A DNA stretch of 64,000 nt from Actinomycetes bacterium (GTDB lineage: Bacteria > Actinomycetota > Actinomycetes > Jiangellales > Jiangellaceae). The notes below the pieces were generated by a model that was not told where the DNA came from, ran no database searches, and was given only the letters and a program-made list of their open reading frames with translations. Where the stretch lies: contig JAJYTA010000001.1 in NCBI GenBank assembly GCA_021793295.1, positions 1 through 64,000 on the forward strand, read 5' to 3'. Shown piece by piece: positions 1 through 64,000 of the stretch (its first letter is position 1; every line of letters starts with the position of its first letter). Made by a program: the position numbers and the translations under genes.

Positions 1-861
1 ATGCCCACGATGCGGTGGATCGACAATCGTCTCTTCTTGAAACGCGACCTCTTCGCTGTCGTGCGACAGCACGATCTCGGTCAATCCAGCCATCGTGCCG
101 TCCGGCGTCATGGCGGCCGCGCCCCACGAGCCGCGTCGCATCCGGGCGATCCGGTCGTCGTGTTCCCGGACTCGCGCTGCGTCCCACACCTCCGGCTCGT
201 AGTCCAATTCCCCCAGCGGCGCGTCGGTGCTCATCCGCGCCATCAACCGGGCGTACTCGTCGACGTAGTCGTCGGGCACGCGGTCACGCCACGTGACGAT
301 CTCGTAGCCCGCAGCGTGCGGGCTGGCAGCCTGTTCGAGCTCGTCCAGGCGCGCGGTGTCGATGGGCAGCCGTTGTGCCCGGAGGATCTCGATGATCCGC
401 CGGGTGTAGCCGTGGTGTTCGGCGAAGTGCGTTCCGGAGGTCTCGTACGGTCCGGGCGGGCCTTCGATGTCAGCCATGAACCGGGTACGTCCTCGACGGC
501 GGGCGTCGGCTTCGGCCGCCTCGAGCAGCGCGGAGCCGATCCCCCGACGACGGGCAGCCGGGACGACGGCGACGTCGATCTGCGCCATCGCCAGGTTGTC
601 GGTGAGCGGGAAGAACGCGACCGCCGACCCGACGACCCCGCCCGCCTCGTCCGAGGCGATCAGAAGGCACGTGTCGTTCGCCATACTGGGCGTGTTCCGG
701 ACCCGCAGCTCGTGTTCGAGCCAGTGTGGGCCGTCGGGGAAGTCGTGCCGGTGCGCGGCGTCGAAGGCGGCGAACCACGCGCCGAAGACGTCGTCGGCGG
801 TCTCGATCGTTCGGATGTTCGCGACGGGTGCGTCGCCCCGGGAACGGTCACGCAAGTCCAT
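1..861 (-). CDS. Tandem-GNAT acetyltransferase, 3' end cut by window edge
   Basis: This gene is missing from the ORF track because it runs off the left edge; I translated it by hand. It reads MDLRDRSRGDAPVANIRT at the start and stays open for 287 codons. Around residues 95-125 it carries an acetyl-CoA binding motif A (VVPAARRRGIGSALLEAA), and at the edge a second motif begins (IVDPPHRGH), so it is probably a two-domain GNAT protein. Such proteins transfer acetyl or acyl groups to amines; the substrate is unknown. The start is the first ATG of the frame; no strong ribosome site is visible. A 78-bp dispersed element lies between it and glmM. The overlapping plus-strand ORFs are shadows. Confidence 0.85.
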   Translation of the reverse strand, partial: MDLRDRSRGDAPVANIRTIETADDVFGAWFAAFDAAHRHDFPDGPHWLEHELRVRNTPSMANDTCLLIASDEAGGVVGSAVAFFPLTDNLAMAQIDVAVVPAARRRGIGSALLEAAEADARRRGRTRFMADIEGPPGPYETSGTHFAEHHGYTRRIIEILRAQRLPIDTARLDELEQAASPHAAGYEIVTWRDRVPDDYVDEYARLMARMSTDAPLGELDYEPEVWDAARVREHDDRIARMRRGSWGAAAMTPDGTMAGLTEIVLSHDSEEVAFQEETIVDPPHRGH

Positions 862-934
862 GCGTCGCAGCCTGACAACTCCGGGCGGGCGTGACAACGG
901 GTTTTCGTCCCCGGGCAGGCGTCGATGGTCCTGA

Positions 935-1012
935 CACCACGAGGCGATCTGTCACACCAACAGGCTTACACCGGTGGTGCGGTAGGGATTTGCCTAGTGA
1001 ACATGATCATTT
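935..1012 (-). repeat. 78-bp dispersed paired element, copy 1
   Basis: This stretch aligns without gaps to 9101-9178, with 61 of 78 positions identical by my count. The two ends are fully conserved (CACCACGAGGCG and AGTGAACATGATCATTT, plus-strand reading) and the middle varies. The conserved CACCAC end can pair with an internal GTGGTG that is also conserved. The glmM stop codon lies inside the ATGATCAT end, and the tandem-GNAT gene follows on the same strand. Function is unknown; it could be a small mobile repeat, a 3' RNA structure or a regulatory site. Confidence 0.75.
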
Positions 1013-2365
1013 GGAGTTGTTCAGGGCGAGTTGGGTCTCTACGACGGCGGCCAGGCGCTTGGCTACCGCCTCGGCTTGGGCGGCGGTGGCGGCCTCGACC
1101 ATCACCCGCACCAGCGGCTCGGTGCCGGACGGACGCAACAGCACCCGGCCGGTGTCGCCCAGCTCCGCTTCGGCTTCGGCCACAGCGGCGGTGACGCCTT
1201 CGTCGACGCCCACCCGCGTCTTGTCCACGCCGGTGACGTTGACCAGCACCTGCGGCAGTCGCTGAACCACCCCGGCGAGATCGGCCAGCGGCCGGCCCGA
1301 CGACGCCATCCGCGCAAGCAGGTGGACGGCGGTGAGCACGCCGTCTCCGGTGGTGCCGTGGTCCAGCATCACGACGTGCCCGGACTGCTCGCCGCCCAGG
1401 GCGTAGCCGCCGGCCTTCATCGCTTCCAGCACGTACCGGTCACCCACCGCGGTGTCGATCACCTCGATACCGGCCGAACGCATCGCCAGCCGGAATCCCT
1501 CGTTCGACATCACCGTCGCGACCACGGCGTCGCGGCGAAGCGTGCCGTTCTCACGCATCGCCAAGGCCAGAATCGCCATGATCTGGTCCCCGTCGACGAT
1601 CTCGCCGGAGGCGTCGACGGCCAAGCACCGGTCCGCGTCGCCGTCGTGGGCGATCCCCACATCGGCCCCGGCCGCGACGACCTCGGCGGCCACCACGTCC
1701 AGGTGCGTCGATCCACAGTCCCGGTTGATGTTCAGCCCGTCCGGCTCGGCGCACACTGCCATCACGTCGGCACCGAGTCGTCGCAGAGCCTCCGGCGCGG
1801 CCCGGTACGCCGCACCGTGTGCACAGTCGACGACCACCTTCAGCCCTTCCAACCGGGCCGGGGCGGTGCCGACGATGTGCGACACGTACGTTTCGAGACC
1901 TTCGGGGTGATCGGTGACCCGGCCCACGTCCGCGCCGGTCGGGCGGTTCCACGGCTCGCGCATCCGCGCCTCGATGGCGTCCTCGATGGAATCGTCGAGC
2001 TTCTGCCCGCCTTTGGCGAAGAACTTGATGCCGTTGTCGGGCATCGGGTTGTGGCTGGCCGACAGGACCACACCGAGGTCCGCGTCGAGCACGCCGGTGA
2101 GATACGCCACCGCCGGCGTCGGGAGGATGCCGACCCGGTACACGTCCGCACCGGCACTGGCCAACCCCGCGACCACCGCGGACTCCAGAAACTCACCCGA
2201 AGCGCGGGGATCTCGCCCGACCACCGCTACGGGTCGCCGGTGCGCGAATCCGCCGATCTCGCCCAGCACGTGAGCGGCAGCCACGGACAGGTCGAGCGCC
2301 AGTTCGGCGGTCAGATCGGAGTTCGCCAACCCCCGAACGCCGTCAGTGCCGAAGAGACGGGCCAC
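1007..2365 (-). CDS. glmM: Phosphoglucosamine mutase GlmM
   Basis: GlmM interconverts glucosamine-6-phosphate and glucosamine-1-phosphate for UDP-GlcNAc and peptidoglycan synthesis in the cytoplasm. The 452-residue product begins [15 protein letters not shown] and has the phosphoserine loop [11 protein letters not shown] near residue 100, the metal loop DGDADR near 240, and the C-terminal phosphate-binding RPSGTEP. The start chosen is a GTG at 2365 with AAGGAG five bases upstream; the track's longer ORF adds 12 residues not found in the family. It follows rplM-rpsI on the same strand, a common actinobacterial order, behind a terminator-like hairpin. Its stop codon is embedded in the 78-bp dispersed element. 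Confidence 0.97.
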
Positions 2366-2404
2366 ATGTGCTCCTTGAAACAGGCCAATAGGTCGGGACA
2401 CGAA

Positions 2405-2434
2405 CGGCCCCGGAGCAGAGTACCCCCGGGGCCG
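2405..2434 (-). terminator. Hairpin downstream of rpsI
   Basis: A 9-bp inverted repeat (CGGCCCCGG / CCGGGGCCG) with a 12-base loop sits about 33 bases after the rpsI stop. There is no good T-run, so it may be a factor-dependent or partial terminator between rpsI and glmM. Confidence 0.5.
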
Positions 2435-2466
2435 GACTCGTGTGACCCGCGCTGCTGAGCGCGTGA

Positions 2467-2976
2467 TCAGCGCTTGCTGTACTGAGGAGCCTTACGCGCC
2501 TTCTTCAGACCCGCCTTCTTCCGCTCGATGATGCGAGCGTCGCGGGTGAGGAAGCCGGCCTTCTTCAGCGCCGGACGGTTGTTCTCGGGATCGGCGGCGT
2601 TGAGCGCACGAGCGATCCCCAGGCGCATGGCACCGGCCTGACCGCTGGGGCCGCCACCGGCGACCAGAGCGATGACGTCGTAGCGGTCGGTGAGCTCGAG
2701 CTCGACGAACGGCGAGCTGACCAGCTGCTGGTGCACCTTGTTCGGGAAGTACACGTCCAGCGCCCGCCCGTTGATGCTCCACTGGCCGGAGCCCGGAACG
2801 ATCCGCACGCGGGCGATGGCCCGCTTGCGACGGCCCGTCGCGGAAGCCGGCTCGATGGCCGAGAAGCGCGACGGGGCGGACTCGGAGGTGTAGCTCTCGA
2901 CGGTGATCTCGTCGGTCTCGACAGGGGTCTCGGTCATGTCCTCACTCACGGTTGGCTCACTGGCCGCCTGGGTCAC
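2467..2976 (-). CDS. rpsI: 30S ribosomal protein S9
   Basis: S9 lies in the head of the small subunit and its C-terminal tail reaches the P-site tRNA. The conserved body starts at [12 protein letters not shown] and ends in the invariant [11 protein letters not shown]. As usual in actinobacteria there is an acidic N-terminal extension, here about 45 residues. The start overlaps the rplM stop by four bases (ATGA), suggesting coupled translation; an internal Met 13 residues later is an alternative start. It forms a two-gene operon with rplM. Confidence 0.97.
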
Positions 2977-3416
2977 TGCGCGACCTGGCCGATCTGGTAG
3001 GGCACCGGCTGCTGAGCCTGGTGCGGATGCTCGGGGCCTGCGTACACCTTCAGCTTCGACAACATCTGCCGCCCGAGGCTGTTGTGCGGGAGCATGCCCT
3101 TGACCGCCTTCTCGATGACCCGGCGCGGGTTCCTCTCGAGGAGGTCGTCGTATGTGGTGGCGCGCAGCCCACCCGGCCGCCCGGAGTGGCGGTAGTCGAT
3201 CTTCTGTTCACGCTTCATCCCCGTGAGCGCGACCTTGTCGGCGTTCACGACGATGACGAAGTCACCGGTGTCGACGTGCGGCGCATAGACCGGCTTGTGC
3301 TTGCCGCGCAGCAGGGTGGCGGTCTGGCTGGCGAGCCGGCCGAGGACCACGTCGGTGGCGTCGATGACGTGCCACTGACGCTGGACGTCGCCGGGCTTGG
3401 GGCTATACGTGCGCAC
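2973..3416 (-). CDS. rplM: 50S ribosomal protein L13
   Basis: L13 is an early-assembly 23S rRNA-binding protein. The 147-residue product starts [20 protein letters not shown] and contains the family signature [26 protein letters not shown]. It is the first gene of the rplM-rpsI operon, with a clear promoter about 105 bases upstream. The length is standard. Confidence 0.98.
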
Positions 3417-3520
3417 GAGTCGCTGCCTTCGCTTCGTCGATGGAGGATGGAACTGGTCGGCGCATACCGGGTACCGAGAAGATCATCTCGATGAGACGCC
3501 AGTACGCACAACGACTCGAC

Positions 3521-3550
3521 AGGATACCCGCCCAAACAGCAACGGGTCAA
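3521..3550 (-). promoter_or_regulatory. Promoter of rplM-rpsI
   Basis: On the minus strand TTGACC is followed after 18 bases by TATCCT, each matching the housekeeping sigma consensus at five of six positions. It lies in the only gap upstream of rplM. The rpsL promoter has the same -35 hexamer and the same spacing. Confidence 0.75.
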
Positions 3551-3560
3551 AACGCTGGTT

Positions 3561-3591
3561 GGGGCAGGCACATCGGGCCGGTGTCTGCCCC
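3561..3591 (-). terminator. Hairpin between the S8 protease gene and rplM
   Basis: GGGGCAG and CTGCCCC pair around a GC-rich loop with an additional ACA/TGT pairing. It sits 13 bases after the protease stop and just before the rplM promoter, the expected place for a terminator. No long T-run follows. Confidence 0.5.
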
Positions 3592-3604
3592 TCAGCATAC
3601 CTGG

Positions 3605-6600
3605 TCACGATCGACAGCCGAACAGCGTGGACAAGCCGAAGTCCTCGACCGTCGAGCGCCCAGGCTGGACGCGCGAGCGGCGGAACTCCGGGCGCCAGCC
3701 GTCGGCGGCCACGACCAGCTCGACCGGGTTGTTCCGGCGATCCAGCCATATCGAGTACACGCCGTTGCGGTCGGTACGCAGGGTGAAGCTGGCTTCGCGT
3801 CCGTCGACCGCCACGACCGCCCCGGCGACCGGCTCCGCCGACCCGTCACAGCGCTCCCCTACGATCGTCCCGGTCAGCTCGCCCCAGCCGCGCGGCGGCT
3901 CCACCGTCATGGCGACGTCGATCGCCGCGCCGTACGGCGATCCGTTCTCGACGGTGATCCGGCCGTTGTACTCACCTGGCTGGTCGACGCCCTCGGCGGC
4001 GGCGTCCAGGGTGAGAGTCACGTCGATGCTCTCACCCGCGGCCAGACGGAACTCCTCGACGTCGGCGGACAGCCACGCCAGATCGTTCGACGCGCCGCAC
4101 GAGCCGTAGCCGGGGAGGACCTCCGCGCGGGGCGAGCCGCCCCGGCCGGAGTCGCCGCCGACCTTGTAGAAGCCGCACGCGCTCCCGCCGCGCACGACGG
4201 TTTCGTTGGCGTTCGGGATGGGGGTCCACCGGTCGGCCGCAGGGTCGTAGGCGAAGCCCTCGTTGGTGACCATGGTCTCCGTGGCGCCGCCGGAGACCAG
4301 CAGCACCCCGTTCGCCGCCGCGTAGCCCGAACCCCACAACCCGAAGGGCATCGACGCCAGCGGCGCCCATGCGTCGTTGGCCGGATCGTAGACATAGGTG
4401 CTGGTGAGCACCTGCACCTCGCCGTCAACCGTCTGGGTCACGCCACCTGCGCAGTACAACTTGGCGCCGATACCGCCACACGAGGCGTAGGAGACGTTCT
4501 CCGGATAGGCGGCCACCGCTTCCCATGCGTCCGCACCGGGCCGGTAGGCGTACACCGCGTCGGTTCCGCAGATGTTGCGGTCACACCCGCCGACCACGTA
4601 CATGACGCCGTCGACCACGCCCACCCCAGCTGCGGCGTAGGCTTCGGGCACCGAGGCGCCGGTACTCCACCGGTCGGCTTCCGCGCTGTAGATCTCCAAC
4701 TCCGGGACCGGCAGGCCGTTGACGGCCCACCCGCCGACCACGTAGATCCGGCCGTCGATCCAGGCCGCCGCCGGCTGAGCGCGTTCGTGGGCCAGCGCCG
4801 CTCGCGGCTGCCAGTTCGTGCCCTCGGGGTCGTAGGCGAACACGCCGTTCTCGGTACGCCCGCCGGAGGTGACGCCGGCGATGGAGTACACCGTCCCGTC
4901 GTCGCCGCGGACGACGCCGTTGTCCTTGATCGGTATCGGGTAGTTCGGCACGTAACTCCATGGCGCGGCGTACGGCGTCGAGTTCTCCTCGGTCGCCTCG
5001 GTCGTCGCGTCGGTCGAACCGCTCCAGCCGGGTGAGACCGCCGTCTCGATCCGATGCACCGGCGCGCCTGCCTGAGCAGCCAGCACCGACGACGTCCCGC
5101 CGGTCTCGCGCAAGGTGACGTCCACCGGCGCGGCGCCGTCGTTGGTCAGGGTGACCTGGTGGTTCTCCTGCGTTCCGAGCTCCTGCGTGGTGCTCACCGT
5201 GCTCGGCTCGATCACCAGATGACCGGCCTGCAAGGTGAAGTCCGCTCGAACCGTGCTCCCGGTGGCGACCTCCACCAGCTGCGTGGCCGGCTCGTAGGCG
5301 GCGCGAGTCGCGGTGAACTCCGTGGGCCCGGCCCCGTCGGTGACGGTCCAGTAGAAGCCGTCATCCAGGCCGGGATCGCTCGGCGTGGCTGCCGTCTTCA
5401 CCTCGGCCGCGCCACCGGCGATCGTGGCGCCGTTCAGGTAGGCGTCGGTGTTGCCGTCGACGACGTGCCCGGCGACGAGTCCGCCGTCCTGCGGGTCGCA
5501 GTGCTCGACGCCGAGCACCAGGTCGTCGATCTGCCAGAACCCGACGTTGATCGTCGAGTAGTGGAATCGCGCCTGGACCTGCGCCTGGTCGGCCGCTTGT
5601 GGCAGATCGATGGTGACGCGCAGCCCGCGCAGGCCACCGTTGGTCCTGCGCCAGACATTGGTCCAGGTTTCACCGCCGTCGAGGCTCACGTCGATCTCGC
5701 CGGTCGCATTCGTCGTGGCGCGGTAATCGGTCAGGAACGTCAGCACCGGGTCGGACACGCCGGTCAGGTCGGCCACCGGCGTCACCAGCGTGGTGTCGTA
5801 CTCGACGAAGTTGGGCAGGGCGTCGGCATTGAATGCCGCGAATCCGCCCGAGCCACCCGTCTGGTTGCCGCGTCCGGCCGGGTCGTCGAAACGCCACACC
5901 GCTCCGCTGTCGTTGTTGTCGATGACGCTCCAGCCCTCCGGCGCGGTGGTGTCGTCGAAGTGTGAGCGAATGCCGCTGACGCCCCAGTCGTATCCGGCAG
6001 CGTTACACGACTCGGCGTCCACCGGCACCTCGACGTCGTGGGTCATCGATTCGCCGGCGGTTTCGACGACCTGTTCGACGTCCTCGTAGCCCGGGTACTG
6101 CGCGATGACGCGCACGGTGTGGGCGGTGTTCGCCGGCAGCTTCAGCTCGTAGTGGCCGGTGAAGGGGTCGGTGTAAACCGGCGTGGGTGCGCCTTCGACA
6201 CTCACCCGCGCATACATCGGCCAGCCCTGGCCGGAGCCGTCCCGGACGGTGCCACTGACGACGACGGAGTCGAACGGGCTCAGCGCGACGTCGAGGGCCG
6301 CGGTCGAACCCTCCCCGACCGCGGCCGCCGACGCCGCGTCTTCGTAGCCGAACGCGGTGACCGTGACGTCGTAGTCCCCGGCGGTGAGGATCAGCGAGTA
6401 CGCGCCGTCGGCGTCGGTGACGACCGACCGCTCGATCACGCCGGTGGCGGTCACCGTGGCGTGTGCGACCGGCTCGCCCGTGGCCGCGTCGGTCACCGTG
6501 CCGGCCAGAACCCCGGTGGCCGGCCCGGTACGGCCTTCCACCAGCGCCAGCGCGTCCAGGCGGCCTTCGCCGTAGACGTTGTTGTTCTCCGGCGTGCCGC

Positions 6601-7987
6601 CACATTGGTCGTCGGGCGTGTCGATGGCGCTGGTGTCGAGCAGGTCGCGGGTCGCGTCGATGTCGCCGACCAGGGTCGGGTCGGCCGACCACAGCAGCGC
6701 CACGGCCCCGCTGACGTGCGGCGCGGCCATGGACGTCCCCGAGAGCACGTCGTAGCCGCCTTGCACCGTCGAGCGCACATCGGTGCCGGGGGCGGAGATG
6801 TCCGGCTTGATCGTGCCGTCCTGGCCGGGGCCTCGGCTTGATCGGCTGTTGATGGTGTTGGAGCTGTCGTGGTTGCCGACGGAGTAGTTGATCGTGCGGC
6901 TGCCCGGCGACCCGCTCGTCTCGCACGCCGGTCCGCTGTTGCCGTTGGCCCAGACGCCGAAGATGCCGGCATCGGCCCAGGCGATCAGGATGCCTTCGAT
7001 GAGCGGGTCATTGGACGGGACCCTCGACCCCCAGGAGTTGTTGATGATGTGCGGACGGCGCGCCGGGTCCGGATTCAGCCCGGCCAGGTCCGTCGGGGCG
7101 AGCATCCACTGCGCCGACGCGGCCAGGTGCGCTTCGGAACACACCGCGCAGCCGTTGGCGGCGATCCACGTGACGCCTGGCGCCACGCCGATGCGGTTGC
7201 CCTCGCCGCCGTCGCCGGCCATGGTGCCCATCGTGTGCGTGCCGTGCGAGTTCGTCGCGGCCTCGAACGGCTGCTCACTGGTGCCGGTCGCGTCGAACCA
7301 GTTGTAGTCGTGCGTGAATGTTCCGTCGCCGTTGTTGCCGCGGTACGACTCCACCAGCGCCGGGTGATCGAACTGGACGCCGCTGTCGATGTTCGCCACG
7401 ACGATCCCCTCGCCGCGGGTCTTCACCAGCTCCCAGACGTCGTCGGCGTTGATGTTGGCGATGCCCCACTCCACGCCGTCGCTGGCGGCCGCGGTGGTGT
7501 CTCGGTCGGCCTCGACCGGGTCGGGTTTCTCGTAGCTCTGCGGAGCCCGGATCTCGGCGACGGCGGTCAGGTCGGCGACCTGTTCGGCCAGCCCGATCGT
7601 GCCGGAGTCGACGAGGATCGAGTTGTTGACCCAGAACGACTGGTACTCGACACCTTGGGCCTCGAGCACCTCGATCACCGCCTGCTGCGATTCCTGCGCG
7701 GTCCGGGTGAGTTCGTCGACCACGGCCTGGCCTCGAGCGGCCCAGTCGTCGATGTCCCGTGCTGCGGACGTGTCCGCCCGAGCGCTCAGCCGGATCCAGA
7801 AGTCCGTGGTCGCCTCGGCCGTGAGCTCGTCGAGCAGTTCCGGCTCGATCTTGTCCGACGGCGCCGGTACTGGGCTCTCCACGTCTGCGGCCGACGCCGT
7901 CGGCGACAACAGGGCGGCGACCAGCGCCGTCCCGCCGAGCATGGCGGCCGCCATGAACCGGTAGGAGTGTTTCCGTCCGAGCTGCAT
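3605..7987 (-). CDS. Secreted S8 subtilisin-like protease with kelch and regulatory-like repeats
   Basis: This is a 1460-residue exported serine protease. An N-terminal signal peptide (hydrophobic core, then PTASAADV) precedes a propeptide-like stretch and a subtilisin domain at about 170-485. The catalytic residues are all visible: Asp201 in NIDSGVQFDHP, His248 in SHGTHTMG, the oxyanion Asn350 in NGNSG, and Ser419 in GTSMAAPHVSG. After it come two carboxypeptidase-regulatory-like beta domains (about 490-650), a jelly-roll-like domain (about 665-825), a third regulatory-like domain, six or so kelch repeats (about 985-1280, each with a VVGG or similar turn), an Ig-like segment and a last regulatory-like domain. 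The start is the ATG at 7987 with AGGAGG six bases upstream, 18 bases inside the track ORF. It probably digests extracellular protein; the target is unknown. Confidence 0.93.
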   Translation of the reverse strand: MQLGRKHSYRFMAAAMLGGTALVAALLSPTASAADVESPVPAPSDKIEPELLDELTAEATTDFWIRLSARADTSAARDIDDWAARGQAVVDELTRTAQESQQAVIEVLEAQGVEYQSFWVNNSILVDSGTIGLAEQVADLTAVAEIRAPQSYEKPDPVEADRDTTAAASDGVEWGIANINADDVWELVKTRGEGIVVANIDSGVQFDHPALVESYRGNNGDGTFTHDYNWFDATGTSEQPFEAATNSHGTHTMGTMAGDGGEGNRIGVAPGVTWIAANGCAVCSEAHLAASAQWMLAPTDLAGLNPDPARRPHIINNSWGSRVPSNDPLIEGILIAWADAGIFGVWANGNSGPACETSGSPGSRTINYSVGNHDSSNTINSRSSRGPGQDGTIKPDISAPGTDVRSTVQGGYDVLSGTSMAAPHVSGAVALLWSADPTLVGDIDATRDLLDTSAIDTPDDQCGGTPENNNVYGEGRLDALALVEGRTGPATGVLAGTVTDAATGEPVAHATVTATGVIERSVVTDADGAYSLILTAGDYDVTVTAFGYEDAASAAAVGEGSTAALDVALSPFDSVVVSGTVRDGSGQGWPMYARVSVEGAPTPVYTDPFTGHYELKLPANTAHTVRVIAQYPGYEDVEQVVETAGESMTHDVEVPVDAESCNAAGYDWGVSGIRSHFDDTTAPEGWSVIDNNDSGAVWRFDDPAGRGNQTGGSGGFAAFNADALPNFVEYDTTLVTPVADLTGVSDPVLTFLTDYRATTNATGEIDVSLDGGETWTNVWRRTNGGLRGLRVTIDLPQAADQAQVQARFHYSTINVGFWQIDDLVLGVEHCDPQDGGLVAGHVVDGNTDAYLNGATIAGGAAEVKTAATPSDPGLDDGFYWTVTDGAGPTEFTATRAAYEPATQLVEVATGSTVRADFTLQAGHLVIEPSTVSTTQELGTQENHQVTLTNDGAAPVDVTLRETGGTSSVLAAQAGAPVHRIETAVSPGWSGSTDATTEATEENSTPYAAPWSYVPNYPIPIKDNGVVRGDDGTVYSIAGVTSGGRTENGVFAYDPEGTNWQPRAALAHERAQPAAAWIDGRIYVVGGWAVNGLPVPELEIYSAEADRWSTGASVPEAYAAAGVGVVDGVMYVVGGCDRNICGTDAVYAYRPGADAWEAVAAYPENVSYASCGGIGAKLYCAGGVTQTVDGEVQVLTSTYVYDPANDAWAPLASMPFGLWGSGYAAANGVLLVSGGATETMVTNEGFAYDPAADRWTPIPNANETVVRGGSACGFYKVGGDSGRGGSPRAEVLPGYGSCGASNDLAWLSADVEEFRLAAGESIDVTLTLDAAAEGVDQPGEYNGRITVENGSPYGAAIDVAMTVEPPRGWGELTGTIVGERCDGSAEPVAGAVVAVDGREASFTLRTDRNGVYSIWLDRRNNPVELVVAADGWRPEFRRSRVQPGRSTVEDFGLSTLFGCRS

Positions 7988-8140
7988 TCGCGACCTCCTG
8001 GCCACCGCGGGCGCGAACCGCGGCGTTCGCCACGGTTCCGGCTGGATTGGGCTCGAACGTAGAGAAAGTCGTGATCACGGCTCAAGACGTGACAGCGGCG
8101 AGTCATGGCCAATGGCACGAACCCGACAGCCGGACGGGGC

Positions 8141-9049
8141 TCAGTGCGTCAGGTCGCAGCTCATCTCCGTCTGCTCCAGCTCGTGTTTCGCCCAGCCGGT
8201 GGATTGGAAGAACGGCGCCGCGGTGTCGGCAGGCACGAGCGGTGGAATCGACCATGGCCGGCCGGCGAACCGGGCCTGCAGCCCGGCGATCAGCCGGGTG
8301 CCGTAACCGCGGCGCCGAACGTCTGGATGAACCACCAAAGCGGTCAGCGTCACGGCCTCGGCAGTGGTCTTGACCAGGGCGAACGCGCGATCGTCCAGGC
8401 TGAAGGCGCGTCGTGGCGGCGCGGCGGCCGCCACCGTCTCGGGGGCGAGTTGCCACGGTGGGTCGACCGGGCCGGACTGCGCCAGCGCCCGTGCCACCCG
8501 CACCGGATCGACCTCCGCCACGCCGGGCGCGGCAGCGGTGTCAACAGGACCGTCCCACCGGTAGCCCACCAGCTGGCGCACGGGCTCGAACCCCAGCGAC
8601 TCGTAGAGGCGCACCGCCGCGGTGTTCGTCGAGATGACCTCGAGCACGAGGCGCTCGGAACCGGCAGCTGCGACCCGGCGCGCCACGTCGTGCATCAGGC
8701 TGCGCGCCACGCCGCGTCCCCGGTGATCCGGCGCCACCCCGAACCCGCCGAGCCGAGCGGTCCACCCGCGCCGGCACACCAGCGCGATGCCGGCCACGCG
8801 GTCACCGTCGAGGTAGATCCGGCTGAGGAACCGGTCGATGTCCTCCGCGCCGAAGCGCTGGGCGAATCCGGCGCCGTCGACCGTCATCGGCACGAGGTAG
8901 TCCTCGAACGACCTCGTCATCGCCGCGGCGGCGTCGTCCGACGACCACCCGTCGAGGGCGCTGGCCCGCAGCTCACCGGCGGGAGTGTCGACGACGAAGT
9001 CGGCTGCGGTGGACGGCGAGTCGGCCACGGCTGTGCGCACATCGGTCAT
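8141..9049 (-). CDS. Tandem-GNAT acetyltransferase
   Basis: The 302-residue product has two GNAT folds. The first holds GGFGVAPDHRGRGVARSLM followed by the typical LVLEVISTNTAAVRLYESLGF; the second holds VVHPDVRRRGYGTRLIAG. The layout resembles mycothiol synthase-type double GNAT proteins, but the sequence is not clearly MshD and the substrate is unknown. The start ATG at 9049 was preferred over upstream candidates because family similarity begins downstream and a GAGAAT -10-like box lies eight bases before it, compatible with a leaderless transcript. A 78-bp dispersed element lies immediately upstream. Confidence 0.85.
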   Translation of the reverse strand: MTDVRTAVADSPSTAADFVVDTPAGELRASALDGWSSDDAAAAMTRSFEDYLVPMTVDGAGFAQRFGAEDIDRFLSRIYLDGDRVAGIALVCRRGWTARLGGFGVAPDHRGRGVARSLMHDVARRVAAAGSERLVLEVISTNTAAVRLYESLGFEPVRQLVGYRWDGPVDTAAAPGVAEVDPVRVARALAQSGPVDPPWQLAPETVAAAAPPRRAFSLDDRAFALVKTTAEAVTLTALVVHPDVRRRGYGTRLIAGLQARFAGRPWSIPPLVPADTAAPFFQSTGWAKHELEQTEMSCDLTH

Positions 9050-9100
9050 GGCCGACGATTCTCTCATCGCGGGATGCGCGGCGCCGACGCTCGTGGCTTG

Positions 9101-9178
9101 CACCACGAGGCGTTCTGCTGCATCACCACCCGTGCATGGGTGGTGGGGCAGGGATTCGGCAAGTGAACATGATCATTT
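9101..9178 (-). repeat. 78-bp dispersed paired element, copy 2
   Basis: This is the partner of 935-1012. It contains a perfect 8-bp hairpin (CACCACCC, six-base loop, GGGTGGTG). Its ATGATCAT end abuts the stop codon of the small symporter subunit, and its other end faces the tandem-GNAT gene, so both copies occupy the same kind of site in the same orientation. Confidence 0.75.
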
Positions 9179-9291
9179 CACCGGGCGGGGGTGGCTTTCT
9201 CGCGGTCCTTCTTGACGGCCCAGAACAGCAGCAGGACCAGGATGAGTATGTCTCCGCCGAGAAAGACCAGGGTCCAGAAGACGACGTCCAT
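9178..9291 (-). CDS. Small single-pass membrane protein, putative symporter subunit (MetS-like)
   Basis: This 37-residue ORF is too short for the track. It reads MDVVFWTLVFLGG, one hydrophobic segment of about 22 residues, and a charged tail (KKDREKATPAR). It begins 9 bases after the stop of the neurotransmitter-symporter-family gene. Small one-helix partners of this kind follow bacterial NSS transporters, as MetS follows MetP in corynebacteria, so it is likely needed for assembly or activity of the transporter. The assignment rests on position and shape, not on sequence identity. Confidence 0.75.
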   Translation of the reverse strand: MDVVFWTLVFLGGDILILVLLLFWAVKKDREKATPAR

Positions 9292-9300
9292 GGTGCTGCC

Positions 9301-10836
9301 TCACTTCCTCTCCGGGTCGCGACGCCCAGGCGGTGCTTCCGGCGCCGGCGCCGCCACCGCGGGCGTCAGGGGGCCGGCGACGATCCTGCGCGCGAACACG
9401 CCGTTGAGCGCGTACATCGCGACGAACACCGCGCCCCACTGCACCAGCATCGTCATCAAGCTGTACGGCTCGAACGGGTCCCACCACGTGTCCGGGGCGA
9501 ACTCGTCGATCGCGCGGTAGATCCACCAGCCGAACAGGGCGACGAAGATCACCGGGAACAGCCGGATCAGCCCCGGCCACCAGGCGCCGACGCCGAAGTC
9601 GCTGTCGGCGTCCAGCTCGGCCCGGGCACGCTCGACGCCGTACTTCATCATCGCCACGGCGGCCAGGAGGCCACTGATGAGCAGCCCGACGCCCCAGACG
9701 AAGTCCTGGTTGGCGAAGAAGTCCAAGCTGACCGCGGACGGGATGCCGGCCAGGAACGCGACGCCGACGACCCACGGTACGGCCCGCCGCCGCGGCATCC
9801 CCATGTCCTGGACGTTCCGGGTAGCCAACTCGGCCATGGCGAGCAGGCTCGACAGCCCGGCCAGGGTGAGGGCGAGGAAGAACAGCGGTGCGAAGAACCA
9901 CGTGCCGCCGGGCATCTCGCCGAAGAGCTCGGCGAAGTACACGAACGCCAGGCCCTCGTTGCCCGCTTGGGCGGCAGCGGTGGCGAACTCCGGCGTACGC
10001 AGCGCGAAGATCGTCGCCATGACGGCGATGCCGGCCAGCAGCGAGGCCAGCAGGTTCGCCGAACACACCGTTGCAGCGTTGAGGGCGAAATCCTCGCGCT
10101 TACGCAGATACACCGACAGCGTCAGATAAAGGCCCCAACCGGCTCCGGTCGAGAACGCCATCTGGGTGAACGCCTCCAGCCACACCTGAGCGTCGGTGAG
10201 CAACCCCCACTCGGGCACGAACAGATAGCGCAACCCCTCCGACGCGCCGGACAGCATCATGGCGCGGACCGCGAGGATGGCCAGGATGGCGAACAGCACC
10301 GGGATCGTGTACTTGAGGATCACCTCGAAGCCGCCCTTGAGGCCCCGGTAGACGATCACGCCGACCAGGCTGATCGCGATCGCATGAAACAGGATCGTCT
10401 GCCACGGCGTCGAGGTGAGGCCGTTCCACAGCCCTTCGGTGTCGGTGGTTCCGTCGAATCGCCCGGTGATGGCGTAGATGAAATACCGGATCGCCCAACC
10501 GCAGACGACGGAGTAATAGAACAGGATCCCGACAGCCACGAATCCCATGAAGCCGCCCATCCAGGCGAACCGGCGACCCATGATGTCGCGGAAGGCACCG
10601 ATGGTTCCGAGCCTGGTTTTCGAGCCCATGAATGATTCCGCCATGAGCAGCGGAATCGCCCACACGAGGTTCGCGATCACGATGGCGATGAGAAATGCGC
10701 CGCCGCCCCATTCGCCGACGACCCGGGGAAACCGCCACAGATTTCCGGTCCCCACGGCCATACCGATGCCGGCCGCGACGAAGGTGAACCTACTGCCGAA
10801 TACTTCGCGCCCTGTACCAGGAGACTCGTTCGCCAT
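9301..10836 (-). CDS. Sodium-dependent transporter of the NSS (SLC6-like) family
   Basis: The 511-residue inner-membrane protein has about 12 helices. The first helix carries the family signature AVGTGNLWRFPRVVGEWGGGAF, which forms the sodium and substrate site in LeuT-type transporters. Members couple sodium influx to uptake of amino acids; the substrate here is not evident. The start is the ATG at 10836 with GGGAG six bases upstream, five codons inside the track ORF. A 17-bp palindrome lies 66 bases upstream and a MetS-like small subunit directly downstream. Confidence 0.93.
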   Translation of the reverse strand: MANESPGTGREVFGSRFTFVAAGIGMAVGTGNLWRFPRVVGEWGGGAFLIAIVIANLVWAIPLLMAESFMGSKTRLGTIGAFRDIMGRRFAWMGGFMGFVAVGILFYYSVVCGWAIRYFIYAITGRFDGTTDTEGLWNGLTSTPWQTILFHAIAISLVGVIVYRGLKGGFEVILKYTIPVLFAILAILAVRAMMLSGASEGLRYLFVPEWGLLTDAQVWLEAFTQMAFSTGAGWGLYLTLSVYLRKREDFALNAATVCSANLLASLLAGIAVMATIFALRTPEFATAAAQAGNEGLAFVYFAELFGEMPGGTWFFAPLFFLALTLAGLSSLLAMAELATRNVQDMGMPRRRAVPWVVGVAFLAGIPSAVSLDFFANQDFVWGVGLLISGLLAAVAMMKYGVERARAELDADSDFGVGAWWPGLIRLFPVIFVALFGWWIYRAIDEFAPDTWWDPFEPYSLMTMLVQWGAVFVAMYALNGVFARRIVAGPLTPAVAAPAPEAPPGRRDPERK

Positions 10837-10901
10837 GGCCCGCTCCCACATCGGTGTGACATCGGTCGCTCTGCGCGAGTCATCCGCCGGTCGCTCGCCG
10901 G

Positions 10902-10918
10902 ATGATGCCCGGCATCAT
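10902..10918. promoter_or_regulatory. 17-bp palindrome upstream of the NSS transporter
   Basis: ATGATGCC-C-GGCATCAT is a perfect inverted repeat with 8-bp arms in the 165-bp gap before the transporter. Its symmetry and position suggest a binding site for a dimeric repressor. No regulator gene is adjacent. Confidence 0.45.
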
Positions 10919-11001
10919 GCTCCTTCGAGCGGCAGAGGGCAAGACCCCGGAATGCGTTCTCCAGGCGTTCTCCGGCGGCCCCGAGCACGTGCGGGCCTGG
11001 T

Positions 11002-12699
11002 TCAGCGCGTTCGGGTCACGCGGCCTTCGTCCCACACCGGTTCCGGTGACTCGTACACCGATCCGTCGGCGCCGAAGACGACGTAGCGGTCGAAGTCGCG
11101 CGCGAACCACCGGTCGTGGGTCACGGCGAGGACGGTGCCCTCGAACGCTGCGAGACCGTCCTGGAGGGCCTCGGCGGAGACCAGGTCGAGGTTGTCGGTG
11201 GGCTCGTCGAGCAGCAGCAACGTGGCACCGGACAGTTCGAGCAGCAGAATCTGCAACCGGGCCTGCTGCCCGCCGGACAACGACTCGAACGTCTGGTCGC
11301 CGGCCCGGGCGAGTTCGTACCGGTCGAGTACCCGGCTGGCTTCCTCTCTGGGCAGCCCTGCCCGCTGACCGTCGCCGCGGTGCAGGATCGACAGCAGTGT
11401 CCGGCCCATCAGCTCGGGGTGATCGTGTGTCTGGGCGAACCAGCCCGGACGCACGCGGGCGCCCAGCCGCGCCGTGCCGGTGTGCGCCACGGGTTCGATC
11501 GTCACGTCGCCGACCGGGCGGTGTTCGGGTTCTGGGTCGCTGCCACCGGCGGCCAACAGCCGCAGGAAGTGCGACTTGCCCGAACCGTTGGAGCCGAGCA
11601 CCGCGATGCGCTCGCCATACCAGACCTCCAGGTCGAACGGGCGCATCAGACCCGTCAGTTCCAGGTTCTCGCAGACGACGGCGCGCTTGCCGGTGCGCCC
11701 ACCGCGCAGGCGCATCCGCACGTCCTGCTCGCGTGGGATGGCCTGCGGCGGCCCGGCGTCCTCGAACTTGCGTAGCCGAGTCTGGGCCGCCTGGTAGCGC
11801 CCGGCCATGTCGGAGTTGTAGGCCGCCTTCTGCTTGTACATCTGGACGAGGTCCTTGAGTTTGGCGTGCTCCTCGTCCCAGCGGCGCCGCATCTCCTCGA
11901 ACCGGGCGAACCGCTCGCGGCGGGCCTCGTGGTAGCCGGCGAACCCGCCCGGATGGACCCACGCCGTGTTCCCGGCGCTGCCCAGCTCGACGGTGACGAT
12001 TCGCGTGGCGGTGCGGGCGAGAAGCTCACGGTCGTGGCTGACGTAGAGCACCGTCTTCGGCGATTCGCGCAGCCTCTCCTCGAGCCAGCGCTTGGCGGGC
12101 ACGTCGAGGAAGTTGTCCGGCTCGTCGAGCAGCAGCACCTCGTCCGGGCCGCGCAGCAGCGCTTCGAGCACGAGACGCTTCTGCTCGCCGCCGGACAGTG
12201 TGGCGACGTCGCGCCACCGACACCGCTCGAACGGCACGCCCAGGGCGGCGGTGGTGCACACGTCCCACAACACCTCGGCGTCGTAGCCACCGGCGTCCGC
12301 CCACTCCGCCAGTGCCGCGGCGTAGGCCAGCTGAGCCGGTTCGTCATCGCGGTCCATCATCACCAGTTCGGCGTCGTCGACGGCCTGCGCGGCCGCACGT
12401 ACACGCGGCGGAGCCACCGACAGCAGCAGGTCGCGCACGTCGGCGGCCTCACGAGCCACGAACTGTCGCATCACGCCGAGCCCGCCATCACGCGTCACCG
12501 CACCGGCGTGCGAGCCCAGTTCACCGGCGATGATCTTCAACAGCGTCGTCTTGCCCGAACCGTTCGCGCCGATCAACGCCACTTTGGCGCCGTCACCAAC
12601 GCGAAACGAGATGTCGTCGAGCAGCACTCTGCCGTCGGGCAGGGTGAAGCCGACGCCGTTCAAATCGATATGGCCCACCCGCACAGTTTCGCCGAGCAC
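11002..12699 (-). CDS. ABC-F family ATP-binding protein
   Basis: The 565-residue soluble protein has two ABC ATPase domains and no membrane segments, the hallmark of ABC-F ribosome-acting proteins. Domain 1 shows GANGSGKTT, LSGGEQKR and LLLDEPDNFLD; domain 2 shows GSNGSGKSH, LSGGQQAR and LLLDEPTDNLD. The linker between them is rich in Arg and Lys. Members act on the ribosomal E site in translation control or antibiotic protection; which applies here is not clear. The GTG start at 12699 is weakly supported and a GTG five codons later is possible. No resistance-type attenuator is visible in the 33-base upstream gap. Confidence 0.92.
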   Translation of the reverse strand: MLGETVRVGHIDLNGVGFTLPDGRVLLDDISFRVGDGAKVALIGANGSGKTTLLKIIAGELGSHAGAVTRDGGLGVMRQFVAREAADVRDLLLSVAPPRVRAAAQAVDDAELVMMDRDDEPAQLAYAAALAEWADAGGYDAEVLWDVCTTAALGVPFERCRWRDVATLSGGEQKRLVLEALLRGPDEVLLLDEPDNFLDVPAKRWLEERLRESPKTVLYVSHDRELLARTATRIVTVELGSAGNTAWVHPGGFAGYHEARRERFARFEEMRRRWDEEHAKLKDLVQMYKQKAAYNSDMAGRYQAAQTRLRKFEDAGPPQAIPREQDVRMRLRGGRTGKRAVVCENLELTGLMRPFDLEVWYGERIAVLGSNGSGKSHFLRLLAAGGSDPEPEHRPVGDVTIEPVAHTGTARLGARVRPGWFAQTHDHPELMGRTLLSILHRGDGQRAGLPREEASRVLDRYELARAGDQTFESLSGGQQARLQILLLELSGATLLLLDEPTDNLDLVSAEALQDGLAAFEGTVLAVTHDRWFARDFDRYVVFGADGSVYESPEPVWDEGRVTRTR

Positions 12700-12732
12700 G
12701 ACGCTCGGCGCGACGGAGTTTCGACGCGCGTC

Positions 12733-13146
12733 CTACTCGATGCCGTGCTTGCGCAGGATGGCCTCGATGTCGTCGAACTCGCTGTCGCCGGACGACGCCT
12801 TGCTCTTGCCCTTACCGGCCGACACCTCGCCGGCAGATCCGCTCGCAGCGCCGACTTCGTCAGTGCGCTTGGCTTTCGCGCCGGACGGCGCCTCGAGCTT
12901 CTGCCCGGTGGCGAAGAGGATCCCGGCCAGGGCCAGCATGCCCACACCGATCCAGGCCAGCGGCGAGAAGACCAGCCCGACGACGAACCCCACGATGCCG
13001 ATGGCCGAGGCGCCCATGAGCAGGAACCCGCCGGCGGCCATCTGCAGTGACGCGGCCCAGCCCTTCGCCCGGCCCTGGCGTACGGACAAGGCCACCAGGC
13101 CGAGGCCGACTACGGCTACGGCGATTTCGATCGCGTCGGTGAACAC
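12733..13146 (-). CDS. Conserved small integral membrane protein
   Basis: The 137-residue product has three hydrophobic segments (about residues 3-20, 35-60 and 62-83) followed by a hydrophilic tail ending DDIEAILRKHGIE. I recognise the general form as an uncharacterised actinobacterial membrane protein; no catalytic motif is present. It lies downstream of truA on the same strand. Confidence 0.8.
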   Translation of the reverse strand: MFTDAIEIAVAVVGLGLVALSVRQGRAKGWAASLQMAAGGFLLMGASAIGIVGFVVGLVFSPLAWIGVGMLALAGILFATGQKLEAPSGAKAKRTDEVGAASGSAGEVSAGKGKSKASSGDSEFDDIEAILRKHGIE

Positions 13147-13180
13147 ACATCCAGGCTACGTCGTCGTGGCGGGATTGCCA

Positions 13181-14074
13181 TCAGGGATCTCCCCCACTGG
13201 GCCCCGAGGGGAGCCCCCGGCGGTTGCGCGCCATGCGTACCCGCTGGGCCAACTCGTCGTCCGGCGGATAGCCGACACCCTCCAGCGTGAGCCCATGCGC
13301 CGGGGCCACGACGACAGCGGAGTCACGCTGCCGGGCAGCCAGGACCTTCGCCGGCCAATCCACCGGGCGCCGGCCGTCACCGACCGCCAGCAGCGCCCCG
13401 ACCATCGCGCGCACCTGGTTGTGGCAGAAGGCATCGGCCTCCACCGTCGCGGCGGCGATCCCGTCAGCGCCCCGCTCCCACCGCAGCGTCCGAAGCCGCC
13501 GCACGGTGCTCGCTCCCTCACGGGGGCGGCAGAAGGCGGCGAAATCGTGCTCGCCCAGCAGACCCGCGGCCGCGGCGTTCATCGCTTCGAGCTCGAGTGG
13601 ACGGTGATGCCAGAGCACGTACGCGCGCATCGACGGATCCGGACGATGCACCGTGTCGGCCACGCGGTAGCAGTACCGCCGCCAGGTCGCGGCGAAGCGT
13701 GCGTCGAAGTCCGGTGGTGCCACCGTGACCCGCCAGACCACGACGTCCGGCGCCAACACACCGGCGAGGCGGCGCACCAGCGCCTGCTCCGGGGGCCACG
13801 CCGACCGGCCCGGCACCGCGAGCCACACCGACTCCGGCACGTCCACGTGGCAGACCTGAGCACGAGCATGTACACCGGCATCGGTCCGCCCGGCCACCGT
13901 GAGCCGCGGCGCTTCGATGCGCAGCACCCGTTCCAGAGCGGCTTGGAGCTCGCCCTGAACCGTCCTGCGGCCCGGCTGCGCGGCCCAGCCGGAGAAGTCG
14001 GTGCCGTCGTAGGCGACGTCGAGGCGCAGACGCAACAGCCCGCCGGTCCCAGGCTGGGAAACGGCGGGCTGCAT
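13181..14074 (-). CDS. truA: tRNA pseudouridine(38-40) synthase TruA
   Basis: TruA converts U38-U40 of tRNA anticodon arms to pseudouridine. The 297-residue product has the catalytic Asp in [13 protein letters not shown] (around residue 65), the early [22 protein letters not shown], and the later [14 protein letters not shown]. It starts 14 bases after the rplQ stop, so it is the last gene of the alpha operon, as in many bacteria. Confidence 0.95.
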
Positions 14075-14088
14075 GCGGGTAGGCCAGG

Positions 14089-14709
14089 TCAGGCTTTGCC
14101 GGACGAGTCGTCCTCGGCGTCGGCGTCGCCGGCTTCGGCCTCCGCGGCCTCAGCGCTTTCGCTCTCGGCGGCACTGGCGTCGGCCGGCTCGTCGGCAGCA
14201 CCTTCAGCTTCGTCGACCGCAGCTTCGGCCTCGGTGGGCTCCGGCTTGGACTCCGTGGCCTCCGCCGCGCCAGCAGCCGTCGAGGCCGCAGCAGCGCTCT
14301 GCCCAGCCGCACGACGGGTCGCGCTGGTCGCTTCGGTCACGACCTGCTCGGCCAGCGGTTCGACCAGCTCGATGATCGCCATCGGTGCGTTGTCGCCCTT
14401 GCGCGGCCCGATCTTCACGATCCGGGTGTAGCCACCGTTGCGGTTCTCATAGCGAGGACCGATCTCGGCGAACAGCGCGTGGACGATGTCCTTGTCACGG
14501 ATCGTGCTGAGCACCTGGCGCCGGGCATGCAGGTCGCCCTTCTTGGCCTTGGTGATCAGCCGTTCGGCCACCGGCCTGAGGCGGCGAGCTTTGGCCTCGG
14601 TCGTGGTGATTCGACCGTGCTCGAACAGCGCGGTCGCCAGATTGGCCAGCATCGCGCGCTGATGCGACGGCGAGCCGCCGAGGCGAGCACCCTTCGTCGG
14701 GGTGGGCAT
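14089..14709 (-). CDS. rplQ: 50S ribosomal protein L17 with long acidic tail
   Basis: The first 120 residues are ordinary L17 ([25 protein letters not shown]). Beyond that there is an unusual tail of about 85 residues, almost entirely Ala, Glu, Ser and Asp, which is probably disordered. L17 sits near the polypeptide exit tunnel. It follows rpoA and precedes truA in the alpha operon. Confidence 0.97.
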
Positions 14710-14767
14710 GGTGATCGTTCTCCTGTATGGGTGGGTGTCAGTTCAATCCGCTGTACTGATGTCGCGC

Positions 14768-15781
14768 TCAGTACTGCTCGTCCTCGGTGAACGACTGGTC
14801 GTCATCGCCGTAGCTGTCGACGGCCGCGGCCGGGTCGAAACCGGGCGCACTGTCCTTCAGGCCGAGGCCCATCGTCACCAGCTTCGCCTTGACCTCGTCT
14901 ATCGACTTCTGCCCGAAGTTACGGATGTCGAGCAGGTCCGCCTCGCTGCGCGAGATGAGCTCGCCCACGGTGTGGATGCCCTCACGCTTGAGGCAGTTGT
15001 ATGACCGGACGGTGAGCTGCAGGTCCTCGATCGGCAGCGCGAGGTCCGCCGCGAGCTGCGCGTCGACGGGCGACGGGCCGATCTCGATGCCCTCAGCCTC
15101 GACGTTGAGCTCACGGGCCAGGCCGAACAGCTCGACCAGCGTGCTACCCGCCGAAGCGAGAGCATCACGCGGCCGGATCGACGGCTTGGTCTCGACATCG
15201 ACGATGAGCTTGTCGAAGTCGGTACGGCCCTCGACGCGAGTGGCCTCGACCTTGTACGTCACCTTGAGCACCGGCGAGTAGATCGAGTCGACCGGAATCC
15301 GCCCGATCTCGGCATCGGTCTGCTTGTTCTGCACCGCCGAGACGTAGCCTCGACCACGCTCGACCGTCAGCTCCATCTCGAGCTTGCCCTTGCCGTTGAG
15401 CGTGGCGATGTGCAGGTCGGGGTTGTGCACCTCGACCCCGGCCGGCGGCGCGATGTCCGCCGCGGTGACCGCACCCGGGCCCTGTTTGCGCAGGTACATC
15501 ACCACTGGCTCGTCGTGTTCGGAGGACACGACCAGACCCTTCAGGTTGAGGATGACGTCGGTGACGTCCTCCTTCACCCCGGGGATCGTGGTGAACTCGT
15601 GCAGGACCCCGTCGATCCGGATCGACGTGATGGCCGCCCCCGGAATCGACGAGAGCAGGGTTCGGCGCAGCGAGTTGCCGAGCGTGTAGCCGAAGCCCGG
15701 CTCGAGCGGCTCGATGGTGAACCGGGCGCGGTAGTCGCTGATCGACTCTTCGCTGAGGTTGGGACGCTGAGTGATGAGCAC
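14768..15781 (-). CDS. rpoA: RNA polymerase alpha subunit
   Basis: Alpha dimerises to nucleate RNA polymerase assembly, and its C-terminal domain contacts UP elements and activators. The 337-residue product starts [21 protein letters not shown], includes the assembly domain signature [20 protein letters not shown], and ends with a helix-hairpin-helix C-terminal domain ([18 protein letters not shown]) and an acidic tail. Standard position after rpsD. Confidence 0.98.
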
Positions 15782-15871
15782 GTGGACTTCCTCTCCGCGA
15801 CGCCCGCTATATGACTGTCGCGATCAGGGATTCGGCCGTGACCGGTGTGCTTGCCGGTCACGGCCCGGGAG

Positions 15872-16477
15872 TTACTTCGAGTAGTACTCGACGATGAGCT
15901 GCTCTTGGACCGGCGTGTCGATCTGCTGCCGGGTGGGGAGCTGGTGGACGAGCACGCGCATCGCGTTCGGGATCACTTCGAGCCACGCCGGAACCGGGCG
16001 GTCGCCGTGGGTCTCGCGCGCGATGATGAACGGCGTCGTCTCCTTGGACTTGTCCTTGACGTCGATGACGTCATGCGTCGCCACCTGGTACGACGGCACG
16101 TTGACCTTGACGCCGTTGACCAGGAAGTGACCGTGCACGACCAGCTGACGGGCGTGCCGGCGGGTACGAGCCAGCCCTGCCCGGTAGACGACGTTGTCGA
16201 GCCTGGACTCCAGCAGCTGGAGCAGGACGTCACCGGTGCGGCCCGGCCTGCGGTGGGCTTCTTCGTAATAGCGGCGGAACTGCTTCTCGAGAACGCCGTA
16301 GGTGTAGCGCGCCTTCTGCTTCTCGTGCAGCTGAAGGCGGTACTCGCTCTCCTTCTGCCGGCCGCGGCCGTGCTGGCCGGGCGGGTACGGACGGCGCTCG
16401 TAGGCCTTGTCCTCGCCGATCAGGTCGACGCCGAGGCGCCGGGACTTCTTGGTGAGTGGGCCGGTGTAACGGGCCAT
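15872..16477 (-). CDS. rpsD: 30S ribosomal protein S4
   Basis: S4 nucleates assembly of the 16S 5' domain. The 201-residue product begins MARYTGPLTKKSRRLGVDL and carries the S4 RNA-binding domain (RLDNVVYRAGLARTRRHARQLV). No zinc-binding cysteines are present, so it is the cysteine-free form. It is the gene before rpoA in the alpha operon. Confidence 0.98.
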   Translation of the reverse strand: MARYTGPLTKKSRRLGVDLIGEDKAYERRPYPPGQHGRGRQKESEYRLQLHEKQKARYTYGVLEKQFRRYYEEAHRRPGRTGDVLLQLLESRLDNVVYRAGLARTRRHARQLVVHGHFLVNGVKVNVPSYQVATHDVIDVKDKSKETTPFIIARETHGDRPVPAWLEVIPNAMRVLVHQLPTRQQIDTPVQEQLIVEYYSK

Positions 16478-16509
16478 GGTGGTTCAGGTCTCCTCAGGTC
16501 TCGTGGACG

Positions 16510-16911
16510 TCAGACGCGACGGCGCTTCGGCGGACGGCACCCGTTGTGTGCCTGCGGGGTCACATCCGAGATCGTGCCGACCTCGAGGCCGACGGCCTGA
16601 AGCGAGCGGATCGCGGTCTCGCGGCCCGAGCCCGGGCCTTTGACGAACACGTCGACCTTGCGCATGCCGTGCTCCTGAGCACGACGTGCGGCCGCCTCGG
16701 CGGCCATCTGCGCGGCGAACGGCGTGGACTTGCGCGAGCCCTTGAAACCGACCTGGCCGGCGCTCGCCCACGCGATCACGTTCCCCTGCGGGTCCGTGAT
16801 CGAGACGATGGTGTTGTTGAACGTGCTCTTGATGTGCGCGACGCCGTGGGCGACGTTCTTCTTCTCCCTGCGGCGCACCTTGGCGGCCGGACGGCCTTTC
16901 GCTGGTGGCAT
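16510..16911 (-). CDS. rpsK: 30S ribosomal protein S11
   Basis: S11 forms part of the platform of the 30S subunit. The 133-residue product contains [20 protein letters not shown] and ends with the conserved basic [15 protein letters not shown]. Start and length are standard. Confidence 0.98.
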
Positions 16912-17054
16912 GTGTGGTTCTCCTGTCCGAATAAGTCTGTGTCAGCGCTGGGGGGTTCCGGGCGTCTCCGGACGCCGCCCCCGCCCGCTGCTCGTTCCTC
17001 GCAGATGCCCGACCGAACCCTGGCCGGCGTCGAGAGACGCCCGACGCCGAAGGG
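16912..17054 (-). repeat. rpsM-rpsK spacer with hairpins and a shared 13-mer
   Basis: This 143-bp spacer is long for the operon. It holds several GC-rich inverted segments (for example GGGCGTCTC and GAGACGCCC) and the 13-mer GCGAGGAACGAGC, which also occurs in the rplE-rpsN spacer. The end nearest rpsK carries an AGGAG ribosome site. It looks like a small structured repeat inserted between cotranscribed genes. Confidence 0.5.
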
Positions 17055-17432
17055 TCACTTGCCGGCCTTCTTCTTGCCGGCGACGGTCTTCTTGCGGCCC
17101 TTGCGGGTGCGTGCGTTCGTGTGCGTGCGCTGACCGCGGACAGGTAGACCGCGGCGGTGCCGGATGCCTTGGTAACTACCGATCTCGATCTTGCGGCGGA
17201 TGTCACCTTGCACCTCACGGCGCAGGTCACCCTCGATGCGGTAGTTGGCCTCGATCCAGTCACGAAGCTTGACCAGGTCGTCGTCGCTGATGTCCTTGAC
17301 GCGTGTGTCAGGACTGACGCCGGTGTTCTTCAGTGTCTCCAGCGCTCGGGTTCGCCCGATGCCGAAGATGTAGGTCAGGGCGACCTCCAGGCGCTTGTCG
17401 CGCGGGAGGTCGACGCCGACGAGGCGTGCCAT
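17055..17432 (-). CDS. rpsM: 30S ribosomal protein S13
   Basis: S13 is in the subunit head and contacts the P-site tRNA and the large subunit. The 125-residue product begins [26 protein letters not shown] and contains [19 protein letters not shown]. It is the first S-protein of the alpha operon after infA-rpmJ. Confidence 0.98.
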
Positions 17433-17609
17433 CTGATGTCCTCACTGTGACGACGGAGGTGTCGGACGCACCGCGTCTCGGCCGGCCGTTGCGCCGTCGA
17501 GCCCCGGCCTCCGTCCCGGGGGTGGCCCCCACGCTCGGCAGTACCGATGTCGCGGGGTTGCTGGTGCGTTGCAGAGATGTTCAGTTGTGGTCGGGCGAGC
17601 AGGTGCCGG

Positions 17610-17723
17610 TCAGCCTTGACGCTGCTTGTGCCGCAGGTTGTCGCAGATGACCATGACCCGGCCGTGCCGGCGGATCACTTTGCACTTGTCGCAGATGGGC
17701 TTGACGCTCGGCTTGACCTTCAT
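17610..17723 (-). CDS. rpmJ: 50S ribosomal protein L36, zinc-binding form
   Basis: The 37-residue product [20 protein letters not shown] retains the CxxC, Cys and His zinc ligands (C+ form). The track ORF adds 35 spurious residues upstream; the ATG at 17723 gives the family's universal start. It follows infA in the standard order. Confidence 0.97.
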
Positions 17724-17799
17724 CGGGGACTCTTTCGTGGACGTGTGCCGGGAACGTGGCAGACGCTCACGACACGGCCATGTCCGATTTCGTCGGTGG

Positions 17800-18021
17800 T
17801 TACTTGTAGCGGTAGACGATGCGACCACGGGTCAAGTCGTACGGGCTGAGCTCCACCACCACACGGTCCTCGGGCAGGATCCGGATGTAGTGCTGTCGCA
17901 TCTTGCCTGAAATATGGGCGAGCACCTTGTGACCGTTCGAGAGCTCGACCCGGAACATCGCGTTCGGGAGAGCCTCAGTCACGGTGCCCTCGATCTCGAT
18001 GACCCCGTCCTTCTTCGGCAT
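17800..18021 (-). CDS. infA: Translation initiation factor IF-1
   Basis: IF-1 occupies the 30S A site during initiation. The 73-residue OB-fold protein reads [42 protein letters not shown] and ends RGRIVYRYK. It has its own upstream gap with a candidate promoter, since a DUF1707 gene intervenes between map and infA. Confidence 0.98.
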
Positions 18022-18186
18022 ATCCTCCGCACTTCTTCGGTCTTCGTCGCCTGGCGCATCAGCACACTGCCCTCGACGTCAGCATTCGGTACAGACGACG
18101 AACTGTCACGCGCCCCCCGTCCTGACCGCATGGTCGAGGACCAGCCGCAGGGCACGACGAGACAGACCACAGTGGGCCGACGACAG

Positions 18187-18217
18187 ATTCTACGCTAGAG
18201 GGCGCGGTTGATGCCAA
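18187..18217 (-). promoter_or_regulatory. Candidate promoter of infA-rpmJ-alpha operon
   Basis: TAGAAT (-10, five of six consensus) is preceded after 19 bases by TTGGCA. It starts right after the DUF1707 stop codon and would leave a 5' leader of about 160 bases before infA. The spacing is a little long. Confidence 0.4.
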
Positions 18218-18676
18218 TCAGCGCTGCGTACGGCTCGTACGCCTACGGTAGGTCAACTCCGCGGTGGCGAGCACCACGCCCCAGGGGCCTGCCACCCAGG
18301 CGGGCCAGAAGTATTCGGGGAAGCCGTCGCCCATGCTGACCAGCAACCAGACCGTCAAGTTGATCGCCACGGCTACGCCGTAGAACCACCACGCCGCGTT
18401 GAGCGTGCCGCGCACCAGCCGGCGCATCGTGCCGCCGCGGTTGGCCGGTGGCGTGACCGATACCGGACGGGCCGGCGCCGTGGCCTGACGAGGCTGAACG
18501 GGAAGATCGGCGATGAGCTGATCAAGCTCGCTGTACGTGCGAGCGTTGTAGGCGAGCTCGATCCGCGCGAGCAGCTCGTCCTGGCGCAACCGCCCCTCAC
18601 CGTGCGCGTCGCGGAGAATCTCGGTGACGCGCTCACGGTCGGAATCGGCAGCTCGCATCTCGTGCCGGTCAGCCAT
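18218..18676 (-). CDS. DUF1707 domain membrane protein
   Basis: The first 60 residues (RAADSDRERVTEILRDAHGEGRLRQDEL) match the DUF1707 helix-turn motif found at the N terminus of many actinobacterial envelope proteins. Two hydrophobic segments follow (about residues 90-112 and 118-138). The function is unknown. It is inserted between map and infA, which are usually adjacent. Confidence 0.85.
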   Translation of the reverse strand: MADRHEMRAADSDRERVTEILRDAHGEGRLRQDELLARIELAYNARTYSELDQLIADLPVQPRQATAPARPVSVTPPANRGGTMRRLVRGTLNAAWWFYGVAVAINLTVWLLVSMGDGFPEYFWPAWVAGPWGVVLATAELTYRRRTSRTQR

Positions 18677-18744
18677 ATCGCCAAGTATCCGCCGACGAGG
18701 TCACCAGGGCCATCAGGGTAACCCCCCAATCGTCCCCGATCCGC

Positions 18745-19563
18745 TCACCAGAGATCGGACAGGGACGCACCGGGTGTCGACACACCCAGCGCGCTCAGCC
18801 GCTCGACGCCGGCGTCGAGTGCCGTCAGCACGAGCGGGCCCTCGGGGGTGACCGCGACACTGTGCTCGAAATGCGCCGCCCACGAACCGTCGTCGGTCTT
18901 GACCGTCCACTGGTCGGCGAGGGTGTGAGTGGCCGGCGAGCCCAAGGTGATCATCGGCTCGATGGCCAGGCACAGGCCCGGCACCAGCTTGGGCCCACGC
19001 GCCCGCGTGCGGTAGTTCAACACATGCGGGTCCTGGTGCATGGCGGTCCCGATGCCGTGTCCGCCGTATTCTTCGACCAGCCCGTAGTCGCCCCTGGAGC
19101 GCACGGTCTTCTCCACAGCGGCCCCGATGTCGCGGACGCGCCGGCCGCTGCGCATCGCCGCGATCCCCGCCCACAACGCGTCTTCGCACACGCTCAGCAG
19201 CTCCGCGACGTCATCGGTCACCGTGCCCACCGGCACTGTCACCGCGGCGTCACCGTGCCAACCGTCGACGACGGCGCCGAAGTCGAGCGAGACGATGTCA
19301 CCGTCGCGGAACGCGACGTCGTCAGGGATGCCATGCACGACGACGTCGTTCACCGACACGCACACCGTGGCTGGGAACCCCCCGTAACCCAGGAAGTTCG
19401 ACGTCGCGCCGCGCTCGCGCAACTCGCGGCGGGCGATCTCGTCGAGGTCTCGCGGCGTGACGCCCGGCTGGATCTGCTCGCGCAGCACCGCGTGGATCTC
19501 GGCCACCACGATTCCGGCCCGCCGCATCTTCGCGACCTCAGCCGGTGTCTTGATCTCGATCAT
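18745..19563 (-). CDS. map: Methionine aminopeptidase, type I
   Basis: Map removes the initiator Met from nascent proteins at the ribosome. The 272-residue product shows the metal ligands in LDFGAVVDGWHGDAAVT (two Asp), GHGIGTAMHQDPHV (His), LAIEPMITLG (Glu) and AHFEHSVAVT (Glu). There is no N-terminal zinc-finger extension. It follows adk at a 31-base gap in the secY-adk-map order. Confidence 0.97.
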   Translation of the reverse strand: MIEIKTPAEVAKMRRAGIVVAEIHAVLREQIQPGVTPRDLDEIARRELRERGATSNFLGYGGFPATVCVSVNDVVVHGIPDDVAFRDGDIVSLDFGAVVDGWHGDAAVTVPVGTVTDDVAELLSVCEDALWAGIAAMRSGRRVRDIGAAVEKTVRSRGDYGLVEEYGGHGIGTAMHQDPHVLNYRTRARGPKLVPGLCLAIEPMITLGSPATHTLADQWTVKTDDGSWAAHFEHSVAVTPEGPLVLTALDAGVERLSALGVSTPGASLSDLW

Positions 19564-19594
19564 GATTCAACACGGACCGGCTTGACACAGCCGG

Positions 19595-20173
19595 TCAGCG
19601 CTGGAACGGCTCAGAGACGGCATCGGCTACGCGCGCAGCCACCTCGTCGACGGTGCCCATACCGTCGACCTTGGCGACCAGCCCGCGTTCGGAGTAGACC
19701 GCGATCAGCGGCGCCGTCTCTTCCAGGTAGACCTCTTGGCGGCGCCGGATCACCTCTTCGCTGTCGTCGCTGCGGCCGGCTTCCATCGCCCGCTTGTGCA
19801 ACCGCTGCACGACTTCGTCGACGTCGACGGTCAACTCGATGACCCGGTCGAGCTGGGTGCCCGACTCGGCGAGAACACCGTCGAGGAACTCGACCTGGGC
19901 CAGGGTGCGCGGATAACCGTCGAGCAGAAAGCCGTCGGCGGCGTCCGGCTCGGCCAGCCGGCCACGCACCATCTCATTGGTGATGGAGTCCGGCACGTAC
20001 TCTCCGGCGTCGAGGTAGCGCTTGACCTCGACGCCCAGCGGTGTTCCAGCGGAGATGTTGGCGCGGAAGATGTCTCCGGTCGAGATGGCCGGGATGCCCA
20101 GCCGCTTGGCGAGCAACTCCGCCTGGGTCCCCTTGCCCGCACCTGGCGGGCCCATGATCAGAATTCGCGTCAC
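19595..20173 (-). CDS. adk: Adenylate kinase, short form
   Basis: Adk equilibrates ATP, ADP and AMP. The 192-residue product begins MTRILIMGPPGAGKGTQAELLAKRLG (P-loop) and has LDGYPRTLAQVEFLD in the NMP-binding region. The long zinc lid of other bacteria is absent, the usual actinobacterial form. Its start overlaps the secY stop by four bases. Confidence 0.97.
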   Translation of the reverse strand: MTRILIMGPPGAGKGTQAELLAKRLGIPAISTGDIFRANISAGTPLGVEVKRYLDAGEYVPDSITNEMVRGRLAEPDAADGFLLDGYPRTLAQVEFLDGVLAESGTQLDRVIELTVDVDEVVQRLHKRAMEAGRSDDSEEVIRRRQEVYLEETAPLIAVYSERGLVAKVDGMGTVDEVAARVADAVSEPFQR

Positions 20174-21477
20174 CGGAGGAACCCCTCGTAGTTGCGCTGC
20201 TGCAGCTGGCTCTCGATCTGCTGCACCGTCTGGAGTCCGACGCCGACCATGATCAGGATGCTCGTGCCGCCGAACATGTTGTTGAACGCCTGCCCGCCGT
20301 CACCGGCAGGGTTGATGGCGTTGAACGCCAGCAGCGGCAACAGTGCCACCAAGGCGAGATAGATCGCACCGGCCGAGGTGATGCGGTTGAGGACGTAGGA
20401 CAGGTACTCCTCCGTCGCTCGACCGGCACGGATACCGGGAACGAAGCCGCCGTACCGCTTCATGTTGTCGGAGATGTCCTTCGGGTTGAACGTGATGGAC
20501 ACGTAGAAGAAGGTGAACCCGACGATCAGGAAGAAGTAGAACGCGATGTACAGCGGGTGCGAACCCCTGGTGAAGTTGTCCTGGATCCACAGTCCCCAGC
20601 TCGTCGTCTGGTTGAACTGTGCCGCCAGCAACGGGATGTACAGCAGGGACGAAGCGAAGATCACCGGGATGACGTTGGCTTGGTTGATCTTCAACGGGAT
20701 GTACGTCGACGACCCGCCGTACATCTTCCGCCCGACCATCCGCTTGGCGTACTGCACCGGGATACGGCGCTGAGACTGCTCGACGAACACGATCAACGCG
20801 ATGACGATCAGTCCGACGACCACCACGATGCCGAAGATCGCCCAGCCACGGCTCTGCTGGATGCTCCAGAACATGCCCGGCACACTGGCCACGATCTGGG
20901 TGAAGATCAGCAACGACATGCCGTTGCCGACGCCGCGGTCGGTGATGAGCTCACCGAGCCACATCACGACGCCGGTACCGGCGGTCATCGTGACGATCAT
21001 GATCGCCACCGTGCCCAGCGAGTCGTCAGCCAGGACCTCCTCGGGGCAGTTCGGGAAGAACTGACCCCGCCGGGCGAGCGTGATGATCGTGGTCGACTGC
21101 AGCAGCGCCAGGCCGATGGTGAGGTACCGCGTGTACTGCGTGATCTGCGCCTGCCCGGACTGGCCCTCCTTGCGCAACGCCTCGATGCGCGGAATGACGA
21201 CCGTGAGCAGCTGGAAGATGATGGCGGCGGTGATGTACGGGATGATGCCGAGGGCGAACACCGCCAGCTGGAGCATCGCTCCACCGGAGAACAGATTGAG
21301 CATCCCGTAGATGCCCTCGTTCCCGGCCAGGTCCACGCAGTTGCGGACCGCGGCGACGTCGACACCGGGCGTGGGCACGACCGAACCGAGCCGGAAGATC
21401 GCGATGATGCCCAGCGTGAACAGTAATTTCTGGCGCAGGTCAGGGGTACGAAAAGCCTGCGCGAACACTCTGAGCAC
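20170..21477 (-). CDS. secY: Protein translocase subunit SecY
   Basis: SecY is the channel of the Sec translocon. The 435-residue product has ten predicted membrane helices and the conserved plug and loop elements; it starts MLRVFAQAFRTPDLRQKLLFTLGI and ends QLQQRNYEGFLR. GGAGG lies upstream of the GTG start. It follows rplO after a 172-bp gap containing a stem-loop, and is coupled to adk. Confidence 0.97.
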   Translation of the reverse strand: MLRVFAQAFRTPDLRQKLLFTLGIIAIFRLGSVVPTPGVDVAAVRNCVDLAGNEGIYGMLNLFSGGAMLQLAVFALGIIPYITAAIIFQLLTVVIPRIEALRKEGQSGQAQITQYTRYLTIGLALLQSTTIITLARRGQFFPNCPEEVLADDSLGTVAIMIVTMTAGTGVVMWLGELITDRGVGNGMSLLIFTQIVASVPGMFWSIQQSRGWAIFGIVVVVGLIVIALIVFVEQSQRRIPVQYAKRMVGRKMYGGSSTYIPLKINQANVIPVIFASSLLYIPLLAAQFNQTTSWGLWIQDNFTRGSHPLYIAFYFFLIVGFTFFYVSITFNPKDISDNMKRYGGFVPGIRAGRATEEYLSYVLNRITSAGAIYLALVALLPLLAFNAINPAGDGGQAFNNMFGGTSILIMVGVGLQTVQQIESQLQQRNYEGFLR

Positions 21478-21508
21478 TTCAGGGCCTCCTGCGATACCGG
21501 CGTCGCGA

Positions 21509-21567
21509 GGTGTGCCGGCACAGTGGTCGGTAAGTCAACTCACAGACGTTAACACCACCGGCACACC
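21509..21567 (-). other. Long stem-loop in the rplO-secY gap
   Basis: GGTGTGCCGG and CCGGCACACC form a perfect 10-bp stem that continues with GTGGT/ACCAC after a four-base bulge. The loop also contains TTGACT. It may attenuate transcription entering secY or protect the ribosomal mRNA 3' end. Confidence 0.5.
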
Positions 21568-21649
21568 GACCTCCCCGAGGCGCTCGCCGTCCGAGACGGA
21601 CCGCAAGCGCATCGGCAAGATCGTCGTTGCGCACCGGCATCGGTCGAAA

Positions 21650-22099
21650 CTACAGCCGAGTGGCCGTGCCGCCGGCTGCCGTGATCTTCTCTTCCGCGCT
21701 CTCCGAGAACGCATGGGCGTTCACCTGAAGCGCAACCGAGACATCACCGGTGCCGAGGATCTTGACCTGCTGGCCACTGCGCACAGCGCCCTTCGCCACG
21801 AGGTCCTCGACCGTGACCTCGCCGCCGTCGGGGTACAACGCGGCGAGCTTGTCGAGGTTCACCACCTGGTACTCGACCCGGAACGGGTTCTTGAACCCCT
21901 TGAGCTTCGGCAGGCGCATGTGCAGCGGAAGCTGCCCGCCCTCGAAGTTGGCGGGAACCTGGTACCGAGCCTTGGTGCCCTTGGTACCGCGCCCGGCCGT
22001 CTTACCCTTCGACGCCTCGCCTCGGCCCACCCGCGTCTTCGCGGTCTTGGCGCCGGGAGCCGGCCGCAGGTGATGCGGCTTCAACGGCGAGTTGCTCAT
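21650..22099 (-). CDS. rplO: 50S ribosomal protein L15
   Basis: L15 is a late-assembly protein of the large subunit. The 149-residue product contains [21 protein letters not shown] and [16 protein letters not shown]. Its start overlaps the rpmD stop by four bases. Confidence 0.97.
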
Positions 22100-22332
22100 C
22101 GCTGGTCACTCTCCTGCACTGTGTCGTTGCTGGCCTCGGCGGCAGAGATCGCTTCGACCGAGACGAGGTGAGCCACCGTCCGCACCATGCCGCGGATCTC
22201 GGGCCGATCGTCCTTGACGACCTCGTGGCCGATACGCCGGAGACCCAGTGAGCGCAACGTGTCACGCTGCGACGATGTTCCGCCGATCCGGCTGCGGACC
22301 TGACGGATCCTCAGCTTCTTGGCTTCGCTCAC
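22096..22332 (-). CDS. rpmD: 50S ribosomal protein L30
   Basis: The first 60 residues are standard L30 ([26 protein letters not shown], then [16 protein letters not shown]). A short polar tail of about 15 residues is extra. It overlaps both rpsE and rplO by four bases. Confidence 0.96.
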
Positions 22333-22943
22333 GCACCGGCCTCCGCCCTCGCCCGCAGCATCGCCGCAGGCGCAACATCCTCGAGTGCGAGACCACGCCG
22401 GGCCGCCACCTTCTCGGGCGGCTCGAGGCTCTTGAGCGCCGTGATCGTCGCGTGCACGATGTTGATCGCGTTCGTCGAACCGAGCGACTTGCTGAGGACA
22501 TCGTGGATGCCCGCGGCCTCGAGCACGGCACGCACCGGCCCGCCGGCGATCACACCGGTACCCGGTGAGGCCGGACGCAGGAGGACGATGCCGGCAGCCT
22601 TCTCACCCTGCACCGGGTGCGGGATGGTCCCCTGGATGCGCGGCACCCGGAAGAACTGCTTCTTGGCTTCCTCGACGCCCTTGGCGATAGCCGAGGGCAC
22701 CTCCTTGGCCTTGCCGTAACCGACACCGACGGTTCCGTCCCCGTCGCCCACGACCACCAGGGCTGTGAAGCTGAAGCGACGACCGCCCTGGTGGACCTTG
22801 GCCACCCGGTTGATGCCGACCACGGTCTCGATGTAATTGGTCTTGTCCGCGTCGCCGCCGCGACGGCTGTCGCGGTCGCGACGGTCACGGCGATCGCGGC
22901 GCTCGCCACCGGCGCCACCACCGCGGCGCTGGGGTTCAGCCAT
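22329..22943 (-). CDS. rpsE: 30S ribosomal protein S5
   Basis: S5 influences decoding fidelity and helicase activity at the mRNA entry. The 204-residue product has an Arg/Gly/Asp-rich N-terminal extension ([20 protein letters not shown]), then the S5 double-strand RNA-binding domain ([24 protein letters not shown]). Confidence 0.97.
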
Positions 22944-23021
22944 GATGTCCTCTATCCTCTCGCAAACGTAGCGCCCGAGACACGTACCCCCGTCGAGGGC
23001 GCGAATGTGCCGGCGCGAATG

Positions 23022-23405
23022 TCACAGTTTCAGTCCGTGGTCACGTGCGCCGTCAGCCACCGCGGCCACCCGGCCGTGGTACTGGTTGCCGGCTCGGTCG
23101 AACACCACAGCTTCGACACCGGCCTCCTTGGCGCGCTCGGCCACGAGTTCGCCCACCCGGCGCGCCTTGGCGGTCTTGTCGTCGCTCGACGCCCGCAGGT
23201 CGCTTTCCATGCTGGACGCCGACGCCAGCGTGCGTCCGGTGGTGTCGTCGACGACCTGGGCCACCATGTGCCGCAGCGAGCGAGTGACGACCAGCCGCGG
23301 CCGAGTGGTCGTGCCGCTGATCTTCTTGCGCACCCGCAGATGCCGCCGGTTGCGCGCGGCGGTCTTCTCGCCGCGATGGACCTGGCGATTGATCGCGATG
23401 CCCAT
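23022..23405 (-). CDS. rplR: 50S ribosomal protein L18
   Basis: L18 binds 5S rRNA in the central protuberance. The 127-residue product has the basic N terminus ([22 protein letters not shown]) and ends [16 protein letters not shown]. It is separated from rplF by three bases and from rpsE by 78 bases. Confidence 0.97.
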
Positions 23406-23408
23406 GGT

Positions 23409-23948
23409 TTACTTCCCAGCCTTTCCGACCTTGCGCCGGACCCGCTCGCCCTCGTAGCGCACGCCCTTGCCTTTGTACGGCTCCGGTGGGCGAAGACCAC
23501 GGATCTTGGCCGAGACATGGCCGACCTGTTGCTTGTCGATGCCCTGAACAGCGAACTTCGTCGGAGACTCGACGGCGAACGTGATGCCCTCGGGCGCCTC
23601 GAACAGGATCGGGTGGCTGAACCCGAGCGCAAACTCGAGGTCCTTGCCCTTGGCCGTGACGCGGTACCCGACACCCACGATCTCGAGCTTCTTCTCGTAG
23701 CCCTCGGTGACCCCGGTGACCATGTTCGACACCAGCGTGCGGCTGAGTCCGTGCATGGCCCGGCTCTCCTGCTCGTCGTCCGGGCGGCGAACCTCGATGG
23801 CGCCGTCGTCGGAACGATGCAGTTCGATCATCTCCGGCAACGTACGGCTCAGCGTGCCCTTCGGGCCCTTCACCGTCACGTCGCTGCCGTCGACGGCGAC
23901 GTCGACCCCCGCAGGAACGGGAATCGGGAGCTTGCCGATACGCGACAT
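23409..23948 (-). CDS. rplF: 50S ribosomal protein L6
   Basis: L6 is near the factor-binding centre of the large subunit. The 179-residue product starts [17 protein letters not shown] and has the C-terminal signature [25 protein letters not shown]. Normal length and position. Confidence 0.98.
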
Positions 23949-23968
23949 GTCTTCTCTGCTCCTTCCCG

Positions 23969-24385
23969 TTACCAGACGTAAGCGAGGACTTCCCCGCCCA
24001 CACCCTGCTTGGAGGCCGCACGTGCGGTCAGCAGCCCCTGCGACGTCGAAATGATCGCGACGCCCAGGCCACCGAGCACCTTCGGCATGTTGTTGGCCTT
24101 GGCATAGACCCGCAGCCCCGGCTTGCTCACGCGCCGGACGCCGGCGATGGAGCGCTCCCGCGACGGGCCGTACTTCAACTCCAGTACGAGCGACTTACCC
24201 ACCGCGCCCTTGCCCGGCTCGGTCGGCTCCTCTACGGAGTACCCGGCGATGTAGCCCTCTTGCTTGAGGATCTCAGCGATGTGTGCCTTGATCTTGCTGT
24301 ACGGCATCGCCACGGTCTCGTGGTGCGCCGAGTTCGCATTACGCAGACGGGTCAGCATGTCTGCGATCGGATCGGTCATGGTCAT
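23969..24385 (-). CDS. rpsH: 30S ribosomal protein S8
   Basis: S8 binds helix 21 of 16S rRNA. The 138-residue product reads [23 protein letters not shown] and contains [19 protein letters not shown] near the C terminus. The second Met, two codons on, is an alternative start; neither has a strong ribosome site. Confidence 0.97.
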
Positions 24386-24462
24386 GGATTCGTAACCACT
24401 TTCCCGCCGGGGTTTCCTCCCGTTCGCTCACGAGAGGACCTACGGCGATGAGATGGGATGGT

Positions 24463-24648
24463 CTACCAGCTGGACTTCGTCACGCCCGGCAGCTCACCGC
24501 GATGAGCCATTTCGCGCAGGCAGACCCGGCACAGACCGAACTTGCGGTACACCGAGTGCGGGCGTCCACACTTCTGGCAACGTGTGTAGGCACGCACCGC
24601 GAACTTCGGCTTGCGCTGCGCCTTGTTGATCAGCGCCTTCTTCGCCAC
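24463..24648 (-). CDS. rpsN: 30S ribosomal protein S14, zinc-binding type Z
   Basis: The 61-residue protein [20 protein letters not shown] has two CxxC pairs (CQKCGRPH and CRVC) forming the zinc site of the short S14 type. It sits between rplE and rpsH, its standard place. An AGGAGCAGTGACG sequence duplicated from the rplE 3' end supplies its ribosome site. Confidence 0.98.
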
Positions 24649-24740
24649 GTCACTGCTCCTGTGTCATCGGGTCGCGTTCCTCGGTTCGCTTGCTCCGCGG
24701 GCGGCTCGTTCCTCGCCGACCACTCTGCTCGCTCACCTCG
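24649..24740 (-). repeat. rplE-rpsN spacer bounded by a 13-bp direct repeat
   Basis: AGGAGCAGTGACG at the rplE 3' end (24739-24751, including its stop codon) is repeated 91 bases later just before rpsN (24648-24660). The segment between is purine-rich and includes GCGAGGAACGAGC, shared with the rpsM-rpsK spacer. The layout parallels the 92-bp repeats after rplK. Confidence 0.55.
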
Positions 24741-25313
24741 TCACTGCTCCTTGAACGGGAAGCCGAGCCGCCGCAACAGCTCCCTCCCCTGGTCGTCGTC
24801 GGTCGCGGTGGTGACCACGGTGATGTCCATGCCGCGCACCCGATCGATTCGGTCCTGGTCGATCTCGTAGAACACCGACTGCTCGTTGAGACCGAACGTG
24901 TAGTTGCCACGACCGTCGAACTGGCGCGGCGACAAGCCACGGAAGTCCCTGATCCGCGGGAGCGCGATCGTGACCAGCCGGTCGAGGAACTCCCACATCC
25001 GGTCGCCCCGCAGGGTGACGTGGGCCCCGATCGGCATCCCTTCACGCAGCTTGAACTGCGCGATGGACTTGCGCGCCTTGGTGACCGCCGGCTTCTGCCC
25101 GGTGATCGTGGCCAGGTCGTTCACCGCGCCCTCGATCAGCTTCGCGTCGCGAGCAGCTTCGCCGACACCCATGTTGACGACAACCTTCGCCACCGTGGGC
25201 ACCTGCATGATGTTCGCGATGTCGAACTGCTCGCGCAGCCCTGCGATGATCTCGTCGCGGTAGCGCTGCTTGAGCCGTGGAACAGCGCGGGCGGGCGCAT
25301 CCGTCATTGTCAT
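24741..25313 (-). CDS. rplE: 50S ribosomal protein L5
   Basis: L5 binds 5S rRNA and contacts the P-site tRNA. The 190-residue product includes [26 protein letters not shown] and [20 protein letters not shown]. Its ATG overlaps the rplX stop by one base (TGATG), which supports the first Met as the start. Confidence 0.97.
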
Positions 25314-25651
25314 CAGATTTCCTCACCGGTGCGCTTGGCGTACCGGACCTTGTTGCCGTTGTCGTCGAATCGGTACCCGACACGGCTACCGACCGTCTTC
25401 TTCTTGCCGTCGACGTCGACCTCGACCGCGAGCGCCACGTTGGAGACGTGAACCGGCGCCTCCTGGTGCACGATCCCGCCGGACTGCTGCGTTCCCCGGG
25501 CGGTCTGCGTCGGCTTGGTGTGCTTGGTGATGCGGTTGACACCCTCGACGAGCACCCGCTCGTCCTTGGGGTAGGCCGCGATCACCTTGCCGACGACACC
25601 CTTGTCCTTGCCCGCGGTGACGACGACCTTGTCACCTTTCTTGATGCGCAT
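25313..25651 (-). CDS. rplX: 50S ribosomal protein L24
   Basis: L24 initiates large-subunit assembly. The real protein begins [23 protein letters not shown] (KOW motif), 34 codons inside the track ORF, giving 112 residues. It lies four bases after rplN and overlaps rplE by one base. Confidence 0.97.
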
Positions 25652-25655
25652 TGGC

Positions 25656-26024
25656 TCACAACACCTCCGGCGCGAGCGAGATGATGCGCATGAAGCGCTT
25701 GTCCCGCAGTTCACGGCCGACGGGCCCGAAGATGCGCGTACCGCGTGGGTCACCGCCGTCCCTGATGATCACTGCCGCGTTCTCGTCGAAGCGGATGTAG
25801 GAGCCGTCCGGCCGGCGGCGCTCCTTCACGGTCCGCACGACCACGGCCTTGACGACTTCACCCTTCTTCACGCCCCCGCCGGGGATGGCGTCCTTGACGG
25901 TCGCCACGATGACGTCGCCGATACCGGCGTAGCGCCGGCCGGAGCCGCCGAGGACACGGATGCACAAGATCTCCTTGGCACCCGTGTTGTCGGCGACGCG
26001 AAGTCGCGACTCCTGCTGAATCAT
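25656..26024 (-). CDS. rplN: 50S ribosomal protein L14
   Basis: L14 forms intersubunit bridges. The 122-residue product [20 protein letters not shown] is the standard length and ends [10 protein letters not shown]. It is the first gene of the classical spc segment, here only seven bases after rpsQ. Confidence 0.98.
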
Positions 26025-26031
26025 CTCGCTC

Positions 26032-26388
26032 CTACTTCGCCTTCTCGATGATCTCCACGACGCGCCAGCGCTTCGTCGCCGACAGCGGCCGGGTCTCCAT
26101 CAACAAGACCCGGTCACCCACCCCGGCGGCATTCTGCTCGTCGTGCGCCTTCAGCTTGCTGGCACGCCGGATGACCTTGCCGTACATCCGGTGCTTGAAG
26201 CGGTCCTCGACGGACACGACCACGGTCTTGTCCATCTTGTCGCTGACCACGCGGCCCTGACGGACCTTGCGGTACCCACGGCCCGGCGTGGCGCTCTGCG
26301 CCGCCGACGGCGCGATCTCGCCGGTCGCCGCCGCTTCCGCAGCCGCGGCCGCGGTGTCCAGCACCGGTGTGTCCGAGTTCTCGTTCAC
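26032..26388 (-). CDS. rpsQ: 30S ribosomal protein S17 with Ala-rich N-terminal extension
   Basis: The conserved S17 body starts at [29 protein letters not shown] and ends [12 protein letters not shown]. About 35 residues of Ala/Thr-rich sequence precede it. I chose the GTG at 26388 because AAGGA lies seven bases upstream; the GTG at 26415, overlapping the rpmC stop, would add nine residues and cannot be excluded. Confidence 0.93.
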
Positions 26389-26411
26389 GTTGTCTTCCTT
26401 GCTCGTCGGGC

Positions 26412-26681
26412 TCACGAGGCATCACCGGCCGAGGACTTTCCGTCGGTCGATCCTTCGACCACGCTGACGATGCCGAGCTCGCGCTCGCGCATCACCGTGT
26501 AGATGCGCGCGATGTCGCGCCGGACGGCCTTGAGCCGGCCGTGACTCTCCAGCTGGCCGGTGGCGCCCTGGAACCGGAGGTTGAACAGGGTCTCCTTGGC
26601 CTCGCGCAGCTCCTCGAGGAGCTCGGCGTCCGAGCGTTCGCGCAACGACGCCGCGTCGAGATTCTTCGAACCGATCGCCAT
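26412..26681 (-). CDS. rpmC: 50S ribosomal protein L29
   Basis: L29 lies at the tunnel exit near the signal-recognition and trigger-factor docking site. The 89-residue product contains [25 protein letters not shown], with a short Ser/Gly/Asp tail. Its start overlaps the rplP stop by one base. Confidence 0.96.
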
Positions 26682-27100
26682 TACCCTTCACCTGCCTCGC
26701 GTGCGACGATGCGAGCCTTCATCGGCAGCTTGTGGATCGCACGCGTGAGAGCTTCCCGAGCCACGTCCTCGTTCGGGTAGGACAGCTCGAACATCACTCG
26801 GCCCGGCTTCACGTTCGCCACCCACCACTCCGGCGAACCCTTACCGGAACCCATGCGGGTCTCGGCCGGCTTCTTCGTCAGCGGGCGGTCCGGGTAGATG
26901 TTGATCCACACCTTGCCGCCACGACGGATGTGCCTGGTGATGGCGATACGAGCGGCCTCGATCTGCCGGTTGGTCACGTAGTGACCTTCGACAGCCTGGA
27001 TACCGTACTCACCGAAGGCCAGCGACGTGCCGCCCTTGGCCAGCCCACGCCGCTTGGGGTGGTGCTGCTTGCGGTACTTGATCTTGCGGGGGATCAGCAT
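26681..27100 (-). CDS. rplP: 50S ribosomal protein L16
   Basis: L16 shapes the A-site region of the large subunit. The 139-residue product begins [24 protein letters not shown] and contains [22 protein letters not shown]. It starts three bases after the rpsC stop. Confidence 0.98.
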
Positions 27101-27103
27101 GAC

Positions 27104-28003
27104 TCAACCCTCCTGCCCGCTGCCGGTCTCGGTCGTGGCGGGCGCCTCAGGCGCGGGCTGCGCAGGCTGGGTCGCTTCGGCCACAGGTGCCTCGGCAGCC
27201 TGCGCCGCTTCGGTGACCTCGGCAGGAGCCTCAGGTGCCGCCGCTGCGGCCTCACTGCGCTCGCCGCCGCCACCGCCGCGGGTCGGCCGGCGGCGCTCCG
27301 GACGACGACGTCCCTGCTGCGCGCGAGCCTGAGCAGCCTGCTCGGCCGCCCGCTCCGAACGCGAACCGCTGACGTCGCCCTTGTAGATCCAGACCTTCAC
27401 GCCGATGCGGCCGAAGGTCGTCCGGGCCTCGTAGAAGCCGTAGTCGACATCGGCACGCAACGTGTGCAGCGGCACGCGGCCCTCGCGGTAGAACTCCGAG
27501 CGGCTCATCTCCGCACCGCCCAGGCGGCCCGAGCACTGAATCCGCACACCCTTGGCACCGGCCCGCATGGTGGTCTGCAGCGCCTTACGCATCGCGCGAC
27601 GGAACGCCACGCGAGCCGAGAGCTGCTCGGCCACGCCCTGCGCGACCAGCTGAGCGTTGATCTCGGGCTGCTTCACCTCGAGGACGTTCATCTGGACCTG
27701 CTTGCCCGTCAGCTTCTCGAGCTCCGAGCGCAGCCGGTCCGCGCCGACGCCGCGGCGGCCGATGACGATGCCCGGCCGGGCGGTGTGGATGTCGACACGC
27801 ACCCGGTCGCGGGTCCGCTCGATGTCCACGTGCGAGATACCCGCGCGCTCCATGCCGTCGGTCATCAGCTTCCGGATCGCGACGTCTTCAGCGATGTAGT
27901 CGCGGTAGCGCTGACCCTTCGTGGTGCTGTCGGCGAACCACCGGCTCTTGTGGTCGGTGGAAACGCCGAGCCGGAACCCGTGCGGGTTGATCTTCTGACC
28001 CAC
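27104..28003 (-). CDS. rpsC: 30S ribosomal protein S3 with Ala/Pro-rich tail
   Basis: S3 lines the mRNA entry channel. The product begins at a GTG ([22 protein letters not shown]) with AGGAGG nine bases upstream and overlapping the rplV stop by one base; the track ORF adds 35 spurious residues. The KH domain ([20 protein letters not shown]) is at about 65-85. The 299-residue length exceeds the usual 220-280 because of a basic, then Ala/Glu/Pro-rich, C-terminal tail. Confidence 0.97.
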
Positions 28004-28407
28004 TAGCGGGTCCCTCCTCTCGAACCGGCCGAGGCACGCTTGCCCGCACCGGCCGGTGTGTCGTCGCTCGCCGACGGCTTCCGGTCGACGACGACCGTGA
28101 TGTGACACGTCCGCTTGTTGATCCGGCTCGCCCGGCCGTGCGCCCGCGGACGGAACCGCTTCATCGTCGGCCCCTCGTCCACGTACGCCTCGGCGACAGT
28201 GAGCGCCTCACGCGGCGTGCCGGTGAGGTCGTCGGCATTGGCGGCCGCGCTCTCGAGCACCTTGCGCACCGGTACCGCAGCGGCCTGCGGGGCGAACCTC
28301 AACAGCGCCGACGCCTCGTCGACGTCCATGCCACGGATGAGGTCCACCACACGGCGCGCCTTCGTGGGCGTGACACGGACGAACCGCGCTTGAGCCCTGG
28401 CTTCCAT
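28003..28407 (-). CDS. rplV: 50S ribosomal protein L22
   Basis: L22 lines the exit tunnel. The protein starts [26 protein letters not shown], with AGGAG six bases before the ATG at 28407; the track start is 12 codons earlier and lacks a ribosome site. It ends with a Ser/Gly/Lys-rich tail beyond [11 protein letters not shown]. Confidence 0.97.
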
Positions 28408-28439
28408 CGTTGACTCCTGTAGTTGACTCGTGGTGGACG

Positions 28440-28721
28440 TCACCGGCGCCGAGCGCGGCGGTCGTCCTTCTCGTGGCCCTTGAACGTTCGCGTGGGGGCG
28501 AACTCGCCGAGCTTGTGCCCGACCATCGCCTCGGTGATGAACACCGGGACGTGCTTACGACCGTCGTGCACCGCGATCGTGTGACCGATCATGTCCGGCA
28601 CGATCATCGAGCGCCGAGACCAGGTCTTGATGACGTTCTTCGTGCCCTTATCGTTCTGCGCCTCGACCTTCTTGGCCAGGTGCTCGTCGATGAAGGGGCC
28701 CTTTTTCAGGCTACGCGGCAT
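28440..28721 (-). CDS. rpsS: 30S ribosomal protein S19
   Basis: S19 is in the head and contacts the A-site finger. The 93-residue product [20 protein letters not shown] includes [35 protein letters not shown]. Standard length and order between rplB and rplV. Confidence 0.98.
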
Positions 28722-28738
28722 CTCTACGACTCCTGCAC

Positions 28739-29575
28739 TCAGCGCTTCTTGCCGGTCTTGCGGCGACGGACGATCTGACGGTTGCTCGGCTTGTTCTTCT
28801 TGCGGGTGCGGCCCTCAGGCATACCCGCCGGGTTGACCGGGTGCCGACCGCCCGACGTCTTGCCCTCGCCACCACCGTGCGGGTGGTCGACCGGGTTCAT
28901 CGCCACACCGCGCACCGAGGGCCGCTTGCCCTTCCAGCGCGACCGGCCGGCCTTGCCCCAGTGGATGTTCGAGTGTTCGGAGTTGCCGACCTCGCCCACC
29001 GTCGCACGGCAGCGCGCGTCGACGTTGCGGATCTCACCCGAAGGCATCCGCAACTGCGCCCACGTGCCTTCCTTGGCCACCAGCTGGACGCTGGAACCGG
29101 CCGAACGCGCGATCTTCGCGCCGCCACCGGGCCGCAGCTCGATCGCGTGCACGACCGTACCGACCGGGATGTTGCGCAGCGGCAGATTGTTGCCGGGCTT
29201 GATGTCGGCGCTGGGACCGGCCTCGATGCGCGCACCCTGCCGCAGCCGCGTCGGCGCGAGGATGTAGCGCTTGTCGCCGTCGGCGTAATGCAGCAGCGCG
29301 ATCCGCGACGTGCGGTTGGGGTCGTACTCGATGTGCGCGACCTTGGCCGGCACGCCGTCCTTGTCCGCACGGCGGAAGTCGATGACCCGGTACTGGCGCT
29401 TGTGGCCGCCACCCTGATGCCTGGTCGTGATTCGCCCGGAGCTGTTCCGCCCGCCCTTCTTGGGCAGCGGCCGCACGAGCGACTTCTCCGGCTCGGATCG
29501 GGTGATCTCGACGAAGTCGGCGACGCTGGAGCCACGCCGGCCCGGTGTCGTCGGCTTGTACTTTCGGATTGCCAT
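28739..29575 (-). CDS. rplB: 50S ribosomal protein L2
   Basis: L2 is essential for subunit association and peptidyl transfer. The 278-residue product has the conserved [22 protein letters not shown] loop, including the functional His of the DHPHGGGEG motif, and a basic N terminus ([18 protein letters not shown]). Confidence 0.98.
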
Positions 29576-29612
29576 TCGTCGTAACCTCGATACTCGTATC
29601 CTCGGCCCTGGC

Positions 29613-29915
29613 TCAGCCGACCGGGCCGGAGAAGATGTCGATGCGCTGGCCCTCGGCCACGGTCACAATCGCGCGCTTGGTGTCCGGCCGCTTGCCCACA
29701 CCGAAGCGGGTCCGGCGGCGCTTGCCCTGGCGGTTGTGCGTGTTGACGCCGGTGACCTTGACGTTGAACACCTTCTCGACAGCGATCTTGATCTCGGTCT
29801 TGTTCGCATGGGGTGCGACCACGAAGGTGTACTTGTTCTCGTCGAGCAGCCCGTAACTCTTCTCGGACACGACCGGGACGAGCAGGATGTCGCGAGGATC
29901 CTTGATGGTGCTCAC
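29613..29915 (-). CDS. rplW: 50S ribosomal protein L23
   Basis: L23 is the main docking site for trigger factor and SRP at the tunnel exit. The 100-residue product contains [25 protein letters not shown] and [17 protein letters not shown]. Its start overlaps the rplD stop by four bases. Confidence 0.97.
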
Positions 29916-30568
29916 TTGGCCTCCTCCTCAGCCTTGGCCGTCCGAGCGTGCCCGGCCACGAAAGCGTTCAGAGCGTCCTGGGTGAACACCACGTCGTCGG
30001 CGCACAGCACGTCGTACGTGTTGAGCTGGTCGGCGACGATCAGGTGCACCTGCGGCACGTTGCGCAGGCTCTTCACGCTCAGTTCGTCGCCGCGCTCGAC
30101 CACGACGAGCACGTTCTTGCGCTCGGTCAGGTTCTGCAGCGTGGCCATGGCGGTCTTCGTCGAAGGCGTGTCGCCGTCGACGAAGCGCGCGACCACGTGG
30201 ACCCGCCCGTGGCGGGCCCGGTCCGACAGCGCCCCGCGCAGCGCGGCGGCCTTCATCTTCTTCGGCGTGCGCTGGGCGTAACTACGCGGCTGCGGGCCGT
30301 GCACGATGCCACCGCCGGTGAACTGCGGCGCACGGATCGAGCCCTGCCGGGCGCGGCCGGTGCCCTTCTGCCGATAAGGCTTCGCACCGCCACCCGCGAC
30401 CTGGCCGCGGGTCTTGGTCGCATGGGTACCCTGCCGGGCCGCCGCCAACTGTGCCACCACGACCTGGTGGATCAGCGGCACGTTCACCTGGACGTCGAAG
30501 ATCTCGGCCGGCAGTTCGACCGTGCCGTCCGCGGCGCCCTTCGGGTCCAGAACGGAGACGGTACTCAT
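29912..30568 (-). CDS. rplD: 50S ribosomal protein L4
   Basis: L4 lines the exit tunnel and in enterobacteria also represses its own operon. The 218-residue product includes [39 protein letters not shown], the extended tunnel loop. Overlaps rplC and rplW by four bases each. Confidence 0.97.
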
Positions 30569-31242
30569 TTCTTCGTCTCTCCCTTCGCCGCCGTGCGGAC
30601 GAACACCAAGCCACCGTCGGGGCCGGGAACCGCGCCCTTGAGCAGCAGCACGCCCTTCTCGGCGTCAACGGCGTGCACCGACACGTTCATCGTGGTGACG
30701 CGCTCGCCGCCCATCCGCCCGGGCAGCTTCTTACCCTTGAACACCCGGCCCGGCGTGGCGGCGCCGCCGATGGCGCCCGGCGAGCGGTGCTTGCCGTGCA
30801 CACCGTGCGAGGCGCGCAAGCCACCGAAGCCGTGGCGCTTCATGGCACCGGCGAAGCCCTTGCCCTTGGTCGTACCCGTCACGTCGACCAGCTCGCCGGC
30901 CTCGAACACCTCGGCGGTCAGCTCCTGACCGAGCGTGTACTCCGAGGCGTCAGCTGTGCGCACCTCGGCGATGTGCCGGCGCGCGGTGACTCCCGCCTTG
31001 TCGAAGTGTCCCTGCGCGGGCTTGGTCACCTTGCGCGGGTTCGGCGCACCGAACGCGATCTGCACCGCGTCGTATCCGTCCTTCTCCGGCGTGCGCACCT
31101 GGGTCACCACACAAGGCCCGGCCTTGACCACGGTGACGGGCACGACGCGATTGTTCTCGTCCCATACCTGGGTCATGCCGAGCTTCTCGCCGAGCAGCCC
31201 ACGAACAACGCGTCGAGCCGCGCCTGTCGTCTCTGTAGTCAT
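30565..31242 (-). CDS. rplC: 50S ribosomal protein L3
   Basis: L3 approaches the peptidyl-transferase centre. The 225-residue product has [25 protein letters not shown] near the start and the central loop [32 protein letters not shown]. It follows rpsJ by 14 bases. Confidence 0.98.
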
Positions 31243-31256
31243 CGTTCGCGCGTCCC

Positions 31257-31565
31257 TTAGAGCTTGATCTCGATGTCGACACCGGCCGGCAAGTCGAGGC
31301 GCATCAGCGAGTCGACCGTCTTCGGCGTGGGGTCGATGATGTCGATCAGCCGCTTGTGTGTGCGCATCTCGAAGTGCTCGCGGCTGTCCTTGTACTTGTG
31401 CGGCGACCGGATGACGCAGTACACGTTCTTCTCGGTAGGCAGCGGCACCGGGCCTGCGACCACCGCGCCGGTGCGCGTCACCGTGTCGACGATCTTGCGC
31501 GCCGACGTGTCGATGACCTCGTGGTCATAGGCCTTGAGCCGGATGCGGATCTTCTGTCCCGCCAT
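31257..31565 (-). CDS. rpsJ: 30S ribosomal protein S10
   Basis: S10 is a head protein and, as NusE, a partner of NusB and NusG in antitermination. The 102-residue product [19 protein letters not shown] contains [24 protein letters not shown]. It is the first gene of the S10 operon, behind a leader of about 270 bases. Confidence 0.98.
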
Positions 31566-31642
31566 GGCTGCTTGTCGTCCTCACTCTTCGCACTGCTTGA
31601 GATCCGATCTGACCGAAACACTGGCCAGGCGCCCCGCCCGAC

Positions 31643-31666
31643 CGACCCCCGCGGTCGGGCGTGTCG
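31643..31666 (-). promoter_or_regulatory. 24-bp leader motif, S10 operon copy
   Basis: This 24-mer is identical to 36413-36436 in the rpsL leader. On the sense strand it begins CGACACGCCC and contains a CGACC-GCGGG-GGTCG hairpin; here flanking bases extend pairing to nine base pairs. It lies 78 bases before the rpsJ ATG. A shared leader RNA signal for ribosomal operons is the likely explanation. Confidence 0.55.
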
Positions 31667-31843
31667 CGATCCGGCACAAGGCACGGCTCGACGACACGCT
31701 TCGAGTCGAGGGGTTCTTCTGGAGGAGCCGACCCGGCCACCTCGTGGCCGAGCCTGCATGACGGAGTTCGACGCCGAGGGAGTCGGACCTTGCCGACTCT
31801 GGGCGCATAGCCCTGACGTCGCCCACCACCGAGCAACCTGAAC

Positions 31844-31874
31844 AGTATGCCAGACGGGATCGGCCTCTGGCCAA
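31844..31874 (-). promoter_or_regulatory. Candidate promoter of the S10 operon
   Basis: CATACT (-10, five of six) is preceded after 19 bases by TTGGCC. It is the best sigma-type match in the 430-bp tuf-rpsJ gap and gives a leader of about 270 bases. Confidence 0.5.
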
Positions 31875-31940
31875 TCGGGCGAGCCGGTCTGATCAGGACG
31901 ATGCTGTTCGCGTCGCCGTGCTGACCAAACCAACTCGTGC

Positions 31941-31988
31941 GTGAAGGGCGGTCGGTTGCCGCTGACTGCGGCCCCGGCCGCCCTTCAC
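31941..31988 (-). terminator. Terminator of tuf
   Basis: An 11-bp perfect inverted repeat (GTGAAGGGCGG / CCGCCCTTCAC) with an internal GC-rich loop begins nine bases after the tuf stop. This ends the str operon before the S10 promoter. Confidence 0.7.
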
Positions 31989-31997
31989 CTGACGAAC

Positions 31998-33194
31998 CTA
32001 CTTGATGATCTTCGTGACGTGACCGGCGCCGACCGTCCGCCCACCCTCACGGATGGCGAACTTGAGGTTCTCCTCCATGGCGACCGGCTGGATCAGCTCG
32101 ACCGACATGGTGGTGTTGTCGCCGGGCATGACCATCTCGGTGCCTTCCGGCAGCGTCACGACGCCGGTGACGTCGGTCGTGCGGAAGTAGAACTGCGGAC
32201 GGTAGTTGTTGAAGAACGGCGTGTGCCGCCCGCCCTCGTCCTTGCCGAGAATGTAGACCTGCGCCTCGAAGTTGGTGTGCGGCGTGGTGGTGCCGGGCTT
32301 CACGGCGACCATGCCGCGCTCGACGTCTTCGCGCTTCGTACCACGCAGCAGCAGACCGACGTTCTCACCCGCACGAGCCTCGTCCAGCGTCTTGCGGAAC
32401 ATCTCGACCGCGGTGACCGTGGTCTTCTGCGCCGGGCCCGGACGGATACCGACGAGCTCGACCTCTTCGTTGGCCTTCAGCACGCCGCGCTCGACCCGGC
32501 CGGTGACGACCGTGCCGCGCCCGGTGATGGTGAAGACGTCCTCGATCGGCATGAGGAACGGCTTCTCGATGTCGCGCACCGGGTCCGGGATGTTGGCGTC
32601 GACAGCGTCCATGAGCTCCTCGACGGACTTGACCCACTCCGGGTCGCCCTCGAGCGCCTTGAGCGCGGAGACCTTGACCACCGGAGCGTTGTCGCCGTCG
32701 AAGTCCTGCTCGCTGAGCAGCTCACGGACCTCCATCTCGACGAGCTCCATGATCTCCTCGTCGTCGACCATGTCGGCCTTGTTCAGCGCGACCAGGATGT
32801 ACGGCACGCCGACCTGACGGGCCAGCAGCACGTGCTCCTTGGTCTGCGGCATCGGGCCGTCGGTCGCGGCGACGACCAGAATGGCGCCGTCCATCTGCGC
32901 AGCGCCGGTGATCATGTTCTTCACGTAGTCGGCGTGACCGGGAGCGTCGACGTGCGCGTAGTGGCGCCGCTCGGTCTGGTACTCGACGTGCGAGATGTTG
33001 ATCGTGATGCCGCGCTGCTTCTCTTCCGGCGCCTTGTCGATGTCGTCGAACTGCGACGCGTCGTTCAGGTCCGGGAACTTGTCGTGCAGCACCTTCGTGA
33101 TCGCCGCGGTCAGCGTCGTCTTACCGTGGTCGACGTGCCCGATGGTACCGATGTTGACGTGCGGCTTGGTCCGCTCGAACTTCGCCTTAGCCAC
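31998..33194 (-). CDS. tuf: Elongation factor Tu
   Basis: EF-Tu delivers aminoacyl-tRNA to the ribosome. The 398-residue track ORF reads [31 protein letters not shown] (P-loop), DAPGHADYV (G3), NKADMV (G4) and ends [23 protein letters not shown] precedes the start. It is the last gene of the rpsL-rpsG-fusA-tuf operon, 123 bases after fusA. Confidence 0.99.
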
Positions 33195-33317
33195 TGTGGG
33201 TCCTCCTGTTAGGACTCGTACGTTGCCGATGTCCCGCGAACGGTGCGCTCGGCTGGTTTTTCTTTTGGTCGGGTGTGCCTACGTGTTGCCGGCCGGGAGA
33301 AGGTACCCCGGAGACGA

Positions 33318-35423
33318 TCACTCGCCCCGGGCCTTCTTGATGATTTCCTCAGCCACGTTACGAGGCACTTCGGCATAGGAGTCGAAGTGCATCGAGTAGC
33401 TCGCCCGGCCCTGGGTCTTGCTGCGGAGGTCACCGACGTAGCCGAACATCTCCGACAGCGGGACCAGCGCCTTGATGATGCGCTGGCCGGCACGTTCCTC
33501 CATGGCCTGCACCTGGCCACGGCGGGAGTTGAGGTCGCCGATGACGTCACCCATGTACTCCTCCGGGGTGGTCACCTCGACCGCGAACACCGGCTCGAGC
33601 AGAACCGGGTCCGCGCGCCGCGCAGCCTCTTTGAACGCCATGGAACCGGCGATCTTGAATGCCAGCTCCGACGAGTCGACGTCGTGATACGCGCCGTCCT
33701 GCAGCGTGACCTTGACGTCGACCAGCGGGTATCCGGCGACCACACCGTGTTCCATGGCCTCCTGGCAGCCCTCGTCCACCGACGGGATGTACTCCCGCGG
33801 GATGCGGCCACCGGTGACGTTGTTGACGAACTCGTATCCGCCATCGCCGTCACCACCGGTGGGTTCGATGTCGATGATGACGCGGCCGAACTGGCCCGAA
33901 CCACCGGTCTGCTTCTTGTGGGTGTACTCGACCTTCTCGACCTTGCGGCGAATGGTCTCGCGGTAGGCCACCTGCGGCTTACCGATGTTGGCCTCGACCT
34001 TGAACTCGCGCTTCATCCGGTCGACGAACACCTCGAGGTGGAGCTCGCCCATCCCGGAGATGACCGTCTGCCCGGTCTCCTCGTCCGTGCGGACCTGGAA
34101 GGTCGGGTCTTCTTCGACCAGCCGCTGGATCGCCGTGGACAGCTTGTCCTGGTCGCCCTTCGTCTTCGGCTCGATGGCCACGTGGATGACCGGGGCCGGG
34201 AACTTCATCGACTCCAGGATCACCGGCTGGTTGGCGTCGGACAGCGTGTCACCCGTCGTGGTGTTCTTCAGGCCCATGACGGCGACGATCTGCCCGGCGC
34301 TCGCGCGCGTGATCTCTTCACGCTTGTTCGCGTGCATCCGGTAGATCTTGCCGATGCGCTCCTTGTGGCCCTTGGTGCTGTTGAGCACCTGAGTGCCGGC
34401 GGTGAGCGTGCCGGAGTACATCCGGACGAACGTGAGCTTGCCCAGGTGCGGGTCGGCCATGATCTTGAACGCCAACGACGACAACGGGGCGTCCTCATCG
34501 GGCTCGCGCTCGATGATTTCGTCCTCGTCGTTCATCGCGTGACCCTGCACTGCGCCGACGTCCTTCGGCGAGGGCAGGTAGTCGACGACGGCGTCGAGCA
34601 TCGGCTGCACGCCCTTGTTCTTGAACGCCGAACCGCACAGCACCGGGGTGACGCTGTTGGCGATGGTGGCGCGACGGATCGCCGCCTTGAGCTCCTCCTC
34701 CGACGGCTCCTTGCCGTCCAGGTAGAGCTCCATCATCGCTTCGTCGTTCTCCGCGAGGGTCTCGAGCAGCTTGTCGCGCCACTCGGCCGCGGCCTCGATG
34801 TGCGTGTCGGGGATGTCGACGGTGTCGTACATCTCCCCCAGCGGCGTGTCCGGCGACCAGATCAGGGCCTTCATCCGGACGAGGTCGACCAGTCCGCGGA
34901 AGTCCGCCTCGACGCCGATCGGCAGCTGGAGAACCAGCGGCGTCGCGTTGAGACGCGTGACGATCATGTCCACGCAGCGGTGGAACTCAGCGCCCGTACG
35001 GTCGAGCTTGTTGACGAAGCACATCCGCGGAACGCCGTACTTGTCCGCCTGGTGCCACACGGTCTCCGACTGCGGCTCGACCCCGGCGACCCCGTCGAAG
35101 ACGGCCACCGCGCCGTCCAGGACACGCAGGTTGCGCTCGACCTCGACGGTGAAGTCGACGTGGCCGGGGGTATCGATGATGTTGATGGTGTGGTCGTTCC
35201 ACTCGCAGGTCGTGGCAGCGGAGGTGATGGTGATACCCCGCTCCTGCTCCTGCTCCATCCAGTCCATCGTGGCGGCACCCTCGTGGGTCTCGCCGATCTT
35301 GTAGTTGATACCCGTGTAGTAGAGGATCCGCTCTGTGGTCGTGGTCTTGCCCGCGTCGATGTGGGCCATGATGCCGATGTTGCGGACCTTGGCCAGATCA
35401 ACTTTGCGGAGGTCGGTCGCCAT
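33318..35423 (-). CDS. fusA: Elongation factor G
   Basis: EF-G translocates tRNA and mRNA and, with RRF, recycles ribosomes. The 701-residue product has [15 protein letters not shown] (G1), [14 protein letters not shown] (G3), NKLDRTGA (G4) and all five domains at normal length. It follows rpsG by 42 bases. Confidence 0.99.
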
Positions 35424-35465
35424 TCGTGCGTCGCTTCCTGGGTTCGTCGGGTGCCTGCGCGCGGA

Positions 35466-35936
35466 CTACCAGCGGTAGTGCGCGAAGGCGCGGTTCGACT
35501 CGGCCATCTTGTGGGTGTCCTCGCGGCGCTTCACGCTGGCTCCGAGGCCGTTGGAGGCGTCGAGGATCTCGTTCATCAGTCGTTCGGTCATCGTCTTCTC
35601 GCGCCGCGCGCGCGAGTAGCTGACCAGCCACCGCAGCGCCAACGTGGTGCTGCGCCCAGCGCGCACCTCGATCGGCACCTGGTAGGTCGCGCCACCGACT
35701 CGGCGGCTGCGCACCTCGAGGGTGGGCTTGACGTTGTCCAGCGCGCGCTTGAGCGTCACGACCGGGTCGGTACCGGTCTTTTCGCGGCAGCCCTCCAGTG
35801 CACCGTGCACGATGCTCTCGGCGACGGACTTCTTACCATCGACGAGCACCTTGTTCACCAGCTGGGTCACCAGCGGCGAACCGTAGACCGGGTCGACGAC
35901 GACCGGTCGCTTCGGGGCCTGGCCCTTGCGCGGCAT
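35466..35936 (-). CDS. rpsG: 30S ribosomal protein S7
   Basis: S7 nucleates assembly of the 30S head and contacts the E-site tRNA. The true start is [22 protein letters not shown] at 35936, overlapping the rpsL stop by one base (TGATG); the track ORF carries 92 spurious upstream residues. The 156-residue length is standard. Confidence 0.98.
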
Positions 35937-36310
35937 CAGCTCTTCTCCTTCTTCGCGCCGTACCGACTGCGCGCCTGCTTGCGGTTCTTCACGCCCTGCG
36001 TGTCGAGCGAACCGCGGACGATCTTGTAACGGACGCCGGGCAGGTCCTTCACGCGACCGCCACGCACGAGCACCATCGAGTGCTCCTGCAAGTTGTGGCC
36101 CACGCCCGGGATGTAGGCGGTGACCTCGATCTGGCTGGTCAGTTTCACGCGGGCGACCTTCCGCAGAGCCGAGTTCGGCTTCTTCGGGGTGGTGGTGTAC
36201 ACGCGCGTGCACACACCACGCCGCTGCGGGCTGCCCTTGAGCGCCGGGGTCTTGTTCTTGCCGACCTTGTCCTGGCGGCCCTTACGGACCAGCTGCTGGA
36301 TCGTGGGCAC
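35936..36310 (-). CDS. rpsL: 30S ribosomal protein S12
   Basis: S12 acts at the decoding centre. The GTG at 36310 with GGAG five bases upstream starts [17 protein letters not shown]; the track ORF adds 71 residues of leader. The streptomycin-site lysines are wild type ([13 protein letters not shown] and [11 protein letters not shown]), so no ribosomal streptomycin resistance is predicted. Confidence 0.98.
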
Positions 36311-36412
36311 TACGTCTCCGTTGTCCTCGAACGTGTGTCGAACTGCCTCGACGTTTGGATTCTGCGGTTCACACCGGTCGTTGACGGCGTGAAGCGACGG
36401 CGGCCGCTGCTG

Positions 36413-36436
36413 CGACCCCCGCGGTCGGGCGTGTCG
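36413..36436 (-). promoter_or_regulatory. 24-bp leader motif, str operon copy
   Basis: Identical to the motif in the S10 leader. It lies 103 bases before the rpsL start and about 120 bases after the promoter -10 box, so it would be transcribed. The core CGACC-GCGGG-GGTCG hairpin is conserved while flanks differ. Confidence 0.55.
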
Positions 36437-36557
36437 GCCCGATTCCGCTCCACATGACCGAGCCCGATCGGTGTGGTCGGTGGATCTGTCCGGCAAATCG
36501 GCCAACTCGTCGGCTGGGCGCACCGGATTGCCCGGAGCAGTCCAGGCACGAGGATTG

Positions 36558-36587
36558 AGATTACCCGCTCGAGGGCACCCAGGTCAA
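36558..36587 (-). promoter_or_regulatory. Promoter of the str operon
   Basis: TTGACC is followed after 18 bases by TAATCT on the minus strand, a strong housekeeping-type promoter. It matches the rplM promoter in -35 hexamer and spacing and yields a leader of about 240 bases ahead of rpsL. Confidence 0.78.
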
Positions 36588-36898
36588 AGCGGGCTGCATC
36601 AGATTTCCAGCGGGTTCCCTACAACTTAACCCAGGACGAAGCTTCTCGTCATCCGGTGCCCACCGCCACGCCGCCCATACCGGACAGCCCGGGCCGCCGG
36701 CGACCCGGACGCGGTCCCCGCCGATGCGTGGACGCCATGGCGAAGTCGTCTGCTCGCAGCCTCGATGACCAGCGCGTTTACCGCCACGGCTAACGGGCGG
36801 GCAGGTGCGGCCGGCCCGGAGGCGACGCAATAGAATTGGGGGACGCCGCGTGTCCGGCCGGCAGCGCCGCGACGCCACGCCCTGGAGGTGCCGTTTCG

Positions 36899-37411
36899 AT
36901 GGCCGAACGCAAACCGTCGGGAATCAGCTTCGAATCGTGGATCGACAAGCAGATCCGCGAAGCTGAGGAACGCGGCGCGTTCGACAACTTGCCCGGCACC
37001 GGCAAGCCGCTGCCGAATCTGCACCGGGCCAACGACGAGATGTGGTGGGTGCGTGAGAAACTCGCCCAGGAAGGGCTGTCGTCCGACGACGTCCTCCCGA
37101 CACCGCTGAAGCTGCGCAAAGAGAAGCACCGCCTGCGCGAGACCGTCAGCACCTTACGCTCGGAACGACAGGTACGAGATGCCGTGGCCGAACTGAACAC
37201 GCGCATCATGGACTGGCTGCGGGCACCGTCGGGTCCGCAGATTCCGATCAGACCGGCCGATGCCGATTCCGTCGTGGACCAATGGCGCGCCGACCGTGCG
37301 GCCGCTCAGCCGCCCACGCAGCAGGCCGCACCTGCACCAGCCGAGCCGTCTCGCGGCGTCACGTCGGCACGCCTGTCGTGGTGGCGGCGACCGTTCGGTG
37401 CGCGCCGGTGA
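36899..37411 (+). CDS. DUF1992 (DnaJC28-like) protein
   Basis: The 170-residue product begins MAERKPSGISFESWIDKQIREAEERGAFDNLPGTGKPLP, the diagnostic DUF1992 signature also found in DNAJC28 proteins. No J domain is present. A GGAGG ribosome site precedes the ATG at 36899; the track start is 21 codons upstream. The C-terminal third is Pro/Ala-rich. The function is not established. Confidence 0.88.
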   Translation: MAERKPSGISFESWIDKQIREAEERGAFDNLPGTGKPLPNLHRANDEMWWVREKLAQEGLSSDDVLPTPLKLRKEKHRLRETVSTLRSERQVRDAVAELNTRIMDWLRAPSGPQIPIRPADADSVVDQWRADRAAAQPPTQQAAPAPAEPSRGVTSARLSWWRRPFGARR

Positions 37412-37454
37412 GGTGACCGCCCAGGCGACGATGGCCTCGTGCGCGAGGCGACGA

Positions 37455-38210
37455 TCAGCATCGGTATCCGCCGTCAGCCAAGCCCGCCTCCTGCTCCAGA
37501 GGGTGCCGGCACGGGTCGTTCGGGTTGTGCCGAACGAGGTAGGCCCAGATGAACCGGACGAAGCCGTAGCGCGCCCACTGCTCGGAGTGCACCTTCTCGT
37601 GCCGAAGCAGGCGGTGCAGACTCGGCGCAGCCGAGCCCCTCGGCGCCCGGCCGGACTCTATCGCCTCGGACAGAACGCGCGCCGGTTGGTCATTCGAGCC
37701 GTTGACGACGAAGACGTCCCCCCACGTGGTGCCGGCGCGCGCAGTGAACATGTCGACCGCGTTCGGCACCGGCCCGATCTTGGGCCCGGCGGCCGCCATC
37801 ATCGTTCCGCCCGGAGTGGCCACCACGGCTCCGCCGGTGCGTAGGATCAGCCCCACGTCGCCGGTCGTCAGGCCGAGCGGGCCCCGATAGGTCCATGCGT
37901 TGCGTTCACGCCGATTCGTCGTGCTCGGCCGACCGCCGTTGAGCAACTCGGTGACCCGGCTCAGGTGCCGGGCGCTGGCGGCGGCACTGATCCGCACGTA
38001 CGGCCGTCCGCTCGGCGCGCGCCACACGGTCAGCGCCTCGAGCGCCTCGAACGTCGTCGGTTCGACACCTTCCTGCTGGGCGCGCGCCACGACGTCGCGG
38101 GGACCCGACACCGTCGGCAACGTCCACCAGACCCACTCCCGGTACAACGCTGTCGGCTCGGCGGCGCCGAGCAAGCCAGCCTGACGCAGGTGATCGATGC
38201 TCGTGGCCAC
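37455..38210 (-). CDS. Putative HExxH metalloprotein, uncharacterised
   Basis: I do not recognise a named family. The C-terminal part has HEKVHSEQWARYG, an HExxH zinc motif, followed 27 residues later by LEQEAG, whose Glu could be the third ligand as in gluzincins. No signal peptide is visible. The GTG at 38210 is the conventional start, but a CTG at 38243 has GGGAGG six bases upstream and an open in-frame extension (LYDAERFDSAG), so initiation at CTG is possible. It lies downstream of no clear operon partner. Confidence 0.7.
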   Translation of the reverse strand: MATSIDHLRQAGLLGAAEPTALYREWVWWTLPTVSGPRDVVARAQQEGVEPTTFEALEALTVWRAPSGRPYVRISAAASARHLSRVTELLNGGRPSTTNRRERNAWTYRGPLGLTTGDVGLILRTGGAVVATPGGTMMAAAGPKIGPVPNAVDMFTARAGTTWGDVFVVNGSNDQPARVLSEAIESGRAPRGSAAPSLHRLLRHEKVHSEQWARYGFVRFIWAYLVRHNPNDPCRHPLEQEAGLADGGYRC

Positions 38211-38382
38211 ACCTGCGCTGTCGAAACGCTCGGCGTCGTACAGCGATGACCTCCCAACTCAGCCTGCCGTGGCGTCACGGTGACTCGGCCGGCACACCCG
38301 ACGCGGATCGGACACTTCATCAGTATGAGCCGCGCAGACGGCGATACGGACCATCCGAGCCGACGCGGGCGCGGCGACGAAA

Positions 38383-38419
38383 AGGGCGGTGCGATCGCCG
38401 ATCGCGATCGCACCGCCCT
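38383..38419 (-). terminator. Intrinsic terminator of rpoC
   Basis: A perfect 15-bp inverted repeat (AGGGCGGTGCGATCG / CGATCGCACCGCCCT) with a seven-base loop lies 26 bases after the rpoC stop, followed by TTTT on the minus strand. Confidence 0.85.
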
Positions 38420-38445
38420 GTTGTCGAACTAGGCGGACCTGGACC

Positions 38446-42357
<3,912 letters not shown>

Positions 42358-42541
42358 GTGTGTCCTTCTCTCGCTAAGTATCTCGCTGTTTGTCGTCGAT
42401 GCTGTGACCGGAGTGCGGCTCACGCCACGGAGTTGGCGGCGGGGTGATCTGCTTCGGTGGTGCGTTGAAACCTGCGCATCTCACCCCGCCACCAACTTTC
42501 ACTGTCCGTGCGCTCCGTGGCCGGTCATGGTTGTCTACGCG

Positions 42542-46009
<3,468 letters not shown>

Positions 46010-46104
46010 CAGGGGTCCTTCCGAGGGCACACGGATGGAGTTAATCGCATGGTCGCGCCATCACCGGCACATGAAGACGTGAGCAGACGACAGCGCAAAG
46101 CTGC

Positions 46105-46134
46105 AGTCTAACCCAAAGGGCACACTGCTGTCGA
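46105..46134 (-). promoter_or_regulatory. Candidate promoter of rpoBC
   Basis: TCGACA and TAGACT are separated by 18 bases on the minus strand, followed by GCAGCTTTGCGCTG. It gives an untranslated leader of about 90 bases before the rpoB TTG, so rpoBC can be transcribed apart from rplJL. Confidence 0.6.
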
Positions 46135-46386
46135 GTGGCGTGCCACTCCAGTCCTGATTCTCCCTTGCATCTCCCACCTCGGTACCCCCGAAGCATCTCG
46201 TCCCGGCCGCGGTCCCGTCAAGCACCGACCCACGCGAACGGAACGATTTCACGCGGCCGAAGCCGGTCAGCGAAATATCAACAACTTCGTCACCAGCACG
46301 AATATCAGTCATCGGCCAGCGAGTCGATGTTGGCGGGTGAACAGCGACACACCCGGCCCGCGCGTATCACGACGGCCCGTCGTGAC

Positions 46387-46432
46387 ACGCACAACGGCCG
46401 TGCCACCGACCCTCGAAGATCGGTGGCACGGC
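46387..46432 (-). terminator. Hairpin downstream of rplJL
   Basis: GGCCGTGCCACCGA and TCGGTGGCACGGCC form a perfect 14-bp stem with a 10-base loop about 95 bases after the rplL stop. It probably terminates or attenuates rplJL transcription before rpoB. There is no T-run. Confidence 0.7.
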
Positions 46433-46525
46433 CGGTATGAGAGCTCAGAGTCCGCCGTCGGCGAGCCGAGCCGCGCCGCTACGGCGCTGCCAGTCGCGAT
46501 CGACGATGAACGTCGCCCGCAGAGG

Positions 46526-46918
46526 TCACTTGATGCTGACCGTGGCTCCGGCGCCCTCGAGAGCCTCCTTGGCCTGGTCGGCGGCCTCCTTGTTGACCTT
46601 CTCGAGAAGCGGCTTCGGCGCGCTCTCGACGAGGTCCTTGGCCTCCTTCAGGCCCAGCGAGGTCAAGCCACGGACCTCCTTGATGACCTGAATCTTCTTG
46701 TCACCGGCGGACTCGAGGATGACGTCGAACTCGTCCTTCTCCTCCTCGGCCGCGGCCTCGCCGCCGCCTCCGGCCGGCGCGCCCGCAGCCGCGACCGCGA
46801 CCGGAGCAGCGGCGGTGACGTCGAACGTCTCCTCGAACTTCTTCACGAACTCGGAGAGCTCGAGCAGGGACATCTCCTTGAACGCGTCGAGGAGCTCGTC
46901 GGTGTTGAGCTTCGCCAT
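46526..46918 (-). CDS. rplL: 50S ribosomal protein L7/L12
   Basis: L7/L12 forms the stalk that recruits translation GTPases. The 130-residue product has the dimerising N-terminal domain ([30 protein letters not shown]), an Ala/Gly hinge, and the C-terminal factor-binding domain ([27 protein letters not shown]). It is 75 bases after rplJ. Confidence 0.98.
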
Positions 46919-46993
46919 GGTGGCGGTTTCCTTTCTGGTGATCGGCTGATGCCGGTTGTCGTACGGGCTCGGGGTCTCGTCCGACCCCCGGGG

Positions 46994-47620
46994 TCAGCCC
47001 TCGTCCTTCTCCTGTGCCGCGTCGCTGTCGCCTGCCGGCTCCGACTCGGTCGTCTCAGCGGGACCACGTGCTTCGACCTCTTCACTCGAGGTCTCAGCGG
47101 GACCACGTGCTTCGACCTGCGCACGCAGCGCATCGACCGCCCGCGCCGTCTTCGACAGCGGAGCGGCGAACAACGAAGCCGCGTTCTGCATCGACGCCTT
47201 CATCGCGCCGGCGAGCTTGGCCAGCAGCACCTCGCGGGACTCCAGGTCGGCGAGCTTGGTGATCTGCTCACTCGACACGGGTTCACCGTCGAACAAGCCG
47301 CCCTTGACGACGAGAACCGGATTCGCCTTGGCGAAATCGCGCAGCCCCTTCGCCGCCTCGACCGGGTCGCCCTTCACGAAGGCGATGGCCGAAGGTCCGA
47401 CGAGGTAGTCGTCGAGGCCGGTGACTCCGGCTTCCTTGGCGGCGAGCTTGGTCAGCGTGTTCTTCACCACGGTGTACGACGCGTTCGCACCGAGTGACCG
47501 ACGCAGTTCCGTCAACTGCTTGACGGAGAGGCCGCGATACTCGGTCAGCACGACGGCATTGCTGTTGCGGAGCTCGCCGGCGAGTTCGGCGACCGCGGCT
47601 GCCTTGTCTGGCCTCGCCAT
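46994..47620 (-). CDS. rplJ: 50S ribosomal protein L10 with repeated acidic tail
   Basis: L10 anchors the L7/L12 dimers. The body ([40 protein letters not shown]) is normal for about 170 residues. The tail is an in-frame duplication of a 13-residue unit beginning VEARGPAET, encoded by two copies 39 bases apart in which 28 bases are identical, followed by acidic residues. It heads the rplJ-rplL operon behind a structured leader. Confidence 0.97.
47052..47118. repeat. rplJ: In-frame tandem duplication in rplJ
   Basis: The 28-bp sequence starting GTCTCAGCGGGACCACGTGC occurs at 47052-47079 and 47091-47118, a period of 39 bases or 13 codons. It duplicates the VEARGPAET segment of the L10 tail without frameshift. 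Confidence 0.85.
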
Positions 47621-47667
47621 GGGACTCCTTTTCCAGGTGGTGGTCGCCGGAGTCCCTCAGAATGACA

Positions 47668-47693
47668 AACGCCCCGGCGCAGGCACGGGGCGT
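47668..47693 (-). promoter_or_regulatory. L10-leader hairpin upstream of rplJ
   Basis: ACGCCCCG and CGGGGCGT form an 8-bp stem followed by TTTGT on the minus strand, about 48 bases before the rplJ start. In many bacteria L10(L12)4 binds a leader in this position to repress the operon; the hairpin could be that site or an attenuator. Confidence 0.5.
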
Positions 47694-47816
47694 CAAGGGT
47701 GCCGGCTCGACAGCCGACACTGCTTTCCACTCTCACCTGCGCGGGCCGCCCGCATCTGCGGGACCTTCGCCACGTCCGGGGACCGAACGTGAGACCGGCG
47801 GTCTTTGGCACCGACG

Positions 47817-47846
47817 ATGATACGGGCGTAGGTGCGCCACAGCCAA
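47817..47846 (-). promoter_or_regulatory. Candidate promoter of rplJL
   Basis: TTGGCT and TATCAT are spaced by 18 bases on the minus strand, about 200 bases before rplJ. The match is moderate. Confidence 0.4.
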
Positions 47847-47928
47847 ATCAAGAACGTGCGCCCGAAATATCGACCTTGCTCCTTACGCCCCGCCTTGATC
47901 GGCAATACCGTGAGTGCGTCCCGGATCT

Positions 47929-47958
47929 TGTGACGGCGGTCACATCGCAACCGTCACA
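47929..47958. promoter_or_regulatory. Overlapping dyads upstream of the aminopeptidase
   Basis: TGTGACGG pairs with CCGTCACA across a 14-base loop, and a nested GTGAC-GGCG-GTCAC dyad uses part of the same sequence. They end 18 bases before the ATG of the plus-strand aminopeptidase and may be an operator. Confidence 0.4.
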
Positions 47959-47976
47959 TGCGACAAGGAGGTCCTC

Positions 47977-49620
47977 ATGACTGTTCGCTCAATGACGCTG
48001 CGTACCCGCAAACGGCGAACGGTACCGGCAGCAGTGGCGGGGTTCGGGCTCATCCTGGCGGCGCTGGCGGCATCGCCGGCATCGGCAGCACCCGGCGCCG
48101 GTGGTCCGTCCGACAACGCCTGCGACAATCGCAACAATCAGACGTATCGCAAGCTGCTCGAATGTGTGACGCTGGACGGAGTACTCGCTCACCAGGAGCA
48201 GTTCCAGAAGATCGCCGACAACAACGACGACCCCTACTATCCGGGCAGCCGCGCTGCAGGCACGCAGGGCTACGCCGACAGCGTCGCGTACGTGGCGGGA
48301 CTGCTGGAGGACGCCGGCTACCAGGTGACGCTGGACGAGTTCGAATTCGAATTCGTCTTCCCGGCCGTGCTCGAACAGGTGACCCCGGTCGAGGAAGACT
48401 ACGAGACCGGCACGTTCACCGGCAGCGGCGCCGGCGACGTCACCGGAGCGGTGATCCCGGTCGACCTCGCCCTCGAGCCACCGCGGGAGTCGACCAGCGG
48501 TTGCGAGGCGGCGGACTTCGCCGGCCTCGACTTCAGCGGGCCGAGTGACATCGCGCTCATTCAACGCGGGGCTTGCGACTTCGCGGTCAAGGCCACGAAT
48601 GCCGAAGCCGCCGGCGCCGAGGCCGTCGTCATCTTCAACCAGGGCAACGATCCGACTCGTGAAGAGCTGATCGTCGGGACGCTCGGGGACGCCGACGTCA
48701 CGATCCCCGTCGTCGGAGCCAGCTTCGCCGACGGCGTCGCGCTCTCCCAGCCTGGCTCGACGGCACATGTGCGCGTCGTCGAGTCCGAGACCCGCACCGA
48801 CGTCAACGTCATCGCCGAGCTTCCCGGCAGGAACGACGACAACGTCGTCATGGCCGGCGCCCACCTCGACAGCGTCGCCGCCGGGCCAGGCATCAACGAC
48901 AACGGGTCCGGTTCGGCGGCCATCCTCGAGACAGCGCTCAAGATGGCCAACCTCAAACCGCACAACACGCTGCGTTTCGCCTGGTGGGGCGCCGAGGAGC
49001 ACGGCCTCATCGGATCGACGGCCTACGTGGACGAATTGCCCCAGGACGAACTCGACCGGATCGCGCTGTACTTGAACTACGACATGGTCGGCTCACCCAA
49101 CTATGTGTTCATGGTCTACGACGCCGATCAGTCGACGTTCGAGGCGCCGGTCCCAGTGCCGCCGGGGTCGGCTGCGATCGAGGACGTCTACGAGTTGTAC
49201 TACACGTGGGCCGAGGAACCCTACGACGACACCGCGTTCTCCGGTCGCAGTGACTACCAGGCGTTCATCGAGAACGGCATTCCGGCCGCTGGACTGTTCA
49301 CCGGTGCCGAGGAGATCAAGACACCGGAGCAGGAGGCGATCTGGGGCGGCACGGCAGGTGAACAGTCCGACCAGTGCTACCACGAGGCCTGCGACACGAT
49401 CGACAACCTCGACCTGCACGCTCTCGAAGTCAACAGCGACCTGATCGCGTTCGCGCAGCTGACGTTCGCCTACTCGACCGAGTCTGTCAACGGCGTGCCC
49501 GGCGCTCGCGTGCCGGGGCGGCTGCCCGGGTTCCCGGACCAGCCCGCTGGTCCTGAGGGCACGTTCGACTCCTCCACCGACGGTGGCGCCGTACTCGATC
49601 GCGGTGGCGCAACCGACTGA
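47977..49620 (+). CDS. Secreted M28 aminopeptidase with PA domain
   Basis: The 547-residue exported zinc peptidase starts at an ATG with AAGGAGG five bases upstream. A signal peptide (residues 1-36, ending ASPASA) is followed by a protease-associated domain (DIALIQRGACDFAVKATNAEAAGAEAVVIFN) at about 190-220. The M28 metal and catalytic residues follow in order: His296 in GAHLDS, Asp in INDNGSGSAA, Glu-Glu in WGAEEHG, Asp in LNYDMVG, and the last His in CYHEACDT. It should release N-terminal residues from extracellular peptides. It lies between rplJ and the rplKA block, on the opposite strand to both. Confidence 0.93.
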   Translation: MTVRSMTLRTRKRRTVPAAVAGFGLILAALAASPASAAPGAGGPSDNACDNRNNQTYRKLLECVTLDGVLAHQEQFQKIADNNDDPYYPGSRAAGTQGYADSVAYVAGLLEDAGYQVTLDEFEFEFVFPAVLEQVTPVEEDYETGTFTGSGAGDVTGAVIPVDLALEPPRESTSGCEAADFAGLDFSGPSDIALIQRGACDFAVKATNAEAAGAEAVVIFNQGNDPTREELIVGTLGDADVTIPVVGASFADGVALSQPGSTAHVRVVESETRTDVNVIAELPGRNDDNVVMAGAHLDSVAAGPGINDNGSGSAAILETALKMANLKPHNTLRFAWWGAEEHGLIGSTAYVDELPQDELDRIALYLNYDMVGSPNYVFMVYDADQSTFEAPVPVPPGSAAIEDVYELYYTWAEEPYDDTAFSGRSDYQAFIENGIPAAGLFTGAEEIKTPEQEAIWGGTAGEQSDQCYHEACDTIDNLDLHALEVNSDLIAFAQLTFAYSTESVNGVPGARVPGRLPGFPDQPAGPEGTFDSSTDGGAVLDRGGATD

Positions 49621-49701
49621 TCTCGCGCGCTCATGATGACGGCGGGCGGTCCTCGTTGGGGCCGCCCGCCACGTCATGCGCAGGACGCCGGCGGTGTGTG
49701 G

Positions 49702-51444
49702 TCAGTGCTGGGGCTCGAACGAGTGCACCATCTGGCGAAGCTGCTCCGCACGTCGCGGTGACCAGTCGTCCGGCGGCGCCACGGCCAGCCATGCGTCGAC
49801 CAACTCACCGCCGTAGTTGTGGCCGTGCCCGGCCGGCACGTTGGCCGACAGCGCCATGTCGGCGGTCACCTGCCAGAACGTGACGAACGGATACCAGTCG
49901 AGGTTGGGCAGCACGTCCGGGCCGTGCGGCTCGCTGATCCACTCCGGCTGGCTGTACATCAGCTCCCACGACCACAACGTCACCGGATCGGAAGCATGCT
50001 GCAAGAACAGGACCGGCGGCTCGTCGGTGGCGAAGTCGAGATCCATCGGCTCCTGCCAACCGCCCCAGAACTTCACTTCGCGCCCGCCCTCGTAGACGGG
50101 CAGTCGCGCCGGAGACCCGGGTTCTCGCTCTTCGGTGAATTCAGTACGCAACCCATGGCGCGTCGGCGAACCGACCCACAGCGCCCCGTCCACCTTGGAT
50201 TGCAGATCCTCCAAGCTGTCGAAGGCCGCCGCGCTGCCGATGGCGCCCAAGCTCTCGCCGTACACGATCAGGCGGGGGCGCTCGTCGGGCGGACGCTCCA
50301 GCCACGCCTGGTGAACCGCGTCGAACAGTGCTCGGCCCGCGATCTGCACCTGCTCCTGATCGGCCACGAACGAGATCCAACTCGGCAGGTACGAGTACTG
50401 CATCGCCACGATGGCCGAATCGCCGTTGTAGAGATACTCCAGTGCATCCGCCGCAGCGCCGTCGACCCAGCCGGTCCCCGTCGTCGTCACCACGACCAGG
50501 ACCTCACGATCGAACCCGCCGGCACGTTCCAGCTCGCGCACCGCGAGTGAAGCCAGCCCCGCCGGCGTCTCCGCCGAGTTCATGCCCACGTAGGCACGCA
50601 CCGGGTCCACCGCCGGGCGGCCGTTGAACGCCGACAGCTCGTCCACCGTCGGCCCGGACGACACGAACTCGCGGCCCTTGCGGCCCAAGGACTCCCACGA
50701 CACCAACGAGCCCGGCCCACCGGAGTGCGTCGAACTGGCCGGGGCGTTGTTGCCCGCCTCGGTCTCTCGGTTGACTGCCGCGAAAGCGTCGTTGGCCACC
50801 CCCAGCAAGGTCGGATACAACAGACCGGTCCACGACCAGAACACGATGCCGGCGACGCACACCACCGAGGCGATCAGCGCCACGAGCGGTGGCACCCATC
50901 GGGCGAAGAACCTGCGCAGCCGGCGCGCCGCCCCCCGGATCACTCTGCCGAGCGCCAGGAAGACGACGAAGATCGCGCCGGCGACGAGCAGGATGAGCAG
51001 GTAATGGTTGGGGCCAGGGCTGCCGACGTTCATCAGCGTCCGGATCTGGGTCTGCCACTCCGCCGTCGACGTGAGGTACCAGGCCGCCGCCGCGGTGCTG
51101 GCCACGCCCAGACTCCACCACGCGATCAGCCGCGTGCGCTGCGACGGTCGCAACAACTCCGGGCGCACTCGACGAACGATCAGCCGCACGATCCAGCTCA
51201 GCAGTGCACCGATCGCATAGCCGATGATCGCGGTCAACCCGCTGACCATCGCCTGATAGATCCACGTCCTCGGCAACAACGACGGGGTCAGCGACCAACA
51301 GAAGAAGCACGTCGCTGCGATGAGCCCCCCGAAATCCGGGCTGAGCCAGCCGAGAAACCGTCCCAGCACAGGAACGTTGCGGGCTGATGGCAGCCGGCGG
51401 CCATTACGGCGCACCGCCTCCGGCAGCAGCGTCGTCACAGGCAC
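49702..51444 (-). CDS. Membrane-anchored alpha/beta-hydrolase family protein
   Basis: The protein has four to five hydrophobic helices in the first 210 residues and a C-terminal alpha/beta-hydrolase domain with the nucleophile elbow YGESLGAIGSA and a late HGHNYGG that could carry the catalytic His. This architecture matches an uncharacterised predicted-esterase membrane family. Several GTG starts are possible; I chose the one at 51444 just after GGAGG, eight codons inside the track ORF. The substrate is unknown. It lies downstream of rplA on the same strand. Confidence 0.82.
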   Translation of the reverse strand: MPVTTLLPEAVRRNGRRLPSARNVPVLGRFLGWLSPDFGGLIAATCFFCWSLTPSLLPRTWIYQAMVSGLTAIIGYAIGALLSWIVRLIVRRVRPELLRPSQRTRLIAWWSLGVASTAAAAWYLTSTAEWQTQIRTLMNVGSPGPNHYLLILLVAGAIFVVFLALGRVIRGAARRLRRFFARWVPPLVALIASVVCVAGIVFWSWTGLLYPTLLGVANDAFAAVNRETEAGNNAPASSTHSGGPGSLVSWESLGRKGREFVSSGPTVDELSAFNGRPAVDPVRAYVGMNSAETPAGLASLAVRELERAGGFDREVLVVVTTTGTGWVDGAAADALEYLYNGDSAIVAMQYSYLPSWISFVADQEQVQIAGRALFDAVHQAWLERPPDERPRLIVYGESLGAIGSAAAFDSLEDLQSKVDGALWVGSPTRHGLRTEFTEEREPGSPARLPVYEGGREVKFWGGWQEPMDLDFATDEPPVLFLQHASDPVTLWSWELMYSQPEWISEPHGPDVLPNLDWYPFVTFWQVTADMALSANVPAGHGHNYGGELVDAWLAVAPPDDWSPRRAEQLRQMVHSFEPQH

Positions 51445-51545
51445 AGGCCCTCCACGGCACGAAAACACGACCGTCGCGGTCCGACATTGCGGACCGCGAC
51501 GGTCGACGTTCGGCGAGCTGCGTTCAACGCCTCACCAGTTCCGGC

Positions 51546-52256
51546 TCATGCGTCGACGGTCTCCGCGACACTCAGGTTCGCCGGGTCGAGCGGAATGGCC
51601 GGGCCCATCGTCGTGGTGAGCGTGGCCTTGCGGATGTAGCGCCCCTTGGCGGCCGACGGCTTCAGCCGGTTGATCTCGTCCATGGCCGCCACGTAGTTCT
51701 CGACCAGCGCCTGCTCGGAGAACGAGACCTTGCCGATCACGAAATGCAGGTTGGCGTGCCGGTCGACCCGGAACTCGATCTTGCCACCCTTGATGTCGGA
51801 CACCGCCTTGGCGACATCCATGGTCACCGTGCCCGTCTTCGGGTTGGGCATCAGTCCACGCGGGCCCAGCACGCGGCCGAGCCGACCCACCTTGCCCATC
51901 ATGTCCGGCGTCGCCACCACGGAGTCGAAGTCGAGCCGACCACCCTGGACCTCTTCGACGAGCTCGTCGCCACCGACGATGTCCGCCCCGGCGGCCTTGG
52001 CCTCCTCCGCCTTCGGCCCGACCGCGAACACCAGGACACGAGCGGTCTTACCCGTGCCGTGCGGGAGGTTCACGGTGCCGCGAACCATCTGGTCGGCCTT
52101 ACGGGGGTCCACGCCGAGCCGCAACGCCACCTCGACCGTGGCGTCGTACTTGGTCACCGACGTCTCTTTGGCCAGCCGCACCGCCTCGAGCGGCGAATAC
52201 AACCGGTCGGCGTCGATCTTCTCCGCCGCTGCCCGGTAAGCCTTGCTGCGCTTCAT
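51546..52256 (-). CDS. rplA: 50S ribosomal protein L1
   Basis: L1 forms the mobile stalk that moves deacylated tRNA from the E site and can repress its own mRNA. The 236-residue product starts [22 protein letters not shown] with GAGGAG upstream of the ATG at 52256; 29 upstream residues in the track are spurious. It contains [26 protein letters not shown]. Confidence 0.97.
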
Positions 52257-52377
52257 TTCTGCTCCTCTACCTACTCGGGAGTCGTGGTACAGGCCGGCGC
52301 ACGGCCCTCCCACTGTTCTCGCGAGATGCGACCGTGATCGCACCGCGAAGGACCGAACGGATCACCGTCCGACCCCG

Positions 52378-52643
52378 TGACGACTTCCTCCGGGGCTCCG
52401 CCTCCGGCAGGACTCGCTTCGCATCGTCCTACCTCCGGCTTCACTCCTCGTCAGCCGTCCCTACCAACCTGACGACTTCCTCCGGGGCTCCGCCTCCGGC
52501 AGGACTCGCTTCGCATCGTCCTACCTCCGGCTTCACTCCTCGTCAGCCGTCCCTACCAACCTGACGACTTCCTCCGGGGCTCCGCCTCCGGCAGGACTCG
52601 CTTCGCATCGTCCTACCTCCGGCTTCACTCCTCGTCAGCCGTC
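52378..52643 (-). repeat. Three tandem 92-bp repeats between rplK and rplA
   Basis: Units lie at 52378-52469, 52470-52561 and 52562-52643 (the last truncated to 82 bp) and appear identical over their shared length. The unit nearest rplK includes the end of that gene: GACGGCTGAC holds its final Asp-Gly codons and stop. Each unit contains several GGAGG or GAGGAG sites, a CTGACGA/TCGTCAG terminal inverted repeat and an AGGAC/GTCCT central hairpin. A 21-codon ORF (ATGCGAAGCGAG) with GGAGG seven bases upstream occurs in each unit. The surrounding 378-bp spacer has no other gene. Confidence 0.9.
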
Positions 52644-53066
52644 GATACTCACGCCCATCTGGCGCGCCGTGCCCGCAATGATCTTCTCTGCGGCGTCGAG
52701 GTCGTTCGCGTTCAGGTCGGGCATCTTCTGCTCGGCGATCGCCCGGACCTGGTCACGGCTGATCGTGGCGACCTTGACCCGGTGCGGCTCGCCGGAGCCC
52801 TTGTCGACGCCCGCGGCCTTGAGAATGAGCTTCGCGGCCGGCGGGGTCTTGGTGATGAACGTGAACGAGCGGTCCTCGTACACGGTGATCTCGACCGGCA
52901 CCACGTTGCCGCGCTGCGACTCGGTGGCGGCGTTGTAGGCCTTGCAGAACTCCATGATGTTGACGCCGTGCTGACCCAGCGCGGGGCCGACCGGCGGGGC
53001 AGGGGTCGCCTGGCCGGCCTGGATCTGGAGTTTGATCAGGCCTGCGACCTTCTTCTTCGGAGGCAT
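52635..53066 (-). CDS. rplK: 50S ribosomal protein L11
   Basis: L11 organises the GTPase-associated centre and is needed for RelA activation. The 143-residue product starts [40 protein letters not shown], 117 codons inside the track ORF, and retains the proline-rich thiostrepton-site segment. It follows nusG by 67 bases. Confidence 0.98.
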
Positions 53067-53133
53067 TCCTCTTCGTCCTTGTCGTGACAGGTGGTACGGA
53101 ACCGCACGCACCGGGCGGCATGTGCGGCGTGCG

Positions 53134-53838
53134 TCAGAGCTTCTGGATCTGGCTGAACGAAAGCTCGACGGGGGTCTCGCGGCCGAAGATCTCGACCAGG
53201 CCCTTGATCTTCTGCGAGTCGGCGTTGATCTCGTTGATCGTCGCGTGCAGCGTCGCGAAGGGGCCGTCGATGACCATGACCGAGTCGCCAACCTCGAAGT
53301 CGACGACCTCGACCTGCTTCTTCTCTTCCTCGGCCTCGGGCTTGGCCTGCTCGGCGACCTGAGGAGCCAGCCAGCGCTCCACCTCATCGAGGGAGAGCGG
53401 GATCGGCTGGTGTGCATGGCCGACGAAACCGGTCACGGCCGGGGTGTTGCGTACCGCGGCCCACGACTCGTCGGTCATCTCCATGCGCACCAGCACGTAG
53501 CCGGGGAATCGGTTGCGCTTGACCATCTTGCGCTGGCCGTTCTTGATCTCGGCCACCTCTTCCGTGGGCACCTCGACCTCGAAGATGAAATCTTCCATGT
53601 TGAGGCTGGTGATGCGGTTCTCGAGGTTGGCGCGAACCCGGTTCTCCATACCCGAGTAGGTCTGGATGACGTACCACTCGCCGGGCTTGGCACGCAGGGC
53701 CCGACGGAACTCCGCCAGCGGATCAGGCGCCTCGGACTCGCCGTTGTCGGCGTCGGCGGACGCCGCCTCAGCGTCCTCCTCGGCGCCGGACGGCGTCGAT
53801 GCCTCGAGGTCCTCGATGGTCGGTTCCTGGTCGGACAC
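53134..53838 (-). CDS. nusG: Transcription termination/antitermination factor NusG
   Basis: NusG binds RNA polymerase and links it to the ribosome or Rho. The conserved NGN domain begins at [24 protein letters not shown] and the KOW domain near [19 protein letters not shown]. An acidic N-terminal extension of about 55 residues precedes it, and a linker of about 20 acidic residues separates the domains. I chose the GTG at 53838; a GTG overlapping the secE stop would add 12 residues. Confidence 0.95.
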
Positions 53839-53870
53839 GTTGTGTGCTTCTTCCTCCTCGGTGCGGCTGA

Positions 53871-54128
53871 TCACGAATTGCCCCCGAAGACTTCGAACAT
53901 CGCCACGCCCAGGCCGAGATCGAGCAGCGAGACGTACGTGATCATGATGGCAACGAACACGAGCACCACGGCCGTGTACGTCAACAGCTGCTTGCGGGTC
54001 GGGTAAACGACCTTGCGCAGCTCTGCCACTACCTGACGGACCCACAACGACAACCGCGCGAACGGGCCCCGCCGCTTAGGCGAACGCGGACGCTCGGGGG
54101 TAGCGGTCCTGCCGCTCGTCTCCGTCAC
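53871..54128 (-). CDS. secE: Protein translocase subunit SecE
   Basis: SecE clamps the SecY channel. The 85-residue product has a basic N-terminal part, the conserved [19 protein letters not shown] amphipathic helix, and one membrane helix ([19 protein letters not shown]). It sits between tRNA-Trp and nusG, the conserved actinobacterial arrangement. Confidence 0.97.
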
Positions 54129-54196
54129 GTGCTACCTCGCTTGTGTCGTAAACGCCACCGGGCGTCGTCGTAGGTCCAGCCGCGGTTTGCGGCCAG

Positions 54197-54269
54197 CAGG
54201 GCAGAAGGGACTCGAACCCCCAACCGCCGGTTTTGGAGACCGGTGCTCTACCAATTGAGCTACTGCCCT
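54197..54269 (-). tRNA. tRNA-Trp (anticodon CCA)
   Basis: The 73-base sequence starts AGGGCAGTAGCTCAATTGG and folds as a cloverleaf with acceptor AGGGCAG/CTGCCCT, anticodon loop CTCCAAA and T arm GGGGGTTCGAGTCCC. It precedes secE as in mycobacteria. Confidence 0.97.
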
Positions 54270-54696
54270 TCGATGGACGTGACGAACACCTGGCCAAAGT
54301 GGTGTGGGCGTGCTTCGGCAGGGGTCGGACGACCACCAAGTGAAAGAGTGTACGTGCTCGACGTGCCTCCGGTCGAACTCGCCCTACGGGCGGCCCCACG
54401 GCGAGGCCCTGATCCGGCTCGTCACCTCAGCGTTCCGGATTCACGTGGCACGCTCAACTGCTCCACAAATCATGACATAGCAGACACACCTGGTCGCTTT
54501 CAGCGTGCCGCGTGGTCCATTCGAGCGTGCCACGTGTTCAGGCGGCCGGTTCTGAACGGCATTCGCCCCGACTGCCCACACCGACGGCCCTACGGAGCGA
54601 CAATGGTTGTGCTGGCGACAACGCTGCGGTTGTCGCGGGCGAGCATCGAACCCGGCTAGGGTGCGTGCGACGTTGAACCGACACGATGGAGTGACC
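54270..54696. other. Divergent intergenic region with repeated 13-mer boxes
   Basis: The gap separates tRNA-Trp from the plus-strand membrane protein gene. CACGTGGCACGCTC at 54442-54455 is the exact inverse of GAGCGTGCCACGTG at 54523-54536, and a near copy (AGCGTGCCGCGTGG) lies at 54512-54525. The box spacing suggests operator sites, though a stem-loop is also possible. No gene is evident. Confidence 0.6.
54347..54371 (-). promoter_or_regulatory. Candidate promoter of tRNA-Trp-secE
   Basis: TACACT (-10) on the minus strand lies about 80 bases before the tRNA, preceded by a weak TTCGAC after 19 bases. Confidence 0.35.
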
Positions 54697-55335
54697 ATGA
54701 GCGGCACGACGCCGTCGTCGGGTCCCGGACCCGGCGAGAATAACGAGACCAATCCGTACGCGCAGCCCGGCGACACCAGCCCGTCGGCCGGTCAGCCGTG
54801 GGCGGGCGGGCAGCCGCCGTCCGGGCCCCCGGCCTGGAGCGGCCCCGCCGGCGGCGACCCGGCGTACGGTCAGCCGGCAGCCAAGCCCGAGCCGCCGCAG
54901 ACGATCATGAACGCCGTCAAGCTGATGTACGTGGGTATGGGCCTGTCCCTGCTGGGCCTGCTGTTCACGTTCTCCAGCACCGACCAGATCCGCGACGCGG
55001 TGGAAGAGGCCGACACCGGCCTGTCCGCCAGCGAAGTCGACGCCGCGGTCAACACGGCCATCGGTGTCGCCGTCTTCGTCGGGCTCATCGGTGTCGCGCT
55101 GTGGCTGTGGATGGCGATCAAGAACAAGCAGGGCCGGTCCTGGGCCCGGGTCGTCGCCACCATCCTCGGTGGGCTGAACATCGTGTTCACCCTGTTCTCG
55201 CTCACCAGCAGTGGCTCCGGCCTCAACATGATCATCAATCTCGTCACGATCGCGCTGGCGGCAGTGATCCTGTGGTTCCTCTACCGTCCCGATTCAAGCG
55301 AGTACTACGCGGCCGTCAGCAGGATGAACAGCTGA
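54697..55335 (+). CDS. Proline-rich four-helix membrane protein
   Basis: The 212-residue product begins with about 65 disordered Pro/Gly/Ser-rich residues (QPWAGGQPPSGPPAWSGPAGG), then four membrane segments (about 72-90, 118-138, 147-165 and 171-190). I recognise only the general architecture of actinobacterial envelope proteins. GGAG lies five bases before the ATG at 54697. The track start is 30 codons earlier. Confidence 0.82.
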   Translation: MSGTTPSSGPGPGENNETNPYAQPGDTSPSAGQPWAGGQPPSGPPAWSGPAGGDPAYGQPAAKPEPPQTIMNAVKLMYVGMGLSLLGLLFTFSSTDQIRDAVEEADTGLSASEVDAAVNTAIGVAVFVGLIGVALWLWMAIKNKQGRSWARVVATILGGLNIVFTLFSLTSSGSGLNMIINLVTIALAAVILWFLYRPDSSEYYAAVSRMNS

Positions 55336-55499
55336 CGACGCGAGGTTCGATCACAGGCGGCGCCGACGATCACGCACCGGTCGGCGCCGCCTCGAGCACT
55401 TTTCGCACCAGCCGGGCCACCGGTCGCCGACGGTGACCGATCCGGGAAAGTCGCCCAACCCCGTGGCAGGTGCCGCGGGCGTGGTGCCAGGATGGGCGC

Positions 55500-56717
55500 A
55501 TGATTTCGCCCCCTTCGGCCACCTCCACTCGGCGCATCTCTTCTCGCATCGCCTCCATCACCGAATCGGCGACGCTCGCAGTTGACGCGAAGGCCAAGGC
55601 GCTCAAGGCAGCCGGCCGCCCGGTCATCGGTTTCGGCGCCGGAGAACCCGACTTCCCCACCCCCGACTACATCGTCGAAGCCGCGGTCGCGGCGTGCACC
55701 GACCCCAAGAACCACCGGTACACGCCGGCCGGCGGATTGCCCGAGCTCAAGGAGGCCGTCGCGGCCAAGACCGCTCGCGATTCGGGCTACCACGTCGAGC
55801 CGGCGCAGGTGCTGATCACCAACGGCGGCAAGCAAGCGGTGTACGAAACGTTCGCCGCGCTGCTCGACCCGGGCGACGAAGTGCTGGTGCCCACGCCGTA
55901 CTGGACCACCTACCCGGAGTCGATCAAGCTCGCCGGCGGGGTGCCCGTCGATGTTCTCGCCGACGAGACGACCGGGTACCGCGTCACCGTGGACCAGCTC
56001 GAAGCAGCCCGCACCGACCGCACGAAGGTGCTGCTGTTCGTGTCGCCGTCCAACCCCACCGGGGCGGTCTACGCCCCCGAGGCCGTCCGCGAGATCGGGC
56101 GATGGGCGCACGAGCACGGCCTGTGGGTCGTCACGGACGAGATCTACGAGCACCTCACCTACGGCGACACGGCGTTCTCGTCGATGCCGGTGGAAGTGCC
56201 GGAGCTCGCCGACCGGTGCGTCGTGGTCAACGGCGTCGCCAAGACGTACGCCATGACCGGTTGGCGCGTCGGCTGGATGATCGGCCCGAAGGACGTCATC
56301 AAGGCGGCCGGGAACCTGCAGTCGCACGCGACGTCCAACGTCGCCAACGTCTCACAGCGAGCGGCGCTCGCGGCCGTCACCGGTGACCTCACTGCGGTGG
56401 AGACCATGCGGGCGGCGTTCGACCGGCGGCGGCGCACCATCGTCTCGATGCTCAATGACATCGACGGCGTCTACTGCCCCGAACCGCAGGGTGCGTTCTA
56501 CGCCTATCCGTCGGTGAAGGGTGTGCTCGGCCGTGAGATCGCCGGGCGCACGGCCGGCACCAGCGTGGAACTGGCTGAGATCATCCTCGACGAGGCCGAG
56601 GTGGCCGTGGTTCCCGGCGAGGCGTTCGGGCCGAGCGGGTATCTCCGGCTCTCCTACGCGTTGGGGGATGACGATCTCGCCGAAGGCGTCGGCCGGATCC
56701 AGCGGCTGCTGTCCTGA
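55500..56717 (+). CDS. Class I pyridoxal-phosphate aminotransferase (aspartate aminotransferase-like)
   Basis: The 405-residue enzyme has the PLP lysine at Lys248 in [16 protein letters not shown], the substrate-binding [14 protein letters not shown] near residue 50, and the SPSNPTG motif. It most resembles type Ib aspartate aminotransferases, which transfer amino groups between aspartate and 2-oxoglutarate; prephenate activity is also possible. The ATG at 55500 follows an AGGATGG ribosome site. Its stop overlaps the next gene by one base. Confidence 0.93.
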
Positions 56718-57748
56718 TGCGAGATCCGCGCTCTCTGCCTAAAGCGCACCTGCATCTGCACTTCACCGGCTCGATGCGCCATGCCACCCTGCTCGAGCTC
56801 GCCGACGAGCACGGCGTCCGGCTGCCGGATTCGCTGCGCCACGAGTGGCCACCCAAGCTGTCCGCATCGGACGAGAAGGGCTGGTTCCGCTTCCAGCGCC
56901 TGTACGACCTCGCCCGCTCGGTGTTGCGCACCGAGGCTGACGTCCGCCGCCTCGTGCTCGAAACCGCGCAGGACGAGGCCGCTGAGGGCTCGCGCTGGCT
57001 CGAGATCCAAGTCGACCCGTCCGGGTATGGCGCCCGATTCGGGGGCATCACCGCTTTCACCGACCTGGTCCTCGACGCCGTCCGGGCGGCCGAGGCGCAG
57101 ACCGGGGTGGGGATCGCCGTCGTCATCGCGGCCAACCGCACCCGCCACCCGCTGGATGCCCGCACGCTGGCCCGTCTGGCCGCCCAGTACGCCGGCCGCG
57201 GCGTCGTCGGGTTCGGCCTGTCGAACGACGAGCGCCGCGGCGTCATCGCCGAGTTCGCGCCGGCTTTCAAGATCGCCGACCGGGCGGCTCTGCTGTCCGT
57301 GCCGCACGGCGGCGAGCTGCTCGGCCCGAGCAGCGCCCGCGCATGCCTCGACGACCTGGGGGCACACCGCCTCGGGCACGGCATCCGTGCGGTCGAAGAC
57401 CCGGCGCTGCTCGAGCGCATCGCTGCTGCAGGCGTGACGCTGGAGGTGTGCCCGGCGTCGAACGTCAGCCTCGGCGTCTACCGCCGGCCGGCTGACGTCC
57501 CGCTACGTGCGCTGCTCGACGCCGGGGTCCGCGTGGCGCTCGGCGCCGACGACCCGCTGCTGTTCGGTTCCCGCCTGGTCGAGCAGTACGAGATGGCGCG
57601 CACGGTGCTCGGGTTCGGCGACGACGACCTCGCCGCGCTCGCCCGTGGATCCGTCGAAGGCTCGGCGGCACCGGCCGACGTACGCAAAGAGATCCTCACC
57701 GGCATCGATGCCTGGTTGGCCGCAGCGCCCGGCTCAGCCGGCGACTGA
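56717..57748 (+). CDS. Adenosine deaminase family protein
   Basis: The 343-residue amidohydrolase has the N-terminal metal motif HLHLHFTG, the HGGELLGP Glu region, the RLGHGIRA His, and a final GADDPLLFG. These match adenosine deaminases, which convert adenosine to inosine, but adenine or other aminopurine substrates are possible. It is translationally coupled to the aminotransferase (TGATG) and its 3' end overlaps mshB by 15 bases tail to tail. Confidence 0.9.
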   Translation: MRDPRSLPKAHLHLHFTGSMRHATLLELADEHGVRLPDSLRHEWPPKLSASDEKGWFRFQRLYDLARSVLRTEADVRRLVLETAQDEAAEGSRWLEIQVDPSGYGARFGGITAFTDLVLDAVRAAEAQTGVGIAVVIAANRTRHPLDARTLARLAAQYAGRGVVGFGLSNDERRGVIAEFAPAFKIADRAALLSVPHGGELLGPSSARACLDDLGAHRLGHGIRAVEDPALLERIAAAGVTLEVCPASNVSLGVYRRPADVPLRALLDAGVRVALGADDPLLFGSRLVEQYEMARTVLGFGDDDLAALARGSVEGSAAPADVRKEILTGIDAWLAAAPGSAGD

Positions 57749-58543
57749 CACCGCGGCATCCCCGGCACCGAGCTGATCGAGGAGCCCTGGGGCACCGGTG
57801 CGCCGGTACCACTCGTAGCGGTAGGCCTCGTCGAACTGGGCGTGCTCGACGTCGTCGGGCGTGATCTGACTGGCATGCGTCGCGATGGCGATCCGTTTGG
57901 CGTCGAGCTCGGCGCGGGACGCCTCGATGGTCAGCGTGATCTGCTCCCCCGCCATGCCGATCGGCGACCCGGTCGCCAGCGACGCCGCATGGACCAGGTG
58001 CGTGCCGGCCGCCGGACCGAGAACGTGCTCGCGGTCCACCGTCGACTCGTACGCCGGGATGCCGGTCATCCGGGCCGCGGCGGCACCGATGCGGTACGCC
58101 GCGAGGTGGTCCGGGTGCCCGTAGATGCCGCCGTGGTCGTCGTGCACGATCGCCTCGGCTCGTTCCTCGTCGATCAGGGCGGCCAGTCGACGCGCGATGC
58201 GTTGCGGATCGGCGGCGGCCAGCGCGTTCGGGTGGACGTTGTCCACCGCGCCCGGCAACCCGGAATCACGATGGCCGAGCAGCACCAGGCGCTGCGCTCC
58301 GAGCAGGTCCGCGGCGCGTTCCAGCTCGGCGACCCGCCGCTGGGCCATGGTTTCTCCCGCGGCCAGCGGAACATAGGCCTCCCCGAGTTCACCCAGGGTG
58401 GCGGTGACGAGTACGACGCGCGCACCGGCGTCGGCGAGCCGGCGCATGGTGGCGCCGGTGAAGATGGCTTCGTCGTCGGGGTGGGCGTGCAAGACGATGA
58501 CGGCGCGCCCGCGAAGGTCGGCCCGGGAGGATTCGAGGAACAT
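57734..58543 (-). CDS. mshB: PIG-L/LmbE deacetylase, probable MshB
   Basis: MshB deacetylates GlcNAc-inositol in mycothiol biosynthesis. The 269-residue product has the zinc motif HAHPDDEAIFTGAT (with the catalytic Asp) near the N terminus and the third ligand in HGGIYGHPDHLAAYR. Length and motifs fit MshB, though mycothiol-conjugate amidase is a close relative. The 183-bp gap before murB contains a polycysteine leader ORF on the same strand. Confidence 0.88.
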   Translation of the reverse strand: MFLESSRADLRGRAVIVLHAHPDDEAIFTGATMRRLADAGARVVLVTATLGELGEAYVPLAAGETMAQRRVAELERAADLLGAQRLVLLGHRDSGLPGAVDNVHPNALAAADPQRIARRLAALIDEERAEAIVHDDHGGIYGHPDHLAAYRIGAAAARMTGIPAYESTVDREHVLGPAAGTHLVHAASLATGSPIGMAGEQITLTIEASRAELDAKRIAIATHASQITPDDVEHAQFDEAYRYEWYRRTGAPGLLDQLGAGDAAVSVAG

Positions 58544-58606
58544 CGTTGCCTGCTGTCGGAAACTGGGGCCGGACGGCCCGAACGGTCGGAATCTGAGTGA
58601 TACGAC

Positions 58607-58696
58607 TCAGCGACAACAGCAACAAGACGCGCCGAAGCCGGCCACGAGGGCGGCGTCGAAGTTCAGCGCGATGGTCACGAGCGCAGATTCTGCCAT
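58607..58696 (-). CDS. Polycysteine leader peptide upstream of mshB
   Basis: This small ORF is absent from the track. It encodes ALVAGFGASCCCCR at its end, with four consecutive Cys codons (TGT TGC TGT TGT) just before the final Arg and stop. The ATG at 58696 gives 29 residues; a GTG at 58678 gives 23 and is preferred because G/C third-position bias begins there and a CAGAAT -10-like box lies eight bases upstream, compatible with a leaderless mRNA. The ORF ends 63 bases before mshB. Polycysteine leaderless ORFs in mycobacteria act as cysteine-responsive attenuators of downstream genes. Confidence 0.65.
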   Translation of the reverse strand: MAESALVTIALNFDAALVAGFGASCCCCR

Positions 58697-58725
58697 ACCG
58701 GCCGAGCGCTGCGCAGCAGAACGGT

Positions 58726-59796
58726 TCACAACGAGCAGCCGACGAGCATCGGTTCGTTCACCAGCTCGACACCGAAGGTGCGACGGACCCCGTCGCGGAC
58801 CTCCCGGGCCAGCTCCAACAGGTGTGCGGTGGTGGCATTGCCACGGTTGGTCAGGGCCAGGGTGTGCTTGGTGGACAGCGAGACGTCGCCGTGTCGGCCT
58901 GTATACCCACGGGTGAAACCGGCGTGCTCGATGAGCCAGGCGGCGCTGACCTTGACCCGTCCGTCCGGCATCGGCCAGCGTGGAGCGGCCTCGGGTAGTG
59001 CGGCGGCGGCTTCGGCTTCCACGACCGGATTGGTGAAGAACGACCCAGCACTCCAGGTGTCGTGATCGTCCGCCTCGAGAACCATGCCCTTGGCGGCCCG
59101 TAGCCGCAGGACCGCTGCACGCACGTCGCTCAGCGGGGCTCGGTCGCCGACGGCGACGCCGAGGGTTCGCGCCAGCTCCGCGTACCCGACCGGTGCAGAC
59201 AGCGATCCCTCACGCAGCTGATAGCTCACCCGGAGGATCACATAGCGGCTGGAGCCCTTGAAGCGGCTGTCGCGGTAGCCGAAGCGGCAGTCGGCGTTGG
59301 CGAACGTGCGGATGCGATCGTCCTGTCGGTCGTAGGTGCGCACCTGCCACAGCGTCTGGGCGACCTCTTGGCCGTAGGCGCCGACGTTCTGCATCGGCGT
59401 CGCACCGACCAGGCCGGGAATGCCCGAGAGCGCCTCGACGCCCGACCACTCCTCGGCGACGCAGCGCGCCACCAGGTCGTCCCACGGCTCCCCCGCGGCC
59501 GCGTCGACGAGAATCCCGCCGCACGCCGCCAGTTCCCCGGACTCGCACGACGACGAGGCGTCGACGTGCACGCCGCGGGTCAGGACCCGCACGACCGTTC
59601 CGTCGAAGCCTTCGTCGGCGACCACGAGGTTCGAGCCACCGCCCACGACCAGCACCGGTTCGCCGCGCCGGTCGCAGTCGCGCACCGCGGCCACCAGGTC
59701 GTCGTCGCTGCTGACGTCGACAACGCGGGTGGCCGGACCGCCCAACCGCAACGTCGTCAGGTCGCCGAGCCGGACACCGACGGCTTCACTCAGCAC
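58726..59796 (-). CDS. murB: UDP-N-acetylmuramate dehydrogenase MurB
   Basis: MurB reduces UDP-GlcNAc-enolpyruvate to UDP-MurNAc with NADPH and FAD. The 356-residue product has TLRLGGPATRVVDVSSDDDL, the FAD site VVGGGSNLVVADEGFDG, and GIPGLVGATPMQNVGAYGQEV. It follows the two dehydratase genes with an 11-base overlap. Confidence 0.96.
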   Translation of the reverse strand: MLSEAVGVRLGDLTTLRLGGPATRVVDVSSDDDLVAAVRDCDRRGEPVLVVGGGSNLVVADEGFDGTVVRVLTRGVHVDASSSCESGELAACGGILVDAAAGEPWDDLVARCVAEEWSGVEALSGIPGLVGATPMQNVGAYGQEVAQTLWQVRTYDRQDDRIRTFANADCRFGYRDSRFKGSSRYVILRVSYQLREGSLSAPVGYAELARTLGVAVGDRAPLSDVRAAVLRLRAAKGMVLEADDHDTWSAGSFFTNPVVEAEAAAALPEAAPRWPMPDGRVKVSAAWLIEHAGFTRGYTGRHGDVSLSTKHTLALTNRGNATTAHLLELAREVRDGVRRTFGVELVNEPMLVGCSL

Positions 59797-60235
59797 GTGC
59801 GCCGTCCGGTACCGGGGGGCGGACCAGAGCCCGCGCCTGTGTCAAGACCTTCTGTTCGCCGACTCGCACCGTGATCTCGAGTGCCACATTGCCGTCGTCG
59901 CGTGCTTCGCTCACCGTGGCAGCCACCCGTACGGCCACCCCGGCGTCGTCGTCGGGTACGACCACCGGACGCGCGAACCGCACGCCGTACTCGATGATGC
60001 TGGCCGGATCGCCGGCCCAGTCGGTGAGCAGCCGACCGGCCAGGGCCATCGTGAGCATCCCGTGCGCCACGACCCCGGGAAGCCCGACCGCTCGAGCCAC
60101 CCGATCGTTCCAATGAATCGGATTGAAATCACCGGATGCACCGGCGTATCGCACGAGATGCTCGCGCGTGATCCAGTACGTCTGATCCGCGACGACGTCA
60201 CCAACGGCAAACGGTTCTGTGCCCCGTTCAGTCAC
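59786..60235 (-). CDS. MaoC-like (R)-hydroxyacyl dehydratase, HadB-type
   Basis: The 149-residue hotdog protein carries YAGASGDFNPIHWNDRVARAVGLPGVVAHGMLTMAL, the hydratase 2 motif with catalytic Asp and His. It starts at a GTG overlapping the preceding gene by eight bases; the track ORF adds 25 residues. In mycobacteria HadA and HadB form a heterodimer in fatty acid elongation, and gene order here is the same. Confidence 0.9.
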   Translation of the reverse strand: MTERGTEPFAVGDVVADQTYWITREHLVRYAGASGDFNPIHWNDRVARAVGLPGVVAHGMLTMALAGRLLTDWAGDPASIIEYGVRFARPVVVPDDDAGVAVRVAATVSEARDDGNVALEITVRVGEQKVLTQARALVRPPVPDGARAE

Positions 60236-60683
60236 CCGAGCCCCCCTCGTCTTCCGGGCGGACGAGCAGCGTGGCCAACGAAACACAGACGTCGCCACCC
60301 TGTTCGTCACGTACTTCCGAACGGACCGTGAGCAAATCGTTGCCCGCCACCTGCCGGACCTTGTCGAGACGGGTGGTGGTCTGGAGCCGGTCGCCGACGG
60401 TCACGGCCCTGGAGTAGGTGATGCGTTCGTCGACATGCACGATGCGGGCGAACTCGATGCCGAGATCGGCCATGAGCATGTCGAAACCACGCATGACCGG
60501 GATCAACGCAAAGGTCGGCGGAGCCACGACGTCGGGGTGTCCGCGCTCGCGCGCGGCCTGGGTATCGACGTACGAGCGGCGGCGATCGCCGATCGCCTCG
60601 GCGAACTCACGGATTTTCTCCCGGCTCACCTCGTACGGCTGAGGGGGATAGTTCCGTCCGACAACCGAAGGGTCTATGGGCAT
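60228..60683 (-). CDS. FAS1-like dehydratase domain protein, HadA-type
   Basis: The 151-residue hotdog protein (MPIDPSVVGRNYPPQPYEVSREKIREFAEAIGD) is the non-catalytic-type partner of the MaoC protein: it lacks the D-x-x-x-x-H hydratase pair and has the N-terminal MaoC-like pattern. It probably forms a heterodimer with the next gene product. A TGACG/CGTCA dyad lies directly upstream of the ATG. Confidence 0.88.
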   Translation of the reverse strand: MPIDPSVVGRNYPPQPYEVSREKIREFAEAIGDRRRSYVDTQAARERGHPDVVAPPTFALIPVMRGFDMLMADLGIEFARIVHVDERITYSRAVTVGDRLQTTTRLDKVRQVAGNDLLTVRSEVRDEQGGDVCVSLATLLVRPEDEGGSGD

Positions 60684-60686
60684 GTA

Positions 60687-60702
60687 ATGACGTTACCGTC
60701 AT
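60687..60702. promoter_or_regulatory. 16-bp dyad at the HadA-type gene start
   Basis: ATGACG-TTAC-CGTCAT is an inverted repeat with 6-bp arms ending four bases before the start codon. Its placement would let a bound repressor block transcription or initiation. Confidence 0.45.
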
Positions 60703-60822
60703 AGCCGCCCGGAGCGGACCGCGCTACCCGCAGTCGGCCCGTCGACGTGGTTCGTGCAAGAATGATCGACCTGCTTGATCACTTCCGCACCGTGCGCCTC
60801 GGCCGAGCACGGCCGACGAAAC

Positions 60823-60993
60823 TCAGCGGGTCTCGCGGTGCGTGGTGTGGGTGCGGCAGCGCGGGCAGAACTTCTTCAGGTCGAGACGATCGGGATCGTT
60901 CCGACGGTTCTTCCTCGTGATGTAGTTGCGCTCCTTGCACTCCGTGCACGCCATCGTGATCTTCGGACGCAGGTCGGTGCTCTTGGTGGCCAC
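60823..60993 (-). CDS. rpmG: 50S ribosomal protein L33, zinc-binding form
   Basis: The 56-residue product starts at a GTG ([20 protein letters not shown]) with AGAGAGG six bases upstream. Two CxxC pairs (CTEC and CPRC) show the zinc-binding C+ form. It lies between tRNA-Met and the HadA-type gene, as rpmG2 does in mycobacteria. The track ORF adds 49 residues. Confidence 0.97.
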
Positions 60994-61110
60994 GGTGTGC
61001 CTCTCTGGGACGATGTGGACGGTGTGGTTGACGGTTCGACAACCTCGACAGGGTAGCCGACCGGGCCGCTTGCTACCCAATCGAGTGCGAAGTAGCGCGA
61101 GCCGACGTGG

Positions 61111-61184
61111 TAGCGGGGGCGGGACTCGAACCCGCGACACAACGATTATGAGCCGTTTGCTCTAACCACCTGAGCTACCCCGCC
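61111..61184 (-). tRNA. tRNA-Met (anticodon CAT)
   Basis: The 74-base sequence begins GGCGGGGTAGCTCAGGTGG with anticodon loop CTCATAA and T arm GCGGGTTCGAGTCCCGC. The first pair G-T and the D arm fit an elongator tRNA-Met; an Ile2 (lysidine) identity cannot be excluded by eye. Confidence 0.93.
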
Positions 61185-61222
61185 ACGGGAGTCAACACCG
61201 TCGAACGGCGTAGGCTCACCAG

Positions 61223-61295
61223 AGCCCCAATACGGAATCGAACCGTAGACCTTCTCCTTACCATGGAGACGCTCTGCCGACTGAGCTATTGGGGC
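61223..61295 (-). tRNA. tRNA-Thr (anticodon GGT)
   Basis: The 73-base sequence begins GCCCCAATAGCTCAGTCGG, with anticodon stem TCTCC/GGAGA and loop ATGGTAA. Acceptor GCCCCAA/TTGGGGC is perfect. Confidence 0.97.
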
Positions 61296-61515
61296 GTGCG
61301 CGAGACGAGGTTACACAACGTCGGGCGGCGGTGCGAAATCGGCTGGTCGGCGGCGTGCTCACCGCCGATCTTCGACCCCACTGCCGGAGAACGAGCAGTC
61401 GGCTCACGACCCGGCGCTACATCGCCCCGGAGACCGACCCCGCCGCACACGGCTCCGAGAATGACGAAAGCGCCCGCCGGATCGACGGACGCCCTGGTCA
61501 ACCTTGCCTTTTCGG

Positions 61516-61597
61516 TGGCAGGTGTAGGATTCGAACCTACGTAGGCTGTGCCGGCTGATTTACAGTCAGCTCCCTTTGGCCGCTCGGGCAACCTGCC
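61516..61597 (-). tRNA. tRNA-Tyr (anticodon GTA)
   Basis: The 82-base sequence begins GGCAGGTTGCCCGAGCGG, with anticodon loop CTGTAAA and a long variable arm typical of bacterial class II tRNAs. The 218-bp gap to tRNA-Thr holds a GGCGG/CCGCC hairpin and no visible gene. Confidence 0.97.
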
Positions 61598-61780
61598 GTA
61601 GACCGAGCCGCGGCTCGGACGGCTGAAAGAATACATCAGCGCGCGGCTTCAGCGACAATCGGCATCGGCCGGCTTCACGGCGAACGTCACGACGACCGCC
61701 GCGCCGGCGACATGGCCTACGATCGGCAGTCACCGACGCCTGTTCGTCATCCTGCCGGAACGGACTGGAAGGGAGAACCT

Positions 61781-62275
61781 GTGGCCAGCGAGTCTTCGTT
61801 CGATGTGGTGAGCACGGTGGATCGCCAGGAGGTGGACAACGCGCTCAACCAAGCTGCCAAAGAGATCTCGCAGCGGTTCGACTTCCGGGGGACCAACGCC
61901 GCCATCCGCTGGGCGGGCGAGCTCGGTATCGAGATGGAGGCCTCGGCCGAGGAACGGGTCAAGGCCGTGCTCGACGTCTTCAAGGACAAGCTCGTCAAGC
62001 GCAAGGTCTCGCTGAAAGCCCTCGACGCGGGTGAGCCCCGCGCGTCCGGGTCGATGTACAAGATCACCGCGACGTTGCAAGACGGCCTCACCCAGGAACA
62101 GGCGAAGAAGATCACCAAGGTGATCCGCGACGAAGGCCCGAAGGGTGTCAAGGCCCAGGTGCAGGGGGACGAGGTCCGCGTCTCGTCGAAGAAGAAGGAC
62201 GACCTGCAAGCCGTCATGGCCACCCTGAGGGAACAGGACTTCGACTTCGCGCTGCAGTTCACCAACTACCGCTGA
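61781..62275 (+). CDS. YajQ family (DUF520) cyclic-di-GMP-binding-type protein
   Basis: The 164-residue product starts at a GTG ([28 protein letters not shown]) with GGGAG upstream; the track ORF adds 23 residues. It contains the YajQ signatures [10 protein letters not shown] and [15 protein letters not shown]. Relatives bind cyclic di-GMP and nucleic acid in some proteobacteria; the role in actinobacteria is not settled. Confidence 0.93.
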
Positions 62276-62296
62276 CGACGCACGCCCCGCCGCCGT

Positions 62297-63142
62297 TCAG
62301 CGGCGGTATCCAGCGAGTTGCTCGAGCCGCGCCACCCGGTCGGCCATCGGCGGATGCGTCGCAAAGAACCGGCCGGCTCCGGTTCGTTGCAGCGGCCCGG
62401 CGATCATCACGTGACTGATCGCCATGATGTCTTTTTCCGGCGGAAGGACGAGGCGCCGGGTGCTCATTTCGAGCTTGCGCAGGGCGGCAGCCAGCACCAG
62501 CGGATCACCGATGATCCGAGCCGCGTCAGTGTCCGCGGCGAACTCACGCTGCGGGCGGACCATGACGCGAACCACGGCAGCCGCGATCCGCGCGAACACG
62601 GTGAGCAGCCAGCGCTGGATGCGACCCGTGCCTTGTTCGCCGGAGGCGCGCGCGGGCTCGTCGCCGGCCACGGGCACCATGATCAGACTGGCTACCGCCC
62701 CGGTGATCGTCGACGTCAAGGTGTCTGCGCGGCGGATGTGAGCAAGCTCATGCGCCAGCACGGCCTGCAGCTCGCGAGCGTCGAGCAGAGCGAGTATCCC
62801 CTCGGTACAACAGACGGCTGCCTGCGAGGGGTCGCGGCCGATGGCGAAGGCGTTCGCCGCCCGAGTCGGGCTCACGTAGACCCGCGGCATCGGGACTCGG
62901 GCGGCCACGGTCATGTCGCGCACCAGCCCGTACAGCATGGGCTGCTCGGCCTCGCCCACGGGATAGGCGCGCATCGCCCGCAGCACGATGGCGTCACCGC
63001 GCAGCCAGACATAGCAGGTCACACCAGTGACGAGCAGTGCAGCGACGACAAGACCCGGCCAGCCCCACCAAGAGCCGAGCACGAGCCCGGTGACCGAGAT
63101 CGCCCCCAGCAGCGCGACGGTCTTCGCGCGATTGCGATGCAC
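62297..63142 (-). CDS. htpX: HtpX-like M48 membrane metalloprotease
   Basis: The 281-residue membrane protease degrades misfolded membrane proteins in homologues. It begins at a GTG (VHRNRAKTVALLGAISV) with AAGGGG five bases upstream; the longer track ORF is out of family. The zinc site is HELAH, with the third ligand Glu in QREFAADTDAARI, and four membrane segments flank it. It is transcribed away from korA and convergent with yajQ. Confidence 0.93.
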   Translation of the reverse strand: MHRNRAKTVALLGAISVTGLVLGSWWGWPGLVVAALLVTGVTCYVWLRGDAIVLRAMRAYPVGEAEQPMLYGLVRDMTVAARVPMPRVYVSPTRAANAFAIGRDPSQAAVCCTEGILALLDARELQAVLAHELAHIRRADTLTSTITGAVASLIMVPVAGDEPARASGEQGTGRIQRWLLTVFARIAAAVVRVMVRPQREFAADTDAARIIGDPLVLAAALRKLEMSTRRLVLPPEKDIMAISHVMIAGPLQRTGAGRFFATHPPMADRVARLEQLAGYRR

Positions 63143-63405
63143 ACTCACCCCTTGACGAACCCCCGGGCCCCGCACACGACGCCCGCTGATCCAACGCCTC
63201 ACCGGCCGACCGGGTTCCGGACGCCTCGTCACCGCCAATCGCCAGGCCGTCGGACAAACACCACGCTAACCGGATATTGAGACAAGCGCTCTCACGGATT
63301 GGACGGCCTGCCGGAAACGTCTGCTTGGCCCCGTACCATGGTCGACTGGAAACGACTGAGGGGACCGGCCCCGCGTCAGGCACCGATAGGAGGCGTCGAC
63401 ACACG

Positions 63406-64000
63406 GTGACGGTGAAGCAGGTACGCGAAATCGACCGTGTGGTGATCAGGTTCGCCGGCGACTCCGGAGACGGAATGCAGCTGACCGGCGACCGATTCAC
63501 TGCCGAGACCGCATCCTACGGCAACGATCTGTCGACGCTGCCGAACTTCCCAGCCGAGATCCGCGCACCAGCGGGGACCCTACCCGGCGTTTCGAGCTTC
63601 CAGCTGCATTTCGCCAACTACGACATCCTCACCCCCGGCGACGCGCCCGACGTGCTCGTCGCGATGAACCCGGCGGCGTTGAAGGCGAACGTGCCCGATC
63701 TTCCCAAGGGCGCCACCATCATCGTCGACACCGCCGAGTTCACCCCGCGAGCGCTCAAGAAGGTCGGCTACGACGCCAACCCCCTCGAGGACAACTCGCT
63801 GAGCGCCTACAAGGTGCACGCCGTCGACCTGTCGGGCATCACCATGGAAGCGCTCGCCCCCTTCGGCCTGACCCGCAAGGAGTCGTCGCGCTCGAAGAAC
63901 ATGTTCGCGCTGGGCTTGATCTCGTGGATGTACGGGCGCTCGATCGACGGCACCGTGAAGTTCCTGGGCGAGAAGTTCGCCAGCAAGGAAGCCATCCGCG
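63406..64000 (+). CDS. korA: 2-oxoacid:ferredoxin oxidoreductase alpha subunit, partial
   Basis: The gene is absent from the track because it runs off the right edge; I translated 198 codons. It starts VTVKQVREIDRVVIRFAGDSGDGMQLTGDRFTAE, the gamma-type domain of 2-oxoglutarate:ferredoxin oxidoreductase (KorA), followed by LPNFPAEIRAPAGTLPGVSSFQLHF. The enzyme makes succinyl-CoA and reduced ferredoxin in an oxygen-tolerant TCA variant found in actinobacteria. AGGAGG lies 12 bases before the GTG at 63406. The 263-bp gap from htpX shows no gene. Confidence 0.92.
   Translation, partial: MTVKQVREIDRVVIRFAGDSGDGMQLTGDRFTAETASYGNDLSTLPNFPAEIRAPAGTLPGVSSFQLHFANYDILTPGDAPDVLVAMNPAALKANVPDLPKGATIIVDTAEFTPRALKKVGYDANPLEDNSLSAYKVHAVDLSGITMEALAPFGLTRKESSRSKNMFALGLISWMYGRSIDGTVKFLGEKFASKEAIR

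Follow-up and report, generated by a model that had tools for sequence, protein, structure and literature searches.

In Mycobacterium smegmatis, leaderless open reading frames (ORFs) containing Cys codons attenuate downstream genes via cysteine-dependent elongation (Canestrari et al. 2020, as described in PMC9031893 and PMC4633059). Conserved examples of these mycobacterial polycysteine short ORFs are found before cysA2, Rv0485/MSMEG_0932 and nirA (PMC4633059). The locus analyzed here lies on the minus strand of a 64-kb stretch of DNA from a member of the Jiangellaceae (hereafter the window) and resembles them in four respects: its short ORF is predicted to be leaderless, its Cys codons are contiguous and C-terminal, it is located directly upstream of the next gene on the same strand, and it is conserved across genera. 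It differs in that the target would be a single PIG-L deacetylase gene, in the presence of a conserved TGTGGCANNNT promoter motif, and in the lineages concerned, which are Jiangellaceae, Pseudonocardia, Actinocatenispora, Kineosporia and Frankiales.

A short ORF ending with four Cys codons, an Arg codon and a stop, 63 bases before a gene on the same strand, had been proposed in a sequence-only reading of the window, and its coordinates (58607-58696, minus strand) were confirmed. Read from the ATG at 58696, this ORF encodes 29 amino acids and ends with TGT TGC TGT TGT CGC TGA. Comparison with relatives indicated that the conserved start is instead the inner GTG at 58676-58678, giving an ORF of 23 amino acids (58607-58678, minus strand), VTIALNFDAALVAGFGASCCCCR, which ends with CCCCR. 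The upstream ATG is part of a promoter-like element, and the longer frame is broken in several relatives. The order of elements on the minus strand is the promoter-like element TATGGCAGAAT (58687-58697), 8 nt, the GTG and 22 more codons, of which the four-Cys run occupies 58613-58624 and is followed by CGC and the TGA stop, a 63-nt spacer (58544-58606) ending with CAGCAGGCAACG, and the ATG (58543) of a 269-amino-acid protein (57734-58543). Across loci the leader ORF is 19 to 29 amino acids long, 23 being the commonest length. The terminal Cys/Arg tail is the only part of the peptide that is kept, the 17 to 19 preceding residues being variable; TGC and TGT replace each other within the tail from one clade to another, and the residue stays Cys.

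The promoter-like element is of the -10 type and reads TGTGGCANNNT in relatives. The pattern TRTGGCANNNT-N8-RTG occurs once in the window, for 0.04 occurrences expected. Among 38 orthologous leader loci, 33 carry TGTGGCANNNT, exactly or nearly, with an ATG or GTG 7 to 8 nt further on, and at all 33 this RTG is in the frame of the Cys codons. The spacing of the motif and the in-frame RTG fit a leaderless mRNA, whose transcription start would coincide with, or adjoin, the GTG at 58678. The frame of the leader was checked because of a misleading case met in the same genomes: a short ORF of the type CCPYR.CCW before the sulfite reductase gene proved to be an out-of-frame reading, the conserved ORF lying in another frame and being of the RRHVDY type. 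The studied leader passed this check. The other matches to a CCC run followed by a stop that were checked, in the studied genome and its relatives, included none that was leader-like, and most were out-of-frame readings of larger genes. The conserved ORF before sulfite reductase, which carries the motif LLLLVSRRHVDYGRMDSMLC (or MLHASILFLVVRRHVDYRRVSSMMCLAC), stands ahead of the sulfite reductase-cysH operon in six Jiangellaceae genomes (L322-L327); at L322 (G000:C186:12000-19500, minus strand) it occupies the region about 80 to 250 nt ahead of the sulfite reductase gene. It resembles the studied leader as a short ORF ahead of sulfur genes, but it has only one or two Cys, a conserved internal motif and another promoter region, and its sequence is unrelated.

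A whole-genome search located the downstream gene in 20 of the 22 family genomes, the two exceptions being small and incomplete; one family member carrying the gene, Jiangella anatolica, was found by name among public genomes. Using as a fixed criterion an ORF of at most 45 codons with three or more Cys among its ten C-terminal residues, no farther than about 250 nt upstream, we detected a Cys-tail short ORF ahead of 20/20 Jiangellaceae orthologs and of 16 of the 20 remaining members of the same clade, from Pseudonocardia, Actinocatenispora, Kineosporia and Frankiales (for example MTERTSGVGVARCCPGCRCCCS and MTRELACRCSCCCCR). The same criterion applied to upstream regions gave no hit for 60 PIG-L genes outside the clade or for eight Mca genes, and was satisfied by 0.4% of shuffled upstream regions. 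On the PIG-L tree, the distribution of the leader required 4 changes, against 26.6 with shuffled labels, and the leader-bearing genes fall inside one clade (support 100/91) that spans several actinobacterial families. The genes upstream of the leader vary, murB being found here and others in Jiangella, Pseudonocardia and elsewhere, while leader and gene stay together, indicating that the two travel as a unit. As judged from these comparisons, the leader ORF is real and widely conserved, far beyond chance.

The Cys tail is weak or missing in four members of the clade (L222, L225, L226 and L227). Upstream of position 625 in L225 there is a leaderless-looking short ORF, VIVDGSYWVGRRAHHFDQRCR, with a single Cys; it may be a decayed leader, or a leader of different specificity. 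A clade ortholog in genome G250 (L311, G250:C108:69165-69944) has no leader and is located directly behind a P450-like gene, possibly within a biosynthetic cluster.

The sequence-only reading had taken the downstream gene for a probable mycothiol deacetylase gene, mshB. This identification was rejected on three grounds. The protein, a PIG-L/LmbE-type deacetylase (Pfam PF02585), scored 120.4 bits with the MshB model (NCBIfam TIGR03445), below the cut-off of 224.35; the true mshB of the genome, scoring 373 bits, is located elsewhere (G000:C283:1715-2599) and has no Cys-tail leader; and in a tree of 111 sequences MshB and Mca formed one group, with the studied gene in a separate clade. The protein is not Mca either, with which it has the superfamily in common: it obtained 82.2 bits with the Mca model (NCBIfam TIGR03446; cut-off 277.15), and the Mca genes of the family are not preceded by the leader. 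Nor is the leader a feature of mshB genes, since 20 of 21 true mshB upstream regions lack a Cys-tail short ORF. The one exception (L066, in G010) has a tail of the type GCRCRCH and is probably due to chance. The studied genome also contains mshA (C140, 618 bits) and an additional MshB/Mca-type gene (C320, 187.6 bits with the MshB model), so that mycothiol synthesis is likely present.

On tree and model evidence the downstream gene is a member of a separate, uncharacterised PIG-L clade. Its product shares with MshB the PIG-L fold family, the HPDDE and GHPDH motifs and equivalents of Arg68, Asp95, Tyr142 and His144. HPDDE, RR69-70, RDSG (from R92), Y141, H143, D145 and H146 are invariant in the family alignment. 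The roles of MshB residues in metal binding, catalysis and sugar binding have been described (PMC4101496). From the invariance of the corresponding residues, the substrate of the enzyme is probably an acylated amino sugar, the catalytic and sugar-binding residues of MshB type being also common to other PIG-L enzymes.

We next considered RNA structures that could connect the leader to the deacetylase gene. A few nucleotides before the deacetylase start codon, at the position of the ribosome-binding site, the sequence CAGCAGG (58549-58555, minus strand) is invariant in 20/20 Jiangellaceae loci and complements CCTGCTG, a sequence that the first Cys codons make up. Between the two, uninterrupted Watson-Crick pairing reached 6 to 10 bp in these 20 loci, and in 15 of them no more than 0.5% of the other downstream windows matched as well. 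RNAalifold on the 20 sequences returned the helix between Cys codons and CAGCAGG as the sole helix common to all. This helix showed no compensatory changes in the 20 loci, which is attributable to the Cys codons fixing one of its sides. We relied on exact complementary runs because duplex free energy did not discriminate between positions: in these GC-rich sequences the energies at the ribosome-binding site were not better than those of other downstream windows. Outside Jiangellaceae the complementary runs were mostly 3 to 8 bp and mostly not significant; shorter pairings were noted in Pseudonocardia (TCGCAG/CTGCGA) and in Actinocatenispora (TCGCTGAC/GTCAGCGA). A hairpin internal to the ORF, suggested by single folds, was discarded, as it was not stabler than codon shuffles preserving the peptide (mean z -0.58; 2/30 below 0.05). 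Two hairpins in or next to the spacer had been singled out previously. The CTGAG/CTCAG hairpin over the stop is not conserved in relatives; the GGGCC/GGCCC hairpin is present (about 58566-58579), but is less important than the complementarity between Cys codons and CAGCAGG, which had escaped the sequence-only reading.

Taken together, these features make it quite probable that a leaderless polycysteine ORF acts here as a translational attenuator, tying expression of the PIG-L deacetylase to cysteine supply. Transcription would start at or next to the GTG, and the leader would be translated by leaderless initiation. With plentiful charged tRNA-Cys, ribosomes would pass the Cys codons and be released on reaching the TGA, and the vacated stretch of Cys codons could then pair with ACAGCAGG, just before the deacetylase start, closing the ribosome-binding site. 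When cysteine is short, ribosomes would stall on the Cys codons and cover this stretch; the ribosome-binding site would remain open and the deacetylase would be made. We infer the stalling, the formation of the helix in vivo and the direction in which expression responds to cysteine. The missing compensatory changes in the helix, the duplex energies, the mostly insignificant runs outside Jiangellaceae and the clade members with a weak or missing Cys tail weigh against this reading. The anatomy of the cysteine-responsive attenuator proposed earlier was thus supported by the conserved leader, its in-frame start and its Cys run, while the assignment of mshB as its target was wrong.

Cysteine-dependent stalling could alternatively act on transcription, by way of Rho access or intrinsic termination within the spacer, rather than on the ribosome-binding site. 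The conserved position of the leader and the spacer of 61 to 73 nt in Jiangellaceae, with its GC hairpin, would suit such a mechanism, and a stalled ribosome can also shield RNA from Rho. However, there was no terminator-like site in 58500-58760, and the element kept without change is CAGCAGG, at the ribosome-binding site, rather than a hairpin followed by a U-run. We regard control of transcription as improbable.

Two further explanations give the stalled ribosome no part. The short ORF might yield a functional Cys-rich peptide, binding metal or thiols, the association with the deacetylase passing through this peptide. The retention of Cys in an otherwise diverging peptide, and Cys clusters such as CCPGCCRCC in Pseudonocardia leaders, are compatible with this, but the ORF had no Pfam or NCBIfam match, conservation is restricted to the terminal tail as described above, and in Jiangellaceae the Cys codons match the sequence of the ribosome-binding site; a functional peptide therefore seems very unlikely. 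The other explanation is an untranslated RNA element, a leader binding a protein or a metabolite, to which the Cys run is incidental. It draws on codon usage: TGC is the preferred Cys codon in the window's long ORFs, whereas TGT makes up 59 of the 84 Cys codons in Jiangellaceae leader tails, against 33 of 136 in those long ORFs, a difference whose significance is overstated as the sequences are related. This over-use suggests that the nucleotides are constrained too. An untranslated element is nevertheless hard to reconcile with leaderless starts falling in the Cys frame at every one of the 33 loci and with the interchange of TGC and TGT across clades with Cys retained, and the leader region gave no Rfam match above threshold; we give this explanation almost no credence.

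If the leader is a translational attenuator, it also bears on the function of the enzyme. Its restriction to one PIG-L clade points to a role of the enzyme in cysteine or thiol metabolism, and we infer that it may act in cysteine or mycothiol metabolism. A more specific scheme, which we put forward tentatively and consider rather unlikely, is that the leader marks a thiol-economy enzyme not described before, and that in these actinobacteria cysteine starvation induces a dedicated PIG-L amidase/deacetylase that remodels or degrades mycothiol or a related thiol glycoside, recovering cysteine or re-balancing its precursor.

In mycobacteria, Rv0485 adjoins mshA, so that a link between a leader of this kind and a mycothiol gene would not be wholly new. 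To our knowledge, no PIG-L target of a polycysteine leader has been described. Text searches of the literature, whose reach did not include the original mycobacterial paper, retrieved none. A polycysteine leader with a deacetylase target, and its presence in these lineages, thus appear undescribed, the type of switch being known from mycobacteria. The finding likely extends ribosome-sensed control by cysteine from mycobacteria to several further families of actinobacteria. It would also tie an orphan branch of PIG-L/LmbE enzymes to cysteine supply, providing a testable clue to the role of the enzyme, possibly in the balance between mycothiol and free cysteine, and suggests that orphan enzymes may be placed in pathways by means of their short leader ORFs.
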